A stretch of 64,000 nucleotides of DNA from Microcaldota archaeon (GTDB lineage: Archaea > Micrarchaeota > Micrarchaeia > Micrarchaeales > Micrarchaeaceae): positions 21,713-85,712 of the forward strand of contig DAHVQB010000009.1 in NCBI GenBank assembly GCA_027317945.1, in the 5' to 3' direction. This document shows positions 1 through 64,000 of this stretch, in pieces. The notes under the pieces are model-generated. The model did no database searches, was not told the origin of the DNA, and was given only the letters and a program-made list of their open reading frames with translations. The position numbers were made by a program, and so were the translations under genes. Every line of letters begins with the position of its first letter. Within the stretch, counting starts at the first letter, position 1.

Positions 1-396
1 ATGATAATATCATGGATATTCACTCCATGCCCCAACGCTACTAACTGGTGCAACCCGTCATTCTTGTACCTTGGTACGGCGTACGCGATACCCAACATAC
101 CCGCATCCACGTTCTTCACCACAACCACTGCGCAGCAGGGCACGGTAAGCCTGTCCGGCATATCGATAACATCTTTGAGCATGGGTGAATACGCCCAGAT
201 ACTGTCTGCAGCGATAGACCCGGCTACAGTAATAAGCAACGTGCTCGGCATGGCGGACCAAGTCGCGCAGTTCCTATTTACATCAGTGATGCTTTTTGCA
301 TTGGACATGACAGTAACAATGGGGTTCGGAGTCGGCCTGGCGAAGGCGCTTACAAGCGGCCTGGATGGGGCGTCGGCATTCTGGAGCAACGTATAG
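1..396 (+). CDS. Polytopic membrane protein, C-terminal part (probable first member of tandem VirB6/CedA-like paralogs; truncated by window edge)
   Basis: ORF open at window edge; hydrophobic C-terminal segment and ending (GLAKALTSGLDGASAFWSNV) similar in layout to the following four membrane proteins. Confidence 0.6.
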   Translation: MIISWIFTPCPNATNWCNPSFLYLGTAYAIPNIPASTFFTTTTAQQGTVSLSGISITSLSMGEYAQILSAAIDPATVISNVLGMADQVAQFLFTSVMLFALDMTVTMGFGVGLAKALTSGLDGASAFWSNV

Positions 397-403
397 TGGG
401 TTC

Positions 404-1975
404 ATGTTAGTACTACCGAATTTAATATTGCAAAGCGCCATCGGCTCATGCGCGCAAGAGGCTGCCGCATCAGTGCCCACGAGCGCCTGCGCGGCGCAGA
501 CAAGCCTGGCCGCATTCATAATAATAGCAATACTGCTTGACGCGCTAATAGTCGCAGTCTGGTACATGCTTGGCTACATATTGAACGATCAGAGGATAAA
601 GGCCAACGCACGCGGCGAGTTCGTCCAGTTGATCGGCACAACGATATTGGTCGCTATAATAGTCGGGATCCTGGCATTTTTCGCATCTTTGTACATGTCA
701 TCTTACGGATCAGGGGTAATGAGCCCCAAGGCCATGTATTATACCTGCAATAACATAGCGTCAGGATCGAAGCTCACACTCTTCTCCGGCAATATGATCT
801 CCACAACTGCGGGCTCTCCTCCGCTTCCCTTAAACTCGCAATCCAACCTGCTTGAGGGTTCGCCTTCGTTCCCGGGCATATGTGCCATGGTAGCTAAACC
901 GGCCTCATTCACGCAGCAGATAGACTATCCATTGGCGGCTTCGGACGTGCTTATAGCGAACTTGACAAACCAGACGCTTGTAAATCTAAACGCGCTCTTC
1001 ACAATAGACACGTACCTTGGCTTCCTTGACAGCTTCACCCCTTTCGTCGAGCCGGCATGCTGGTCTAACCTGGAAGCCTGCCTCCTGCCCGGTTTGGGCA
1101 CCATAAACTTTGACATGAAGATATCATTCCAACCATTCGCTGGCTACGATCTCATATTCAATTCATACGGCCCTCTCGGAGACCTCCTTGCTCTCGCTTT
1201 CGAGTCATATGTCGCCCAGTTCGTTTTCCTGGTCGTGATGCTGTTTGTATGGCCTTACATGCTATTCATCGGTGTGGTACTCAGAGCCACTCCATTCACA
1301 AGGAAGATAGGGGGCCTATTCATAGCGATAGCAATAGGTGCCGTCATATTCCTTCCGGTGATGTACGCTATAGAGTACACGAACCTCTGCGCAGGGGTGC
1401 CGTACTATGTGCAAGGCGCCTCGGGCCAGCCGCTGTTCACCACCCCAGTTGGATGCACTCAGGTTAATCCGTCATCGTCTGCTGCACGCCAGCAAAGCAC
1501 CGCTGCATTCGCTTTCAACTCGTTCGCATACGGTTACAACGGCATAACTACGCTTCCTGCGAATTCGCCAACAACGGGCAACTACTATGATATAAACTTC
1601 TTCGTCATGCCCAACATGACATACATCGGTACGCATACGTACGACAGCAACAATGCCGCCTGTTGGCCCAGCGGCGGCATAGCCGCGTCAGAGCTTTCCG
1701 CGATGGGCTATTCGTTGTTACCGACGGCATTCGCATCCGCATTGCTTGGGGCATCCCCATCCGCGGTGTTGTCTTCATTCAACATAAACATATTCTGTTC
1801 GCAGCAGTCAGCGTTAAGTCTGCTCTACAACCTATTCCAGTCATACGGGGTAGTGGGCGTAAGCGCATACTTCATGCCACTCATAAACATGCTCGTTGTC
1901 ATATCGGCAGTCATAGGTCTTTCCGGCCTGCTTGGCGGTGACACTGAGCTGGCTGGGCTTGCAAAGTTAGTGTAA
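404..1975 (+). CDS. Polytopic membrane protein, VirB6/TrbL/CedA-like paralog
   Basis: Multiple TM segments; motif GVVLRATPFTRKIGGLFIAIAIGAVIFLPVMY shared with next three ORFs. Start at 404 (MLVLPN) preferred over 365, which overlaps the previous gene. Confidence 0.65.
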   Translation: MLVLPNLILQSAIGSCAQEAAASVPTSACAAQTSLAAFIIIAILLDALIVAVWYMLGYILNDQRIKANARGEFVQLIGTTILVAIIVGILAFFASLYMSSYGSGVMSPKAMYYTCNNIASGSKLTLFSGNMISTTAGSPPLPLNSQSNLLEGSPSFPGICAMVAKPASFTQQIDYPLAASDVLIANLTNQTLVNLNALFTIDTYLGFLDSFTPFVEPACWSNLEACLLPGLGTINFDMKISFQPFAGYDLIFNSYGPLGDLLALAFESYVAQFVFLVVMLFVWPYMLFIGVVLRATPFTRKIGGLFIAIAIGAVIFLPVMYAIEYTNLCAGVPYYVQGASGQPLFTTPVGCTQVNPSSSAARQQSTAAFAFNSFAYGYNGITTLPANSPTTGNYYDINFFVMPNMTYIGTHTYDSNNAACWPSGGIAASELSAMGYSLLPTAFASALLGASPSAVLSSFNINIFCSQQSALSLLYNLFQSYGVVGVSAYFMPLINMLVVISAVIGLSGLLGGDTELAGLAKLV

Positions 1976-1983
1976 GTGGAACG

Positions 1984-3228
1984 ATGTCAAATAAAAGAGC
2001 GTTAATGTTATGCGTCGTCATCGCATTGTTTGTCGGTGCGCTTCAGATGCAATTAGCATCCGCCGCTGCGTCTCCAACTACTCCGACTACCCTATCTGAA
2101 GAATGCGTAGGCATAATCCCGCCACCCGGCACGCAGAGCCCAACAATAGTGAACATTGCAAGCTTCAGTTCGCTGATAGGCATATCAATGCTGATAATAC
2201 TTTTGATGACGGTCATAATAGCCATAGCCTATTCGCTGGGCCACGCGTTCGGCATAGACAAGCTCACAACTTTTGCAAAGACGGAGGCAGGCGAAATAGC
2301 AATAACCATAATCATTGTTGGCATATTCCTTGGCACATTCACGGCAACCAGTGCAATTGCGAATTCAAATCTGTTTGCGGCTGCAGGAAATTCGTTCAAC
2401 AGCAACATCTTCCTTGACGATTGCAATGCGGTGATGAGCTCGTCTGCGGCCCTGATATCCCCGGAACTGGCATTTGTGCTTGATACCGGATTCATAAGCA
2501 TGGCTTCTGGCGCATCAGTCAACCTTCAGTTCTCATCATTCGGGATATCCTTCCAGCCTTATGCCGGGGACCAGTTTCTTAGCTCCATAATGCAGACACT
2601 GGAGAACATCGGCGGCATCATGACCGGCCTGCTGTTCGGCATGGGCATATTCCTCGCAGTGATATACGGCCTATTCCCATTGTTCCTTTTCGCCGGCATA
2701 GTGCTAAGGACCCTGCCGATTACTAGACCTGCCGGCGGCGCGATGCTGGGCCTATTTGCAGCATTTTACATACTTCTGCCCATAATGCTCCACTTCTTCC
2801 TATTCTATAACAGCAACTACATAACAGACAGCACGATAACTGCACAGGGATTATGCCCAGTAAATGGGTTATCGACATCTACTACGCCTCCTCCGCCCAC
2901 CTCAACCTCGTCTACATCGCCGGTTCCGTGCAACACTGCGGGATTCTTCAGCGGCATAATTCCCCAGATTACAAAATTATCCACTGGCGCGCTTAGCGCA
3001 GCTATAGGCTTAGGTTCTACAGGAGCGAGTTCGCTGTCGATAATAGGCGCGCTGCTGAATGGCAACATAGTGCAGCTTTTCGTGCAGGACATAATAGAGC
3101 CAGTGTTCTATACGATGGTGGCTTTCATACTATCGCTTGTTATGGCGTATGACTTCATGGAAGCTGTCGGCGACCTGCTCGGCGCGCCAAGCCTGAATGC
3201 GAGCACCATGCTGAAAAATGTGATATGA
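1984..3228 (+). CDS. Polytopic membrane protein with signal peptide, VirB6/CedA-like paralog
   Basis: N-terminal signal/TM, several TM segments, motif GIVLRTLPITRPAGGAMLGLFAAFYILLPIM. Confidence 0.65.
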   Translation: MSNKRALMLCVVIALFVGALQMQLASAAASPTTPTTLSEECVGIIPPPGTQSPTIVNIASFSSLIGISMLIILLMTVIIAIAYSLGHAFGIDKLTTFAKTEAGEIAITIIIVGIFLGTFTATSAIANSNLFAAAGNSFNSNIFLDDCNAVMSSSAALISPELAFVLDTGFISMASGASVNLQFSSFGISFQPYAGDQFLSSIMQTLENIGGIMTGLLFGMGIFLAVIYGLFPLFLFAGIVLRTLPITRPAGGAMLGLFAAFYILLPIMLHFFLFYNSNYITDSTITAQGLCPVNGLSTSTTPPPPTSTSSTSPVPCNTAGFFSGIIPQITKLSTGALSAAIGLGSTGASSLSIIGALLNGNIVQLFVQDIIEPVFYTMVAFILSLVMAYDFMEAVGDLLGAPSLNASTMLKNVI

Positions 3229-4394
3229 ATATGTCAAATGCAAAATTTGCAATAGCCTTGATGTGCGCCTTTATGTTGGCAGCGTGCGCAGTGGGCGATG
3301 CATCCGCAGGCGATCTGCATTACGCGTCCGCGCCCCAATACCTGATGAACGGCCCCACGTTGATGGCAGCTTCATCCCTGCCACTTGCATTGACGAGTTG
3401 GGAGGGCATAGCAGTAATAGCGGTGCTCCTGATAATAGCTATAGCTGCAATAGTCTACATGCTGGCAGGCGCAACAGGAAGCGCCACGGCAAGGACATGG
3501 TCGAAGATGCAGATATACGAAGCATTCGTTTCGATATTGCTAATCGGCATATTCGGGGCACTGTCATACATGTTCTTCCTGAACCCACAGGGCGCCTTCG
3601 CCGGCGCCGGGCTATTGCCCGGCAACGTCATAACGCATACCGGATGCTATGCCAGCAACGTAAATAACATATACAACTTATCCGCTTGCGACATGGGGGC
3701 GTTCATGGTGAACGCTACAAACTATTTCGCCACAATATACTACGTAGGTTTCATAGCTGCCGCCACTGTGCCTGGCGTAATAATAAACGCAACTCCCTTC
3801 ACCGTGATAGGCCAAGGGACAGTGTCATTCCAGCTGGGCACCCCAAGCTTCCTTCCGTCATCGCTTGAGTCCATGTTCGAGACGGGCGCCTCGGGCCTGC
3901 TTTTCCTAATACTGCTTAACCAGATACAAATGATACTGATATCTGGCTCCCTCCTATTCCTGTCGCTGTTCATGGTGCTTGGTCTGGTGGCAAGATGCTT
4001 CGGATTCACGCGGACATTCGGCGGTTCGCTGATCGCGTTGGGCCTCGGCCTCGGCCTGGTATATCCAATGTTGATCAGCATGACCTACGGTTTCATAGAT
4101 GTCCAACTCCAGTCGGCCAGCTGGGTCACTCTAGCAGGCGCCATATTCAGCACTCTGTATACGATGGTGCTGGGCACAGGGGTATCATGCACGGTCAATG
4201 TGGCCCAGGCAGCTGTCCAGTCATCAACGTGCGGATATCTTGATACTGCGGTGCTCACCACGGGATATCTTATAGTGGGATTGCTGATAATACCTCTGCT
4301 TAACTTCGCCATACTGGATGCATTCATCGTTGACTTCTCAAGGGCCATGGGAGAGCGCGTAGACTTCATGTCGATGATAGGTAGTGTGATATGA
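3225..4394 (+). CDS. Polytopic membrane protein, VirB6/CedA-like paralog
   Basis: Overlaps upstream stop (ATGA-type junction); motif GLVARCFGFTRTFGGSLIALGLGLGLVYPML. Confidence 0.65.
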   Translation: MNMSNAKFAIALMCAFMLAACAVGDASAGDLHYASAPQYLMNGPTLMAASSLPLALTSWEGIAVIAVLLIIAIAAIVYMLAGATGSATARTWSKMQIYEAFVSILLIGIFGALSYMFFLNPQGAFAGAGLLPGNVITHTGCYASNVNNIYNLSACDMGAFMVNATNYFATIYYVGFIAAATVPGVIINATPFTVIGQGTVSFQLGTPSFLPSSLESMFETGASGLLFLILLNQIQMILISGSLLFLSLFMVLGLVARCFGFTRTFGGSLIALGLGLGLVYPMLISMTYGFIDVQLQSASWVTLAGAIFSTLYTMVLGTGVSCTVNVAQAAVQSSTCGYLDTAVLTTGYLIVGLLIIPLLNFAILDAFIVDFSRAMGERVDFMSMIGSVI

Positions 4395-5503
4395 CATACG
4401 GCAAACTTTTACCTAAAGCCGCGGTGCTCCTTGCCGCGTTGCTCATAGTCGCAGCTCTGCCTCTTCCGGTCAATGCCGCCACATCAGGCAGCTGCAGTTC
4501 ATATCCATCCAGCCTGGCAGGCCAACTAAGTGCAGAGCCATGGTACTGCCCGATAAACCAGCAGATATCATCGGAATGGGCCGCAGACCTGCCATTCGTG
4601 TTCATCGCGGTCCTGTTGTCGTTCGCTGTCGCAACGCTGATAATAATGATAGGGGTGGCAGCGAAGAGCGACGCCGTTAGGAACTTCGGGATAGGCGAGC
4701 TTTACGAGGCCGTGGCAAGCGCCATAATAGTGCTCTTGTTCATCTACATATGCGCAACGCTGTTTGGCCTGCTTCCAGGGGAGATAGTGGGCCCGATAAA
4801 TCCGTACGGCACTTCCCTCGGATTGATAAGCAATACGATAAACTCAGCGGAGACAATGTACACCAGCCTGTACAACGCCTATAGCGGCGCGGCTTACGCT
4901 GCTTCCGTGAATTTCTACATCGAGTTCCCAGAATCCACATTCTTCTCCTCATTCGCCACATTCGTGAACGCGGTAAAAGAAGAAGGTCTTCAGATAACCG
5001 TCATGGAACCGGTGCAAGTCATAGCAGGGGTCATCAGCAATGCCATCCTGGTGCTATGGTCCGAGTATTATCTCATAGTATTCTTTTCCGTTGCGGCCAT
5101 ACCAGTGTTCCTTATACCGGGGGTCCTGTTCAGGACGTTCCTGCCGACGCGGCCTTTCGGCGGCATGCTCATAGCGCTTGGCATAGGGTTCTACCTTGTA
5201 ATGCCGACGCTCTTCGCCGTAGCGTTCTACTTCACCACGCCAGGGGTGGTGAGTACGCTAAATTCCGTCAGCTCAAACCTGAACGTGCTGGGTGCGGGCA
5301 GCGGCGTGATCAACAACGGTCAGCCCGGCGGCCCGATACAATACCAATTGCAGCAGGTCGAGCCGGAGATGAGCTCATTCTGGCTGATGATACTGTTCTT
5401 CCCTGGCCTGATAATAGCGCTCACATACTCTTTCGTAACGCAGTTGGCGAACTTCATAGGCGGCGTGTCATACACCGGAAGCAGGCTGAGGTCGTTCATA
5501 TGA
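4391..5503 (+). CDS. Polytopic membrane protein, VirB6/CedA-like paralog
   Basis: Overlaps upstream stop; motif GVLFRTFLPTRPFGGMLIALGIGFYLVMPTL. Confidence 0.65.
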   Translation: MTYGKLLPKAAVLLAALLIVAALPLPVNAATSGSCSSYPSSLAGQLSAEPWYCPINQQISSEWAADLPFVFIAVLLSFAVATLIIMIGVAAKSDAVRNFGIGELYEAVASAIIVLLFIYICATLFGLLPGEIVGPINPYGTSLGLISNTINSAETMYTSLYNAYSGAAYAASVNFYIEFPESTFFSSFATFVNAVKEEGLQITVMEPVQVIAGVISNAILVLWSEYYLIVFFSVAAIPVFLIPGVLFRTFLPTRPFGGMLIALGIGFYLVMPTLFAVAFYFTTPGVVSTLNSVSSNLNVLGAGSGVINNGQPGGPIQYQLQQVEPEMSSFWLMILFFPGLIIALTYSFVTQLANFIGGVSYTGSRLRSFI

Positions 5504-5602
5504 TGGCAAGTATGTCATGCGGAAGGCTTGGCGGATGGCACAGCAAAGTTAATAAAGATTAAGTGATAAGGTAGATGCGCGATAATCTAGGGTTGGGGTC
5601 CG

Positions 5603-6433
5603 ATGCAGATCAAAATATTTGTGCTCATGGCCTTCCTTGGCATGTCCATATTCTTCATAGCCCTTGCGGCAGCCCTCCCGCCCGGCATAATGTTCGACAT
5701 CCTTAAGATATTATTGCTCGCCATAGGCCTCATGTTCGATGTCATAGCTTTCGCATCAAGATTCTACACATACCTATTGATACCTGCCGTGAAGCAGAGG
5801 AGCAGGAATATAGTCCTAAGCGATGAGGAGCCTTACAACATATCCCCGTCCGCAGATTCCATAATGCACAAGGAGGGCTCAGAGTTCGTAGCTACGGTGT
5901 ACGTTGCCATACCTTTGTACCGCTCGGCCACCGAGATGAGCGACGAGGAGAAGATGGACTTCACCAAGCAGGTGAGCAGGCTGGTGGGGGTCTCGAAGGA
6001 CACCGTGCGCTTCACCTCTGAACTTTACGTGATGAACAAGGATGCGTACATACAGACGCTTAAGGATACGATAAATTCATTGGAGAACGAGGCCGTCGAG
6101 CTGACTAACAAGAAGGACAAGGCGAAGGAGCTGGACCGCACGAAAGGAAAGCTGGCGATGTGGCACAACATGCTTGATAACATAGAGAAAGCGCAGTCGC
6201 TTGAGCTGATAACGTATGCAGCCATATCCGCCAAAGGGACAAAAGAGTTCGAGGCCGTTAGCATAGCACAGCAGAGGGCCAGGGAGATGATGGCAGGCGT
6301 GGGCTCCGTATTCGGGGTGACGCCGAGCGTAGTCATCGGCCAGGAACTTCTCAAGTTCATAGAGCCGGAGTACCTAATACCGTTCTCCACTGTGAGCGAG
6401 CAGCTCAGCAAGAACATACAACAGGTGATGTGA
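5603..6433 (+). CDS. Membrane-anchored coiled-coil protein of the T4SS-like cluster
   Basis: Two N-terminal TM segments, then long soluble region with coiled coil; in operon with VirB4-like ATPase. Confidence 0.55.
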   Translation: MQIKIFVLMAFLGMSIFFIALAAALPPGIMFDILKILLLAIGLMFDVIAFASRFYTYLLIPAVKQRSRNIVLSDEEPYNISPSADSIMHKEGSEFVATVYVAIPLYRSATEMSDEEKMDFTKQVSRLVGVSKDTVRFTSELYVMNKDAYIQTLKDTINSLENEAVELTNKKDKAKELDRTKGKLAMWHNMLDNIEKAQSLELITYAAISAKGTKEFEAVSIAQQRAREMMAGVGSVFGVTPSVVIGQELLKFIEPEYLIPFSTVSEQLSKNIQQVM

Positions 6434-7263
6434 TGGATGAAGAGGCAATAATGTACCTTATATTGACATTCCTCATAGCGCTAATAGTATTCCTCGTGCT
6501 GCCATCGTTCGGCGGCGGGATATTCAGCATAATAGCAATAATACTGACGCTCATCGCCATTGTCTTAATAGTGATGTTGAACTGGGCCGACTTCATAATA
6601 TTCCCATTGGTGACCAACGCACTAGGCATCACGTTCCAGCCGGCAAGGAACTACAAGATAGTCAAGAGCCAGGACGCCATAGTGAAGAACGTGAACGGCC
6701 TCTATTATGCCACAGGATACGTGACCGGAAACCTGTTCCCCTATGTGTTCAAGCTGGAATCCAGGCAGGAAGAGGAGGACAGGAAGATGCTCGCTGCACC
6801 GGACATATGGGAACGCGCGATAATGAATATAGGTTTCCCTTTCAAGTTCCATGTGCTTTCATCAGGCCTTGACATACAGAACGTCAGGGACGAGCTTGAG
6901 GGCAGGCGGTCCTATCAGGAGTTCCAGCTGTCAAGGGCGCAGCAAGGCAACGCCAATGAGATGGCAGTCACGGAGCTTAGGAGGAAGATAAGCGTGCTGC
7001 AGACGAAGATAGACAGGATATCGCAAGGAGAGAAGCCCATCGCCACGGTGATGTACTTCGAAACGACGGCCGTGGACGTATCCGAGAAGGCAGCAGCGGA
7101 CAGGCTCAATGCCCAGATAAAGAGCCTCCAGGTGGCCTTCAGCGGCATGGACCTGCAGTTGTCCAAGGTCGTAGGCAGGGAGCTGTACACGCTGTTCTCA
7201 TTCAACTTCTCGATGCCGACAAGCCTCGAGGAGCTTTCAGCATTTTTCGATAGGCAATCATGA
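6430..7263 (+). CDS. Membrane-anchored coiled-coil protein of the T4SS-like cluster (possible VirB4 N-terminal-domain-like)
   Basis: Two N-terminal TM segments; soluble domain (NGLYYATGYVTGNLFPYVFKLESRQEEED); overlaps upstream gene. Confidence 0.55.
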   Translation: MMDEEAIMYLILTFLIALIVFLVLPSFGGGIFSIIAIILTLIAIVLIVMLNWADFIIFPLVTNALGITFQPARNYKIVKSQDAIVKNVNGLYYATGYVTGNLFPYVFKLESRQEEEDRKMLAAPDIWERAIMNIGFPFKFHVLSSGLDIQNVRDELEGRRSYQEFQLSRAQQGNANEMAVTELRRKISVLQTKIDRISQGEKPIATVMYFETTAVDVSEKAAADRLNAQIKSLQVAFSGMDLQLSKVVGRELYTLFSFNFSMPTSLEELSAFFDRQS

Positions 7264-7283
7264 TGTTTTACACGGTGGTATAA

Positions 7284-8795
7284 GTGACATTACTTAAGTT
7301 GCAGAGCATAATGAGCAATGAGGTGGCCAAGCGGGCTTTCTTCTCCAGGCCGCCGGAGCCTCCGGTAAGCGCGCTAATGACGGACCCTTTCAAGTCGCTG
7401 TATGTCGGCACCACAAAGATATTCAAGGTTCCGTTCACGTGGTCTTTCCTAAATCTGACCAACCCTCACATAGCAGTTGTCGGTATAACGGGTTCAGGTA
7501 AGTCATATTTCGTCAAGACGCTCCTGATAAGGGCCAGTTACGTATGGGACAGCAATGCCGTCATAATAGACTGGGCCGGGGAGTACAAGGCATGGGTGAA
7601 GCAGAGCGGCGGGATAGTGGTATCATTAGCCAAGGGTGACTACATAAACATAATGGACCTGTCGGGCATGAAGCCGCTGGATAGGACCAAGCAGATAATG
7701 AATTCGCTAGACATACTTACCGACATATCACAGTTCCCAGAGCAGAAGAGGCTGACAGAGGAAGCCATAGAGCAGTCGTACGCCAACTTAGGTTTCATAG
7801 TATCGGAGAAACCGCAGGAAGACAAGGAGGCGCCTACACTGAAAGACACGATATCGCTGTTGGAGGAGAAGCTGCAGGAAGGCACCTACGAGTACCCTGC
7901 GGAGCTGGAGAATACGATATACAGGCTCAGGCAGTTCGCGAGGGAGGGAGAGGACTATTTCGCAAGGAAGAGCACCATAGATCTTGGCAAGCTGACCGGA
8001 TCTGGCTTGGTCGACATAGACCTGTCCGGCTTGCCTGATGAGAAGTTCAGGGCCCTGGCCGGTCTTTTCATACTTCAGACTATGAAGGAACGCATGAGGA
8101 GCGAGGGATGGAGCGAGAACAAGGGTCTGAAGACCATCGTGGTGCTGGACGAGGCCTGGAAGATAGCTAGCGACGAGAAGAGCGACGCGATAATGATAGT
8201 TAGGGAGGGCAGGAAGTACCAGTTCGGGTTGATAGTTGCATCACAGAACCCGACCGACATAAACGAGGCCATATTCTCCAACGTCGGCACGACGTTCATA
8301 CTTAGGATAAAATTCGAGAAGTTCCTGAACTACCTGCAAGGCTCGCTGAATTTTTCCGGCTTCATACGCAACGAGATAGGGAAGTTCGGCGTCGGCCAGG
8401 CAGCCGTGGAGATGGCATTCCAGACAGCGATAAGGTTCCCAGAGACGTTCATACTCGAGAAAATACACGGCGAGGAACCGCTTTACGTATACACGATAGA
8501 CATGTCCGACGTGCTAACGCAGGCCGAGGTGGCCGCCGGCGTGATGACGCGCGACTACCAGTTCGAGAAGGAGGAGCTTAAGGACAGGCTGGTGGACTAC
8601 AACATCACAAGCGAAGGCATAAACAGTATATTGTCTGCGTTCGACAGCAGCGGCAGGAGCATGAAGATGCTTGACATGCTGCGCATGGCTAAGGACATAG
8701 GCGGAGTGTCAAACGAGAACATGGTGTCCTTCCTGAAGTCGCTGAGCATAGAAGACCTGCTCATAACAAGGATAATAAGCATGATCGGTGTGTGA
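7284..8795 (+). CDS. VirB4/TraC/CedB-family secretion ATPase
   Basis: Walker A GITGSGKS, Walker B TIVVLDEAWKIA, downstream VREGRKYQFGLIVASQNPTDI typical of VirB4/TraC/HerA superfamily. Confidence 0.85.
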   Translation: MTLLKLQSIMSNEVAKRAFFSRPPEPPVSALMTDPFKSLYVGTTKIFKVPFTWSFLNLTNPHIAVVGITGSGKSYFVKTLLIRASYVWDSNAVIIDWAGEYKAWVKQSGGIVVSLAKGDYINIMDLSGMKPLDRTKQIMNSLDILTDISQFPEQKRLTEEAIEQSYANLGFIVSEKPQEDKEAPTLKDTISLLEEKLQEGTYEYPAELENTIYRLRQFAREGEDYFARKSTIDLGKLTGSGLVDIDLSGLPDEKFRALAGLFILQTMKERMRSEGWSENKGLKTIVVLDEAWKIASDEKSDAIMIVREGRKYQFGLIVASQNPTDINEAIFSNVGTTFILRIKFEKFLNYLQGSLNFSGFIRNEIGKFGVGQAAVEMAFQTAIRFPETFILEKIHGEEPLYVYTIDMSDVLTQAEVAAGVMTRDYQFEKEELKDRLVDYNITSEGINSILSAFDSSGRSMKMLDMLRMAKDIGGVSNENMVSFLKSLSIEDLLITRIISMIGV

Positions 8796-8798
8796 AGG

Positions 8799-9110
8799 AT
8801 GGCCGATAACGCTGAAACGTTCACGATAAGCAGGCCCGAGCTCAGGCGCATGCTAACGGCTTTCGGGGTGACTGAGAAGAACATGGCCGCGCTGTTCAGC
8901 TCCATGGAGAAGGCCCACAGGCACATAAACATAATAGCTTTCGTAAGCATGCTTGAAAAGGCCGGGTTGGACAGGGACGAGGCAAGCAACTTATTCAGGA
9001 GGCTCAACATGGGCGACATAACGATAAAGAGGGCTTTCGACCTGGTAGACGAGGAGCGCATAAACTCCGAAACGGGCAGGCTTTACGATGTGACGGTGGA
9101 CGTAAGTTGA
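8799..9110 (+). CDS. Small soluble alpha-helical protein
   Basis: Abuts the ATPase gene (3 bp gap); intact ORF. Confidence 0.6.
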   Translation: MADNAETFTISRPELRRMLTAFGVTEKNMAALFSSMEKAHRHINIIAFVSMLEKAGLDRDEASNLFRRLNMGDITIKRAFDLVDEERINSETGRLYDVTVDVS

Positions 9111-9533
9111 TTGGCCATGGAAAGTAAAAAGGCAAAAACGAATCGAACGATCGCAGGGTCGCGATGCGTAATCTGCGGTCAGAAGAAGGACGGCCTTGAG
9201 GTCAAGGAAGACATGGTAATAAAATCCATAAGATACTTGAAGCAGAACGTCACCAAGGACGCAAAGAATTACAAGCTAGTGGTCTGCAGGGGATGCTACC
9301 CGAAATACGATAAATCCCGCAGCGCTTATGTCAGGAAGCAGATATCATACGTCACCATAGCGGTGGTATTCACAGTGCTTCTTGTTATAGTGTCAGGTGC
9401 GCAACCGGGCGCATTCGCGTTTGGCATACTACTCATAGCTGCGATGTATGCACTATCACTACTGAGCTATGCCCCGGCAGTCAAGATGCCGTTCATTGCT
9501 AAGAAGAAAATTGACGGCAAGGCCGCCGCATGA
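9111..9533 (+). CDS. Zinc-ribbon protein with C-terminal TM hairpin
   Basis: CVICG...VCRGC cysteine pairs plus two hydrophobic segments; TTG start. Confidence 0.6.
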   Translation: MAMESKKAKTNRTIAGSRCVICGQKKDGLEVKEDMVIKSIRYLKQNVTKDAKNYKLVVCRGCYPKYDKSRSAYVRKQISYVTIAVVFTVLLVIVSGAQPGAFAFGILLIAAMYALSLLSYAPAVKMPFIAKKKIDGKAAA

Positions 9534-9631
9534 TCCGCAACCTGCTAATCCGGCAGTTAAAATGCCCGGCAGTTAAAATGCAGACATTGCAAATATATTT
9601 ATAGAATTAAGGCCGAATAAGTATTGCGCTT

Positions 9632-10375
9632 TTGACCGTGGTTGAGTTGGCTGATGAAAACGTCATTTTAGAACCGAAAGTTGACTCGCTCTCAATAGGC
9701 GGCTCATTGCAAGGTTCATTCGAAGCTATGGCAGACAGGCTATCCCAATTGCAGGTATTCTCTGTGAAAGTCGCCCCGGACTCGCTCTCCGTCTTGAGGG
9801 TGGAAAGCAGGGACATACAGAAAAGGCCGTTCCTTTTTTTCCTGATGACATTCAACAGGGACAAGATAACCATAGAATACTCTATGGGCCAGGACTCCAG
9901 CTCTAAGCTGCGCAAGCTCTATGTGCTTAGGAACCTCCTAAGCGTGCTATCCCTAACGCTTGACATATACCAGCCCAACCCTACTGAGCTTTTTCAGGTC
10001 CTAAGCGCTTCGACAGACGACGCGTTGGGCTCCCTCAATCAGAACTACAGCGTATTGGTTAACAACTACGACTCTCTCTTCAATGAGTACAGGGAGCTGA
10101 AGAGGATGAGCACCCAGTTGATGAGTTCCAACAAAAGCCTTACAGTGCAGGCGTCACAGTTGTCAAACGAGAACGACGAACTGAAGGCAAGGCTGAAGTC
10201 GCTCGAGGCCTACTCGGACGAGTCTCTCATGTCAATGATAGAAGGCTGGATACAGGCGCACGACAACACCATAGACATAGACGAGTTCGCAAAGAACTAC
10301 AAGATAGTCGCACCCAGGGTGGAGCAGATGCTGAACAAGATGGTCTCATTGGGGTACATAGAGTTCAGGGGCTAG
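9632..10375 (+). CDS. Coiled-coil protein with probable C-terminal winged-helix-like region
   Basis: TATA-like ATATATTTATAG upstream; heptad-rich segment; C-term DIDEFAKNYKIVAPRVEQMLNKMVSLGYIEFRG looks wHTH-like. Confidence 0.5.
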   Translation: MTVVELADENVILEPKVDSLSIGGSLQGSFEAMADRLSQLQVFSVKVAPDSLSVLRVESRDIQKRPFLFFLMTFNRDKITIEYSMGQDSSSKLRKLYVLRNLLSVLSLTLDIYQPNPTELFQVLSASTDDALGSLNQNYSVLVNNYDSLFNEYRELKRMSTQLMSSNKSLTVQASQLSNENDELKARLKSLEAYSDESLMSMIEGWIQAHDNTIDIDEFAKNYKIVAPRVEQMLNKMVSLGYIEFRG

Positions 10376-10382
10376 TGGTAGG

Positions 10383-10535
10383 ATGCGGTACAACGTCAGG
10401 GTCAAGAAGCGCTCTAGGAACGTCAGAGTATACACTATAGTTAAGAAGGCAGGTTCCGAGGAGAACTTCATAACCAAGCTGTTCATGAAGGTATTTTCAA
10501 AGGCTAACAAGGGCGCACAGTCAGGCGACAAGTGA
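10383..10535 (+). CDS. Small basic protein (50 aa)
   Basis: MRYNVRVKKRSRNVRVYTIVKKAGSEENFITKLFMKVFSKANKGAQSGDK; sits in the 10376-10550 gap with tight spacing. Confidence 0.45.
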   Translation: MRYNVRVKKRSRNVRVYTIVKKAGSEENFITKLFMKVFSKANKGAQSGDK

Positions 10536-10550
10536 CATTTGTAAATCGGT

Positions 10551-12965
10551 GTGCGATGGATGAAGGGCAGCACTAGGAAGAAAATAATAATAGTCATCGT
10601 GTTGCTAGTCGCGCTGATTGGCGGATTCGCATTATACATAAATACTGCATTATCGGCATTCAATTCCGTCAACTCCGCCCCTTCGGGCCCGCTTGCGGTT
10701 CCATCGCTGTCCGCCCATCTGGTGAACCAGAGTTTCCTTTCTGGTGCTTCTGGCTCAAAGCTGATACCATATGCTCTTCTTAACCTGCAGTCATTCAACA
10801 CGTCTACCGTAAACGTGTATGCAAGCATACTGCAGCGCCCAACTCCGCAGAACATATACATATTCAACACGACTAACGAGTGCTATTCGTGCGGCAACGT
10901 GTCACAGGCTACTAGCGCCATAGTGGAGGGCCTATTGAGGTATGGGGCCATAAAATACGCAGGCGCAGTCTCCTTCGTATCCGCTTCCGAGCTGCAGGAC
11001 ATATCCAGCAATTCGGTGCTTATAGTTCTGAATGGCTATATACCGCAGGCTTTCCTGGCCCCTTATAACGGCACGCATAACACAACCATGGAGTACCTTC
11101 TGCGCAAGGGAACCAGCATAATATACGTTGGCGCGGACTTCTCCCACATGCTTCAACAGGGCTCAATAATAGTGCCGTCCGGTACGTTGCCCGACTTTCT
11201 CCAGTCCGTGTTTTTCAACTCAAGCAGCGTTAACGCCAGCACGTACGGCATATTCGGCAATTTCTCTTTCGACAAGCCCACATTCGCCATTTCAGCAAGC
11301 CATTTCTATGGCCCCATAAGTTACATAAACACGATGGGCGGATCTCTAATCGCATTCTCAAACTACGGGAATTCATGGGAGAACTCGACTTATGAGGGAA
11401 GGGACATAGCCAAGGCGATAGCCACGCTGTTCTGGATACCTACATTAGCATCCGGCAGCGGGTCATATAGCATAAGCAACTTCAAGAATTTCAGCGGAAG
11501 GGTAGGCGTAATAATGAACATGAGCGGGCTGCAGTACAACAACGCAACTGCCGCTTTGCTAAGCAGGTACTACGGCCATATAATACTGTATACCAACAGC
11601 AGCTTCAATGCTACCGCACCTGACAGCGCATACGGCTCTGTCGACTATGTTCCGTATTCCAGCTTCAACGGATCGATAGCGACGCCTAGCTACATAATCC
11701 CGGGTCAGCTTACTCCATTCAACATAGAGATATACACGCATTCGTCCACGCCTGTTTCATTGCTGCCGCACCTCCAGATATACGACCAAAATATGTCAGA
11801 AGTAGAAGGCATAGCGCTTCCTTCAATACCAGAGGCACAGGGCAACTTCTCATTCGTGAAATACCTGCAGCTATCGCTGCCTGCAGGGAAATACATAGTG
11901 GCATTAGACAACTTCTCAAACGCGCCTTATGCATATGGCTTTTTCAACGTTAACGTGTCAATCGTGCTTCAAAACACGAACTTCTCATCTGGGCGATTCA
12001 CTTTTCTGGCAACGTCGGCAGGCCAGCCGCTTACAGGGATAAACTACTCAATATCATTATACAATCCACATGCAAAGTATGCATATCCGACTGAGAACGG
12101 CACCCTGCAGAACGGCATGATGGTATACACGCTGCAGAGCGGGCTGGCCACCCCATACTACACGTCAAATTTCACCGTTAACATACTGTCCACAAACTTC
12201 AAGTTTTTCAGATACAACCCGCCTCCCGTAATACCGATAACGACGCAGGACATAGAGATAGTGGTGGTGCTTGCAGTGCTTGGCCTTATGGTCGTCTTTG
12301 TCAGGGCGCCAAACAGGGATGAGTTTTACATAGACGTGCCGCACATGCCGCCAAAGAACAAAACCCAGGTGAAGGTGAAGGCCGCAGAGATAGTGGGTAT
12401 ATTCGACAAGCTCAATCTCTATTACCACTGGAACCATATGCCACTGTCTAAGGGCGAGATAAAGCTGGGCATGTCCAAGTACATGAACTTTATGGGAATG
12501 CCTCTCAACTTGACATTCAATAACATAGACAGGATACTAGATGCGCTGGTGGAGTCGGGCAAATTGGTCACGATAGACGGCCTCTATGCGCCCCAGTCGT
12601 GGGTCGGCGTAGGTCAGCACGACATCTCATACCTAGCTACCTTCAAGAAACTCAGGGTGTTCTTCGTATCTCACGGCTATGTGTTCACTGACATGGGCGC
12701 AAGCAATGTCGCTGACATAGTGGCCACGCAACACGGGGAGCATGCTTACATAGTGATATACTCGAAGACAAGCAGGTTCGCTAACATGCCGATTTTCCAG
12801 AATGCAAAGACATATCTTGCATTCATAAATTCCGAGAGCATGTATGAATTCAAGGATAATCTTTACAACGCAACGACCAATGAGGCCGAAATGCTAAAAT
12901 TATACATAGCGTCTGGCGAGGTGGAGCTCATCGATGCGGACAACCAGCAGCCAATACTGACGTGA
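10551..12965 (+). CDS. Large surface/secreted protein with N-terminal anchor, Asn/Ser/Thr-rich ectodomain, second TM and C-terminal cytosolic domain
   Basis: TM at N-term and IEIVVVLAVLGLMVVFV near residue 570; many NxS/T sequons; GTG start at 10551 or ATG at 10560. Confidence 0.6.
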   Translation: MRWMKGSTRKKIIIVIVLLVALIGGFALYINTALSAFNSVNSAPSGPLAVPSLSAHLVNQSFLSGASGSKLIPYALLNLQSFNTSTVNVYASILQRPTPQNIYIFNTTNECYSCGNVSQATSAIVEGLLRYGAIKYAGAVSFVSASELQDISSNSVLIVLNGYIPQAFLAPYNGTHNTTMEYLLRKGTSIIYVGADFSHMLQQGSIIVPSGTLPDFLQSVFFNSSSVNASTYGIFGNFSFDKPTFAISASHFYGPISYINTMGGSLIAFSNYGNSWENSTYEGRDIAKAIATLFWIPTLASGSGSYSISNFKNFSGRVGVIMNMSGLQYNNATAALLSRYYGHIILYTNSSFNATAPDSAYGSVDYVPYSSFNGSIATPSYIIPGQLTPFNIEIYTHSSTPVSLLPHLQIYDQNMSEVEGIALPSIPEAQGNFSFVKYLQLSLPAGKYIVALDNFSNAPYAYGFFNVNVSIVLQNTNFSSGRFTFLATSAGQPLTGINYSISLYNPHAKYAYPTENGTLQNGMMVYTLQSGLATPYYTSNFTVNILSTNFKFFRYNPPPVIPITTQDIEIVVVLAVLGLMVVFVRAPNRDEFYIDVPHMPPKNKTQVKVKAAEIVGIFDKLNLYYHWNHMPLSKGEIKLGMSKYMNFMGMPLNLTFNNIDRILDALVESGKLVTIDGLYAPQSWVGVGQHDISYLATFKKLRVFFVSHGYVFTDMGASNVADIVATQHGEHAYIVIYSKTSRFANMPIFQNAKTYLAFINSESMYEFKDNLYNATTNEAEMLKLYIASGEVELIDADNQQPILT

Positions 12966-12974
12966 TGTACGCGC

Positions 12975-14612
12975 TTACTCCTGTTCTTCTGCTTCCTCTC
13001 CATCGTCTGGTGCATTTTCCGCCGTTACTTCACCATCCTCATCCTCACCCTGTATCATGGCTTTCGGATAGTGCTTCGTGACAAGCTTGGCCAGGCTCTT
13101 GTCTATCCTTGCCTTGTCTTCGCCCGTAAGGTCTGCCAGGTCCTTGGCCAGTTGTTCAGTGTACCTAGTTATGGTCTTGTACTTGTTAGTCTCATGATTT
13201 ATATGCATCTTACCGCTTATGTAGCGCTGCACGCCCCTCGCCGCTTCCATTATGGCTAGCTTTATCTCATCGATTATCTCATCCTCTTGCGAGATCGCTT
13301 CCTTCCCGACTCCTGAGTATGGGATGTAAACCGAAGAGACGTTTATGAAAACGCTTATGGGCTGATTTTCTATATCTATGTTGTACCTCTTCCAGTCGAC
13401 CGTCTTTGCGGCTGCGGTTATTGCACATGTCCCGCTGTCAAACAATAACGGAACGCGGTTCGCGAATCTGAGTATGTTGCCCTCATAGCCTTCACTGGTC
13501 TTCTTGCCTGCATTTCCTCCATAAGCCACCGCTGCCTCAACTATGAACGGGACTCCGCCCCTGAATACCCTCGGCTTCCTCTCAACGACGTTCATGAATT
13601 CGGGGTTCAATATGTTCTTTATCGCTACTTTGACTTGCTCTTCCCCTATCGGAATAACTGATGTGGCATCAGGAGAGATCCATTTAACCTGCTTGAATGC
13701 CTTGACCAGCGCCTCTGCGTCAGCCCAGCTTATATCCTTGGGTGCCTTTGATAAGTCGACGTCCTTCGCTATCCCTCCTATCTCGTTTGCTTTATCCTGC
13801 GAAAACCTGGAAAATGTGTCCACCAAAAACGATGACAGCTTCCTACTGTCGCTAACCTGTGCGAAGTCTATCAGGTCGTTTACAGTTAAGCCTAGCGGAT
13901 GCGGCTTTATCGGCTTGGGCCTTAGCGGCATGGTATCTATGGCCCTCAGGAATGCGAACTCCTGGCCTGAAGGATCCACCAACTTTATCTGCGCGTGAGG
14001 ATTAGAAAGGGCCGTCCTCCTAAGGTACTCATAAATGCCATGATCGCTGTTCTCATATTTCACGTCTGCGAACTCCCCCTCAACCATAAGCCCCCTCCGT
14101 GCGCCATCAACTTCTTTGTACTCCGATATTACTGGCTTGTTGTGTACAGTGTCAAGCGATACATTGCAGGAGTAGCCATTCCCGGTTCCGGTGGCAGAGA
14201 CCGCTTTTATGGGCTTGCCGGTGGTTATCTGCGAAAAAAGCGTACATCCGGAAGCGCCTATGCCCTGCTGACCGCGCTGCTGCATGTATCTGTGGAACTT
14301 TGTCCCTGCCAATATAGTGGCAAGCACCTTTCCTATGTAATTTTTCGGTATGCCCGGCCCATTGTCACCTACGCTAAGCCTATACTTGTTCTCATCAGTT
14401 CCCTCTACTTTGACCATTATATCCGGAAGGATTCCGGCTTCCTCGCATGCGTCGAGCGAGTTTGTCACGTATTCGTGCACTATGGTGACTAACGACCTCG
14501 TCATTCCTGAGTAGCCAAGCATTTGCCTGTTCTTCTTGAAGAATTCGGCTACGGAATGCTGCTTAAACTCCTTGAAAATCTCCTCAGCTTTTAGTTCCAC
14601 CACATGAATCAC
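12975..14612 (-). CDS. top6B: DNA topoisomerase VI subunit B
   Basis: GHKL ATPase motifs VHEYVTNSLDACEE, VGDNGPGIP, GQQGIGASG; typical length. Confidence 0.95.
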   Translation of the reverse strand: MIHVVELKAEEIFKEFKQHSVAEFFKKNRQMLGYSGMTRSLVTIVHEYVTNSLDACEEAGILPDIMVKVEGTDENKYRLSVGDNGPGIPKNYIGKVLATILAGTKFHRYMQQRGQQGIGASGCTLFSQITTGKPIKAVSATGTGNGYSCNVSLDTVHNKPVISEYKEVDGARRGLMVEGEFADVKYENSDHGIYEYLRRTALSNPHAQIKLVDPSGQEFAFLRAIDTMPLRPKPIKPHPLGLTVNDLIDFAQVSDSRKLSSFLVDTFSRFSQDKANEIGGIAKDVDLSKAPKDISWADAEALVKAFKQVKWISPDATSVIPIGEEQVKVAIKNILNPEFMNVVERKPRVFRGGVPFIVEAAVAYGGNAGKKTSEGYEGNILRFANRVPLLFDSGTCAITAAAKTVDWKRYNIDIENQPISVFINVSSVYIPYSGVGKEAISQEDEIIDEIKLAIMEAARGVQRYISGKMHINHETNKYKTITRYTEQLAKDLADLTGEDKARIDKSLAKLVTKHYPKAMIQGEDEDGEVTAENAPDDGEEAEEQE

Positions 14613-14613
14613 C

Positions 14614-15135
14614 CTAGAAGCCCGGATTATGCAGCTCCTCCTTGTTCTTCCTATGCATAAATTCCATCTTATTATACGCGGTCTTGTGCGTCCTTCCCTC
14701 GATCAATGCATCAACTGCCGCCTCCGCCTCGGCTACTGCCTCATTGCTGCCTATGAAAGACACAGTATCTCCATAAACGCTAACCTTCGAGCCGGTTACC
14801 TGCTCCATGTACTTCTTGGTTCTGCCTTTTTCGCCTATTACCCTGGCCTTTATCTGCTTTATCCTCTTGCTGTTCCCGAAAGACTGCCTCAGGTCTATCG
14901 ATGCGAAATAGGTCCCTTCCCCTAGCAGCTTCTCAGCATCTATCATATCAAAGCCCCGCCCATACGCGTATATCACGTTCTTTGCCATGAATTCACCGTA
15001 CGCGTCCCCTTCTATCACAACTACATCTTCATCTATCGAAATAGAGCACTTGCAAAGTTCCTCGACCCTCTTAATGGCTTTCGCGTCCTCATTGAGGCTC
15101 TTGGTGCGTTCTTTTGTGATATAGACTTGCTGCAT
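14614..15135 (-). CDS. KH-domain rRNA-processing/assembly protein (Pno1/Krr1-like)
   Basis: Two KH-like regions (IKQIKARVIGEKGRTKKYMEQVTGSKVSVYGDTVSFIG). Confidence 0.85.
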   Translation of the reverse strand: MQQVYITKERTKSLNEDAKAIKRVEELCKCSISIDEDVVVIEGDAYGEFMAKNVIYAYGRGFDMIDAEKLLGEGTYFASIDLRQSFGNSKRIKQIKARVIGEKGRTKKYMEQVTGSKVSVYGDTVSFIGSNEAVAEAEAAVDALIEGRTHKTAYNKMEFMHRKNKEELHNPGF

Positions 15136-15403
15136 TAAAACATCCTTAAAGGGTGAGGCATAGGTTTTTATATCTAATATAGCTATAATTTACGACGTAA
15201 ATTAGCCAAAAAACCAAAGCAACATTAGTTTACTCTAAGAAAACATTTAAATTTGTTACGCGTGCAAATATCATCATAAATACACTGTTGGGTTTTCAAG
15301 GAAATGCTTTTTGATACAAAGCACCTAATTTGCGCTCTCAGTACCGCCAATACATATGTATTCGGCTGTAAATAAAACTTATGTTAAAAAATTGGTGAAT
15401 TAA

Positions 15404-16675
15404 ATGGCAGACAAACCACATATGAATTTGATTTTCATAGGGCACGTAGACCACGGCAAGTCAACAACCGTAGGCAGGCTCCTGTACGAGACCGGAGCCA
15501 TAAGTGACAGGGATATGGACAGGTTCAAGGAGATTGCAAAGGAGGTAAACAGGCCGACATTCGAGTTCGCTTTCGTAATGGACTCTCTTAAAGAGGAGAG
15601 GGAGCGTGGCATAACCATAGACATAGCGCACAGAGACTTCCAGACGCAGAAGTTCTACTTCACTATAATAGACGCACCTGGTCACAGGGACTTCGTCAAG
15701 AACATGATTACGGGTGCAAGCCAGGCTGACGCAGCAGTGCTGGTAGTCAGCGGAAAAGAAGGCGTCATGGCACAGACGAGGGAGCACGCCATACTGGCCA
15801 GCGTACTTGGCATACCACAATTAATAGTGGGCATAAACAAGTTGGACGCAATAAACTATTCACAGGCTGATTTCGAGAAGGCCAAGAAGGCAGTTTACGA
15901 TCTGCTAAAGACATTGGGCTTCAAGGTAGACACGATACCATTCATACCATACTCTGCGCTGGACGGCACTAACGTAGCCAAGAAGTCAGACAAGACCGCT
16001 TGGTACACTGGTCCGACATTGCTCGAGTCTCTTGACGCTTTGAAGGTGCCGAACAAGCCGCTAGATAAGGCGCTGAGGCTGCCTGTCCAGGACGTATTCA
16101 GCATATCAGGATTCGGTACAGTGCCGGTTGGCAGGGTTGAGACCGGGGTCATGAAGGTCGGCGATTCTGTAATAATAATGCCTGGCGGCGTTAAGACCGA
16201 AGTGAAGAGCATAGAAATGCACCACCAGCAATTGCAGAAGGCTGAGCCTGGTGACAACGTAGGGTTCAACATAAAAGGCGTAGAGAAGAAGGACATAAAG
16301 CGTGGAGACGTAGTCGGTCCTTCCAGCAATCCGCCTACAGTGGCAGCCGAGTTCACCGCACAGGTGATAGTACTGCACCACCAGAACGTGATTGCAAAGG
16401 GTTACACCCCTGTGTTTCACATACACACCGCGCAGATAGCATGCACATTCTCGGAGTTGCTTGAGAAGAAGGATCCAAAGACCGGTCAGACGCTTGAGAA
16501 GAATCCGGAGACGCTGAAGACTGGCGATGTGGCAATAGTGAAGATAAAGCCCACGAAGCCGATAGCACTAGAAAAGTACAGCGACTTCCCGCAGCTTGGC
16601 AGGTTCGCCATAAGGGACATGGGAGAGACGATAGGTGCAGGCATAATATTGGATGTTGTGCCCAGAACTCTCTAA
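15404..16675 (+). CDS. tuf: Translation elongation factor 1-alpha
   Basis: [28 protein letters not shown] GTPase motifs. Confidence 0.97.
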
Positions 16676-16686
16676 AGATGGTTTGA

Positions 16687-16992
16687 ATGAGCATAGCTGT
16701 AATAAAACTGGTCAGCACAAAGAAAGACGATGTCAATTCCATAGCTAGCCAGATAAAGACTATAGCTAACTCCATGAACGTCAAGTGCAATGGCCCTGTG
16801 CCTCTGCCTACTCATACGTTGTCCCAGACCGTAAGGAAGACACCTTGCGGCGACGGGAGCCACACATATGAACGGTGGGAGCTCAGGTTCCATAAGAGGC
16901 TTATACAAATAGATGTCAGCGAACAGGCGCTGCGCCAGATAATGAGGATACCAGTGCCTGACACGGTCCAGATAGAGATAAGCCTTAGCTAA
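16687..16992 (+). CDS. rps10: Ribosomal protein uS10
   Basis: Sequence GPVPLPTHTLSQTVRKTPCGDGSHTYERWELRFHKRLIQI; follows aEF1A as in most archaea. Confidence 0.95.
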   Translation: MSIAVIKLVSTKKDDVNSIASQIKTIANSMNVKCNGPVPLPTHTLSQTVRKTPCGDGSHTYERWELRFHKRLIQIDVSEQALRQIMRIPVPDTVQIEISLS

Positions 16993-17030
16993 TCCTGATT
17001 TTTCTTTTTAATTCAATCTTCTTCTTTTAT

Positions 17031-17084
17031 TTAACAAAGTGAGCGGGAAATCCCACACCATTCATGGGTGGGAGGATGTCACAA
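17031..17084 (+). repeat. Copy 1 of 44-54 bp hairpin repeat; solo IS605/IS1341 right-end/omega-RNA-like remnant
   Basis: TTAACAAAGTGAGCGGGAAATCCCACACCATTCATGGGTGGGAGGATGTCACAA; hairpin TCCCAC(A)CCAT-TC-ATGGGTGGGA; near-identical to 32568 and 63551. Confidence 0.75.
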
Positions 17085-17134
17085 GTCAAAAAAGCTGCAA
17101 AGAAAATGAGATGTGCAAGTGGGCTGTACGCTTC

Positions 17135-17809
17135 TCAGACCTTTGGTATCGCATAGCCTCCTTTGTTCTTGACTTCCTTGTTTTTATCAACATGTTGGAC
17201 ATCTGGACGCGATTGCGAATGTTGTTCGGGTGCTTTTTCCACCGGATTTGGCTGCACTGCTGGACCTACAGGGGCGGCAGCATGCACCTGGGGCGCAGGG
17301 GTCGAAGCCTTGGTGTTTTGAGGGGCCTGCATAGCGGTACTCTGAGCGATTGGTGCTTCTATCGGTGGTGCTTCAGGGGCCATGCTTTCCCATGCCTGTG
17401 TCTGGAACTTCCTGCGTCTTGGCCTGTACATGAACGCATTCCCCCACTGATCCTTGGATTTCATGCGTGTTGGCCTTATCTTAGTGAATCGCGTCAATCC
17501 AAAAGCATCTTTATCCGGCTCATCTGTCATCATGGGCCCTTGTTTTGGGTAATAGTCAGGCTCCGCCTGGGTTTCTATTATATCTATGCACGAAACGGGG
17601 CACTCTTCGGGGCATATCTGGCAGCCTATGCACTTATTTACTTGAATAGGATACTCAGTCATATCGCTGCTAAGGTCTGCTTTGCCCTCATCGTCTTCCA
17701 CATTATTGTGCCTTGGCCTTGTGAAGTCAAGCGCATTGACAGGGCACGAGTCACCACATATGCCACATTGTATGCATAGCTCCTTATCAAATGTGAATTT
17801 GAAGGACAT
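17135..17809 (-). CDS. 2x[4Fe-4S] ferredoxin-like protein (NuoI/polyferredoxin type) with Pro/Ala-rich tail
   Basis: CIQCGICGDSCPVNA and CIGCQICPEECPVSC; low-complexity C-terminus. Confidence 0.85.
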   Translation of the reverse strand: MSFKFTFDKELCIQCGICGDSCPVNALDFTRPRHNNVEDDEGKADLSSDMTEYPIQVNKCIGCQICPEECPVSCIDIIETQAEPDYYPKQGPMMTDEPDKDAFGLTRFTKIRPTRMKSKDQWGNAFMYRPRRRKFQTQAWESMAPEAPPIEAPIAQSTAMQAPQNTKASTPAPQVHAAAPVGPAVQPNPVEKAPEQHSQSRPDVQHVDKNKEVKNKGGYAIPKV

Positions 17810-17820
17810 CGAGCATCATC

Positions 17821-18660
17821 TTACATCGCAGGTGGTTTTGGCGCAGCGCTTCCTATCGTAGGCGAAGCGGCAGCGTGTTCAGCGGGCTGCGGTGCAGTAG
17901 CGGATGGCATCGCAGCTACCTTTGGTGTGGGGTTCGGCACGGTCTTCGGCTTTGCCCCGGTGGGGTTGAACGACCATTTTATGGCGTATAAGCCCGCTAT
18001 AACGAGCAATGCAAATGTTACGTAGAACGAATATATCTCGAGCGCTGGGTTGCTTACGGAGCTGAAGTAGGTATAGAAGAAGCCCCACGGGTTGCTTGTG
18101 CTCATCGATACTGTGCCCGGCAGGGTTGACAACTGCACTGCACTTTCGGTAACCGCTATTGTGCCTATCATGTACAGCGCAGTTCCTGCAGCAAGCAGTG
18201 TTGTAACAAGCGTGTCATAGTGGCCATTTTCGTCCGTTTCCTTAACTAGTATGAGTACCAGTGCGAATGCATACAAGTCTATGCCAAGCGGCATGAATGG
18301 TACTGCTACCGGGTATACGAGCGCCGCGGACGGCAGGAACAACACGAATCCCAAGAACAGCACAAGGAACACAGTCAGGTCTCTCAAAAGTATGTATATG
18401 AGCCACCACAGATCTGCAGTAAGGCGAAGTGTGAATTTCTTAAGTATCCTGAGGAAGTAACCCCTTGCCAGCTGCAATGATATGGCCAGTACCATAAGTA
18501 GTAATATGACTACGGTTAGCGTTTCTTCAACGAAAACCGCCAAGCCTGCATCTATTGCTTTTGGTGCTATTATGGCAGCCGTGCTGTTGGTCAAGTTGTA
18601 TATATGCGTAAGATTGGCCTGAGCCGCCTGCAACATCATCGGTAATAGTTCTAGCATCAT
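17821..18660 (-). CDS. Multi-spanning membrane protein of unknown function (paralog A)
   Basis: ~7-8 TM segments; LQLARGYFLRILKKFTLRLTADLWWL shared with next gene; Pro/Ala-rich tail. Confidence 0.7.
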   Translation of the reverse strand: MMLELLPMMLQAAQANLTHIYNLTNSTAAIIAPKAIDAGLAVFVEETLTVVILLLMVLAISLQLARGYFLRILKKFTLRLTADLWWLIYILLRDLTVFLVLFLGFVLFLPSAALVYPVAVPFMPLGIDLYAFALVLILVKETDENGHYDTLVTTLLAAGTALYMIGTIAVTESAVQLSTLPGTVSMSTSNPWGFFYTYFSSVSNPALEIYSFYVTFALLVIAGLYAIKWSFNPTGAKPKTVPNPTPKVAAMPSATAPQPAEHAAASPTIGSAAPKPPAM

Positions 18661-18670
18661 TACACCTTCA

Positions 18671-19411
18671 CTACTTCATTTTGGGCTGCACTGCGCTTGC
18701 TGGGCCGGAACTTTTCTTCTTGCCTAGCAAGCCCATTATAGAGCTCATCGGAGTAAGGCCCCACTGGTCATACGACCATTTGACTGCCCTGCCTCCCGCA
18801 GCTGCCAATATTATGAGCGTTATATAGAATGAATATATGGCTATGGTCGGTGAGTTCAGCGAATCAAAGTATGTATACATGAAGCCCCAGAAGTTGCTTG
18901 GGCTTGTGGATACAGTAGGCACGCTGATGCCCGTTATCTGCGCTGGATTATACGTTACGAATATGGTCCCGAAGAGAATCAACGCAGTGCCTATAGCTAT
19001 GAAAACCGTAAGGAGCGCGTTTGCTTTTGCGTCCTCGTGCGTGTCCTTGAGCAACAGAAGCACTAGGGCGAACGTGAAGAAGTCTATACCCAGCGGCTGG
19101 AATGGCATCGCCACGGCATAATCCTGGAATGTGCCTGGCCAGAATAATGTTATGCCAAGGAATAGCACAAGGAATATGCCGGCGTCTCTTAGCAGGATGG
19201 CTACTAGCCACCATACGTCTGCGGCCAACCTCAATGTGAACTTCCTAAGTATCCTGAGGAAGTAACCCCTTGCCAGCTGCATAGACAGTGCCAATATCGC
19301 CAAAAGCGATATCAGCAGCGTTATTATCTGCTCTACAAGTACCGAGCCAGCAGACACCCAGTTAGTAGCTGGTGTAGACAGCTGGAAAATCAATCCAAAG
19401 TCAGATAACAC
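18671..19411 (-). CDS. Multi-spanning membrane protein of unknown function (paralog B)
   Basis: MQLARGYFLRILRKFTLRLAADVWWL; same layout as 17821-18660. Confidence 0.7.
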   Translation of the reverse strand: MLSDFGLIFQLSTPATNWVSAGSVLVEQIITLLISLLAILALSMQLARGYFLRILRKFTLRLAADVWWLVAILLRDAGIFLVLFLGITLFWPGTFQDYAVAMPFQPLGIDFFTFALVLLLLKDTHEDAKANALLTVFIAIGTALILFGTIFVTYNPAQITGISVPTVSTSPSNFWGFMYTYFDSLNSPTIAIYSFYITLIILAAAGGRAVKWSYDQWGLTPMSSIMGLLGKKKSSGPASAVQPKMK

Positions 19412-19686
19412 TAACTCAACCCACAGCTTAGGTGCAGCTTAAAATACTGCATCGAAAAGACCCCACAAGCACTTGTTTGCCAAAAGCACATACTAAAAAA
19501 GTGCATGAAACTTTATGTGGAATCCGTATGCTTATAGATTCCATGAACAAGAAATAAATACCTTGTGGGACTATTTGAAACTATAGCTATAGGAGCCATG
19601 GGAAAAGCAAAGCGGATTCGGATATAACCAAAAGCCGCGGATATGCTACCTAATTGTATACTATGTAAATTACCACAGAATACGCG

Positions 19687-20109
19687 TTATCCCAGCTTCA
19701 CAAATGAATCCGTAACCACTAATTTAGTCAGCTTGCTGCCGTCATACATGCTTATGCCGCTGACCACGAAAAGCCGCGCGCTTTTCTTCTGGAATAGCAA
19801 TGGCAAGAGCCTCTGCACCATACTGCTATCATAAAGGTCAGACACCTCCGCAGGGCTTTCAAGCAAGCCATTATTGCCCTTGATGTATACTACGTTCGCC
19901 TTCTTTGACCCGATGTCATATCCAACCGCTGCGATTCCAGGCTGGAGTTGTATCCCGTATAAAGTTATCTGCGATACCGCACTTCCCGGTGAATCAAAAG
20001 ATGCGCGTATAGTGTTCATGGATGATATAAGTTTTGTCTGTTCGCTGTTGTCAAGCTCTACTTCGTACACATTAACATCAAATTCCGTAAACTTTGAAAC
20101 GCTAGGCAT
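19687..20109 (-). CDS. Hypothetical protein
   Basis: Intact 140-aa ORF in an otherwise empty interval; no family recognised. Confidence 0.5.
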   Translation of the reverse strand: MPSVSKFTEFDVNVYEVELDNSEQTKLISSMNTIRASFDSPGSAVSQITLYGIQLQPGIAAVGYDIGSKKANVVYIKGNNGLLESPAEVSDLYDSSMVQRLLPLLFQKKSARLFVVSGISMYDGSKLTKLVVTDSFVKLG

Positions 20110-20323
20110 CTGATCACCAAACCGACTTAACCTTTAATCCATCAAAACTTAAACTTTTCTTCCAAATACTTTTCCTTTAATGATTCGAATTATTACACGG
20201 TTATGAGACAACATCAATAACGCAAACAAATCGGAAAAGTTTTTAAAGTAGTATTACATAATTATCCTCTCGCAACTCGTCAGTAAAATTTGCGTTGTTG
20301 CAGGCAAACAAAACAGTGATATC

Positions 20324-20944
20324 ATGGAAGAAGAGCAATTCAATGGCGAAAGGAAGATGGAGAACATCGTGTACATAGGCAGGAAGCCTACTATGAATTA
20401 TGTCTTGGCAGTGGTTACGCAGTTCAATAGCGGAATGCAGGAAGTAACAATAAAGGCCAGAGGCAATGCAATAGCAAGGGCCGTGGACGTTGCAGAAATA
20501 GTAAAAAACAGGTTCATGCCTGATTTGAACGGGCCAACGAATCAAAACATAAAAATAGGCTCGGAGGAATTGCTGAATGAGGACGGCACGAAGTCAAAGG
20601 TAAGTTTCATACAGATAGCTGCAAATTCCGTTTCCCAAGATGCCGTGGACGCTGAGGCTTCGGCACCCACAGACAACATAATATACATCGGCAAAAAGCC
20701 AACCATGAACTATGTTCTTGCAGTGGTCACCCAGATGAACAATGGGAAGCCGTTTGTGGCAGTCAAGGCTCGCGGCAACGCGATAGCAAAGGCGGTTGAC
20801 GTTGTAGAAATAACGCGCAATAGGTTCATAAAAGAGATAAAGGATCCGAGCAGCGATGGTTTAACTATAACATCCGAGGAAGTGCAAAACGAGGACGGTA
20901 CGAATTCGAAAGTTAGCTCAATACAGATAACGCTGAAAAAGTAA
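20324..20944 (+). CDS. alba: Tandem (two-domain) Alba chromatin protein
   Basis: Two Alba domains: [19 protein letters not shown]...[21 protein letters not shown] and [19 protein letters not shown]...[21 protein letters not shown]. Confidence 0.92.
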
Positions 20945-21018
20945 GCCAAGCCACGCGGCGACGCATTTCAAAGTGCGAGCGGTTCGTTTGGCTTTGCCTG
21001 CAAAAATTCTTATAAATA

Positions 21019-21058
21019 AGGTACATATTGTACCTGTATCAGTACTAGCGCTGTACTG
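21019..21058. promoter_or_regulatory. Two inverted repeats downstream of TATA box, upstream of aspS
   Basis: AGGTACA-TAT-TGTACCT (21019-21035) and CAGTAC-N7-GTACTG (21040-21058), just after TTATAAATA. Confidence 0.45.
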
Positions 21059-21086
21059 CTATAAGCGGTTTGCTTTATAACCGGTT

Positions 21087-22385
21087 TTGAGAATGCTACG
21101 AACCAATTGGATAAACCAACTCACGAAGGATATGGCGGAGAAAGAAGTCAGCCTATGCGGATGGGTGCACGAAGTACGCGAACTTGGCAAATTGACGTTT
21201 CTACTGCTAAGGGACAGCACCGGCATAGTTCAGGTAACGGCCAAGGCCGGGGTTACAGAGCCAAAAATTATCGAAAGCATGTCACTGCCCAAGGAAAGCG
21301 TCGTCAGGATAACCGGCACGGTAAAGCTCAATTCGCAGGCAAGGGCGGGATTCGAAATAATCCCTACTAAAATAGAAGATCTGAACCCATTGTCAACTCG
21401 CATACCATTCGAAGTCACCGGCAAGGTTCCAGCCGACTTGGATGTCAGGTTAAATTACAGGTACATAGACATAAGGCGCCTGGAAACCGCGGCAGTTTTC
21501 AATATACAGTCTGCAATACTATCTAGCTTCAGGAATACGCTAATCAAGGAAGGCTTCAAAGAGATCAGGACACCATCAATAGTTGCGGAAGCCACAGAGG
21601 GCGGCGCGGAGTTATTCCCAGTGCAATATTTCGAGAATAATGCTTATCTGGCCCAGTCGCCGCAACTCTACAAGCAGCTTGCCATAATAGGGGGCATGGA
21701 CCGCGTTTTCATAATAACCCCGGTATTCAGGGCGGAAAAGTCGAATACGACGGCACACCTGACCGAATCAACTCAGATGGATGTAGAGATGGGCTTCGCA
21801 ACTGCAGACGACGCGGTCTCGCTCTTATCTACAGTGGTAAGCAATATAGTGGCCGACGTGAAGGATAATAATAAAAAAGACCTTGAAACGCTAGGTGTAA
21901 CTGATCTGGATGTCCCGCACGCTAAGGTCATTGCGTATGGCGAGCTGATAAAGGCATTGCAGGCAAAAGGCGACGGCATAAAGATGGGCGATGATATATC
22001 GCGCGAGCACGAGGAAGCGTTATACGAGCTATACGGCGATGCCGTAATAGTGCGCGACTACCCATCCGATATAAGGGCATTCTATTCTATGCCAAAGGCA
22101 GACAATCCTGAACTATCAGAAAGTTACGATTTCATATACAAGGGGCTGGAGATATCTAGCGGTGCGCAGAGAATACACGATCCAGGCATGCTTACCGAAG
22201 CCATAAAGAAGAGGGGCATGGATCCAAAGAATTTCGAGTTTTATATAAACGCTTTCAGGTGCGGTGCGCCTCCGCATGCAGGGTGGAGCATCGGTTTGGA
22301 ACGCATCACAATGAAAATATGTGGCCTTGGCAACATAAGGGAGTCATCCCTATTCCCGCGTGACAGGAAACGTATAGCACCATGA
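21087..22385 (+). CDS. aspS: Aspartyl-tRNA synthetase (archaeal type)
   Basis: Class II aaRS motifs: SPQLYKQLAI, FRAEKSNTTAHLTE, GAPPHAGWSIGLERI. Confidence 0.95.
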   Translation: MRMLRTNWINQLTKDMAEKEVSLCGWVHEVRELGKLTFLLLRDSTGIVQVTAKAGVTEPKIIESMSLPKESVVRITGTVKLNSQARAGFEIIPTKIEDLNPLSTRIPFEVTGKVPADLDVRLNYRYIDIRRLETAAVFNIQSAILSSFRNTLIKEGFKEIRTPSIVAEATEGGAELFPVQYFENNAYLAQSPQLYKQLAIIGGMDRVFIITPVFRAEKSNTTAHLTESTQMDVEMGFATADDAVSLLSTVVSNIVADVKDNNKKDLETLGVTDLDVPHAKVIAYGELIKALQAKGDGIKMGDDISREHEEALYELYGDAVIVRDYPSDIRAFYSMPKADNPELSESYDFIYKGLEISSGAQRIHDPGMLTEAIKKRGMDPKNFEFYINAFRCGAPPHAGWSIGLERITMKICGLGNIRESSLFPRDRKRIAP

Positions 22386-23432
22386 GTGGTAGAAATGGTA
22401 GTAGTAAAAATAGGCAAATTACCCGAGATAAAAGGCAACGTGTATGTGATAACGCATAGGAGGGATTTCGATGGCATATCAAGCGCGGCTCAATTGGTAC
22501 GTAGGTACAGTAAGTCAGTGAAGAAAATACACTTCGCTAATTACGATGACATGGCATTCAGGTCAGCGATGGGCGCGCTTATGCATGATAAGCCCAAGAA
22601 TTCTACTATAGTGATAACAGATTTATCCGCCCAGGATTCCAGGATCGAGGCAATAACTGGCATGCTCAAGAGGTTGCGCAGGGCCGGCAATAACGTGGTA
22701 TGGCTAGACCACCATCCATGGAGCTGGAACGCGATGGAGAGCATATCAAAATACGCCGATTTCGTTGTGGCCGGGGAGAACAAGGACCATTGCGCCTCAG
22801 AGCTCGTCTTTATGGAGATATGCAATGGCGATAAGACATGCAGGCGGCTTTCACAACTGGCCCACATAACAGACTTCAATCTCGTCCCGCGCAGCGTGCC
22901 TGAAGATTCCATGCTAAGAAGGATTTCCTCAGTTATAACGTATCTTGACACCGAATCAACCAGCGCATACACCAAGATGCTGCAAGTAACAAAGGAGGTT
23001 GCGGATGGCAAGCTGAACGGCAGGCAGATAAAGCGTGTATATGGGGAATACAAGAATTCCGAGCGCGCGAATATGGGCACTTTGAGGGAGACGATGTGTG
23101 CATTGGCGAGCAAGAAGTTCAAGATAGGAATGGCATTCGCGGATAACCTGCAGACAAATTTCGCAAGCTCCGAAATATCTAAGTTGACGGGCTCCAAAAT
23201 ACAGATATTCGTCACTACAAAAGATGGATCTGCCCATCTGCGCAGCTTTTACGGAGTTGACTGCTCATTGCTTTCCAAGGCGCTCGGCGGAAACGGACAC
23301 CCGCAGGCATCTGGTTTCCAGGCAAGCAAGACTAGGTTCTCAAATTTCAACAAGCAGGGCCGCATGAGGTACGCAGAAATGGTGAGACGTGCAGCTTCGC
23401 GGGTTTACAAGATGAAATTCACGCGGATATGA
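22386..23432 (+). CDS. DHH-family phosphoesterase (RecJ-like)
   Basis: VITHRRDFDGISS, VWLDHHPW, GGNGHPQASGFQ (DHHA1). Confidence 0.85.
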   Translation: MVEMVVVKIGKLPEIKGNVYVITHRRDFDGISSAAQLVRRYSKSVKKIHFANYDDMAFRSAMGALMHDKPKNSTIVITDLSAQDSRIEAITGMLKRLRRAGNNVVWLDHHPWSWNAMESISKYADFVVAGENKDHCASELVFMEICNGDKTCRRLSQLAHITDFNLVPRSVPEDSMLRRISSVITYLDTESTSAYTKMLQVTKEVADGKLNGRQIKRVYGEYKNSERANMGTLRETMCALASKKFKIGMAFADNLQTNFASSEISKLTGSKIQIFVTTKDGSAHLRSFYGVDCSLLSKALGGNGHPQASGFQASKTRFSNFNKQGRMRYAEMVRRAASRVYKMKFTRI

Positions 23433-23540
23433 CACTATTACCTGAATGCGTTCACGTCGACGCAATGTTTATAAAAGTTTACGCCAAATAGTTACTCACT
23501 GCTTTTCCCGCAGTCACTGCATTTTGCAGGAGGGATAAAG

Positions 23541-24173
23541 ATGGAAACGGAAGCATTCAACAAATTCAACACGTTTATCGAAGAGAATAAGGGCAAGAGG
23601 AAGTTCACACAGAGCATAGAGCTTTCTATGAACTTCGCAAACATAGACTTCAACAAACAAGACAACAGGCTCAATCTCGAGATAAAGCTGCCTAATGGGA
23701 GGGGCAAGTCAAGCAGCATAATCGTATTCGCTGATGACAAAACGATGTCCGATAAGGCCGCTCAGAATGGCGCCAAGATAATACAAAGCAAAGAGTTGGC
23801 CACCGTAGCGAGCGACAAGGCCAGGCTGAGCGAGTTGCTCGACTGCGACCTGTTGGCGCAGCCAAACATGATGCCCCAAATCGCCAAAGCGCTTGGACAG
23901 TTCTTGGGTCCGAGGGGCAAGATGCCGAAGCCCGTCATAGGGTCTGACGTGTCAACTCTTATATCCAATGCAGCCAAGTCAATAACGTTAAAGAGCAAGG
24001 GGAAGTACCTGCCGACCATAAATTGCATGGTGGGCAATGAGAAGATGGCGCCGGCAGAACTGGCCGCCAACATAGACGAGGTTCTTGGATCGGTCACAAG
24101 GAAGGTGGGCAAGCAGAACATAAAGTCCGTCTACGTCAAGATGACCATGAGCAAGCCTTTGCGCCTGATATGA
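23541..24173 (+). CDS. rpl1: Ribosomal protein uL1
   Basis: LGPRGKMPKPV motif; upstream of L10 and L12. Confidence 0.95.
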   Translation: METEAFNKFNTFIEENKGKRKFTQSIELSMNFANIDFNKQDNRLNLEIKLPNGRGKSSSIIVFADDKTMSDKAAQNGAKIIQSKELATVASDKARLSELLDCDLLAQPNMMPQIAKALGQFLGPRGKMPKPVIGSDVSTLISNAAKSITLKSKGKYLPTINCMVGNEKMAPAELAANIDEVLGSVTRKVGKQNIKSVYVKMTMSKPLRLI

Positions 24174-24183
24174 GTGTGATATA

Positions 24184-25017
24184 ATGCTTACAAAAGAACA
24201 GAAGATAAAGTTCGTGGAAGAGCACACAAAGCTGCTCGACAAGTACTCTGTCGTAGGTATAGTCCCATTGAGCAACATACCTGACAGGCTGCTCCAAAAG
24301 TCCAAGAACCAGATGAGATCTGATGTCAAGTTCATACTCGGCAGACGGACTCTGCTCACTAAGATACTTGAGAGTAAGAAGGAGCTTAAGCCGTTGATTC
24401 AGGAGATGAGCGCAACAAGCGCAATAATACTAAGCAACGGAGACCCATTCGAAATATATAACAATTTCAAGGCAAACACCCTGAAACTTGCCGCAAAGCC
24501 AAACCAGATAGCTAGCGATGACATAGAGATAAAGAGCGGCGAAACATCCATACAGCCCGGGCAGGCGGTAACAGAGCTGAAACAGGCAGGCATAGATGTA
24601 AAGATAGACAAGGGCAAGGTAGTCATATCGAAGGACAAGGTGCTGGTTGCCAAGGGGGCGGTGATAGCAACTAACGTGGCCAAGGCTCTCAGGACGCTGG
24701 GAGTGATGCCATTTACCGCATACATACTGCCTTCCGTGATAACTGATAAGAAGCTGATGTTCAAGCGCGAGGTGCTTTCCATAGACGCGGCCTCAAGCCT
24801 CCAGGACTTGATGCAGGGATTCAACAAGGCGCTGGCGCTCAGCTTGTCATCAAAGATAATAAATAAATATACGATAAGCCACTTCATATCCGAGGCATAC
24901 ACTCAGGCCGAATACTTGGGTATCACAAGCAAGGTGTACGACACTGGGATAGCCGACAAGCTTATAGCCAACGCTGCATCCCACGCCGCCGCACTTGACG
25001 GTGCCGTGCAAAAGTGA
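24184..25017 (+). CDS. rplP0: Ribosomal protein uL10 (P0)
   Basis: Gene order L1-L10-L12; typical P0 sequence. Confidence 0.93.
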   Translation: MLTKEQKIKFVEEHTKLLDKYSVVGIVPLSNIPDRLLQKSKNQMRSDVKFILGRRTLLTKILESKKELKPLIQEMSATSAIILSNGDPFEIYNNFKANTLKLAAKPNQIASDDIEIKSGETSIQPGQAVTELKQAGIDVKIDKGKVVISKDKVLVAKGAVIATNVAKALRTLGVMPFTAYILPSVITDKKLMFKREVLSIDAASSLQDLMQGFNKALALSLSSKIINKYTISHFISEAYTQAEYLGITSKVYDTGIADKLIANAASHAAALDGAVQK

Positions 25018-25054
25018 ATTGAAAAAATAATCATGCTAAAGTAAAAAGGTGAAA

Positions 25055-25360
25055 TGTATGGAATATGTCTACGCTGCATTGCTTCTCGATGCGGCAGGAA
25101 AGGAAATCAACGAACAGAACGTCATAGACGTAGTAAAAGCGGCAGGATTCTCGCCTGATGAGGCCAGGGCAAAAGCTGTTGTTTCGTCCCTAAAGGGCGT
25201 CAACATAAAAGACGTCATAAAGAACGCACAGGCAGCGCAGGTCCAGGCCACAGCGGCGCCAGCCCAAGCTCAGGGAGCTCAGCCTAAGAAGGAAGAAAAG
25301 AAGGAGGAGAAGAAGAGCGAAGAGGAGGCTGCAGGAGGTTTGGCAGGTCTGTTTGGCTAA
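25055..25360 (+). CDS. rpl12: Ribosomal protein P1/L12
   Basis: [22 protein letters not shown]... acidic [24 protein letters not shown] tail. Confidence 0.95.
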
Positions 25361-25372
25361 TGATACAAAAAT

Positions 25373-25407
25373 GGCTGCCGATTTGGATTATTAAGTTGTC
25401 GGCAGCC
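25373..25407 (+). terminator. Strong hairpin downstream of rpl12
   Basis: GGCTGCCGA-N17-TCGGCAGCC, 9-bp perfect stem. Confidence 0.4.
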
Positions 25408-25497
25408 GTGCCACAGTTCGTGTATGTGTCGTAATGCGTAAAATAGCAAACAATAAATAGGTTAATACAAATTTGTACTATAAATTGAGTTGATTTG

Positions 25498-25854
25498 ATG
25501 AAGGTATGGGTTAACAAACCGAAATGCACTGGATGTGCTCACTGTTTTGATGTGTGCCCTGTGGCCGTATTCCAGATGAAGGATAGGTCAGGAGCAGAGG
25601 CAAATGCCGACGTAGCACCGGAAGAGCAGCAATGGAAGGGACAGAGCGATCCTGCGGTGAAGGCCAAGTGGGAGTCCGTACAGGACGGCCATAAGCACTT
25701 CGCTGATAAGTATGAAGACAGGAGCGGAGGTCTGTCAGTCGCCGTAAGCGGCGATGCTTGCATACTGTGCCAAGCGTGCTTAGTCGAGTGCGAAGGCGAA
25801 TGCATCACTATAACCGATGACAACGGCCAGACGTACCAGTCGATATACAAGTAG
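25498..25854 (+). CDS. Ferredoxin, 2x[4Fe-4S]
   Basis: CTGCAHCFDVCPVAVF and CILCQACLVECEGEC. Confidence 0.88.
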   Translation: MKVWVNKPKCTGCAHCFDVCPVAVFQMKDRSGAEANADVAPEEQQWKGQSDPAVKAKWESVQDGHKHFADKYEDRSGGLSVAVSGDACILCQACLVECEGECITITDDNGQTYQSIYK

Positions 25855-26016
25855 CCATAACTGTTTATTTTTACTTTTTACTTTCTATTCCTTATTTTTT
25901 ACGTGACGCTTAGCACAGCCAATCGCCGGTTTAGAAATCCGACGCCAAATAGTTCCGTATAAATATTTCGTATGCATAATGCTATGCACCAAAGCCAGAA
26001 TTCAGGATGATATGCA

Positions 26017-28689
26017 ATGATAAATTATTCAGACAAGCCTTTTAGCGAAGGGGAGAGCCTCGGCTCGCTGAACGAGTATGTGCGCAAGTGGTTCCGAAAT
26101 AACTTCGATGAACTCACCCCGCCGCAGAGATACTCATTCAAGCTGATAAGCGAGAACATGAACGTGCTGATAACCGCGCCTACCGGCAGCGGAAAGACGT
26201 TGTCCGCATTCCTGTCCATAATAAGCAAGCTTTTCGACATATCTCTTCAGGGCAAGCTCGAAAACAAGGTATACTGCATATACATATCGCCGTTGAGGGC
26301 TCTAAACAACGACGTTTATAGGAACTTATCCAGGCCTCTTGATTCGATCTACGAACTGATAAAGAAGGCCAAGGGCACTGACATAATAAAGCAGAACATA
26401 AGGAACGTGACGATAGGGATCAGGACCGGGGACACGAGCCAGAAGGAGAGGCACGCGCAGCTTGTCAAGCCGCCTAACATACTGGTCACCACACCAGAGA
26501 GCCTGGCTATAATGCTCAACTCCCCAAAATTCGTCGAGAACCTGAACGAGGTCGGCTACGTTATAGTGGACGAGATACACGAGCTCGCTAACAACAAGCG
26601 CGGCGTGCATTTATCGCTATCCATCGAACGGCTTGTGGACATAATAGGGAAGGATTTCGTCAGGGTGGGCATGGGAGCGACCCTTTACCCAATGGAGGAG
26701 GCAGCCAAATTCCTTGTCGGATTCGATGGCGATGAACTCCGCGATTGCACCATAGTGGACGCCTCGTGGAGCAAGAAACTCGACATAAAGGTGCTGAGCC
26801 CGGTAAAAGACATGATAAACACGGACGATAAGGAAATAGAAGACGCGATGTACGAAGAGTTGAACAGCGTGATAAAGAGGAGCAAGACTACGCTGATATT
26901 CACAAACACCAGGAGCGGAACTGAGCGTGTCGTCTTCAATCTGAAGCATAGGTTCAAGTATGGCGAGGATGTGGCCGCCCATCACGGCTCACTGTCCAGG
27001 GAGTCAAGGTTGGAAGTGGAGGAACTCCTGAAGAAAGGGTCCCTTAAGTGCGCAGTGTCATCCACAAGCCTTGAGCTCGGGATAGACGTGGGTGCGATAG
27101 ACGACGTTGTGCAGCTAGGCTCGCCTAAAAGCGTGACAAGGTCCGTGCAGAGGATAGGCCGTTCCGGCCACTCATTCAGGTCCACCGCGAAAGGGGAGAC
27201 GATAGTACTGAACAGGGATGACCTGATAGAATGCTCTATAATGCTAGACGCAATGCTCAAGCACCACCTCGACTCGTTCATAGTGCCAAAGAACGCACTG
27301 GACGTGCTCGCCCAGCACATAGTCGGTATGTCGTTCACCAAGAAATGGGATATTGATGAAGCGTACGCCTTGATCAAGAATGTCTACGCATATCATACGC
27401 TCTCCAAATCGGATTTCATGTCGCTTATAAATTACCTGTCAGGAGCATATGTCGGGCTGGAGAGCAGGCACGTATACGGCAAGATATGGTACGACGCTAA
27501 AGAGAACATGTTCGGCAAGCGCGGCAAGTACACAAAAGTAATATACATGCTGAATCTAGGGACAATACCTGATGAGGTATCCGTAAACGTGTTCCTGACA
27601 GGTACCGCCAGGTGGATAGGCAACATAGAGGAGGAGTTCCTTTCAAGGATGAAGCAAGGCGACATATTCAGCTTGGGCGGCAGGCTTTACAGGTTTGAGT
27701 ACGCAAGAGGCATGAAGTGTTACGTTAGCGATGCAAAGAGCAGCTCGCCCACAATACCTCCATGGTTTTCCGAGCAGTTGCCGCTGAGCTACGAGCTGGC
27801 AAACGAGATAGGCGCCTTCAGGCGTGAATTTGCGGCTCTGGTAAGCTCGCAGATAAAGAAGAGCCGGATAAGTAGGATAACCAAAACGACCAGGATGCCC
27901 AATTCGATCAACGAATACCTGGGCAAGCTGCCAGTGGATTCGAATTCAAGGGCCGCGATATACGGGTATTTCCTGGAGCAGTTGCTATTCGCGCATGCAG
28001 TGCCTAACGACAAGCTAATCCTCATAGAGCAGGTAGAAGACACCGGCGGCCAGGATCTCAGGTACATAGTGTTCCATTCGCTTTTCGGAAGAAGGGTGAA
28101 TGACGCTTTGTCAAGGCTATTCGCAATAGAGCTCAGGGAGGTCACCGACAATGACATAGGCGTGATGGTCAATGACAACGGTTTCGTTCTCTCCATGCCA
28201 AAGGAGGAGCGCCTGAATTCTAAGATGCTTGACGGCATTATCGCAGATCTCACCGCCGGTGATATGGCATCAATGCTAAGGCTCAACATCAGGAACACGG
28301 AGATGATGAAACGAAGGTTCAGGCATGTTGCTGCAAGGAGCTTCATGGTGCTCAAGAACTACAAGGGGTGGAAGATAAGCGTAGGGAGGCAGCAGGTCAG
28401 TGCGCAACTGCTCCTGAAGGCAGCAGAAGGCATAGACCCAAATTTCCCGATAATAAAGGAAACGTACAGGGAGATATTCGAGGACGTAATGGACATGCCA
28501 AGGACCAACGAGGTGCTTTCAAAGATCAAGTCAGGCAAGATGCGCTACAAGTTGATAAACACCCCCGTCCCATCCCCATTCGCCCAACTCATGATAACTT
28601 TCGGCCAGGCTGACGCCATACTCATGAAGGAGAGGCACGAGTACCTGAAGCATCTTCACGATCTTGTCATCAAGAGGATAAACGGGTGA
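26017..28689 (+). CDS. lhr: Lhr-like superfamily 2 helicase
   Basis: APTGSGKTLSAFL, VDEIHELANNKRGVHLSLSIERL, SSTSLELGIDVGAIDDVVQLGSPKSVTRSVQRIGRSGH. Confidence 0.93.
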   Translation: MINYSDKPFSEGESLGSLNEYVRKWFRNNFDELTPPQRYSFKLISENMNVLITAPTGSGKTLSAFLSIISKLFDISLQGKLENKVYCIYISPLRALNNDVYRNLSRPLDSIYELIKKAKGTDIIKQNIRNVTIGIRTGDTSQKERHAQLVKPPNILVTTPESLAIMLNSPKFVENLNEVGYVIVDEIHELANNKRGVHLSLSIERLVDIIGKDFVRVGMGATLYPMEEAAKFLVGFDGDELRDCTIVDASWSKKLDIKVLSPVKDMINTDDKEIEDAMYEELNSVIKRSKTTLIFTNTRSGTERVVFNLKHRFKYGEDVAAHHGSLSRESRLEVEELLKKGSLKCAVSSTSLELGIDVGAIDDVVQLGSPKSVTRSVQRIGRSGHSFRSTAKGETIVLNRDDLIECSIMLDAMLKHHLDSFIVPKNALDVLAQHIVGMSFTKKWDIDEAYALIKNVYAYHTLSKSDFMSLINYLSGAYVGLESRHVYGKIWYDAKENMFGKRGKYTKVIYMLNLGTIPDEVSVNVFLTGTARWIGNIEEEFLSRMKQGDIFSLGGRLYRFEYARGMKCYVSDAKSSSPTIPPWFSEQLPLSYELANEIGAFRREFAALVSSQIKKSRISRITKTTRMPNSINEYLGKLPVDSNSRAAIYGYFLEQLLFAHAVPNDKLILIEQVEDTGGQDLRYIVFHSLFGRRVNDALSRLFAIELREVTDNDIGVMVNDNGFVLSMPKEERLNSKMLDGIIADLTAGDMASMLRLNIRNTEMMKRRFRHVAARSFMVLKNYKGWKISVGRQQVSAQLLLKAAEGIDPNFPIIKETYREIFEDVMDMPRTNEVLSKIKSGKMRYKLINTPVPSPFAQLMITFGQADAILMKERHEYLKHLHDLVIKRING

Positions 28690-28693
28690 TAGG

Positions 28694-29440
28694 ATGATGC
28701 TAAATGACGATGTGGAGCTCGTGGACGGGCTGCCGATAGCATTCATAAGGAGCCTGAATGCGCTTGTGATAGCCGACCCGCATCTGGGTTACGAGGGCGT
28801 TATGGCCAAGCATGGCACCTTAATACCAAAAATAAACCTCAAAAGAATCACTGAATCGCTTTCCACCGCAATAAGGCTTACTAAGGCAGACAAGATAATA
28901 GTGGATGGCGACATCAAGAACGAGTTCTCAAAAGTGGACCAGGAGGAATTCAACGAGCTGTATGATTTCATAGACTTCACAAAGTCTAGCTGCGCGGAGC
29001 TCATACTGATAAAAGGCAATCACGACAATTTCGTCGAGCGATACAAGGAGCCGTTTAAGCTTAAGATATATGGACAGGAAGCATTGCTCGGCAAGTACCT
29101 GTTCTTCCATGGCGAGGAGTTGCCGATCAATCCGGATGGCGCATCAATGCTGATAATGGGCCATGAGCATCCCGCCATAAGCGTTTACAACGATATAGGG
29201 AGGATGGAGAAACTGCGATGCTTCCTTTTCGGTACCTACAACAAAGTCCCGCTCCTGGTCATCCCAGCAATCAACTACTTCGCCGGAGGCACAGATGTGA
29301 TAACAGAGCCGGATGATGATCTACTATCGCCGGTCCTGCGAGCCTCCAAAATAAGCGAGATGCACGCCATAGCGATAGGATTCGGATCTACCATGGACTT
29401 CGGAACGATAGCGAACCTCCGCAAAGCGGCCTATAAATAG
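28694..29440 (+). CDS. Metallophosphoesterase (Lhr-associated type)
   Basis: DPHLGYEG, DGDIKNEF, KGNHDNF, MGHEHP motifs. Confidence 0.88.
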   Translation: MMLNDDVELVDGLPIAFIRSLNALVIADPHLGYEGVMAKHGTLIPKINLKRITESLSTAIRLTKADKIIVDGDIKNEFSKVDQEEFNELYDFIDFTKSSCAELILIKGNHDNFVERYKEPFKLKIYGQEALLGKYLFFHGEELPINPDGASMLIMGHEHPAISVYNDIGRMEKLRCFLFGTYNKVPLLVIPAINYFAGGTDVITEPDDDLLSPVLRASKISEMHAIAIGFGSTMDFGTIANLRKAAYK

Positions 29441-30915
29441 TTGGCAACCAAAGGCGCCACCCCAAGCAGAAGCCCAACTATGACTATGAGCGATAACGCC
29501 GTAACTATCCTTCCGTTCTTTATGTTGGCCTTGTATATCCTCCAGCCGTCAAAGCCCGGTATCGGGAGGTAATTCACAACTGCGACAAGGAAGTTCAGCA
29601 TGAATAGGAATGCCATTGTTGCATAGAGATTGAAACCCAGCTGGTCAAGAAACCCGCTCTTTGGCGCTATCTGCTTGTATATTACGCTTATCCCAACAAT
29701 CCATTTGGAGCTGTTTGATCCGTACTGCACTTCCTTTAGCGTGTAATTGCCTTTGTCAGTGCCCAATACTACTGTAGCGTTGGGCCTTTCACTTGCTATG
29801 GCGAAATCCTCAAATGCGGTTATGTTGGTTACGTTATGCCCATTCCATGAGATTATCCTGCTGCCCGGCTGGACCCCGCTTATCGCAGCCGGATAGCCAT
29901 TCAGTGTATTGTTTATGTAGACTCCGGGCGTAGAAACGAGCGGGAGCAGGTACATCAGGGAAAGCATGAAAGGGATAAAGAATATGACGGCAAATATGAA
30001 GTTCGCAGAAACCCCGGCTGCGAATATCTTGCTCTGCTTGAGGCTGTCCAATTTGTTTACCTTTTTCTCATCTGGCTCCACGTATGCGCCCATCGGTATG
30101 ACCCCGAAGAGCAGCATGCCTATCGATTTTATCTTAATGCCATATACGCGTGAAAGCACGCCATGGGAGAATTCGTGCACTACCAATAGGAAAGCCAAGG
30201 CGATTATGCCAGGTATCAGCGGTATGTCTATGCCTGGGAGCAAGGGAGCCACGCTTGGAACCTGCTGTGTAACGTGGGATATCTGGGGCGCGCCCTGCGC
30301 CACGCTCAGCATGAAAGCGGCTATCCCGGATCCTATGTATACTGCATTTGACAGTATGGCTATTATGACGTATCCTGAGAAGCCCAGCACAGCACTTACT
30401 GCGGTCTCTATTATCTCCGCTCCCATAACTGCCGGCGTACCTTGCGCTGCGGAAGCAGAACTTACGACGTTTTGGAGTTGTGGCAGCTGTATCAACTGCA
30501 GGGCAGGCAGCATGTTTGGCAGCAGCACCGCAACGAAAACTATTATGCTGAATATGCCGAACAGGTATATCCTTTTGTCCAGGCGCCCCTTGAGCAGTGG
30601 GTATGTCAAGAGCCCGAAGCCCAGCACCAGGCCCCACATCGCCATCGCGTTCCAGAATCGCCTATGCCTCCTGGACAGGCGATCTATGAACTTTATCCCG
30701 CTGCGTCCGCCTATCATGTACGCTCCGAACGCCCCGTTTAGCGACTTTATGCGTGTTATCGCTATGCCTATGGCAACCATAGATATTATTGCAAGGCCGA
30801 ACTGGTACAATGCGGTCAACTGGGCCGATATGTAGCTTATGTAAACCATGGCTATGCCCAAGACGATGAGCGTGGCCACGCCAACATCTCCGTATACGCC
30901 ATAGCCCTTCTTCAC
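29431..30915 (-). CDS. Site-2 protease family (M50) membrane metalloprotease with PDZ domain
   Basis: HEFSH motif, PDZ-like ISGVQPGSRIISWNGHNV, NYLPIPGFDGWRI. Confidence 0.88.
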   Translation of the reverse strand: MKKGYGVYGDVGVATLIVLGIAMVYISYISAQLTALYQFGLAIISMVAIGIAITRIKSLNGAFGAYMIGGRSGIKFIDRLSRRHRRFWNAMAMWGLVLGFGLLTYPLLKGRLDKRIYLFGIFSIIVFVAVLLPNMLPALQLIQLPQLQNVVSSASAAQGTPAVMGAEIIETAVSAVLGFSGYVIIAILSNAVYIGSGIAAFMLSVAQGAPQISHVTQQVPSVAPLLPGIDIPLIPGIIALAFLLVVHEFSHGVLSRVYGIKIKSIGMLLFGVIPMGAYVEPDEKKVNKLDSLKQSKIFAAGVSANFIFAVIFFIPFMLSLMYLLPLVSTPGVYINNTLNGYPAAISGVQPGSRIISWNGHNVTNITAFEDFAIASERPNATVVLGTDKGNYTLKEVQYGSNSSKWIVGISVIYKQIAPKSGFLDQLGFNLYATMAFLFMLNFLVAVVNYLPIPGFDGWRIYKANIKNGRIVTALSLIVIVGLLLGVAPLVANYL

Positions 30916-31049
30916 GCTACCTTTCGAGGCCGTAGAGCACCACCGTTAAGTCATTGCCGGAAAACTATATAACACTTAGCGGGTCATGGCGTAAATCATG
31001 GAAAGGTATTTGTTGTTATACCGCGAATTTACTATTGTTTGGTGAGGGA

Positions 31050-31502
31050 ATGGAGGACTGCGAGATGTGCGGCAAGCAGATGACCGACGTTTTCATAATA
31101 GCGGTGGATCCTGCGCAACTTCGTGTATGCAAAAAATGCGCTAAGGGCGCAAAGGTGATAGGCAGGGATAGTACCATGCCGATCAGCTCACGGCCAGCGC
31201 CCCAACAGTCACGAGGTAACGCAGAAGAGGACATGGAGCTCATAGAAAATTACGGCGCTGCGATCCGCAATGCGAGGGAGGCGATGAAGCTTCCGCTGAA
31301 AGTGCTGGCCGAGATGCTTAACGAAAAGGAGACGCTACTACTCAGGGTGGAGGAGGAGAAGACGAAGCCGCCGATTCAACTCACGAAAAAGCTGGAGAGA
31401 GCGCTCAACATACGGCTGGCTGCACCTAGCAAGCCTGAGGACTCGTATCATGGCAAGAGGGGAGACAAGGCTACGCTGGGCGACTTCATCGTCAAGCGCT
31501 AG
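31050..31502 (+). CDS. MBF1-like transcription factor (zinc ribbon + HTH)
   Basis: CEMCGKQ...CKKCAKG then HTH IRNAREAMKLPLKVLAEMLNEKETLLLRVEEEKTKPP; start at 31050 favoured over 30954. Confidence 0.88.
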   Translation: MEDCEMCGKQMTDVFIIAVDPAQLRVCKKCAKGAKVIGRDSTMPISSRPAPQQSRGNAEEDMELIENYGAAIRNAREAMKLPLKVLAEMLNEKETLLLRVEEEKTKPPIQLTKKLERALNIRLAAPSKPEDSYHGKRGDKATLGDFIVKR

Positions 31503-31511
31503 GTTTTTCTG

Positions 31512-32564
31512 ATGTCTGTTGATTTGAGCAAGCTCATCTCGAAGAGGAAGATAAGCCTCACAGAACTTAACAACAAGACCATAGCGATAGATGCGTACAA
31601 CGCCATATACCAGTTCCTTTCAATAATAAGGCAGCAGGATGGCACCCCGCTCACCGATCCACATGGCAACCTCACCAGCCACCTTTCCGGGCTGTTCTAC
31701 AGGACTTCCGAGCTTTTCGAATATGGGATAACCCCTATATACGTTTTCGACGGCATACCTTCTATGCTTAAGCAGAAGACCATAATGGCGAGGATGCAGA
31801 GGCGAAAGGCCGCATATGCTGCCTGGCAGGAAGCGAAGGACGCGGGGGAGGTCGAAGCCGCGAGGGTGCATGCCCAGGCGAGCACAAGGATAGACAAGAA
31901 CGTGGTCGAGAGCTCGAAGCGCCTTCTTGGACTGATGGGTGTGCAGTGCGTAAACGCGCCAAGCGAAGGCGAAGCGCAGGCCAGCTACATGTGCAGCAAG
32001 GGACTCATATACGCGGCTGCCAGCCAGGATTACGACACGATGCTTTTCGGCTCGCCCAAGGTCGTCAGGAACCTGTCGATAAGCGGGAGGAGGAAGCTCC
32101 CAAGGAAGAACATATACGTGACAGTGGAGCCGGAGCTTGTCAGCCTTGAAGACACCCTGAGCAATCTCGGCGTCAGCAGGGAGCAGCTGATATGGATCGG
32201 CATAATGCTTGGCACGGATTTCAACGAGGGCATAAAGGGGGTGGGCCCGAAGACCGCGCTCAAGTTCGCCAAGCTGTCGAGTTCGATCTCTGATGTAAAG
32301 CGTATCGTTAAGGAAAAGTTCAATGCAGAGTTCGAGCTGGACATAAGCGAGGTAGTTTCACTATTCGAGAAGCCAGAGGTGGTGGATGTCGGGGAAGACT
32401 TTGTGCGCGACGCTGCGAAGCTGCAACCGGACAAAGAAGGCATATTGAGGTTCATGTGCGACGAACATGACTTCTCTAATGAACGCATAGAGAAGATAGT
32501 TAACAGGACAATGGAGACCAGGACAAAGGCGCATCAGCCGAGCATTGACAACTGGTTTAAGTAG
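31512..32564 (+). CDS. fen: Flap endonuclease 1
   Basis: Catalytic motifs IDAYNAIYQF, VFDG, EGEAQASYM, ASQDYDTMLFG; C-term PIP-like QPSIDNWFK. Confidence 0.96.
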   Translation: MSVDLSKLISKRKISLTELNNKTIAIDAYNAIYQFLSIIRQQDGTPLTDPHGNLTSHLSGLFYRTSELFEYGITPIYVFDGIPSMLKQKTIMARMQRRKAAYAAWQEAKDAGEVEAARVHAQASTRIDKNVVESSKRLLGLMGVQCVNAPSEGEAQASYMCSKGLIYAAASQDYDTMLFGSPKVVRNLSISGRRKLPRKNIYVTVEPELVSLEDTLSNLGVSREQLIWIGIMLGTDFNEGIKGVGPKTALKFAKLSSSISDVKRIVKEKFNAEFELDISEVVSLFEKPEVVDVGEDFVRDAAKLQPDKEGILRFMCDEHDFSNERIEKIVNRTMETRTKAHQPSIDNWFK

Positions 32565-32567
32565 CAT

Positions 32568-32622
32568 TTAACAAAGTGAGCTGGAAATCCAACACCATTC
32601 ACGGGTGGGAGGATGTCACAAA
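32568..32622 (+). repeat. Copy 2 of hairpin repeat, overlapping start of Hsp20 gene
   Basis: TTAACAAAGTGAGCTGGAAATCCAACACCATTCACGGGTGGGAGGATGTCACAAA; few substitutions relative to 17031 copy. Confidence 0.75.
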
Positions 32623-33182
32623 AGTATAAATCCTTTAAACCAGATATTAAGGATTACGGTGATGAAGTGCCAAAAGGTAGGAAAAAGAAAGGTGCAAATG
32701 ACGAACAGCCAGAGAGCTACACCGAACTTAATGCTTTCATGGCGAAATTCATAAAGGACGTCACCAAGAGCATAGAGGATATGGGAGGGTCAAAGCAGCC
32801 GATGATATACGGGTTCAACATAAGGATTGACCAGAATGGCGTACCTATGATGGACAGGTTCGGCAACATCAACAGGCAGACTATGACTTCCATACCGCGC
32901 AAGGCGGCGGAGCGCGAACCTCTGGTGGACATAATGGAAGTGGGCGGCGGCATAACTGTAATAGTGGAGCTTCCTGGCGTCTCGAAGGAGCAGATAAAGC
33001 TCGAATCTTCGGAATCAAGGCTAAAGATAGATGCCAAAAGCATAAATAGGAGCTATCATAAAGAGATACTGCTACCTAAAGGCGTAAATCCTGAAACTGC
33101 AAAGGCCAAATACAATAACGGCGTTCTGGAAGTATCGTTCGAGAAGGGCAGCGGCGAGGCAAACGCGATAATGATAAGCTAA
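32613..33182 (+). CDS. Hsp20/alpha-crystallin family small heat-shock protein
   Basis: Alpha-crystallin domain: LVDIMEVGGGITVIVELPGVSKEQIKLESSESRLKIDA...YHKEILLPKGVNPETAKAKYNNGVLEVSFEK. Confidence 0.88.
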   Translation: MSQKYKSFKPDIKDYGDEVPKGRKKKGANDEQPESYTELNAFMAKFIKDVTKSIEDMGGSKQPMIYGFNIRIDQNGVPMMDRFGNINRQTMTSIPRKAAEREPLVDIMEVGGGITVIVELPGVSKEQIKLESSESRLKIDAKSINRSYHKEILLPKGVNPETAKAKYNNGVLEVSFEKGSGEANAIMIS

Positions 33183-33200
33183 TGTTCGATTAGTGATATT

Positions 33201-33314
33201 ATGCAGAGAACCGTATCAAAATCAAAAAAGAAGATAGGCCACAAGTATAGAATGCAGAAACTGAAGAGGTTGCGCAAAGCGCATCGCAAGAAGTTCAAGT
33301 CCTCTGCACGCTGA
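33201..33314 (+). CDS. Very basic 37-aa protein, L41e-like composition
   Basis: MQRTVSKSKKKIGHKYRMQKLKRLRKAHRKKFKSSAR; occupies intergenic space after Hsp20. Confidence 0.35.
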   Translation: MQRTVSKSKKKIGHKYRMQKLKRLRKAHRKKFKSSAR

Positions 33315-33328
33315 ATACGCAAAACAAA

Positions 33329-33964
33329 TCAGCTTATGTCTACATACATCTTGTCATTGAATTCATAGGCAGTTGAATCGTCGTCTATAGCAACATAACC
33401 CTTCAGTTCTTCAAAATTGGCAAATTCAGCAGCGCCCTTATTGAATTCAAAGGCGCGCAGCTTGCCTGCAAGTTCGTAATATACGAGTATCCTCTGGACT
33501 CCGTCCTTCACTACTGCAAGCACTTTTGCAGACGGGTTCCCAAGGCTTATCAAAACGCTGCATAGCAGTATGTTCTTGTCCATCACATCCCCTACCATGA
33601 AAGTAAGCACCTCCTCTACGCTAAGCCAGAACTGCAGCGGCAGTACTATGTTCTCAACATTATCCTTAACGAATGAGAACACCTTCATGCTCGCCTCACC
33701 GAAGTCCCTGTCGTATTCATACTGGGGGAAAGAGTGCATTATCTCCTCGGCCAGCCTTGCAACCAGCCTGTCCTTCGGCGTTATTAGGATTGGCAGTTCC
33801 GCTACCGAGATGCTCTCCTTGTCCTCTATGTAATCGGTGTACCTGGATATAATCGCAAGGTATACCCGGCTAAGTTTTTCCAGCCTCTCGTAATCCTTCT
33901 GGATGTCCTGCTCACGCGGTTTTCCGGCTCCTTCGTCTTCAGGCATATATAAATATAGAAGCAA
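33329..33964 (-). CDS. Hypothetical protein
   Basis: Intact 211-aa ORF; no family recognised. Confidence 0.6.
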   Translation of the reverse strand: MLLYLYMPEDEGAGKPREQDIQKDYERLEKLSRVYLAIISRYTDYIEDKESISVAELPILITPKDRLVARLAEEIMHSFPQYEYDRDFGEASMKVFSFVKDNVENIVLPLQFWLSVEEVLTFMVGDVMDKNILLCSVLISLGNPSAKVLAVVKDGVQRILVYYELAGKLRAFEFNKGAAEFANFEELKGYVAIDDDSTAYEFNDKMYVDIS

Positions 33965-34013
33965 AGTGATAAAATATCGACTAAGATACTAACGGTCGGT
34001 CGGGCTGGGCAGC

Positions 34014-35750
34014 ATGAGCAACAAGATATTGGCTGACATATTCGATGAGATAGCAGACCTAATCAGCGTCGATGAGACACCTGACTCAAGGTTCGAGGTC
34101 AGGGCGTACAAGAAGGCCGCTTTGGCTATAGGGGCGCTGCAGGAGCCGATAGAGCAGATGTACGCCGCTGGCGGCCATGATGCACTAATGACGATTCCCG
34201 GCGTTGGCAAGGGCCTGGCTGATAAGATAGAGGAATACGTAAATACAGGCAAGATATCTAGGCTCGAAAAGCTCAAGCTCAAATATCCAATACAGATGGC
34301 AGATCTGACTTCGGTGCAGGGGCTTGGCCCTAAAACTGCAGTCGCGCTGTACAGGGCCCTTGGCGTAAGGAACATAGAGGACCTTAAGAAGGCCGTGCAA
34401 TCCCATAAAGTAAGGGATCTGCCTGGATTCGGGGCCAAACGCGAGGAACTGCTTGAGGCTGGGCTACAAATGAGGGAGTCAAGCAAAGGAAGGCTGCTCC
34501 TGGGCGACGCCGTGCCAGAGGCAGAAGGGATAGTAAGCGCGCTGTCAAAAAGCGGACTTGTGGACAAAGTGCTTATAGCGGGCTCCGCAAGGCGCATGAG
34601 GGATACCGTAGGCGACATAGACATATTGGCTACGTCAAACGCTCCATCCAAGGTGATGGACTTCTTCGCCAAGCTGCCTGCAGTAGAGCGCATAATAGTG
34701 AGCGGCCCAACAAAGACCACCGTCTGGCTTAAGGTGGGGTTGAGCTGCGACCTCAGGGTGATAGAGCCGGATAGCTTCGGGGCTGCCCTGCAATACTTCA
34801 CTGGAAGCAAAGACCACAATGTGCAGGTCAGGCAGATAGCGGTGAAGAAGGGATACAAGCTCAATGAATACGGCCTATTCGATAAGAAAGACAAGCTCGT
34901 ATCAAGCAAGGACGAGGCGGACATATACGAAGCGCTTGGCATGCAATTGGTCCCTCCAGAAATGCGGGAAGCGAGGGGCGAAGTGAAGCTTGCGTTGGAG
35001 CACAAGATACCTACTATTGTAGAGTTAGATGACATATTTGGCGATATGCACACGCATACGAAGGAGACCGATGGCACCAACACCATGGAGGAAATGGCTA
35101 CCGCAGCCATAAAAGCACATCTCCAATACATTGCGGTTACAAATCACACGAAGAGCCTCAAAGTGGCGCACGGAATGAACGACAAGCAGTTCATCAGCTT
35201 CTTCAAGAAAGTTGACGAGATGAATGAGAAATTGGATGGCAAGCTCAGGATATTCAAAGGCGGTGAGGTGGACATACTGAAGGATGGTTCATTGGACCTG
35301 CAGCCTTCTACCATAAGGCAGATGGACTGCGTGATAGGTTCTGTGCACTCGCTTTTTAAGATGCCGGAGACTGAGATGACCAAGCGCATAACAACGGCTT
35401 TGGGCACGGGCCTTGTAACAATTCTGGGCCATCCTACCGGCAGAGAGGTAAACGGCAGGGAGCCGTATCAGCTGAATCTCGATAAAGTTGCAGAATCCGC
35501 AGAGGACAATGGTGTTGCGCTGGAGATCGATGCATTTCCTGGCAGGCTCGACCTGAATGACACCAACATAATGTCCGCTTCAAAATACAAGGTGAAATTC
35601 TCGGTAGATTCTGATTCGCACAGCACAATGCATTTCGGGTTCCTTAAGTATGGCGTTGGCATGGCAAGGAGAGGGTGGCTGACTAAGGATAGGGTATTCA
35701 ATTCGGTAGATGCAAGGCGTATGGAAAAAATGCTCGCCTCACGCAAATAA
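34014..35750 (+). CDS. polX: Family X DNA polymerase with C-terminal PHP domain
   Basis: HhH PGVGKGLADKIEEY, GSARRMRDTVGDIDILAT, PHP GDMHTHTKETDGTNTMEEM, DSDSHST. Confidence 0.93.
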   Translation: MSNKILADIFDEIADLISVDETPDSRFEVRAYKKAALAIGALQEPIEQMYAAGGHDALMTIPGVGKGLADKIEEYVNTGKISRLEKLKLKYPIQMADLTSVQGLGPKTAVALYRALGVRNIEDLKKAVQSHKVRDLPGFGAKREELLEAGLQMRESSKGRLLLGDAVPEAEGIVSALSKSGLVDKVLIAGSARRMRDTVGDIDILATSNAPSKVMDFFAKLPAVERIIVSGPTKTTVWLKVGLSCDLRVIEPDSFGAALQYFTGSKDHNVQVRQIAVKKGYKLNEYGLFDKKDKLVSSKDEADIYEALGMQLVPPEMREARGEVKLALEHKIPTIVELDDIFGDMHTHTKETDGTNTMEEMATAAIKAHLQYIAVTNHTKSLKVAHGMNDKQFISFFKKVDEMNEKLDGKLRIFKGGEVDILKDGSLDLQPSTIRQMDCVIGSVHSLFKMPETEMTKRITTALGTGLVTILGHPTGREVNGREPYQLNLDKVAESAEDNGVALEIDAFPGRLDLNDTNIMSASKYKVKFSVDSDSHSTMHFGFLKYGVGMARRGWLTKDRVFNSVDARRMEKMLASRK

Positions 35751-35786
35751 AAGGCAAGCATAATTTATTAGAAGGGCTGCCGAGCA

Positions 35787-36659
35787 TTACCTGCTGTTCT
35801 TGCTCAGCTTCTTTTCGTGCTCATGCTTCTCGCCGGTGTTCCTAACGAACGTCTTTATCTGGGCCGTATCCTCAGTTTTTTCCTCTTTTTTCAGCTTCTC
35901 GGCAACGAACGCCCTAATCGAATCGAAATTCCTGTTGTAAAGCACTTTGGAATCATTCTCGCTAACTACCAGATTGGTCTGGCCGTTTTTGCTCACGGCT
36001 TCCATTCTTATAGGTGCACCAACTTGGAATATGTAAGCCTTACCTGCCATCGTCCTTTCTGGAAGTTTCTTGTTTATATAAATGTTCTCCAGCATAATGC
36101 CGATCGCCATCGCATCTTCCAGGGTCCTGTCAGAGCGTTTTGGTGCATGCGCCTTTATCAATTCCTTGAGCGCGTCTTTTTCATTGCTAGGCACACCGAT
36201 TGCACATCCAACATCATCGAAGTTTTTGCCTTTTGCCGAATATATCTCTACATTGTCGGAATCAAGCATTATCATGAGCGGTTCGATTTTTCCATTCGTC
36301 CTATTTACGGCGCATAACATGCCTGCCTTATAATATGCCCATGCATAGCCATAGCTGTCGTTTATATGCTGCACCATAGAAACAAGGTCGTCCCTAAGTG
36401 TCTTTATGTCACCCTCTTCAAGATTTGCTGCATTGTCAATGACCATCCTTGCGGCCATGCCTGCAACATCTATTGAGGTGCCTGCCATTGATACAACAAC
36501 ATTGCCATCTTTAGAGACGAAGCTCTTTCTTACCTGTTTAGTGTAAACCTCGCTTTCGAATTCATCTACGTTGCTGTATTTTGCAGGATAGTAATTGCAC
36601 ATACTGTCTGATACGGATAGTATGCCATCTTTATACGGTATCAATGCTATTAGCGTCAT
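35787..36659 (-). CDS. Proteasome beta-subunit-like/Ntn-hydrolase-fold protein with C-terminal extension
   Basis: Starting at 36659: M|TLIALIPYKDGILSVSD...YTKQVRKSFVSKDGNVVVSMAGTSIDVAGMA, with proteasome-like Thr1/Asp17/Lys arrangement. Confidence 0.55.
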   Translation of the reverse strand: MTLIALIPYKDGILSVSDSMCNYYPAKYSNVDEFESEVYTKQVRKSFVSKDGNVVVSMAGTSIDVAGMAARMVIDNAANLEEGDIKTLRDDLVSMVQHINDSYGYAWAYYKAGMLCAVNRTNGKIEPLMIMLDSDNVEIYSAKGKNFDDVGCAIGVPSNEKDALKELIKAHAPKRSDRTLEDAMAIGIMLENIYINKKLPERTMAGKAYIFQVGAPIRMEAVSKNGQTNLVVSENDSKVLYNRNFDSIRAFVAEKLKKEEKTEDTAQIKTFVRNTGEKHEHEKKLSKNSR

Positions 36660-36756
36660 ATGCAATACCCATAAGCTATCAAATTCAACATATTTAATCC
36701 TTATTAGAAGTGCAGAAAGCCGTGTAAATGCTGCATCTGAAGCATATGGCCGTAGT

Positions 36757-39700
36757 TCACATGAACTTTGATAGGTTGAACTGCTTTGTGCCAAACTCGC
36801 CAACGCTGCCAAGCCCGCCAAAAATTTGTTCTATCTCGTCTTTCAGCAAAGCAAGCCTCTGCTTTATATACGGCTCGACATCATACCTGTCTCCCAAGTT
36901 TATTGCCATTCCGAGGTACTTCTCTATGCCGCCCTTGTTTATCGTCAATAATAACTTCCCTTTGCACTTCGTGCACTTTCCTATGAGAGGCACCCTCCTG
37001 TACTTCGCATTGCATGATACGCATCTGAATGTCTGTTTTGAGTAGGAATGAAGGTTGCCCATCAAATCCGGTATGAAGTGGCTCAATATAAGCCTTCTGG
37101 CAGTGTCAGTTTTGTTCACGCATGCAAGCTTGTCTGCCAGCTTGAACTGCATGTCTACTTTCTCGTGCATTGTCTTCAGTTTAGTGTACGTGCTTTTTTT
37201 GGGTGCATCACCCAGAACAGTCGGGCTGCTTGCATGGGTGAACCCTACGTCATAAAAGATGTTCTCCTTGTTGAGCCTATCGGAAACTAGCTCTATGGAA
37301 ACTTCTCCCGGCGAGGCGTAACTCATCGTCTTCTTGTAAAATTCAAGGCCATATTTTCGTACAACTTCCATGCTGTGCACTTCATCGTCGACTTCCTCGG
37401 GCGCAACATGTACAGTAAGTATCAATGGTGCATCCATAGTGCCGCCAACTGTTGTCGGGAGATACCTCCTAGAGAAGTTTATCAGCATATCCAGAAGCAG
37501 CATAACCGTATCCTCATCACCGTCGCAGTTTCTTCTCCTGGCACATATAACGTAAGGATGTGCCAACCCGATGTTCGCATCGGTGAAGCCTATTATCCTG
37601 CCCAAGACCCCTGCAGAAGTGTGCGGGGATAGCGAAACCACAAAATGCCCTACAAGGCCATCTATGGAATCAACGCCGTAAAATGGCTTCATTTTGTAAT
37701 AGCGGATCAAGAGCGCGTCGATGAACTTTGCGACATTGAGCATGTAGGCCGCGCCGCCCCTATTGATTATGGTGTCCTGGTGCTTGAGTTCGACGAGTTG
37801 GTCGTCTCGTTCAAGCGGCTTGCCATAGCAATCCGTGGTATACCCAAGTTCCCGCAACTTCTCCACGCTCGTTCCGATCTCTATAGGGTAAAAATGCGTT
37901 ATCGGCGCGTCAGTGGCATCGAATCTTGCTGTGCCGTCTTTGAATATATAGACGCCAAACATCCCTCTGAGTATGCCTTTCTCAAGCGCCTCAGGGAGCT
38001 TGTCTAGGCTGGAAAGCCCTTTCACCCCCTTGAATGTCTTCGGCAGGCTTTGCACCCCCAAATTACTTAGCGCCCTTTCAATGCTTGCCACCAAGTCTAC
38101 CTTCTTTGGTTCGTGGCCGGATGTCTTGCCGCCGCAACTTTCGCATATCTCCGCCCAACCCTTCCTGTTGCATGTCTTGCAAATCCTCTCGATCCTTGCC
38201 CTGCAGTTGTGCGTGGGGCAGAAGACCAACTCGGTCGCTTCGCCGCCTACTTGGCACACGTATCGCGGCATGTCCGCCTCTATCTTGGGCACTCCGAAGC
38301 GCTTTCTGTCCTCAACGTATGCCTTGTAAATGCTGCGCTCCTTGCCACCGAACTCGCCTACAGGGAATAGTATGTGCGGCGCGGGTTTCATCAGCCTTTC
38401 CCTGGCCTTTTCCGGCCTGCCTATCCTGCCACCCACCCTTGTTGACCTTCTCCTGATGCTGAACGGAGAAACTTTGTTTATGGCTTCGATGGTATCCAAT
38501 GCAGAGTTGTAACCTTCCAATGCCTTGTCACTTCCTATAAAATCCCCATTTGCGTCCAACAGTCCCAATGTCATCACGAGGCTCCTGGCGCAATCACCCT
38601 TTACCAATATGCTTTGTCCGTTGTCAAAATGAGGTATGCAAAGGCGCTCTATAGGCGCCCTTATCTTTTCAATACCACCTTCCATTGGTCCGAGCTCCAG
38701 CGATTCTAGCGAAGCTACATTCTTAACCTTCGAAGCGCTTTTTGCAGCTTCTTTCGCTATGGCGCCCAATTCCCCAATGCTTACGTCCTGATATTCGTAA
38801 GTGAAAAGCGGGTGCATTGGTATGCCATAAGATTTAGACAGCTCCAACGCCTGCCCGAAAGTATTGACCTCTGGCATATCCCCTTTATAACCTGCTGCAA
38901 GCAGTTCTTCGAACCAGTATTCCTCTACGTAACTTGTGGGTTGCAGCGGCGTGTTGGTTTTCTTGAAGTCACCATACGTGACCAGTATGTCGCCCACTGC
39001 CAATATCTTAGCTATGTCATCCTTTATCTCGATTGCCTTGGCTGCCGTGTTTACCCTGAATGCCTCGCCAGAAACGAGCTTGACGAACGGGCCTTCTATA
39101 GAATCAACGGGCATGCCGATGCAGCCCTTCCCGGGCTTCTCTACTTTTAGCTGTGTGCCGGAAGCTATGAACCCTTCTAGCAACAGCATGGTGGCCGGGC
39201 TGAATCCCTTTGCGGCTATCCCTGTCAGCCTTGACCTTCCATACCTGAGCCTGAAGCTGCCAGGATAATCAGGATATGCAAGCACCGGTCTTCCGGCTAC
39301 GAGCTCCTGTAAGAATACTGCTTCCTTCTTTGATTCCACCCTATCGATGGTAGAAGGCATCTTGTCCACTTTTATCAGGTTATTCAACCATGTCCAGTTC
39401 AAGTCCACTGCCTTCGTGTACTTCAGTACGCTCTTCGCCTTTTGGGCTATTCCCTCGCAAAGCACCAGGCCGACACCTCCGCGTATCTTATTAGTTATCA
39501 TTTGGGGCTTCCCATTAGCGTCCAAGCGCTTCACATTCCTGTGTATGCCTATTTCCATGTCTTCTGTCGGAACCCCGTCCACGCATACCGGGCAGTTTTG
39601 CAGTATTACGCGTATATCATCCTCGCTTGGAAGGTATTGCAGCCTGGCTACCCTAGAATGGTAAAGCATTATCTCTTCAAGATAGCGTTCTATCTCCGTC

Positions 39701-40209
39701 TGCTGCGCCTTGTAAACCCCTATGCCAAGTATCTTCCTTGCATGGTCAGCCAGGGCCACAGAAAGCGCTGCACTCGTGCCGCCCGCACCCCTTATGGGTC
39801 CAGCATACATAACCGATATATAATCAGAACCATCCTGATTCTTGTGGAGCTCTATGCCCTGCATTCCTTCTGTGGGCGCAACCAGTATGCCCTCGGTAAG
39901 GACGGACAGCCCTACCCTTACGGCCAATGTCAGCCTTGCCTTTATATTCATATCAAAGCGCGCGTTGGTGCATACCTCTTTAACCATTGCGAATGAGAGC
40001 TCCTGCCTGGACTTGGCATTTTTTGTCCGTATCAAGTCTGCAAGTCCGCTTATGCCTATTATACCTTCTACCCTTGTCGCCAAATCTGGCGCAGGTTTCA
40101 CCTCGACATGCAATTCCGGGTCATAACCCTTGCTCCTGGCTTCCTCGGCTACCTTGTAAGCATCGTCAAATTTTTCCGACAGCAGCGCAAAGTATTCCTT
40201 ATTATCCAT
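36757..40209 (-). CDS. polC: DNA polymerase II (PolD) large subunit DP2
   Basis: 1150-aa ORF, YAGPIRGAGGTSAALSVALADHARKILG, zinc clusters, GCDSIDGLVGHF-like core; no intein seen. Confidence 0.95.
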   Translation of the reverse strand: MDNKEYFALLSEKFDDAYKVAEEARSKGYDPELHVEVKPAPDLATRVEGIIGISGLADLIRTKNAKSRQELSFAMVKEVCTNARFDMNIKARLTLAVRVGLSVLTEGILVAPTEGMQGIELHKNQDGSDYISVMYAGPIRGAGGTSAALSVALADHARKILGIGVYKAQQTEIERYLEEIMLYHSRVARLQYLPSEDDIRVILQNCPVCVDGVPTEDMEIGIHRNVKRLDANGKPQMITNKIRGGVGLVLCEGIAQKAKSVLKYTKAVDLNWTWLNNLIKVDKMPSTIDRVESKKEAVFLQELVAGRPVLAYPDYPGSFRLRYGRSRLTGIAAKGFSPATMLLLEGFIASGTQLKVEKPGKGCIGMPVDSIEGPFVKLVSGEAFRVNTAAKAIEIKDDIAKILAVGDILVTYGDFKKTNTPLQPTSYVEEYWFEELLAAGYKGDMPEVNTFGQALELSKSYGIPMHPLFTYEYQDVSIGELGAIAKEAAKSASKVKNVASLESLELGPMEGGIEKIRAPIERLCIPHFDNGQSILVKGDCARSLVMTLGLLDANGDFIGSDKALEGYNSALDTIEAINKVSPFSIRRRSTRVGGRIGRPEKARERLMKPAPHILFPVGEFGGKERSIYKAYVEDRKRFGVPKIEADMPRYVCQVGGEATELVFCPTHNCRARIERICKTCNRKGWAEICESCGGKTSGHEPKKVDLVASIERALSNLGVQSLPKTFKGVKGLSSLDKLPEALEKGILRGMFGVYIFKDGTARFDATDAPITHFYPIEIGTSVEKLRELGYTTDCYGKPLERDDQLVELKHQDTIINRGGAAYMLNVAKFIDALLIRYYKMKPFYGVDSIDGLVGHFVVSLSPHTSAGVLGRIIGFTDANIGLAHPYVICARRRNCDGDEDTVMLLLDMLINFSRRYLPTTVGGTMDAPLILTVHVAPEEVDDEVHSMEVVRKYGLEFYKKTMSYASPGEVSIELVSDRLNKENIFYDVGFTHASSPTVLGDAPKKSTYTKLKTMHEKVDMQFKLADKLACVNKTDTARRLILSHFIPDLMGNLHSYSKQTFRCVSCNAKYRRVPLIGKCTKCKGKLLLTINKGGIEKYLGMAINLGDRYDVEPYIKQRLALLKDEIEQIFGGLGSVGEFGTKQFNLSKFM

Positions 40210-40219
40210 AAAACACAAC

Positions 40220-41731
40220 CTATAACCCTTCACCGAAGTTTATCGAATTGAATCTATGTGCCTTCATCTCGAATATCGGCATAATGCAGGGCGATGGGAT
40301 GTGCCCCTGCCTTATCTGGAAGTCGGTCCTGCCTTGCCATGTGCCGCTGTTTACGACGTCCACGCCATGGTACTCGGTAAGCCCATTCTTATGTATGTGG
40401 CCCATGTGCAGTATGTCGGGCACCTTCTCTATCACCATGTTGTCCTTTTTGCTGGGCACTACTACATTGCCTCCATATATAGGTGACAAGTGCCTGCGCT
40501 TCAAAAGCTCTACCATGGCCTTTTCCGGCTGCGCATAGCTGTTGTTCGGTATGGCGCTTATTACCGAATCCAAGGATGTACCGTGATATGAAAGCACATC
40601 GAATCCACCTAGCTTCATGTACGCAGGATTTGAAACTATGTGTATGTTGTCCTTCTTGAAGTCCCCTATTATGTCAGCGCCAAGCGGCGGCTGCGGCTCC
40701 GCCCTCTGGACTGCGTCATGATTGCCTGGCAAAACAAAAACATGCACGTAATCAGGGACTGCATCCAGGAGATTGAAAAGTAGTTTGTATTGTGCATAGA
40801 CGTCTTGTATGGCAAGATCCCTATCCTGGTTGGGATAAACCCCTATGCCATCTGCAGCATCACCCGCTATTATCATGTACTTTATTTTTCCTGCGAGATC
40901 CGCGTATTTGTCTACGCTGCCGTTAAGCCACCGCAGCATATAAGAGAAGCTCTTATCCAAGAAAAGTTTGCTGCCAACGTGCACGTCCGACATGAACGCA
41001 ATCGCGGTATCTTTTTCAGAAAACTTCTTCTCCTTTATCGGTATGTCCGGCCATACTATCTCGCTGGCCATTATGAATACATTCGATACCTTGCCCTTTA
41101 CCGCTATTACCTCATCATTCGCTATATGCCCCGCTTTCTCAAAAAGCTCCTTCGATCTGGGATTCGAGCCATTCATGAATATTACTTTGACCTCGCCAGT
41201 CTCGTCCTCCATTATCACCATTATGTTGCCGTTTTTTGTGACTATCCTGCTTGTCACAATGCCAACTAGTACTACTTCCCTTCCATTGGTGAAGCTTTTA
41301 GTGGACTCCAGGGTCTTTACAAAACCGTAGACCTTGTTCCTGTTGGTTTCCAGTATCGCGCGCATTTTTTCAAGTCTGTCCTTAAAATAATCGACAAAAT
41401 CGTTCAGGTTACCGCTGGTCTGTTCTGGATTTATAACGTTTATTGCATACTCGGCATCGAACTCCGCGGCCAAAGGGGAAAACCCGGGTTTCCGCACGAC
41501 CTCTATCTGCTCAGGGTTCTTTTCACTCATTATGGCTTTCACTACCTCCTTTATTTCATCGGAATCAATGAAGACAGCACCCTGCGCAGTCTTGTGGCTC
41601 TCTATTATCTTGGACACTAATAGGTCTACGTCTATCCCATCAGCCATGGCTCCCTTTGCATCTCCAGAAAGGAATATTCGCGCTTGGGACAGTTTTGTAG
41701 TGAGCTCCTTGAAGTATGTTTCATCGGACAT
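40220..41731 (-). CDS. polB: DNA polymerase II (PolD) small subunit DP1
   Basis: OB-fold plus phosphoesterase motifs SDVHVGSKLF, GDAADGIG, PGNHDAVQ, HMGHIHKNG. Confidence 0.95.
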   Translation of the reverse strand: MSDETYFKELTTKLSQARIFLSGDAKGAMADGIDVDLLVSKIIESHKTAQGAVFIDSDEIKEVVKAIMSEKNPEQIEVVRKPGFSPLAAEFDAEYAINVINPEQTSGNLNDFVDYFKDRLEKMRAILETNRNKVYGFVKTLESTKSFTNGREVVLVGIVTSRIVTKNGNIMVIMEDETGEVKVIFMNGSNPRSKELFEKAGHIANDEVIAVKGKVSNVFIMASEIVWPDIPIKEKKFSEKDTAIAFMSDVHVGSKLFLDKSFSYMLRWLNGSVDKYADLAGKIKYMIIAGDAADGIGVYPNQDRDLAIQDVYAQYKLLFNLLDAVPDYVHVFVLPGNHDAVQRAEPQPPLGADIIGDFKKDNIHIVSNPAYMKLGGFDVLSYHGTSLDSVISAIPNNSYAQPEKAMVELLKRRHLSPIYGGNVVVPSKKDNMVIEKVPDILHMGHIHKNGLTEYHGVDVVNSGTWQGRTDFQIRQGHIPSPCIMPIFEMKAHRFNSINFGEGL

Positions 41732-41998
41732 CTAATCCTTTATAGACTCAAGCATGCTCAATATGTTCCACAGCATCGTTCGCGCTTGCGGCGGCAAGTT
41801 TATGTCGTTGCTCACAACATCTATGCTATAAATAGCACCAGCCACCCTGATCGTATACTCCCCTCCTTCGTTCAGCTTCTTCCTGGCTTCTCCTACGGCG
41901 CCCCTTACATTTTTTGGTACCGTGGTGTCACCTATGAGAGAATCCATCTGTCGCGTTATCTGATCTATTAGGGCAGCAACCTTCTTTTCATCGTCCAT
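41732..41998 (-). CDS. UPF0147 family protein
   Basis: VPKNVRGAVGEARKKLNEGGEYTIRVAGAIYSIDVVSNDINLPPQARTMLWNILSMLE. Confidence 0.85.
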   Translation of the reverse strand: MDDEKKVAALIDQITRQMDSLIGDTTVPKNVRGAVGEARKKLNEGGEYTIRVAGAIYSIDVVSNDINLPPQARTMLWNILSMLESIKD

Positions 41999-42145
41999 AC
42001 ATGCACCCCCTGAATAACTAGTAGACTTACTTAATTCTATACTTATTTAGCCCTATCCTAAATCCCCTTTACCAAATTTATTAACGCCAAAATACGAAAT
42101 GTGTACATGCTATTTATTCGTTGTTGCCCGTATACTCCTGAGCAG

Positions 42146-42958
42146 ATGGCAGATACTGATGACGTTGTAAACCAATTCTCAGGAATGATATCGAGAGAGC
42201 ATGCATCAAGGATTGCGAGAAACCGTAGCGAGCATGCAGCGATTGACGGCAATGGGGCGTACAAAAGCGTAGCAGCGGTAAAGGAAGTGCTAAGCTTCAT
42301 CGAATCGGTAAAAAAATCAAAACTTGGTGCTGGGGGATCATTCAAGGCGCCGAGATACGTGGTAGACGTTCAGGATATCGTATACAGGGTATTCAATCAA
42401 GAGGCGTATGCAGTCAAGGGGAAGCACAGCCCTAAGAGGGTTGCAGTGTTGGGTACGGCGGGCAATGCGATGAAGCTCAACCTCCTGGGCAAAGCTGCAA
42501 TCGATGTTGACTCCAAGCTGATAGAGCGCGGCTCCGTGGTCCTTGTGACTAACGCAGCAATAGACATCGCTTCTGAAGAGCTGGACAGTTCAAGGTCGAC
42601 ATACATAAGCGTGATATCGCCTCCGCATGGCGTGATAAGCGATTTTTCACTTCTTAAAGGCGGCGATAGCAAGGTGGACCTGGTCGGCAGGGTGGTAGAG
42701 ATATCCAAAGCAAAAAGCATCGCGAGGGAGGCGGGCAGCGTCCTTGCATGCACATGCATACTATCAGATGAGAAGAATAAAAAAATAACCGTATCGCTTT
42801 TTGGTTCATGCGCGCTGGCCATGGAGAAAATAGGGACGCAAAGCGTCATAAAACTGGAATTCTGCTCGGTTAGGGATGCAGATGGCGCGCTTAGGGTCAA
42901 TGCGGGCGACACATCCCGCGTATTTCGGATGCATCCCGGCGGCATGAAAGAGTGCTAA
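42146..42958 (+). CDS. Probable OB-fold (RPA-like) protein
   Basis: OB-like segment KVDLVGRVVEISKAK...GSVLACTCILSDEKNKKITVSLFGSCA; start at MADTDD. Confidence 0.45.
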   Translation: MADTDDVVNQFSGMISREHASRIARNRSEHAAIDGNGAYKSVAAVKEVLSFIESVKKSKLGAGGSFKAPRYVVDVQDIVYRVFNQEAYAVKGKHSPKRVAVLGTAGNAMKLNLLGKAAIDVDSKLIERGSVVLVTNAAIDIASEELDSSRSTYISVISPPHGVISDFSLLKGGDSKVDLVGRVVEISKAKSIAREAGSVLACTCILSDEKNKKITVSLFGSCALAMEKIGTQSVIKLEFCSVRDADGALRVNAGDTSRVFRMHPGGMKEC

Positions 42959-45753
42959 CGCTCCCCATATTTCTGCAGGAAACTAAGATAGTTGCTGACA
43001 ACCTGCTCCGGTGCCGATGGCTTGGTGGTCTTAAGCACGTCCTCTATCATCTTCATGCTTATATTTACGTCAACCGAAGTTTCAACAGTTTTCTCCAATG
43101 CCTTTGTCTTGGCTTCCCTGCATACATTGGCTATGTCTGCCCCTGTGAAACCTCTGGTCTGGCCGGCTAGCTTTTCAAAGTCGATGTCTTCGGACAGAGG
43201 CGCTTGCATGAGGTAATGCTGGAAAAGCTCCTTTCTTTGTGCGACAGCGGGCGGCTTCACGAATATTATTTTGTCAAACCTGCCTGGCCTTAGTAATGCA
43301 GGGTCAAGCACCTCCGGGTTGTTGGTTGCGCCGACTATGAGTACGTTGGATAGCTTGCCAACTCCGTCTATTTCCTGGAGTATCTGGCTTACCCTTTGCA
43401 CTACGGCTTCGCTTGCGCCCTCCCTCCTAGGGAAGAGGCCGTCTATCTCATCTATGAGGATTACTGCTGGGGCATTCTCCCTCGCCCTGTTGAAAATCTC
43501 CTTTATGGTGTTCACTGCGTTATCGCTTCCCATCTGCATGAGGACGGACCCGTTTACTTCGACTATGTTTACCCCTGTGAGCTCGCTTATCATGGCTTTC
43601 ATGAGGAGCGTCTTGCCAGTTCCCGGCGGCCCGAACAGCAGTATGCCATTTATGTTCTTGATATCATACTTTTTCAGCAGTTCTGGCCTCAAGAGCGGTA
43701 TCTCTATCGCATCCGCGATCGCCTTCTTCGCATCGGGGAGTCCTATGACCTCATCAATCCCGACCTTCTCGCCCACCTGCTCTTCCGCTTCCCCTGTGCT
43801 TCTGCGCTGGAAGTCCATCTTGAAGTTCGTGTACTCCTCAAGCTGTGCAATGGAAGTTGACGGTTTGGTGTTGCTTAGCGCATTGAGCAGCTCCTTCATT
43901 CCTATGCTCAGTACCTTCCTCTCGCTTGCCGCCTCCTGTGCCATCTGCTGTGCCACGTTTTCGCACAGCGCCTTAATATCCGCCCCGGAGAATCTCTCGG
44001 TCTTATACGCGAGCTGGTCATAATTGATGTTTTTGGCTATCGGCAATTTTGTCAGGTAGATATTGAATATCTCCTTCCTTGCTTTCGCGTCCGGCAGCGG
44101 CATGTATATGATTTTGTCAAACCTGCCTGGCCTGATTATCGCAGGGTCCAAAATGTTTGGGGCATTTGTTGCGCCCACTATTATAACATTTTCAACCTTG
44201 CTGAATCCGTCCATCTCCTGCAATAGCTGCGAAAGCGCGTTTGTCTGTGTATCGGATTCCGGGCTCTGGCTTCTCGTGCGCGCAATCGCGTCTATTTCAT
44301 CGAAGAAGAGCACGCACGGCGCATGCTTGGCTGCGGTTTCAAACACTTTCGCTATCATCCTCTCTGTCTCCCCAGGATAAGCTGATATCAGGTTAGATGC
44401 CTTGACAACGTAAAAGCCCGCGTGCATCTCATTCGACAGCGCACGCATCATCATCGTTTTTCCAGTGCCGGGCGGCCCGAAGAACAACACGCCCTTGGTT
44501 GGCTTTACATTATAAGCCTTGGAGACGCCGCGCTGTTCTATGGGGGCGAGTATGGCGTCATGAAGCTCCTTCTTCGTGGCTTCATAGCCCCCTATGTCCT
44601 TAAACGTCTCTTTGGTCGCACCGCGGCCCAATGATTCAAAAGCCTCCCCAAACTCCATCCGTATGTCCTTCTTCCTTACCTCCTGTACTTTTATTATGTC
44701 AATCCCTTTCAACTGCATCACGTACATGAGCACGGGTGCCACCGCAAAGCTGACAAGCGGAAATATCGCGCCATAGCCAAGCCCGCCTATCGAAGACAGC
44801 GCAATCGCTATCATCGGGTACGCCACTCCTGGCAGCGACGCTATCACACCTTTCATCTCCGATCTGTTGGAACCCCCTATCCATGCTATCACCCAGATTG
44901 TGCCCAGCAGCACTATGAGCATAGCCATGTAATATTGCGGCTCGAATCCCAGCGAACTAATCATAGTGAATATCATACCCGGAAGGACGCTGATAGTGGT
45001 TGAATTTGTCACACCAGAAAGTGCAGTCGAGAGCCCGCTTCCGAAATTGCCAAGGGACAGCCCTGCCTTTCCTCCAAGTGCGCCTGCAGACCCTGCCAGT
45101 ACTGCTAGTTTTGCGTGCGCTGCGTAGGCGTTGTAAGCAATGTATCCTGTGTTCTGCATCCCTGTTGCTGCGGAAAGCGCGACCACGCTTATTATTGTAA
45201 CGGCTATCACAACCATGGACCGTTTCCAGTCCAGTACAAGAACTGACATGATAAAGGCAGGTATCTCAAATATCAGCCCTAAGGGCGAGAAAGCAAGCCC
45301 CACGAGTATGTAAGCGAAGGCGAGCGAACGGTAATAAAGATAGCCGGCGATTAGCGATGCGCTTACGATGAAAAGAAACAGCAGTGCCAACCCCGGTACC
45401 TGGTAAGCTATTGCCGGGAATATGACTATCATAAGGAATATGAGCCCCAGGAACGGATAGAAAATGGCCAGCGCTATCAGCGCTATGAGTATGAGCAATA
45501 ATATTGCAGCAGGATAGAACGGCAAGGCAGTGGCTATAGCTATGAATGCAATCGCAATCAGGGCGGCATCGAACGCGCTATCCTTGGAAGTCACCCTAGC
45601 AATCGCGTCCTTTAGCGTATATAGCTGAAATGTCAGGTCGCTCTCTTTGCCCTGCGATGCTTTGACTATCTCACCATCATCCGTAACCGGGTTGTCTTCC
45701 CTTCCTTCGTCTGGTTCGTCCACCGGCTCGTTCTTCGAAATCATAAAAATCAT
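42955..45753 (-). CDS. Membrane-anchored tandem AAA+ ATPase (Cdc48/VCP-like D1 and D2)
   Basis: ~10 hydrophobic segments in first ~340 aa, then two AAA modules: GVLFFGPPGTGKTMMM and GILLFGPPGTGKTLLM, both with DEID and GRFDKII motifs. Confidence 0.88.
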   Translation of the reverse strand: MIFMISKNEPVDEPDEGREDNPVTDDGEIVKASQGKESDLTFQLYTLKDAIARVTSKDSAFDAALIAIAFIAIATALPFYPAAILLLILIALIALAIFYPFLGLIFLMIVIFPAIAYQVPGLALLFLFIVSASLIAGYLYYRSLAFAYILVGLAFSPLGLIFEIPAFIMSVLVLDWKRSMVVIAVTIISVVALSAATGMQNTGYIAYNAYAAHAKLAVLAGSAGALGGKAGLSLGNFGSGLSTALSGVTNSTTISVLPGMIFTMISSLGFEPQYYMAMLIVLLGTIWVIAWIGGSNRSEMKGVIASLPGVAYPMIAIALSSIGGLGYGAIFPLVSFAVAPVLMYVMQLKGIDIIKVQEVRKKDIRMEFGEAFESLGRGATKETFKDIGGYEATKKELHDAILAPIEQRGVSKAYNVKPTKGVLFFGPPGTGKTMMMRALSNEMHAGFYVVKASNLISAYPGETERMIAKVFETAAKHAPCVLFFDEIDAIARTRSQSPESDTQTNALSQLLQEMDGFSKVENVIIVGATNAPNILDPAIIRPGRFDKIIYMPLPDAKARKEIFNIYLTKLPIAKNINYDQLAYKTERFSGADIKALCENVAQQMAQEAASERKVLSIGMKELLNALSNTKPSTSIAQLEEYTNFKMDFQRRSTGEAEEQVGEKVGIDEVIGLPDAKKAIADAIEIPLLRPELLKKYDIKNINGILLFGPPGTGKTLLMKAMISELTGVNIVEVNGSVLMQMGSDNAVNTIKEIFNRARENAPAVILIDEIDGLFPRREGASEAVVQRVSQILQEIDGVGKLSNVLIVGATNNPEVLDPALLRPGRFDKIIFVKPPAVAQRKELFQHYLMQAPLSEDIDFEKLAGQTRGFTGADIANVCREAKTKALEKTVETSVDVNISMKMIEDVLKTTKPSAPEQVVSNYLSFLQKYGER

Positions 45754-45873
45754 ATTACATTCCGATAATCGGCATCCACCTAAACGTTTTGATTACACAT
45801 TTTATAATGTTTGCTCACGGGGCTGCCTTACCAAAGAAAGTGATTTAAATTAGGTTGTAAAATAGTGTATGTT

Positions 45874-45975
45874 CCCGTTGTAGCTCAATGGCAGAGCGGC
45901 CGGCTGTAGCTTGTTGGCTTCTTGGACTTACAAGGAGATACCGGCAGGTTAGGTGTTCGACTCACCTCAACGGGA
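45874..45975 (+). tRNA. tRNA-Tyr(GTA) with intron 45910-45939
   Basis: CCCGTTG...CAACGGG acceptor; anticodon stem GCCGG/CCGGC, loop CTGTAG|intron|A; T-arm AGGTGTTCGACTCACCT; intron after position 37. Confidence 0.9.
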
Positions 45976-46023
45976 AATAACGCTGCCATGTTGGCGGCGA
46001 TAATGCTGCACGGTTGTGATTTG

Positions 46024-47316
46024 ATGCTAAAGTTTTCACATATAAAACAGGCAGAGCAGAGCGTGGACAAGGAAGTTACCATAGCGGGCTGGGTCCATAG
46101 GAAAAGGCAGAGCGGCGGCGTCGCATTCATAATAATGCGTGACAGCACAGGCACAATGCAAATAGCAGTAAAGAAGGACAAGGTGGATGCAGCATCATGG
46201 AAGGCCGTTACCGATACAACGATAGAATCCAGCATAATCGCAGAGGGCATCGTTAAGGAAGACAAGAGGGCCCCAACGGGCTTCGAGCTAGAAGCCGCCA
46301 ATTTTTCCAATACCGGCATATCTGAACCTTTTCCGATCACGGAATTCCAAAGTACTGAACTGCTGTTGGACAAGAGGCATCTGTGGCTGAGGAGCCAAAA
46401 GATGACCGGCATATTGAAGGCAAGGGCTTACCTATTCAAGTACTTGCGCGACTTCTTATCAGAAAAGCAATTCTGGGAGGTCACGCCGCCTATCATAACG
46501 AAGGCAGGGGGCGAGGGCGGAGCCGATATGTTTGCCATAGATTTCTTCGGCACAAAGGCATACTTGACGCAGTCATCGCAATTGTATCTTGAGGCTCTCG
46601 TGCCGGTGTTGGAACATGTGTACGACCTTGTCCCTTCTTTCAGGGCGGAAAAGTCGCGCACAGTAAAGCATCTCGCAGAGTATTGGCATCTTGAAGTTGA
46701 GGCAGGCTATTACTCCCAGGAAGACAACATGAAGCTGCAGGAGGACATGATAGAATACGTATGCCAGAGATTCGTAAAGGAGCAGGGTTCACTCCTGCAA
46801 TCGCTAAACGTTGATGCGAATAGGCTTTCAGTGGTCAAGGCGCCTTTCAAGAGGCTCACATATGACGAGGCCCTTAAGCAGCTGAAACAAAATGGGATCA
46901 AAAAGGAATGGCTGGATGACATAGGCGCGGAGGATGAGAAGGTGCTGACCGAAAAGGAGGAGAAGCCGATTTTCATATACAAGTGGCCATTGAAGATAAA
47001 GGCTTTCTACATGCGCGAGGATCCAGACAATCCTGAGTTCGCGTTATGCTCTGACATGCAGGCGCCTCACGGTCACGGCGAGATAGTTGGGAGCAGCGAG
47101 AGGGTATATGATTACAAGGAAATGGCGGACCGCCTGAACAAATACGGCCTGCAGGAGAAGGATTACTACTGGTACACTGACATAAGGAAGTATGGCACGA
47201 TACCACACAGCGGTTTCGGCCTTGGCGTCGAGCGTCTCTTGAAATGGATGCTAGACCTGGATCACATAAGAGACGCAATACCGTTCCCAAGGATGGCGAA
47301 CAGGGTAGAGCCCTGA
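46024..47316 (+). CDS. asnS: Asparaginyl-tRNA synthetase (AsnRS/AspRS-like class IIb)
   Basis: OB-fold then TQSSQLYLEALV, FRAEKSRTVKHLAEYWHLE, GFGLGVERLLKW; start at MLKFSH. Confidence 0.88.
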   Translation: MLKFSHIKQAEQSVDKEVTIAGWVHRKRQSGGVAFIIMRDSTGTMQIAVKKDKVDAASWKAVTDTTIESSIIAEGIVKEDKRAPTGFELEAANFSNTGISEPFPITEFQSTELLLDKRHLWLRSQKMTGILKARAYLFKYLRDFLSEKQFWEVTPPIITKAGGEGGADMFAIDFFGTKAYLTQSSQLYLEALVPVLEHVYDLVPSFRAEKSRTVKHLAEYWHLEVEAGYYSQEDNMKLQEDMIEYVCQRFVKEQGSLLQSLNVDANRLSVVKAPFKRLTYDEALKQLKQNGIKKEWLDDIGAEDEKVLTEKEEKPIFIYKWPLKIKAFYMREDPDNPEFALCSDMQAPHGHGEIVGSSERVYDYKEMADRLNKYGLQEKDYYWYTDIRKYGTIPHSGFGLGVERLLKWMLDLDHIRDAIPFPRMANRVEP

Positions 47317-47333
47317 TTCCATAGTTGCTCCAG

Positions 47334-48497
47334 TCATCTCCCAACGGCTTTCAGCGTGGCCTTAAGGTCCATTATTATATCATCCGCATTCTCAAGCCCT
47401 ACGGAAAGCCGTATCAAAGCCTCACTTATGCCAAGCTCCTCTCTGGCCTTTCTGGGTATCTCGGAATGCGTCATCGATGCTGGGTGTTCTGCCAAGGACT
47501 TCACGCCACCCAGATCTTCCGCAAGGCTTACCAGCCTCAGCGATTCCAAGAACTTCATAGCGGCGCGCCGCCCGCCCTTGACTTCGAATGTTATCATCCC
47601 GCCAAAACCGTTCATCTGTCTCTTGGCCAGTTCATGCTGTGGATGGCTCTCTAACCCAGGATAGCGCACTTTGGACACTGCGCTTTGCGATTCCAAGAAT
47701 TCTGCGACCTTCACCGCATTTAATCCATGCTCGCGCATCCTTAGCGGTAGGGTCTTTATCCCGCGCATTACAAGATAGCTGTCAAATGCCGAAAGGAGCG
47801 TCCCGGCAGCGTTCTGCAGGAATTTTATTTTTTCATAAAGGGTTTCATCCGAAAGCATTATCGCGCCGCCTATCGAATCGCTATGGCCGTTTATGTATTT
47901 CGTTGTGCTGTACACAGATACGTCTGCAGACAGCTCAAGCGGCCTCTGGAAGTAAGGCGTAGCAAAAGTGTTGTCCACGCCAACGACCGCGCCGTGTTCG
48001 TGCGCTATGGAAGATATGGCGCGTATGTCACACAACTTTAGCAAAGGGTTCGTAGGTGTTTCCAGCCATACCAGCCGCGTGTTCTTGCGCATTGCTTTCC
48101 TAACGTTAGATGAGTTTGTTGCATCAACGTACGTAACCGATACGCCGAATTTTGCCATAACCTTGTCCAGCAGCCTCTTCGTGCCGCCATAAAGGTCATC
48201 AAATGCGACTATGTTGTCGCCTGCCTTAAGTAGTGCAAGGAACAGGGACGTTTCGGCAGCTAGGCCGGAAGAAAATGCTATGCCATGCTTGGCACCTTCT
48301 ATGGCAGCAAGCTTGGACTCTAGCGCATGGCGCGTAGGATTATCTGTTCTGGAGTAAGCGTAGCCGCCTGTTGGCTTGTCAACTTCGCGCCTGGCGAAAG
48401 TCGATGACAGATGTATCGGGGTATTGATGTCCCCAGTGCCGCCCACTTCAAGATTTGGCTCATCCCCAACATGTATAGCTTCAGTTTCGAATTCCAT
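47334..48497 (-). CDS. Cystathionine gamma-synthase/lyase family PLP enzyme
   Basis: YSRTDNPTRHALE, VYSTTKYINGHSD PLP-lysine motif. Confidence 0.92.
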   Translation of the reverse strand: MEFETEAIHVGDEPNLEVGGTGDINTPIHLSSTFARREVDKPTGGYAYSRTDNPTRHALESKLAAIEGAKHGIAFSSGLAAETSLFLALLKAGDNIVAFDDLYGGTKRLLDKVMAKFGVSVTYVDATNSSNVRKAMRKNTRLVWLETPTNPLLKLCDIRAISSIAHEHGAVVGVDNTFATPYFQRPLELSADVSVYSTTKYINGHSDSIGGAIMLSDETLYEKIKFLQNAAGTLLSAFDSYLVMRGIKTLPLRMREHGLNAVKVAEFLESQSAVSKVRYPGLESHPQHELAKRQMNGFGGMITFEVKGGRRAAMKFLESLRLVSLAEDLGGVKSLAEHPASMTHSEIPRKAREELGISEALIRLSVGLENADDIIMDLKATLKAVGR

Positions 48498-48513
48498 AAT
48501 TTCACCAAAAGTT

Positions 48514-49488
48514 TCACATAAACCCATTGCTTTTCATCCAGTCATCATTGAATATAGTGCTTAAATAGTTCCTGCCTGTATCCGGCAGCAATACTACAAT
48601 GGTACCGCTTTTCAAGTTCTTCACCAGCTTCTTGGCTGCCAAGACCGCAGCGCCAGAGGAACCGCCGACAAAAAGCCCTTCCTTCCTGACAAGTTCACGC
48701 GCCATCAGGAACGCTCCTTTGTCACTCACTTTTATCATTTCGTCCATCGCGTTCATATCCGTCGTCTCAGGTATGAAGTCTTCTCCTATGCCTTCCAGCT
48801 TATAAGTGTGGAAGTGCTCCTTCTTGTGGTAAAACCGGTCATAGAATATGGAGCCTTCAGGGTCCACGCCTATGATCTTCACGCCCTTCTTTTTGCCCTT
48901 CAAGAATCTTCCTGTGCCGCTTACTGTGCCGCCTGTCCCGAGGCATGCAACGAAATGGGTGATCTTACCATCGGTGTCTCGCCATATCTCAGGCCCCGTG
49001 GTCTCAAAATGCGCCATTGGATTGTACTTGTTGGCATACTGGTTTGGCCTGAAAGCCCCTTTCTTCTCCTTCGCTATGCGCTCAGATACCTTGTAATTGC
49101 TTCTAGGATCCTCCGGGCCTGCCTCTGTGGGGGTCCTTATTACATCCGCGCCATAGGCGCGCAGCAACAGCTCCTTCTCCTTGCTCATCTTTTCCGGCAT
49201 TACGAAGATGGATTTGTAGCCTCTGACCGCCGCTACCTGGGCCAATCCCACTCCTGTATTCCCGGATGTCGGCTCTACTATTGTAGCTGATGGCTTTATG
49301 AGGCCCATTTTCTCGGCCTTGTCTATCATGCCTACCCCGACCCTATCCTTTACGCTGCCTCCTGGATTCATGCATTCGAGTTTGGCCAGCACGGTAACAT
49401 TCTTCTTCTTTATGACTTTGTTAAGCCTTATGAGTGGTGTATTGCCTATCGCTTCTAGGACGTTGTTATAATACCTCATGTCATACAC
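48514..49488 (-). CDS. Cysteine synthase / cystathionine beta-synthase family PLP enzyme
   Basis: NPGGSVKDRVG, PTSGNTGVGLAQ, GTGGTVSGTGRFLK. Confidence 0.93.
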   Translation of the reverse strand: MYDMRYYNNVLEAIGNTPLIRLNKVIKKKNVTVLAKLECMNPGGSVKDRVGVGMIDKAEKMGLIKPSATIVEPTSGNTGVGLAQVAAVRGYKSIFVMPEKMSKEKELLLRAYGADVIRTPTEAGPEDPRSNYKVSERIAKEKKGAFRPNQYANKYNPMAHFETTGPEIWRDTDGKITHFVACLGTGGTVSGTGRFLKGKKKGVKIIGVDPEGSIFYDRFYHKKEHFHTYKLEGIGEDFIPETTDMNAMDEMIKVSDKGAFLMARELVRKEGLFVGGSSGAAVLAAKKLVKNLKSGTIVVLLPDTGRNYLSTIFNDDWMKSNGFM

Positions 49489-49558
49489 GCAGATAAGGTT
49501 GCACTTTGTATATTTTATAGCTTGTCATTATAAATATTTTAGACAAATACGGCTGATT

Positions 49559-50026
49559 TATTTGAAGCGCGGAACTTACCTGAGATATGCAGACCTTACG
49601 AAAATCCAGCGCAAGCTTCTTGATTCGGCGAAGGATGCTGCTGATACCTCATACGCGCCTTACTCAAAGTTTTATGTAGGGGCTGCACTTCTGACTTCTA
49701 ATGGCAAGATAATAACCGCTTCCAATGTAGAAAATTCCGCTTATGGGAGCACTTTATGTGCAGAACGATCGGCCATAGTCAGGGCAAACGCGATGGGCTA
49801 CAGGTCGTTTAAGGCGATAGCAATCATAGCAAAGAGCGCCAAGGGCGGCACCAAAGAACCCACGGCTCCGTGCGGGGCTTGCAGGCAGATGCTATATGAA
49901 TCATCATGCATTTCGAAAAGCAGCATGGAAGTCATCTTTTCAAACACCAGAATGGACAAGGTTGTAATAAGCGATATCGATGCTCTCCTGCCATTCGGTT
50001 TTGGTCCGGAAAGCCTAACAAAATAG
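49559..50026 (+). CDS. cdd: Cytidine deaminase
   Basis: YSKFYVGAALL, STLCAERSAI, PCGACRQ motifs; TTG start at 49559 likely. Confidence 0.9.
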   Translation, partial: YLKRGTYLRYADLTKIQRKLLDSAKDAADTSYAPYSKFYVGAALLTSNGKIITASNVENSAYGSTLCAERSAIVRANAMGYRSFKAIAIIAKSAKGGTKEPTAPCGACRQMLYESSCISKSSMEVIFSNTRMDKVVISDIDALLPFGFGPESLTK

Positions 50027-50079
50027 GATGTTCCAAAGCATATCAGCAAATTAATCTCCGATCCAATCGCGACCATCAT

Positions 50080-50964
50080 TCATCTATGTCCCTTGCCGAC
50101 ATGCGTGTTCTTTAGCTCAATCTCTATTGTTGCGTGTTCTATATTAAATCCGGCCTTTAGCATTTTCTTCACATCCGCAACAGTCCTTGCGCATTCATCC
50201 ATGCCTTTTGCGCGTATTACAAGATGGCAGCTCAGTGCTGCATATTGGGACGAAATGGACCATATGTGGAGGTCATGAACCTCGCTTACGGATTTATTAT
50301 TCCGTATGGACTCTCTAACCGCGCTGACGCTTACCCATTTGGGAGACCCCTCGAGCAGTATCTGGAATGACTCTTCCAAAATCTTCCACGCGCCTAATAT
50401 CATGAGTACTCCTATCATAATGCTGATTAGAGGGTCAAATATCGTCTGGCCTGTTAATAGTATTATTATGCCTGCGAGCAGGGTGCCTATGTACGCTACT
50501 GCATCGTAGCTCATGTGCAGCGATACGCTGCGCACGTTCAGGTCGCTGTTATGCTTCCTCAAAATGGCCGTAACCCCTCCGCTAATCAGTATGCCGAACA
50601 AGGCTGTTGCGACAATGGGGAGCCCACCAACAGGTGTAGGGTGGAGTATCCTCTGGTAAGCTTCGGCGAATATGAATACTGCAAACAATATGAGCAGAAC
50701 GCTGTTTATCAAAGCGGCTATTATAGTGATTCTGCCATAGCCGTAAGTCTTCTTATCGCTGGCACCGCGCATCGAAACCTTTGCAGCTATGAACGATATA
50801 ACTAGGCTTAGCGCATCTGTGAGCCCGTGGCCGCCGTTCGATATCAGAGCCAAGCTTCCTGACATTATGCCTACCGCAAATTGTATGATAGAAAAAGCGA
50901 CGTCCGCAAGTATGCCTATCTTGAGCCTGCGCTTCAAATCCGCTTCATTGAACTGTTTGGGCAT
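50080..50964 (-). CDS. Cation diffusion facilitator (CDF) transporter
   Basis: SNGGHGLTDALSLVISF, six TM segments, C-terminal cytoplasmic domain. Confidence 0.9.
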   Translation of the reverse strand: MPKQFNEADLKRRLKIGILADVAFSIIQFAVGIMSGSLALISNGGHGLTDALSLVISFIAAKVSMRGASDKKTYGYGRITIIAALINSVLLILFAVFIFAEAYQRILHPTPVGGLPIVATALFGILISGGVTAILRKHNSDLNVRSVSLHMSYDAVAYIGTLLAGIIILLTGQTIFDPLISIMIGVLMILGAWKILEESFQILLEGSPKWVSVSAVRESIRNNKSVSEVHDLHIWSISSQYAALSCHLVIRAKGMDECARTVADVKKMLKAGFNIEHATIEIELKNTHVGKGHR

Positions 50965-51013
50965 GAAACCATCCAGACGCTCTACAAGAAAAAGTCAATC
51001 CTGTAATCTATAT

Positions 51014-51028
51014 AAATGTTAAACATTT
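51014..51028. promoter_or_regulatory. Palindrome in CDF-gene promoter
   Basis: AAATGT-TAA-ACATTT, overlapping an AT-rich TATA-like element 50 bp upstream of the CDF start. Confidence 0.3.
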
Positions 51029-51089
51029 AAACTGTATGACTTAGCTTATGCAGCTGCACCTCGTGTACGGCGTGCTTGCTATGGTCTGC

Positions 51090-51162
51090 GCCTTGGTAGT
51101 GTAGTGGTCTAGCATACGAGCCTGTCACGCTTGTGACCCGGGTTCGAATCCCGGCCAAGGCG
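51090..51162 (+). tRNA. tRNA-Asp(GTC)
   Basis: GCCTTGG/CCAAGGC acceptor; CGAGC-CTGTCAC-GCTTG anticodon arm; CCGGGTTCGAATCCCGG T-arm; CCA not encoded. Confidence 0.93.
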
Positions 51163-51260
51163 TTTTTCTATTTAACCAGTATCCGCATTTCGCAAATCCA
51201 TCAAATCTAACGCATCCTTTATCCGCTTTTTGCATATTGCGATTAGATGATGCAGAATTC

Positions 51261-52412
51261 CTAGGCGCTCAAAGTTATCCTGTCAAAGCCCTTGTACTTG
51301 TACACCGCCATTGCTATTACCCATGAGAAGACAAAGAGCCCTATGACCCAGTAACCCAGCGTCTCAAAATCAAGGGTTGCAAACCAACCCCAGAAAACTC
51401 CCCCGAGCCCTAGCTCCGATGCGAATACCTGCAGCAATTCTATGGTCCCGACCGCGAGCGCCACCAGTATCGATATTATGGTTATCGTAAGGTTGTAGTA
51501 TATCTTGCGTATCGGCTTTATGAAAGCCCAGCCATAAGCCAGGTTCATCATGACGCCGTCTGTGGTGTCTACCAGCACCATCCCACAGGTAAACATGAGC
51601 GGCAATATAAGCGGCATCCATAAAGGCACTGCAGAAGTTACGCCAACGCCTACGCTTATAGCCATAAGCCCGACCTCCGTCGCGGTATCGAATCCTAATC
51701 CGAAGAGCACTCCTACTGGATACATCTGCCACGGTTCATTTATGGTTTTGAACAATCCGCCTAGATATCTGCTCAGGAAGCCGCGGTTTTCTAACAGCCC
51801 GTCTATGTCCGCATCCCTGCCTTTTGACTGCGTCTGCTTGAAGGCTCTGTACAAATCAAATACGACCGCCACATTTATCAGCCCTATCACCCAGAGGAAC
51901 CCTCCGGACACCGCAGTCCCTATGATGGAGCCTGCGTTCTGCAATGCAGGTATGGAGCCTGAAACAAGCCTGGTCGCAAGTATAAGCGCCACTATCATTA
52001 CCATTACTATGGTGGAGTGTCCAAGCGAGAACCAGGTGCCCACGCTGATTGGATTTTTCCCATCGTGCATAAGCTTCCTCGTAGTGTTGTCTATCGCAGC
52101 TATGTGGTCCGCATCCACACCATGCCTCAACCCGAAGACATATGCCACTATGCCAAGCCCTGCTAGTACAATGTAACGCTGCCCTATGAATGACGAAAGT
52201 GCGAAGCCCAGCAGCGTAGCTGCTATTATAATCCCATATATAATAACTAGCTTTAAATTGCCCCTAATGTGCCGCATAAAAACCCACCATTGCCCTAAAT
52301 CCAAAACACAGATGTTTTCGATCCTGCCGGCAACTTCGCCATTGCGCCCCAAAATGCATCGCAATGTAATCGAATGCGATAACGCGATGGAGAATATTCT
52401 AAGCTTATACAA
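51261..52412 (-). CDS. Nickel/cobalt transporter, NiCoT family
   Basis: GLRHGVDADHIAAIDN and LGFDTATEVGLMA signature motifs. Confidence 0.92.
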   Translation of the reverse strand: MYKLRIFSIALSHSITLRCILGRNGEVAGRIENICVLDLGQWWVFMRHIRGNLKLVIIYGIIIAATLLGFALSSFIGQRYIVLAGLGIVAYVFGLRHGVDADHIAAIDNTTRKLMHDGKNPISVGTWFSLGHSTIVMVMIVALILATRLVSGSIPALQNAGSIIGTAVSGGFLWVIGLINVAVVFDLYRAFKQTQSKGRDADIDGLLENRGFLSRYLGGLFKTINEPWQMYPVGVLFGLGFDTATEVGLMAISVGVGVTSAVPLWMPLILPLMFTCGMVLVDTTDGVMMNLAYGWAFIKPIRKIYYNLTITIISILVALAVGTIELLQVFASELGLGGVFWGWFATLDFETLGYWVIGLFVFSWVIAMAVYKYKGFDRITLSA

Positions 52413-52464
52413 AGATATTTATTTACTATAATAACAATACCGTTTCAGTTAATGGTGCTAATTA

Positions 52465-53460
52465 ATGCCTAGGGAAGACTCTAAGAAGATGCTGGCGAGG
52501 TCTATAACGCTTAACGTGATATTGGGCGCAGCAGTTCTGCTTCTTGTCGCTATTGTGGCATATCAAGGCATAACCAAGCCCCAGTACATAATCCAGCAGC
52601 AGACGCCCAAGAATACAACTTCGATACAGCCAACACAGAACGGCACCCTTGCTGGAATAAACGATCCGTTAAACAGCTCCGCCCTGGGCGTAATAAACAA
52701 CGAGCCCCTGAGCTATTATGAGATAGCGGGCGAGAAGTTGCTGAACGGCACGTTGGTGAATGAGGTGCTGGTAGCCAACACGCCACAATACGGCCCGTTC
52801 ATGATAAACGGCAAGCCCAGCGTCATATACATCGGCGCCACTACGTGCCCGTACTGCGGCGAGAACAGGTGGGCGATGGCTTTGGCTCTCGCGCGCTTCG
52901 GCAGTTTCTCCAAGCTATACAAGGGCTACAGCGCACTACAAGATGGCGACGTCCCTACGATCTACTGGGTGCAGGCAAACACCACTACGCCAGCAGGCGC
53001 GGACTTCGGCAATTACTACTCCAGTAACAGTATAAACTTCATTTCCGCTGAGTACGAATCGCCCATAACCGGGCACTTCGAGATACAGCCTCTTCCGTTC
53101 TTCCTGTCCCATGCTCCAAATGCCACCTATTACAACGCAATAGATTTCATGAACGGCACGGGAAAATTTGAAGGCACCCCATTCAGCCTATGGGGCAGTT
53201 CACTCGTCAGCGGCGCGGATGCGGTGGTACTCGGCAACAATGCAACTACTACCAACTGGCAGTACATAGCAAAGATGACCCATTCAGACATATTGAATCA
53301 ATTGGCCAGCTTCAATGACCAGTTCTCATGGAGCGAATATGCAGCAGCAGACTTATACATAGCCGAGATATGTCCATCGATAAACAACAATGCTTCAGTA
53401 TGCTCTCTGCCTGCGATAAAGACCATCGGCAGCCAGCTGGGTCTTTCCGCAGCGGCCTAA
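52465..53460 (+). CDS. DUF929-like membrane-anchored thioredoxin-fold protein
   Basis: N-terminal TM anchor; IGATTCPYCGENRWAMALAL CxxC motif. Confidence 0.8.
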   Translation: MPREDSKKMLARSITLNVILGAAVLLLVAIVAYQGITKPQYIIQQQTPKNTTSIQPTQNGTLAGINDPLNSSALGVINNEPLSYYEIAGEKLLNGTLVNEVLVANTPQYGPFMINGKPSVIYIGATTCPYCGENRWAMALALARFGSFSKLYKGYSALQDGDVPTIYWVQANTTTPAGADFGNYYSSNSINFISAEYESPITGHFEIQPLPFFLSHAPNATYYNAIDFMNGTGKFEGTPFSLWGSSLVSGADAVVLGNNATTTNWQYIAKMTHSDILNQLASFNDQFSWSEYAAADLYIAEICPSINNNASVCSLPAIKTIGSQLGLSAAA

Positions 53461-53558
53461 GCGTCGCTGCCCGTTTTAAATCCACGGTTTGGCGCACAAG
53501 TCCCTAAATGTAGCCTTATTAAAGCTGTTTTTACTAAATCAATACAGCGTGTGTTAAA

Positions 53559-54662
53559 ATGGATGAAGGCGAACTGCGTAAAAAGATAAAGATAATCGAG
53601 AAACGCAAGGAGGAGGGGATAACTCTCTGCCTTGACAAGCCCGTCCAGAGCAGGAAGGCCACAACTTTATTTGAGGATGTGCGCCTGTTCAACGATGCTT
53701 TGCCCGAGGTTAATTTTGAAGACATAGACACGTCAGTGAGTTTCCTTGGTCACAGGTTCAAGGCCCCTGTTTTCATAGGCGCGATGACCGGAGGCGCCGA
53801 ACTAGCGAAAAAGGTGAATAGGAATCTGGCGGAAGCTGCCCAGGAACTCGGCATAGGTATGGCAGTGGGGAGCCAGAGGGCAGGCTTGCTGTCAAAGTCG
53901 TTGGCAGAAACGTATGCGATAACTAGGAAGGTCGCGCCAGACATATTCATAGGGTCCAACATAGGCGGCGCGCAGCTTTCAAACGGTTTCAAGGTCTCGG
54001 ATGCCAAGAAGCTGATAGAGATGCTCGACGCGAATGCGCTTTATGTGCATCTGAATCCACTTCAGGAAGTCATACAGCCCGAGGGCGAGGCGGAATTCAG
54101 CAATGTCCTTTCACGCATAAAGGAGATGACATCGGATCTTGGGAAGCCCGTAGTGGCAAAGGAGGTTGGCGCAGGCATATCCGACACTGTGGCAAAGCGC
54201 CTAGCCAAGGCAGGGGTAAGCGCCATAGAGATTGCCGGGCTGGGCGGCACAAGTTGGTCGGGCGTGGAATCTTACCGCGCCAAGGAAGCAAACAACACGG
54301 TGAAGTTCAAGGCCGGGAACATATTCTGGGACTGGGGCATACCTACTGCTGCAGCGCTTTATGGGGTAAAGAATGCAGTTAAGCTGCCGGTAGTAGCTTC
54401 GGGGGGCATAAGGACAGGGCTTGAGATGGCAAAAGCGATTTCAATGGGCGCGAGCCTGTGCGCCATGGCGTGGCCGCTGCTCAGGCCAGCTACGGTTTCG
54501 AGCGATAAAGTGATAGAGTACCTTGAAGAAACAATATTCGCGCTTAAGACAGCGATGTTCGTAAGCGGATGCAGGAACATAAATGAACTTGCCAAATCAA
54601 GGCACGTAATAACAGGGGAGCTTAAGGACTGGTGCCAGGCTTTCGATAAAAGCAGCGGCTAA
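53559..54662 (+). CDS. fni: Isopentenyl-diphosphate delta-isomerase type 2
   Basis: MTGGAELAKKVNRNLAEAAQELGIGMAVGSQRA; HLNPLQEVIQPEGE; SGGIRTGLEMAKAISMGAS. Confidence 0.93.
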   Translation: MDEGELRKKIKIIEKRKEEGITLCLDKPVQSRKATTLFEDVRLFNDALPEVNFEDIDTSVSFLGHRFKAPVFIGAMTGGAELAKKVNRNLAEAAQELGIGMAVGSQRAGLLSKSLAETYAITRKVAPDIFIGSNIGGAQLSNGFKVSDAKKLIEMLDANALYVHLNPLQEVIQPEGEAEFSNVLSRIKEMTSDLGKPVVAKEVGAGISDTVAKRLAKAGVSAIEIAGLGGTSWSGVESYRAKEANNTVKFKAGNIFWDWGIPTAAALYGVKNAVKLPVVASGGIRTGLEMAKAISMGASLCAMAWPLLRPATVSSDKVIEYLEETIFALKTAMFVSGCRNINELAKSRHVITGELKDWCQAFDKSSG

Positions 54663-54691
54663 TCATGTAATAAAAAGTAAAAAAGAAACAG

Positions 54692-54709
54692 GGGCTGCCC
54701 ATGCAGCCC
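54692..54709. terminator. Hairpin between convergent genes
   Basis: GGGCTGC-CCAT-GCAGCCC between IDI-2 and GDH stops. Confidence 0.4.
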
Positions 54710-54718
54710 AAATGATCC

Positions 54719-55990
54719 TCAGTACCATCCGCGTGCTTTCATGGCCTTGGCCACTCTGTCCACCGCTATCACATAAGCCGCCATCCTCTCATTTATCTTA
54801 ACCTTCTTGGCAGCATACGCCTTTTGCGTGGCTACTGTGTCCCTGAATGATTTCGTTATTATCTTATCCAATTCGGTGTGGAATTTGTTGGTGTCCCAGT
54901 AGTAGCCGCTTATGTTCTGCACCCATTCAAAGTAGGAGCCTATGACTCCGCCGCTGTTGACAAGGAAGTCCGGCAGGTCCATGGCCCTCTTCTCAAAAAG
55001 TATGTCTGTCGCATCTGGCGTGATCGGGCCGTTAGCCAATTCCAGTATGAGCTTCGCCTTTATATCGTCCGCGTTGTCCTTCCTTATCTGATTCTCTATG
55101 GCTGCGGGTATCAGCACGTCTACGTCCAGTTCAAGCAGCTTCTCGTTAGTTATGGCCTTGGCATTCTTGCTCTTGTAATTCTTAACGCTACCAGTCTCGG
55201 CCTTTGCCTCCTCCAATTTCTGCAAATCCAGGCCATCGGGATCGTACACTCCGCCCTCCGAATCGCTTATGGCGACGACTTTCGAGCCGAACATCTTCTT
55301 AGATAGCGTGTAAGCGAACTTGCCAGCGTTGCCGAATCCCTGTACCGCTACGGTAGACTTCTTCAGGTTCATCTTAAGGGACTTCGCAGCTTCGCGCATC
55401 ACGAACATGCCTCCCAATGCGGTGGAATCCATGCGGCCTTCAGAGCCCCATACCTCCACCGGCTTTCCTGTTATAGTGCCGAAGTCATTGTGGCCGACCA
55501 CCCTTGTATACTCGTCAAGCATCCACGCCATTATCTGCGGCGTGGTGTAAACGTCCGGCGCAGGTATGTCCTTGTCCGGTCCTACGAAGCTGGCTATCGC
55601 CCTCATGTAAGCCCTCGCCAGGTTTTCCAGCTCGGTCTCGTTAAACTTCTTCGGGTCGCATATTACCCCGCCCTTTCCTCCTCCCAAAGGTATGTCAGCA
55701 AGCGAGCATTTCCATGTCATCCATGCGGATAAGGCCTTTACCGTATCTATAGTCTCGGCAGGATGGAACCTTATGCCGCCCTTGGCCGGCCCTCTCGCAT
55801 CGTTGTATTGCACCCTGAATCCGGTGAACGTCTCAGTGTGGCCGTCCCTCATCTTAACTGGCAGGTTAACTATAAGGGTGCGCCTAGGCTCCCTGAGTAT
55901 AGCATGTGCCTGCTTGTCCAGTCCCATTATCTCGGCAGCCTTGTCGAGCTGCTCTTGCGCTATCTTGAAAGGATTCAATTCCTCTGCCAT
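54719..55990 (-). CDS. gdh: Glutamate dehydrogenase
   Basis: GGIRFHP, MTWKCSLADIPLGGGKGGVICDP, GFGNAGKFAYTLSKKMFGSKVVAISDS. Confidence 0.95.
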   Translation of the reverse strand: MAEELNPFKIAQEQLDKAAEIMGLDKQAHAILREPRRTLIVNLPVKMRDGHTETFTGFRVQYNDARGPAKGGIRFHPAETIDTVKALSAWMTWKCSLADIPLGGGKGGVICDPKKFNETELENLARAYMRAIASFVGPDKDIPAPDVYTTPQIMAWMLDEYTRVVGHNDFGTITGKPVEVWGSEGRMDSTALGGMFVMREAAKSLKMNLKKSTVAVQGFGNAGKFAYTLSKKMFGSKVVAISDSEGGVYDPDGLDLQKLEEAKAETGSVKNYKSKNAKAITNEKLLELDVDVLIPAAIENQIRKDNADDIKAKLILELANGPITPDATDILFEKRAMDLPDFLVNSGGVIGSYFEWVQNISGYYWDTNKFHTELDKIITKSFRDTVATQKAYAAKKVKINERMAAYVIAVDRVAKAMKARGWY

Positions 55991-56259
55991 ATCACCACCA
56001 ATCAGCGTTTTAATTATGACTTATAACCTTTTATTCATTTTGAAACCTTTTGGGGAGTTGAAATAAACACAATATCTAGATTTTGTTGCGTCATTGCATC
56101 CTGCGATGCCGCACATATATCGCGCTCTTATTATCCCCTAATTTTTATTACCCTGTTATACTATTTCACCATCGATTAAAATCATAATATAAAAAAATTT
56201 GAATATAAGGTAGGGTATTTATATCTTGTGAGAGTTTATTACAATCATAGGGGGTACCT

Positions 56260-56847
56260 ATGATACACAAAAATAATACGCTAAAGGGACAGAGCGCTAT
56301 GGAGTATCTGATGACCTACGGATGGGCCATCTTGATAATAGCAGTGGTTCTGGCAGCGCTGTTCGAGCTGGGAGTGTTCGGCACAGGAGGAACACCGCAG
56401 GCTTGCATAGCACAGTCCGGATTCATCTGCGCAAGTCCAACGTTCAGCGCAGGAGCAAGTGGTGGGGCATTCATAGACTTCTCGTTCGGCCAGAACACCG
56501 GGTTGACATTCTACTCGGTCAATGTCTTCGTCGCACAGGAGGGGTCTGCTCTAAGCACTAACGGAGTGATTGGTGTGCCGGTAAACATGACTACGTCGGG
56601 CGGTACTAAACCAGCCAACACGGTCCAGATCGGCACGCTGCAGTCTGGCCAGATATACGCAGTAGCATTCGGCAATGATTCATCTGTCAATGAGGTTCCT
56701 GCTGGCGGAATACCAAGCGCTCCAGTGATTGGAACGCCGTTCTATGGATACGTGTGGATAAGCTACTGCACAACAGGTCCATGCCCGATAACAGGTCCTA
56801 CGAACTGGGCCAAGGTAGCTACATTGGCTATAAAGTCCACTCACTGA
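56260..56847 (+). CDS. Class III signal-peptide (archaeal type IV pilin-like) protein
   Basis: KGQSAMEYLMTYGWAILIIAVVLAALFELGVF; GGGGGT RBS-like upstream. Confidence 0.85.
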   Translation: MIHKNNTLKGQSAMEYLMTYGWAILIIAVVLAALFELGVFGTGGTPQACIAQSGFICASPTFSAGASGGAFIDFSFGQNTGLTFYSVNVFVAQEGSALSTNGVIGVPVNMTTSGGTKPANTVQIGTLQSGQIYAVAFGNDSSVNEVPAGGIPSAPVIGTPFYGYVWISYCTTGPCPITGPTNWAKVATLAIKSTH

Positions 56848-56860
56848 GCGCGTAGTTCAG

Positions 56861-56902
56861 TTCTTTTTCTTTTTTCTTCTTCTTTTTGTTTTCTGTTTTT
56901 TC
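56861..56902 (+). terminator. Long T/C-rich tract after pilin gene
   Basis: TTCTTTTTCTTTTTTCTTCTTCTTTTTGTTTTCTGTTTTTTC. Confidence 0.6.
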
Positions 56903-56922
56903 ATTTACTTCTTGATGCGCTA

Positions 56923-56942
56923 GCGCAGCGTTTGCGCTGCGC
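56923..56942. other. Perfect GC-rich hairpin
   Basis: GCGCAGCG-TTTG-CGCTGCGC. Confidence 0.4.
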
Positions 56943-57028
56943 CCCTATCCTAATTAAAATGCCAGCAGTATCCGCGCGGCTATGCTGTGTTGTACATATA
57001 AAACGCCTACATAGCTATGTATAAAAAA

Positions 57029-57949
57029 TTAGCTGACCTCCTTGAGCTCGGCCTTAATCTTAAGAACCTCCATAAGCTCGTTCGCCCCGATCAGCGGCTT
57101 GCCTATCCTGACAGGGTCATCTATTGATATCCTGGGGCATGCGGTGTTCACGAAAGCGTCGAATTCCATCATGTTGCCCATAGACTGGAAGTCAAAAGTG
57201 TTTGCCACCAATATGGCGGCGTCAAGCCCTGCTCCCTCGATCTTCATCTTTATGACTTCCGCCAGCCTCATGTTGTGCTGCCCGTTCTTGGTGCTTACTA
57301 GTATGCCGAAACGCTTAGCGTTTAGCGCCGAAAGCACCTTGCCCCTGCTCCTCTTCCTGTAGACTTCGCGCTGCCCATCTATAAAGTCCACCCTGTTCTC
57401 GAATGGCTCTACCACAAGGAATGGCTTCTTGGTTGCCAGCGCTGCGCCAAGCGGATGGAACATCCCGCCCCCGAAATACACGTGCGCGTCGACTTCCCTG
57501 TCTATCGTAGCCGCGCTGCCTATATCGCAGCCCAATATCTGCCCATCCCTCTTTGCGAAGCCGTATGGTTTGCCTATTATAACGGTCTTCCCGCTGGCCT
57601 CGTAGAATGCCTTTATGGCATCCATCTGGTGTATGTGCTGTATTGTCGTGACCAGCCCTATCTTATCATAACCGGATAGCTTCTCAAGCGATTGCTTCAA
57701 TATGTCCAGAGGCGCGTCTATGCTGTACTCCACATATTCTACATTGAAGTCCACATGGTGGAATTCTGCATGCCCGAAGTGCACCAGCTTGTCCGCCTTA
57801 AGCGATCGCGCTTCGTCTAGCGCCAGGTCGCATGCGCCAAAAGTAGGTGATGCTGACACGAATACCTCATTGCCTTCTGCCTCCAGCTTCTTGGAATACT
57901 TCAATGCGTATTGTTTTAGGCCTTCGGGAAACTGTAATAGGATTCTCAT
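57029..57949 (-). CDS. dph2: Diphthamide biosynthesis radical enzyme Dph2
   Basis: QFPEGLKQYA, FGACDLALDEA, NTACPRISIDD. Confidence 0.92.
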   Translation of the reverse strand: MRILLQFPEGLKQYALKYSKKLEAEGNEVFVSASPTFGACDLALDEARSLKADKLVHFGHAEFHHVDFNVEYVEYSIDAPLDILKQSLEKLSGYDKIGLVTTIQHIHQMDAIKAFYEASGKTVIIGKPYGFAKRDGQILGCDIGSAATIDREVDAHVYFGGGMFHPLGAALATKKPFLVVEPFENRVDFIDGQREVYRKRSRGKVLSALNAKRFGILVSTKNGQHNMRLAEVIKMKIEGAGLDAAILVANTFDFQSMGNMMEFDAFVNTACPRISIDDPVRIGKPLIGANELMEVLKIKAELKEVS

Positions 57950-57984
57950 CTAGATGCACTGTACCTGTTTGACTTGAAGAAGGC

Positions 57985-58509
57985 TTATCTGGCTTTTATC
58001 CTTGCCTTGTAGGTGCCTGATAGCTTGGACGCGGCCCTCCTGAACGCCTCGTCGACCACCTGCCTGTTCTTGGAGCTGGTCTTTACGAGGAATATGGGCT
58101 GATCCTCCCTTACCCTTGCTGCGATCGATATCGGCCTGCCGAATGCCAGGCTCATACCCTGGGATATCCTGTCTGCCCCTGCGCCTGTAGCCATCTTGTG
58201 CTCCCTTATAACGTTATGCGGATAGACGAGCACCTTGAAGAAGTAGCCCTGCGGTATGGTCGTTTCCAGGTACCTGTTGGCCACCTGCCTCGCGGCCTCG
58301 AGCGCGTTCGACCTAAGCTGTATGTCGCGCTGCGGATTTAGCGTCATCTGCATATCGTATGAGTCGTTGTCGACTCCCATGTTGAATATCAGCAGGCTGG
58401 TGTGCGGCAGTGCCCTTACATAGTTCTTTCTGGGCTTCTTAAGCGAATACCTGGCCCATGCCTGTGAGTTAGGATAGCGCATCGTACGTGCAGGTCTTAG
58501 TCTTGCCAT
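57985..58509 (-). CDS. rpl10e: Ribosomal protein L10e (uL16)
   Basis: MARLRPARTMR...PHNVIREHKMATGAGADRISQGMSLAFGRPISIAARV. Confidence 0.94.
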   Translation of the reverse strand: MARLRPARTMRYPNSQAWARYSLKKPRKNYVRALPHTSLLIFNMGVDNDSYDMQMTLNPQRDIQLRSNALEAARQVANRYLETTIPQGYFFKVLVYPHNVIREHKMATGAGADRISQGMSLAFGRPISIAARVREDQPIFLVKTSSKNRQVVDEAFRRAASKLSGTYKARIKAR

Positions 58510-58614
58510 TTAATCAGATAAGCTCTATGACATCAAATCAAGAAAAGCTCATAACTTATTACACGAAAAGCTATAAAAAGATGTAGCAGCGAAGCCGCAT
58601 ATTACGGCGCAAAA

Positions 58615-59670
58615 TCATAACCGCTTAGGATGCGTCCTGTTGGCGCGCTTTCCGTGCCTCGCATCATTGCGTGCCGCTTCGTTGCGCCCTATTATGCTTT
58701 TGAAGCCGGCCGCTTCCTTGTTCAGCCTATCGGCCACCATATGCGTGAATATGTTGGTCTGGCTCCTCTTGTCCTCAACGGTGGATATCACAGCCATAGA
58801 GATCAGTATGAGAACTATCGACACCACTATGTCATCGTTTATGACGCCTATAAAGATCGAGTACAATATCGATATGAACACCACGTCCATTTCGCTTAGA
58901 AGGAACAGCACATTGGTGCCCACGAACCGCATGACGTTCTTGTAGTTGGCAAGGTACTTGTAGCTGTATACCATGCTGGATATGCCTGCGAATAAGAGCA
59001 GCCCGCCGACCATGGAGTAGTTTATTATCGCCCTCTGTATGTCTATGCCAGTACCAAATAGAGCGAATGCAAGCGTGCTAATGACGAACCCTGTCAGCAT
59101 TATCCAGAAGATGAAGTTCTCCTCGTTGATCACCCTTTTGCTGTTGTATGAGAACAGGTAGTTGGTAAGCCCAAATAGGAGCACCAGAAGGAACGCCACG
59201 CCGAAGTCGGACTGGCTTAACGCGTTGAATCCCGTGTTCTGATTGAATCCATATATTATGTCGACCGCGGCTATTATGAGTAGTGACGATAGGATTACCC
59301 TGAATGCTATGTGCCTGTTCAGCACCTCCTTATGCATCACTATGTTGATTATCGTGAATATTATTATGTTCAGGGTTATGAGTGCAGAAAGCATCACTAT
59401 GTTCCGGCTGTTCACTATAGAGATGAATAAGAGCGACTCTATGGAAAACACCGCCCCGTTAAGCAGCGTCCTGAATTTCGGTTGCCTTACGTGCTTCTTC
59501 CTGAATGCTTGGAATATGAGCAATGAAACGAATGCGAAGAACGACATCAGCATGTAGTAGTCTACCGGCCTGTATGACTGAATCGCCACCATTGATAGTA
59601 TGAGCCATCCGCCCAGCAACAGCGAGGAGAAAAGCGATAGCAATATCGACCTTATGAACCCCTTATCCAT
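58615..59670 (-). CDS. Polytopic membrane protein, EamA/DMT-like layout
   Basis: ~9-10 hydrophobic segments; family uncertain. Confidence 0.55.
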   Translation of the reverse strand: MDKGFIRSILLSLFSSLLLGGWLILSMVAIQSYRPVDYYMLMSFFAFVSLLIFQAFRKKHVRQPKFRTLLNGAVFSIESLLFISIVNSRNIVMLSALITLNIIIFTIINIVMHKEVLNRHIAFRVILSSLLIIAAVDIIYGFNQNTGFNALSQSDFGVAFLLVLLFGLTNYLFSYNSKRVINEENFIFWIMLTGFVISTLAFALFGTGIDIQRAIINYSMVGGLLLFAGISSMVYSYKYLANYKNVMRFVGTNVLFLLSEMDVVFISILYSIFIGVINDDIVVSIVLILISMAVISTVEDKRSQTNIFTHMVADRLNKEAAGFKSIIGRNEAARNDARHGKRANRTHPKRL

Positions 59671-59861
59671 AAGTCACCATCCTTCCCCGTGCCGCAAGAA
59701 ATCTAAGTAATAGACTGAAATGTTCCGGCAATGTGCTTCCAAAATCTGCTTCTGACATAAATCGCTATAGTCCCCGCTCCACATGAGCAGTGATAAACCA
59801 AATACTATTATTATAGAATACCATTTTATAGCTTTTTTGTTATTATCTCTAACGTGGTATA

Positions 59862-60902
59862 ATGGACATACTATCTAGCGCGCTTACAAACAACTCGAAT
59901 GATGACGAATTCTTCAAGGCAAGGATCGCGGTCTGCGGAGTCGGCGGCGGCGGCAGCAACACCGTCCAGAGGCTGAGCAGGACAGGGATAAAAGGCGCAT
60001 CGCTGATAGCTGTGAACACCGATGCGAAGCACTTAAACGGCCTTGACCCGTCAATAAACCGCCTTCTCATAGGTGACGTGCTGACCAGAGGACTGGGCGC
60101 AGGCGGATTCCCTCAGGTAGGTTCCAGGGCCGCAGAGTTCTCCCGCACTAAGATAGAGAGCGCATTGAATGGTTATAACCTGGTATTTGTGGCTGCAGGC
60201 ATGGGAGGAGGCACCGGCACTGGTGCGGCTCCCGTCGTCGCGGACGTGGCAAAGAGGTCCGGCGCAATCGTCATAGGGATAGTGACGTTCCCTTTCAGGC
60301 TCGAAGGCGTCAGGATAGCGACTGCAAAGAAGGGCATAGAAGAGCTGAGGAAGAACGTCGATACGCTGATAGTGATAGACAACCAGAAGCTCGTCAACCT
60401 GTATCCCAACGTGGCGATAGAGGAAGCATTCAGGATAGCCGATGAGATAACTACTAGGGCCGTGCGCGGCATAGCCGAAACCATAAACACCCCAAGCCTG
60501 ATAAACCTTGATTTCGCGGACTTGCGCACTATAATGTCGAACGGCGGCCTGGCCATGATAAGCGTCGGCGAGGCTTCCGGCAATGACAGGGTCGAAAAGG
60601 TGGTTAGCAATACCCTCCAGAACAAGCTGCTGGACGTTGATTACGAAGGCGCGACCGGAATACTGCTTCACATAACCGGAGGAACTGACCTGACATTAGG
60701 GGATGCGAACGACATAGGGAATAAGCTTACCGGCCTTACGGCTCCTAACGCCAACGTGCTCTGGGGCGCAAGGATAGACCCGTCATATATCGGAAAGGTC
60801 GAGGTGATAGCGGTTTTTACCGGCGTGCAAAGCGATTCGATAATAGGATCCCCGCGCCAGCCCCAGCATTCCGACGGCGGCCTTGGGTTAGACCTTCTAT
60901 AA
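59862..60902 (+). CDS. ftsZ: Cell division protein FtsZ
   Basis: GVGGGGSNTVQRL, AAGMGGGTGTGAAPVVADVAK, NTDAKHL. Confidence 0.97.
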   Translation: MDILSSALTNNSNDDEFFKARIAVCGVGGGGSNTVQRLSRTGIKGASLIAVNTDAKHLNGLDPSINRLLIGDVLTRGLGAGGFPQVGSRAAEFSRTKIESALNGYNLVFVAAGMGGGTGTGAAPVVADVAKRSGAIVIGIVTFPFRLEGVRIATAKKGIEELRKNVDTLIVIDNQKLVNLYPNVAIEEAFRIADEITTRAVRGIAETINTPSLINLDFADLRTIMSNGGLAMISVGEASGNDRVEKVVSNTLQNKLLDVDYEGATGILLHITGGTDLTLGDANDIGNKLTGLTAPNANVLWGARIDPSYIGKVEVIAVFTGVQSDSIIGSPRQPQHSDGGLGLDLL

Positions 60903-60906
60903 AGCG

Positions 60907-63210
60907 TCAAAGTTCCGATACGGTTGTCGGGCCGTCCACGGACTTGTCCCTGTCGAGCGTGTAGACTATCGCGGAGCCTATCTGCTTCATGCTCTCCTCA
61001 TGTGTTATTACGAATATCTGGTCGACTACCTTAGGTAGATTCTCCCCAAGGACATTTATGAGCCTTGATATGCCGTTGGAATCAAGGTTGTGCGTCGGTT
61101 CGTCAAGTATTATCCACTTCAGGTTTGGCACTATTACCATGGACATTGCCACCCTCATCGCGAGGCACGCTATGGTCCTCTCGCCTCCGCTTGCTACTGC
61201 ATCGACCGACGCCCAGTACTCTGCGCCTCCTCTGCCCAGGTCTGCTTCCAGCAGGTAATCGTCCTTTTTGCTTGTCAACCGTATCCGTCTATAATCGCCA
61301 TAAGGGTATAGCTCCGGCCAAAGCCCGTTCATGAGGCTGTTTATGGAAGAGACGAGCATGTTCCTGAGGAGCGCCTCTGTTTCCATAAGCGCACTCTTGA
61401 ACTTGTTGAGGTTTCCAATGTGATCCCTCCGCTTCGCTATCCTGGCTTCTATCACCTCAAAGTTTGCCACCTGCTTTGCCTTCTCGTCTATCTGCGATCT
61501 CAGGCTCTCGGTGTACTTGATGCTGGAGCTCAGCCTGGCGCGCGCGCCGCTCAATTCCGCAGCCTTGCCCTCGAGGTCGCCCCGCATGGCATCAACCAAT
61601 TTGTCATCGACAGCTATTGCTTTCATCTCGTCTGTTTTGCGTTTCACTATGGTGCCGGCCCTGGCCAACTCGTCAACGTACGCTGCTTTTCTCTTTGTTG
61701 ATTCCATGTCCGCATTCAGCTTGTTTATCGACTCGGAGAACGCATCCCGCTCCAGCCCCTTCGCTTTGATGTCCTTCTCCAGCGCGGAACATTTTGGTTT
61801 TATGGCAGCGAGTTCCGTTCTGTCCTTCGCGATGGCGTTTTCAATCCCTTCATAATCCTTCAGCTTGCTGGTATATACTGCGACTCTCACTGCTTCCTCC
61901 TTTGCAGCTTTTAGTCCCGCCTCGGCTTCCGGTATGCGCTTGCCGAGTTCGGACAGCTCCTTGTCTATGCCGCCCATCAGCGCGCTCTTGTCCTTCAACA
62001 GCTTCTCCTTAAGCGCGCCGTCAAGCTCGCGTTCGCAGAGCGGGCACTTGCCTATGTGCTTCTTAAGCTCTTCTAGCCAAGCCGCCACCTCCTTTCCAAG
62101 GGCCCTGTTGCGTGCCATGGAATCATTGAGCTCCCTTAGCGATATCTCGCATTTCTTGACGCGCTCATTGGACGCATCGACAGTCTTACCTTTGATTTTA
62201 GCGAGTATGGCATCCCTGTCCTTGGCCTTCTTTTCATTTGATTCTATCGCGGTAGAGAGTGATGCGGCCTTAGACGTGGCATCCTTAAGGTCCGTCCCGA
62301 GCTTGTCCAATGCAGTCTCGACAGCTGCCTTGGACTCCTTTGCTGCCTTGAGGCCGGCTTTCACCGACTCACTGTCTATATTGAGCTTGTTTATCTTGGC
62401 AATCTCATCCTCCATAGCCGCGGTCTTTCCGTTTATGGCGGCGATCTCCTTCTCCAGCACGGCCTTCTTGGACTGCAGCGCCTTGGCTTCATCCAACTTC
62501 TTCCTTATGGAATCAACATCCGCTGCGGTCTTCTTCTCCGTCGCCTTGAGCGAGATCTGCTCCTTTTCCATCCCGGCTAATTCCTCCCCTAATTTCCCCA
62601 GCTGCGCCTTGTAAGATTTCATATCGATTTGCGCCAGCGTGCTTTCCTCGTCTCCTATCATAGACTTTATGCTGTTTATCAGAGACGTGGCGTTGTCCTC
62701 TGCAGCGGCGAACTGGTCCAGCCCAAGCATGCCGTCTATCTGCTTCTTCCTGTCGCTCTTGGTCAGTTCAAGGAAATAGTCAAGGTTGTTTTGCTCTGCG
62801 TATATCGCGCGCGAGAACGTCTCATAGTCCGTCTTGAGCAGGTGCCCTATCTCCTCGTTCACCCTCTCTGCCTGCGTCTGCAGGTACTCGCCGTTCCTTT
62901 CAAGCTTTGCCGTGCTGCTGCTGCGCAAGTTTATTGTCCTTAATACGGCATACACGTTGCCGTCGACTTCAAATTCTAACCTGACCTTTGCTTCCTGTTC
63001 CTCCTCCGGCCTGTTGGTTATGAGATCGTTCGACGCGATCTTCCTGCTCTTCAGTGCAGGGAAAGTGCCGAAAAGCGCGAACGATATGGCATCTAGCACG
63101 GAGCTTTTCCCCGCGCCCATTATGCCTATTAGCACGTTCACACCATTCTTGAAGTCCAGTTTGGTGTTCCTGTGGGTTTTCCAGTTGATAAGCTCTATGG
63201 ATCTTATCAT
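60907..63210 (-). CDS. rad50: DNA double-strand break repair ATPase Rad50
   Basis: Walker A GIMGAGKSS, zinc hook CPLCE, signature ASGGERTIACLAMRVAMS, WIILDEPTHNLD; start at MIRSIEL. Confidence 0.95.
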   Translation of the reverse strand: MIRSIELINWKTHRNTKLDFKNGVNVLIGIMGAGKSSVLDAISFALFGTFPALKSRKIASNDLITNRPEEEQEAKVRLEFEVDGNVYAVLRTINLRSSSTAKLERNGEYLQTQAERVNEEIGHLLKTDYETFSRAIYAEQNNLDYFLELTKSDRKKQIDGMLGLDQFAAAEDNATSLINSIKSMIGDEESTLAQIDMKSYKAQLGKLGEELAGMEKEQISLKATEKKTAADVDSIRKKLDEAKALQSKKAVLEKEIAAINGKTAAMEDEIAKINKLNIDSESVKAGLKAAKESKAAVETALDKLGTDLKDATSKAASLSTAIESNEKKAKDRDAILAKIKGKTVDASNERVKKCEISLRELNDSMARNRALGKEVAAWLEELKKHIGKCPLCERELDGALKEKLLKDKSALMGGIDKELSELGKRIPEAEAGLKAAKEEAVRVAVYTSKLKDYEGIENAIAKDRTELAAIKPKCSALEKDIKAKGLERDAFSESINKLNADMESTKRKAAYVDELARAGTIVKRKTDEMKAIAVDDKLVDAMRGDLEGKAAELSGARARLSSSIKYTESLRSQIDEKAKQVANFEVIEARIAKRRDHIGNLNKFKSALMETEALLRNMLVSSINSLMNGLWPELYPYGDYRRIRLTSKKDDYLLEADLGRGGAEYWASVDAVASGGERTIACLAMRVAMSMVIVPNLKWIILDEPTHNLDSNGISRLINVLGENLPKVVDQIFVITHEESMKQIGSAIVYTLDRDKSVDGPTTVSEL

Positions 63211-63291
63211 GCAATTAGCACCATACGATAAGCAGACAGAGATATTTAGATGATGTCTATTAAATAGTATGCGAGAAACTGGCGTTTCACG

Positions 63292-63609
63292 ATGGTAAAA
63301 GGCCATATACTCGCAGACGTTATGCTTGCAAAGACCTCGCGATGGCTCGGGCTCGCAGGCATAGCAGCAATGGACGTGCCCGTGCAAGGCGATGACCAGA
63401 TACTAAAGGTTTCGAAGAGGGCCGGCGCGGTGCTATTGACGTCCGATGTGCAGCTCTCGCTGAGGGCAAAGAAGCGCGGCATAGAGGTATTGCTCGTTGG
63501 CCAGAAGGACCTGAACGGGCAGCTAGCTTTCATAATAAAATCGCTCAACCTTAACAAAGTGAGCGGGAAATCCCACACCATTCATGGGTGGGATGAAAGC
63601 GAACCGTAG
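63292..63609 (+). CDS. Mut7-C/PIN-like RNase domain protein, 3' end formed by repeat insertion
   Basis: ILADVMLAKTSRWLGLAG...GAVLLTSDVQLSLRAKKRG; last ~20 aa (NKVSGKSHTIHGWDESEP) encoded by the repeat. Confidence 0.65.
   Translation: MVKGHILADVMLAKTSRWLGLAGIAAMDVPVQGDDQILKVSKRAGAVLLTSDVQLSLRAKKRGIEVLLVGQKDLNGQLAFIIKSLNLNKVSGKSHTIHGWDESEP
63551..63594 (+). repeat. Copy 3 of hairpin repeat
   Basis: TTAACAAAGTGAGCGGGAAATCCCACACCATTCATGGGTGGGA identical to 17031 copy over 44 bp; diverges before GGATGTCAC. Confidence 0.8.
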
Positions 63610-63623
63610 TAAGGCGTATAGAT

Positions 63624-64000
63624 ATGGATGGAAATATAGGTTGCATGGGACTGACAAGAGCCTACAAGTTCAGAATCCACCCCGACGCTACAAGGCAGGG
63701 AGAGATAGACGAAAGGCTGATTATTGCACAACAGTTCTACAACAAGATTCTTGAGAAGTCAATCGAGTCCTATAAAAATGGAAAGACCAAGGTTTCGATG
63801 GCTCAATTCAACAGATTCGTAAAAGAGGCAATCCAAGATGACAAGAGATACCTGAAACTCTATTCGCAGACAAGATGCGAGATAGAATTCAGGCTTCTAA
63901 AAGCATACCAGAACTTCTTCAGAAGGATCAAGGAAGGAAACAGAAAGGCAGGATTCCCGAGATTCAGGTCACGGGACAGATACAAGTCAATAACATATCC
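63624..64000 (+). mobile_element. tnpB: tnpB (IS200/IS605-IS1341 family), 5' part; runs off window
   Basis: MDGNIGCMGLTRAYKFRIHPDATRQGEIDERLIIAQQFYNKIL...GNRKAGFPRFRSRDRYKSITYP, typical TnpB N-terminus. Confidence 0.9.

What the first reader, a model, noticed from the sequence alone, without database searches (positions are those of the whole stretch)
1..8795. Simplified type IV secretion / DNA-transfer-like apparatus built on five tandem polytopic paralogs plus a VirB4-like ATPase
Five consecutive multi-TM proteins, two short-TM coiled-coil proteins and a VirB4/TraC/CedB-type ATPase lie in one tightly spaced co-directional run. Established knowledge: VirB4-type ATPases pair with VirB6-type channels in bacterial T4SS and in crenarchaeal Ced/Ted DNA import. 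Five different channel-like paralogs with no VirD4, relaxase, VirB8/9/10 or obvious VirB2 pilin in view is an unusual composition, compatible with a hetero-oligomeric channel for DNA uptake or host contact. Function is inference.
Basis: partly seen in the sequence, partly recalled or inferred. Interest (0 to 1): 0.82.

Follow-up and report, generated by a model that had tools for sequence, protein, structure and literature searches.

The report
Six-part membrane core, archaeal type IV-like translocator
Nearly all sampled Micrarchaeota, tiny host-dependent archaea, carry a stripped-down relative of bacterial type IV secretion machines whose membrane core is encoded by six different sister genes, always six and always in the same order, which suggests a ring built from six non-interchangeable parts that may be how these cells exchange material with others.

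Summary
Full order: a VirB2/TrbC-like pilin (A155), a 6-TM protein, SIX (not five) polytopic paralogs M1-M6, two 2-TM proteins (C1, C2), a VirB4-type ATPase, D103, Z140, W247, X804. M6's model gives R388 VirB6 chains as the top three PDB fold hits; C2's model gives VirB4 as the top four; the ATPase matches only VirB4's C-terminal half, so VirB4 is split. The ATPase occurs in 252 of 302 Micrarchaeota genomes. In 50 of 51 intact multi-M arrays from 13 family-level groups the number is exactly six (the exception counts a pilin gene); other loci hold exactly one M. A tree of 216 M proteins needs 7 changes of array position (minimum 5; shuffled 139), so the six diverged once and were duplicated as a block. 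VirD4 and one relaxase family were not detected in ten genomes. Best reading: a chromosomal, Ced/T4SS-derived translocator with an obligate six-subunit heteromeric VirB6-like core. Sequence profiles do not link M to VirB6; ring stoichiometry, substrate and direction are untested. Rickettsiales VirB6 sets (four or five paralogs) are the nearest precedent. New variant of a known kind.

The parts
1..396 (+). M2, C-terminal part only; the full gene (423 aa) starts 875 bases before the window. Upstream, outside the window on the same contig: M1 (C17:19522-20829), A286 6-TM protein (C17:18744-19490), A155 VirB2/TrbC-like pilin (C17:18136-18603)
   Evidence: A155: Pfam TrbC 9.7e-8 and T4SS_pilin 1.6e-5 in family members, hhalign to bacterial VirB2 profile 90.5%, E 1.4e-6
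365..1975 (+). M3, polytopic VirB6-like paralog (536 aa), third of six
   Evidence: position 3 of the array across lineages
1984..3228 (+). M4, polytopic VirB6-like paralog (414 aa)
3225..4394 (+). M5, polytopic VirB6-like paralog (389 aa); its ortholog in L051 carries extracellular Ig domains
4391..5503 (+). M6, polytopic VirB6-like paralog (370 aa), best conserved; AlphaFold2 pLDDT 86; top three PDB fold hits are R388 TrwI/VirB6
5603..6433 (+). C1, 2 TM helices plus soluble domain, paralog of C2 (split VirB4 N-terminal domain)
   Evidence: hhalign C1-C2 96.6%, E 5.8e-10
6430..7263 (+). C2, 2 TM helices plus VirB4 N-terminal-domain-like fold; AlphaFold2 pLDDT 81; top four PDB fold hits are R388 TrwK/VirB4
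7284..8795 (+). VirB4/HerA-type ATPase lacking the VirB4 N-terminal domain (Walker A GITGSGKS, Walker B VVLDEAW)
   Evidence: Pfam DUF87 3.4e-17, AAA_10 3.9e-16; hhalign to bacterial VirB4 97.3%, E 1.7e-11, residues 59-365 on VirB4 425-726; in 252/302 genomes
8799..9110 (+). D103, small protein paralogous to the ATPase C-terminal domain (residues 429-507 of the profile)
   Evidence: hhalign 97.0%, E 9.7e-11
9111..9533 (+). Z140, two CxxC-type motifs plus 2 TM, conserved operon member
9632..10375 (+). W247, coiled-coil protein, conserved operon member
10551..12965 (+). X804, 2-TM protein with a long stretch between the TM helices, conserved operon member

Best explanation
This is a chromosomal, type IV secretion-derived envelope translocator of Micrarchaeota, related in composition to the archaeal Ced/Ted DNA-transfer systems. 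Shown by computation: a VirB2-like pilin gene, a VirB4-type ATPase split into a soluble ATPase and membrane-anchored N-terminal-domain proteins (C1/C2), and six paralogs M1-M6 (VirB6-like fold shown for M6) that diverged once and have been kept as a complete, ordered set ever since. Inferred: the six M proteins assemble together, one of each, into a single hetero-oligomeric membrane core, probably a pseudo-six-fold ring matched to the hexameric ATPase. C1/C2 anchor the ATPase to it, and the pilin extends it outward. ATP hydrolysis then drives a macromolecule (DNA, or protein to a partner cell) through the core. Direction and substrate are not determined. The M-C-pilin-ATPase locus with a single M found in the same genomes is probably the unexpanded ancestral form.
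For: Six, never two to five: 50 of 51 intact multi-M arrays have six M genes (the '7' includes a pilin gene), all other intact loci have one. Position is orthology: tree of 216 M from 36 arrays needs 7 label changes, minimum 5, shuffled mean 139; A against B arrays 6/6 colinear best hits; concatenated tree gives A, B, N and F15 array types one branch each. VirB6 fold: top three of 350,542 PDB chains are TrwI/VirB6, prob 0.93-0.99. VirB4 N-terminal fold in C2: top four hits TrwK/VirB4, prob 0.99-1.00. ATPase = VirB4 C-terminal half, E 1.7e-11. Pilin = VirB2, E 1.4e-6, Pfam TrbC 9.7e-8. Pilin resembles the N-terminus of M2 (E 5.5e-6), as reported for CedA1 and CedA (PMC9905601). ATPase in 252/302 phylum genomes. 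Ig domains on M5 in L051 suggest surface exposure.
Against: No sequence-profile similarity of M to VirB6/TrbL or of C to VirB4's N-terminal domain; those links rest on fold searches with low TM-scores (0.24-0.40) and E 0.01-0.1. Bacterial VirB6 is a homopentamer and archaeal pili have 5-start helices (PMC12857230, PMC9905601), so six subunits need not be one ring. In most families outside the window's order the six-gene arrays are not next to the ATPase, and genomes with two arrays do not obviously have a matching pair of ATPases. No complex was modelled and no expression or biochemical data were examined.
Confidence: 0.6

Rival explanations
1. Five of the M proteins form a VirB6-like hetero-pentamer and the sixth is an accessory (for example a VirB8/VirB5-like or gating subunit), so the core keeps the five-fold symmetry of bacterial VirB6 and of conjugative pili.
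For: Bacterial VirB6 and VirB5 are pentamers (PMC12857230); the conjugative pili compared, archaeal ones included, have 5-start helices (PMC9905601); Rickettsia has five VirB6 paralogs (PMC2653234). Position 2 is the shortest subunit in A and B arrays.
Against: All six share the same core profile and none stands out as a different fold by sequence.
Confidence: 0.17
2. The six M proteins are alternative or separately acting channels (one per substrate, partner or condition), not one complex.
For: Each is strongly diverged (about 15-22% identity between paralogs) and extra domains are fused to individual members.
Against: Independent channels should be gained and lost singly; no intact array with 2-5 members was seen, and order is fixed in 13 family-level groups and in both duplicate arrays.
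Confidence: 0.12
3. It is an integrated conjugative element or a relic of one, spreading horizontally.
For: VirB2, VirB4 and VirB6-like parts are the conjugation core; M-C-pilin-ATPase minimal loci occur elsewhere in the same genomes.
Against: Near-universal presence, conserved chromosomal context next to a topoisomerase VI-like gene, no VirD4 or relaxase (PF03432) match, no plasmid match to a stand-alone M and no phage match to the ATPase.
Confidence: 0.05
4. A T4SS-like core used to move protein or nucleic acid out into a host cell (symbiosis machine) rather than to import DNA. This is a variant of the best explanation that differs only in direction.
For: Micrarchaeota grow with hosts (PMC8975820, PMC5498576); VirB4/VirB6 were reported essential for epibiotic growth of a patescibacterium (PMC12102498); nanohaloarchaeal VirB4-linked giant surface proteins were proposed to secrete into hosts (PMC10266531); giant lipoprotein-like genes follow the B arrays.
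Against: No effector or substrate was identified, and no VirD4-type coupling protein (PF02534) was detected.
Confidence: 0.35

Closest known systems
Ced (Sulfolobales) and Ted (Thermoproteales) DNA-transfer systems
   Same: Minimal chromosomal T4SS-derived set: VirB2-like pilin, VirB6-like polytopic protein(s), VirB4/HerA ATPase; pilin resembles the N-terminus of the VirB6-like protein. In Sulfolobales, CedB and CedD carry different parts of a VirB4 N-terminal domain and CedE is a second CedA (PMC11868833).
   Different: Six fixed CedA-like paralogs instead of one or two; VirB4 N-terminal domain on a separate membrane protein in two paralogs; different extra subunits (D103, Z140, W247, X804); present across a DPANN phylum.
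Rickettsiales vir homolog (rvh/virB) T4SS with multiplied VirB6
   Same: Set of strongly diverged VirB6 paralogs (five in Rickettsia, virB6a-d with arrayed orthologs in Orientia and most Anaplasmataceae), some with large extra domains, in host-dependent cells (PMC2653234, PMC7648143).
   Different: Number is six; the bacterial system is a double-membrane T4SS with VirB8-11 and VirD4; M proteins share no detectable sequence profile with VirB6.
R388 conjugative T4SS (TrwI/VirB6, TrwK/VirB4)
   Same: Closest solved folds to M6 and C2; ATPase aligns to the VirB4 C-terminal half.
   Different: VirB6 is one gene forming a homopentamer; VirB4 is one chain; core complex, VirB11, VirD4 and relaxase are present.
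Patescibacteria (CPR) T4SS
   Same: Near-universal T4SS in ultrasmall host-dependent cells; VirB6 reported essential for epibiotic growth (PMC12102498).
   Different: Bacterial MPF_FATA-type; the passages read did not mention a six-gene VirB6 set.

Membership tests
Type IV secretion superfamily | VirB4-type ATPase | tested here: met
   Pfam DUF87/AAA_10/TraG P-loop; hhalign to VirB4 residues 425-726, E 1.7e-11; VirB4 N-terminal domain found as separate fold in C2
Type IV secretion superfamily | VirB6/TrbL-type polytopic core protein | tested here: inconclusive
   Fold: top three PDB hits are VirB6. Sequence: no hhalign similarity to a bacterial VirB6 profile; Pfam TrbL gives one sub-threshold match in ten genomes, away from the array
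Type IV secretion superfamily | VirB2/TrbC-type pilin | tested here: met
   A155 family: Pfam TrbC 9.7e-8; hhalign to VirB2 profile 90.5%, E 1.4e-6, next best 0.2%
Type IV secretion superfamily | VirB3 (short, 1-2 TM, bound to VirB4) | tested here: inconclusive
   C1/C2 have two N-terminal TM helices but no profile similarity to VirB3 (1.0%)
Conjugation (mating channel plus DNA processing) | VirD4/T4CP and relaxase | tested here: not met
   PF02534 0/10 genomes, control rang in 5; PF03432 0/10, control rang in 1; other relaxase families not tested
Double-membrane T4SS | VirB8/9/10 core complex | tested here: inconclusive
   PF04335 VirB8 0/10, but the control rang nowhere; no VirB8/B10 profile similarity in the operon proteins compared; VirB9 tested only as a single R388 sequence
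Ced/Ted system | VirB6-like, VirB2-like and VirB4-like proteins in a chromosomal locus | tested here: met
   Composition met, with the VirB6-like part by fold only; the pilin resembles the M2 N-terminus
Ced/Ted system | Sequence homology to CedA/TedA and CedB/TedB | not tested
   No CedA/TedA sequences were reachable in the collections used
Ced/Ted system | Imports chromosomal DNA | not testable with these tools
   Needs an experiment
Rickettsiales multi-VirB6 T4SS | Tandem diverged VirB6 paralogs with PF04610 domain | tested here: not met
   Tandem paralogs yes, PF04610 no

The most novel reading that the evidence does not exclude
Micrarchaeota possess an obligate hetero-hexameric VirB6/CedA-like membrane ring with six non-interchangeable, position-specific subunits, matched one-to-one to a hexameric ATPase whose VirB4 N-terminal domain has been split off. 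The ring arose once from a single-subunit system that persists beside it, and was duplicated whole, so that many species carry two different six-part rings.
Probability: 0.45. Interest if true: 0.88.

Novelty: new variant of a known kind. Interest (0 to 1): 0.78.

Why it matters
How host-dependent DPANN archaea exchange material with other cells is an open question, and this is a near-universal, chromosomal candidate machine with a defined parts list, present in cultivated species (Ca. Micrarchaeum harzensis A_DKE; the ARM-1 genome has the six-gene array). A six-part heteromeric core beside a one-part homologous system in the same cell is a natural experiment in how a homomeric secretion ring becomes heteromeric. 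It also makes the stoichiometry of VirB6-type cores in archaea directly testable: five-fold as in bacteria, or six-fold to match the ATPase.

Tried and rejected
Pfam, NCBIfam and PDB sequence searches with the M families found nothing; PHROGs gave only three hits to Ig-like 'Hoc' domains, probably from fused extracellular domains, not the core. Single-sequence and profile comparison of M and C with R388-type Vir proteins found no VirB6 or VirB4-N similarity, so membership by sequence is not claimed. A first gene-calling pass lost overlapping genes and was replaced. The idea that most families lack M genes, because none lie beside their ATPase, was wrong: they hold two arrays elsewhere. A mobile-element reading was considered and dropped. 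A viral fold search gave only weak hits, one of them a phage TrbL. The pilin family had no PDB sequence match. The first run of the R388 comparison timed out.
Full report
WHAT IS IN THE WINDOW. The finding's genes are real and correctly placed: the end of one polytopic protein (1-396), four complete ones, two 2-TM proteins and a 503-aa P-loop ATPase, all on the + strand. Neighbours overlap or lie within 20 bp, except a 99-bp gap between M6 and C1. The window is bases 21713-85712 of contig 17 of its assembly. Reading upstream (L032) shows that the operon is cut by the window edge. Before the window lie the rest of M2, a sixth paralog M1, a 6-TM protein (A286; one family member gives a weak hit to DUF7847) and a short protein with a signal-like segment and two TM helices (A155). 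Downstream, D103, Z140, W247 and X804 belong to the same conserved run.

CONSERVATION. Among the loci fetched from the window's own order, the gene order A155-A286-M1-M2-M3-M4-M5-M6-C1-C2-ATPase-D103-Z140-W247-X804 recurs. Of 34 further genome loci with at least 9.9 kb upstream of the ATPase, 33 keep the order as far as they reach. In the ARM-1 genome the six M genes sit at 343-350.5 kb, about 76 kb from the ATPase. In one congener (G001) the M genes also lie away from the ATPase. The ATPase is found in 252 of 302 Micrarchaeota genomes, and in 90 of the 97 best ones. Named relatives include the complete genome of Ca. Micrarchaeum sp. A_DKE (L138), which is the organism grown with a Thermoplasmatales host in PMC8975820.

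THE SIX PARALOGS. Within the order, profile comparison links all six M families to one another, E from 1e-22 to 6.5e-8. They share a motif of the type P-x-G-x-x-L-R-x-F-x-x-T-R-x-x-G-G. A pooled M profile searched in 32 genomes gave 6-8 matches in families f1, f2 and f15 and mostly 11-17 in the others. In those others the M genes are not next to the ATPase, but they form separate arrays. Counting genes in all fetched loci with at least 1.2 kb on each side gave 50 arrays of six, one of seven and fourteen loci of one. The 'seven' (L083) and one of the 'ones' (L116) include a short pilin gene that scores with the M2 N-terminus, so no intact array departs from six. The arrays come from 13 family-level groups. 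Because they share ancestry, these are not 50 independent events. The point is that no loss or gain within an array was seen.

POSITION EQUALS ORTHOLOGY. In a tree of 216 M proteins from 36 arrays, position in the array needs 7 changes of label (the least possible is 5; shuffled mean 139). Profile comparison of A-type with B-type arrays gives the matching position as best hit in 6 of 6 cases; against the window-type families it is 5 of 6 and 4 of 6. A tree of concatenated arrays puts A, B, window-type and f15-type arrays each on one branch, A with 93% and the others with 100% support. So the six subunits diverged once, before the sampled families, and the whole block was duplicated. FastTree was used for the large tree and many end branches are long, so single placements are unsure; the label result does not hang on any one of them.

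A ONE-OF-EACH RELATIVE. The same genomes carry a second locus with one pilin-like gene, one M, one C and one shorter ATPase (L223-L227, L230). Other families have similar loci (L098, L099, L102, L109), and in f24 the single-M form is the only one seen. This is most simply the unexpanded form (inference).

WHAT THE PARTS ARE. A155: Pfam TrbC/VirB2 9.7e-8 and T4SS_pilin 1.6e-5 in family members; against profiles built from ten bacterial T4SS, VirB2 is the only match (90.5%, E 1.4e-6; next 0.2%). ATPase: VirB4 97.3%, E 1.7e-11, aligned only to VirB4 425-726, so the N-terminal domain is missing. C2: modelled at pLDDT 81 as two TM helices and a soluble alpha/beta domain; the four best of 350,542 PDB chains are R388 VirB4 (prob 0.99-1.00, about 187 aligned columns). 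C1 is its paralog. M6: modelled at pLDDT 86; the three best PDB chains are R388 VirB6 (prob 0.93-0.99), then a drop to designed proteins at 0.33. TM-scores are low (0.24-0.40), and neither M nor C shows sequence-profile similarity to its bacterial counterpart. These two assignments therefore rest on fold ranking. D103 repeats the ATPase C-terminal domain (E 9.7e-11). The pilin resembles the N-terminus of M2 (E 5.5e-6); the same relation between CedA1 and CedA is reported in PMC9905601. VirD4 (PF02534) and one relaxase family (PF03432) gave no match in ten genomes while their controls rang; the VirB8 test is uninformative because its control did not ring.

MECHANISM. Shown by computation: the parts list, the split VirB4, the fixed six. 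Established: VirB4 ATPases work as hexamers; bacterial VirB6 is a homopentamer (PMC12857230). Inferred: six different M subunits that are never lost singly are parts of one complex, with one of each; a pseudo-six-fold ring would match the ATPase hexamer. A five-plus-one arrangement is not excluded. The Ig domains carried by M5 in L051 suggest that the N-terminal end faces outward. Substrate and direction are unknown. Ced moves DNA, and Ted is inferred to (PMC9905601, PMC11868833); a role in host contact is plausible from the lifestyle and from reports on Patescibacteria and nanohaloarchaea (PMC12102498, PMC10266531).

NOVELTY. No paper found in the library describes this system in Micrarchaeota: searches combining Micrarchaeota with VirB4 or type IV secretion, and DPANN with CedA, VirB6, VirB4 or TrbL, returned none that does so by title and abstract. 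The library lacks most subscription journals. The nearest precedent for multiplied VirB6 is the Rickettsiales. I call it a new variant of a known kind.

Noticed in passing
L203:12673-17595, L208:1667-6382, L210:15332-19234, L213:10750-14850, L215:2224-6519, L217:13430-18094, L236:8152-13161: A 1300-1670 aa protein with a lipobox-like N-terminus, usually followed by a CC pair, lies directly downstream of the B-type six-gene arrays; no Pfam match in the two members scanned.
   Followed up: partly
L051:9471-11999 (M5), L082:5929-8634 (M2): Some M proteins carry long N-terminal extensions behind a signal-like segment; the M5 extension in L051 has immunoglobulin domains (Pfam Ig_3 5.9e-17), recalling the extended VirB6 proteins of bacteria.
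   Followed up: partly
L223-L227, L230: Second, minimal locus in the same genomes: pilin-like, one M, one C, and a 350-450 aa ATPase, followed by further small genes.
   Followed up: partly
window 8799-9110: D103 is a stand-alone copy of the ATPase C-terminal domain; its role is unexplained.
   Followed up: partly
L228, L229 (ARM-1 genome, G214): ARM-1 has the six-gene array separated from the ATPase by about 76 kb, and no recognisable C1/C2 beside the ATPase (a 302-aa 2-TM protein sits there).
   Followed up: partly
G039: This genome gave 25 M matches in several similar arrays, possibly mixed strains in the bin.
   Followed up: no
window 17821-18660 and 18671-19411 (- strand): Two adjacent 5-TM proteins of similar size, not examined.
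   Followed up: no
G274, G276, G281, G286, G287, G292, G294, G295, G298 (families f23-f27): These genomes of the same class show no M gene at all, so the system has a boundary inside the class.
   Followed up: no
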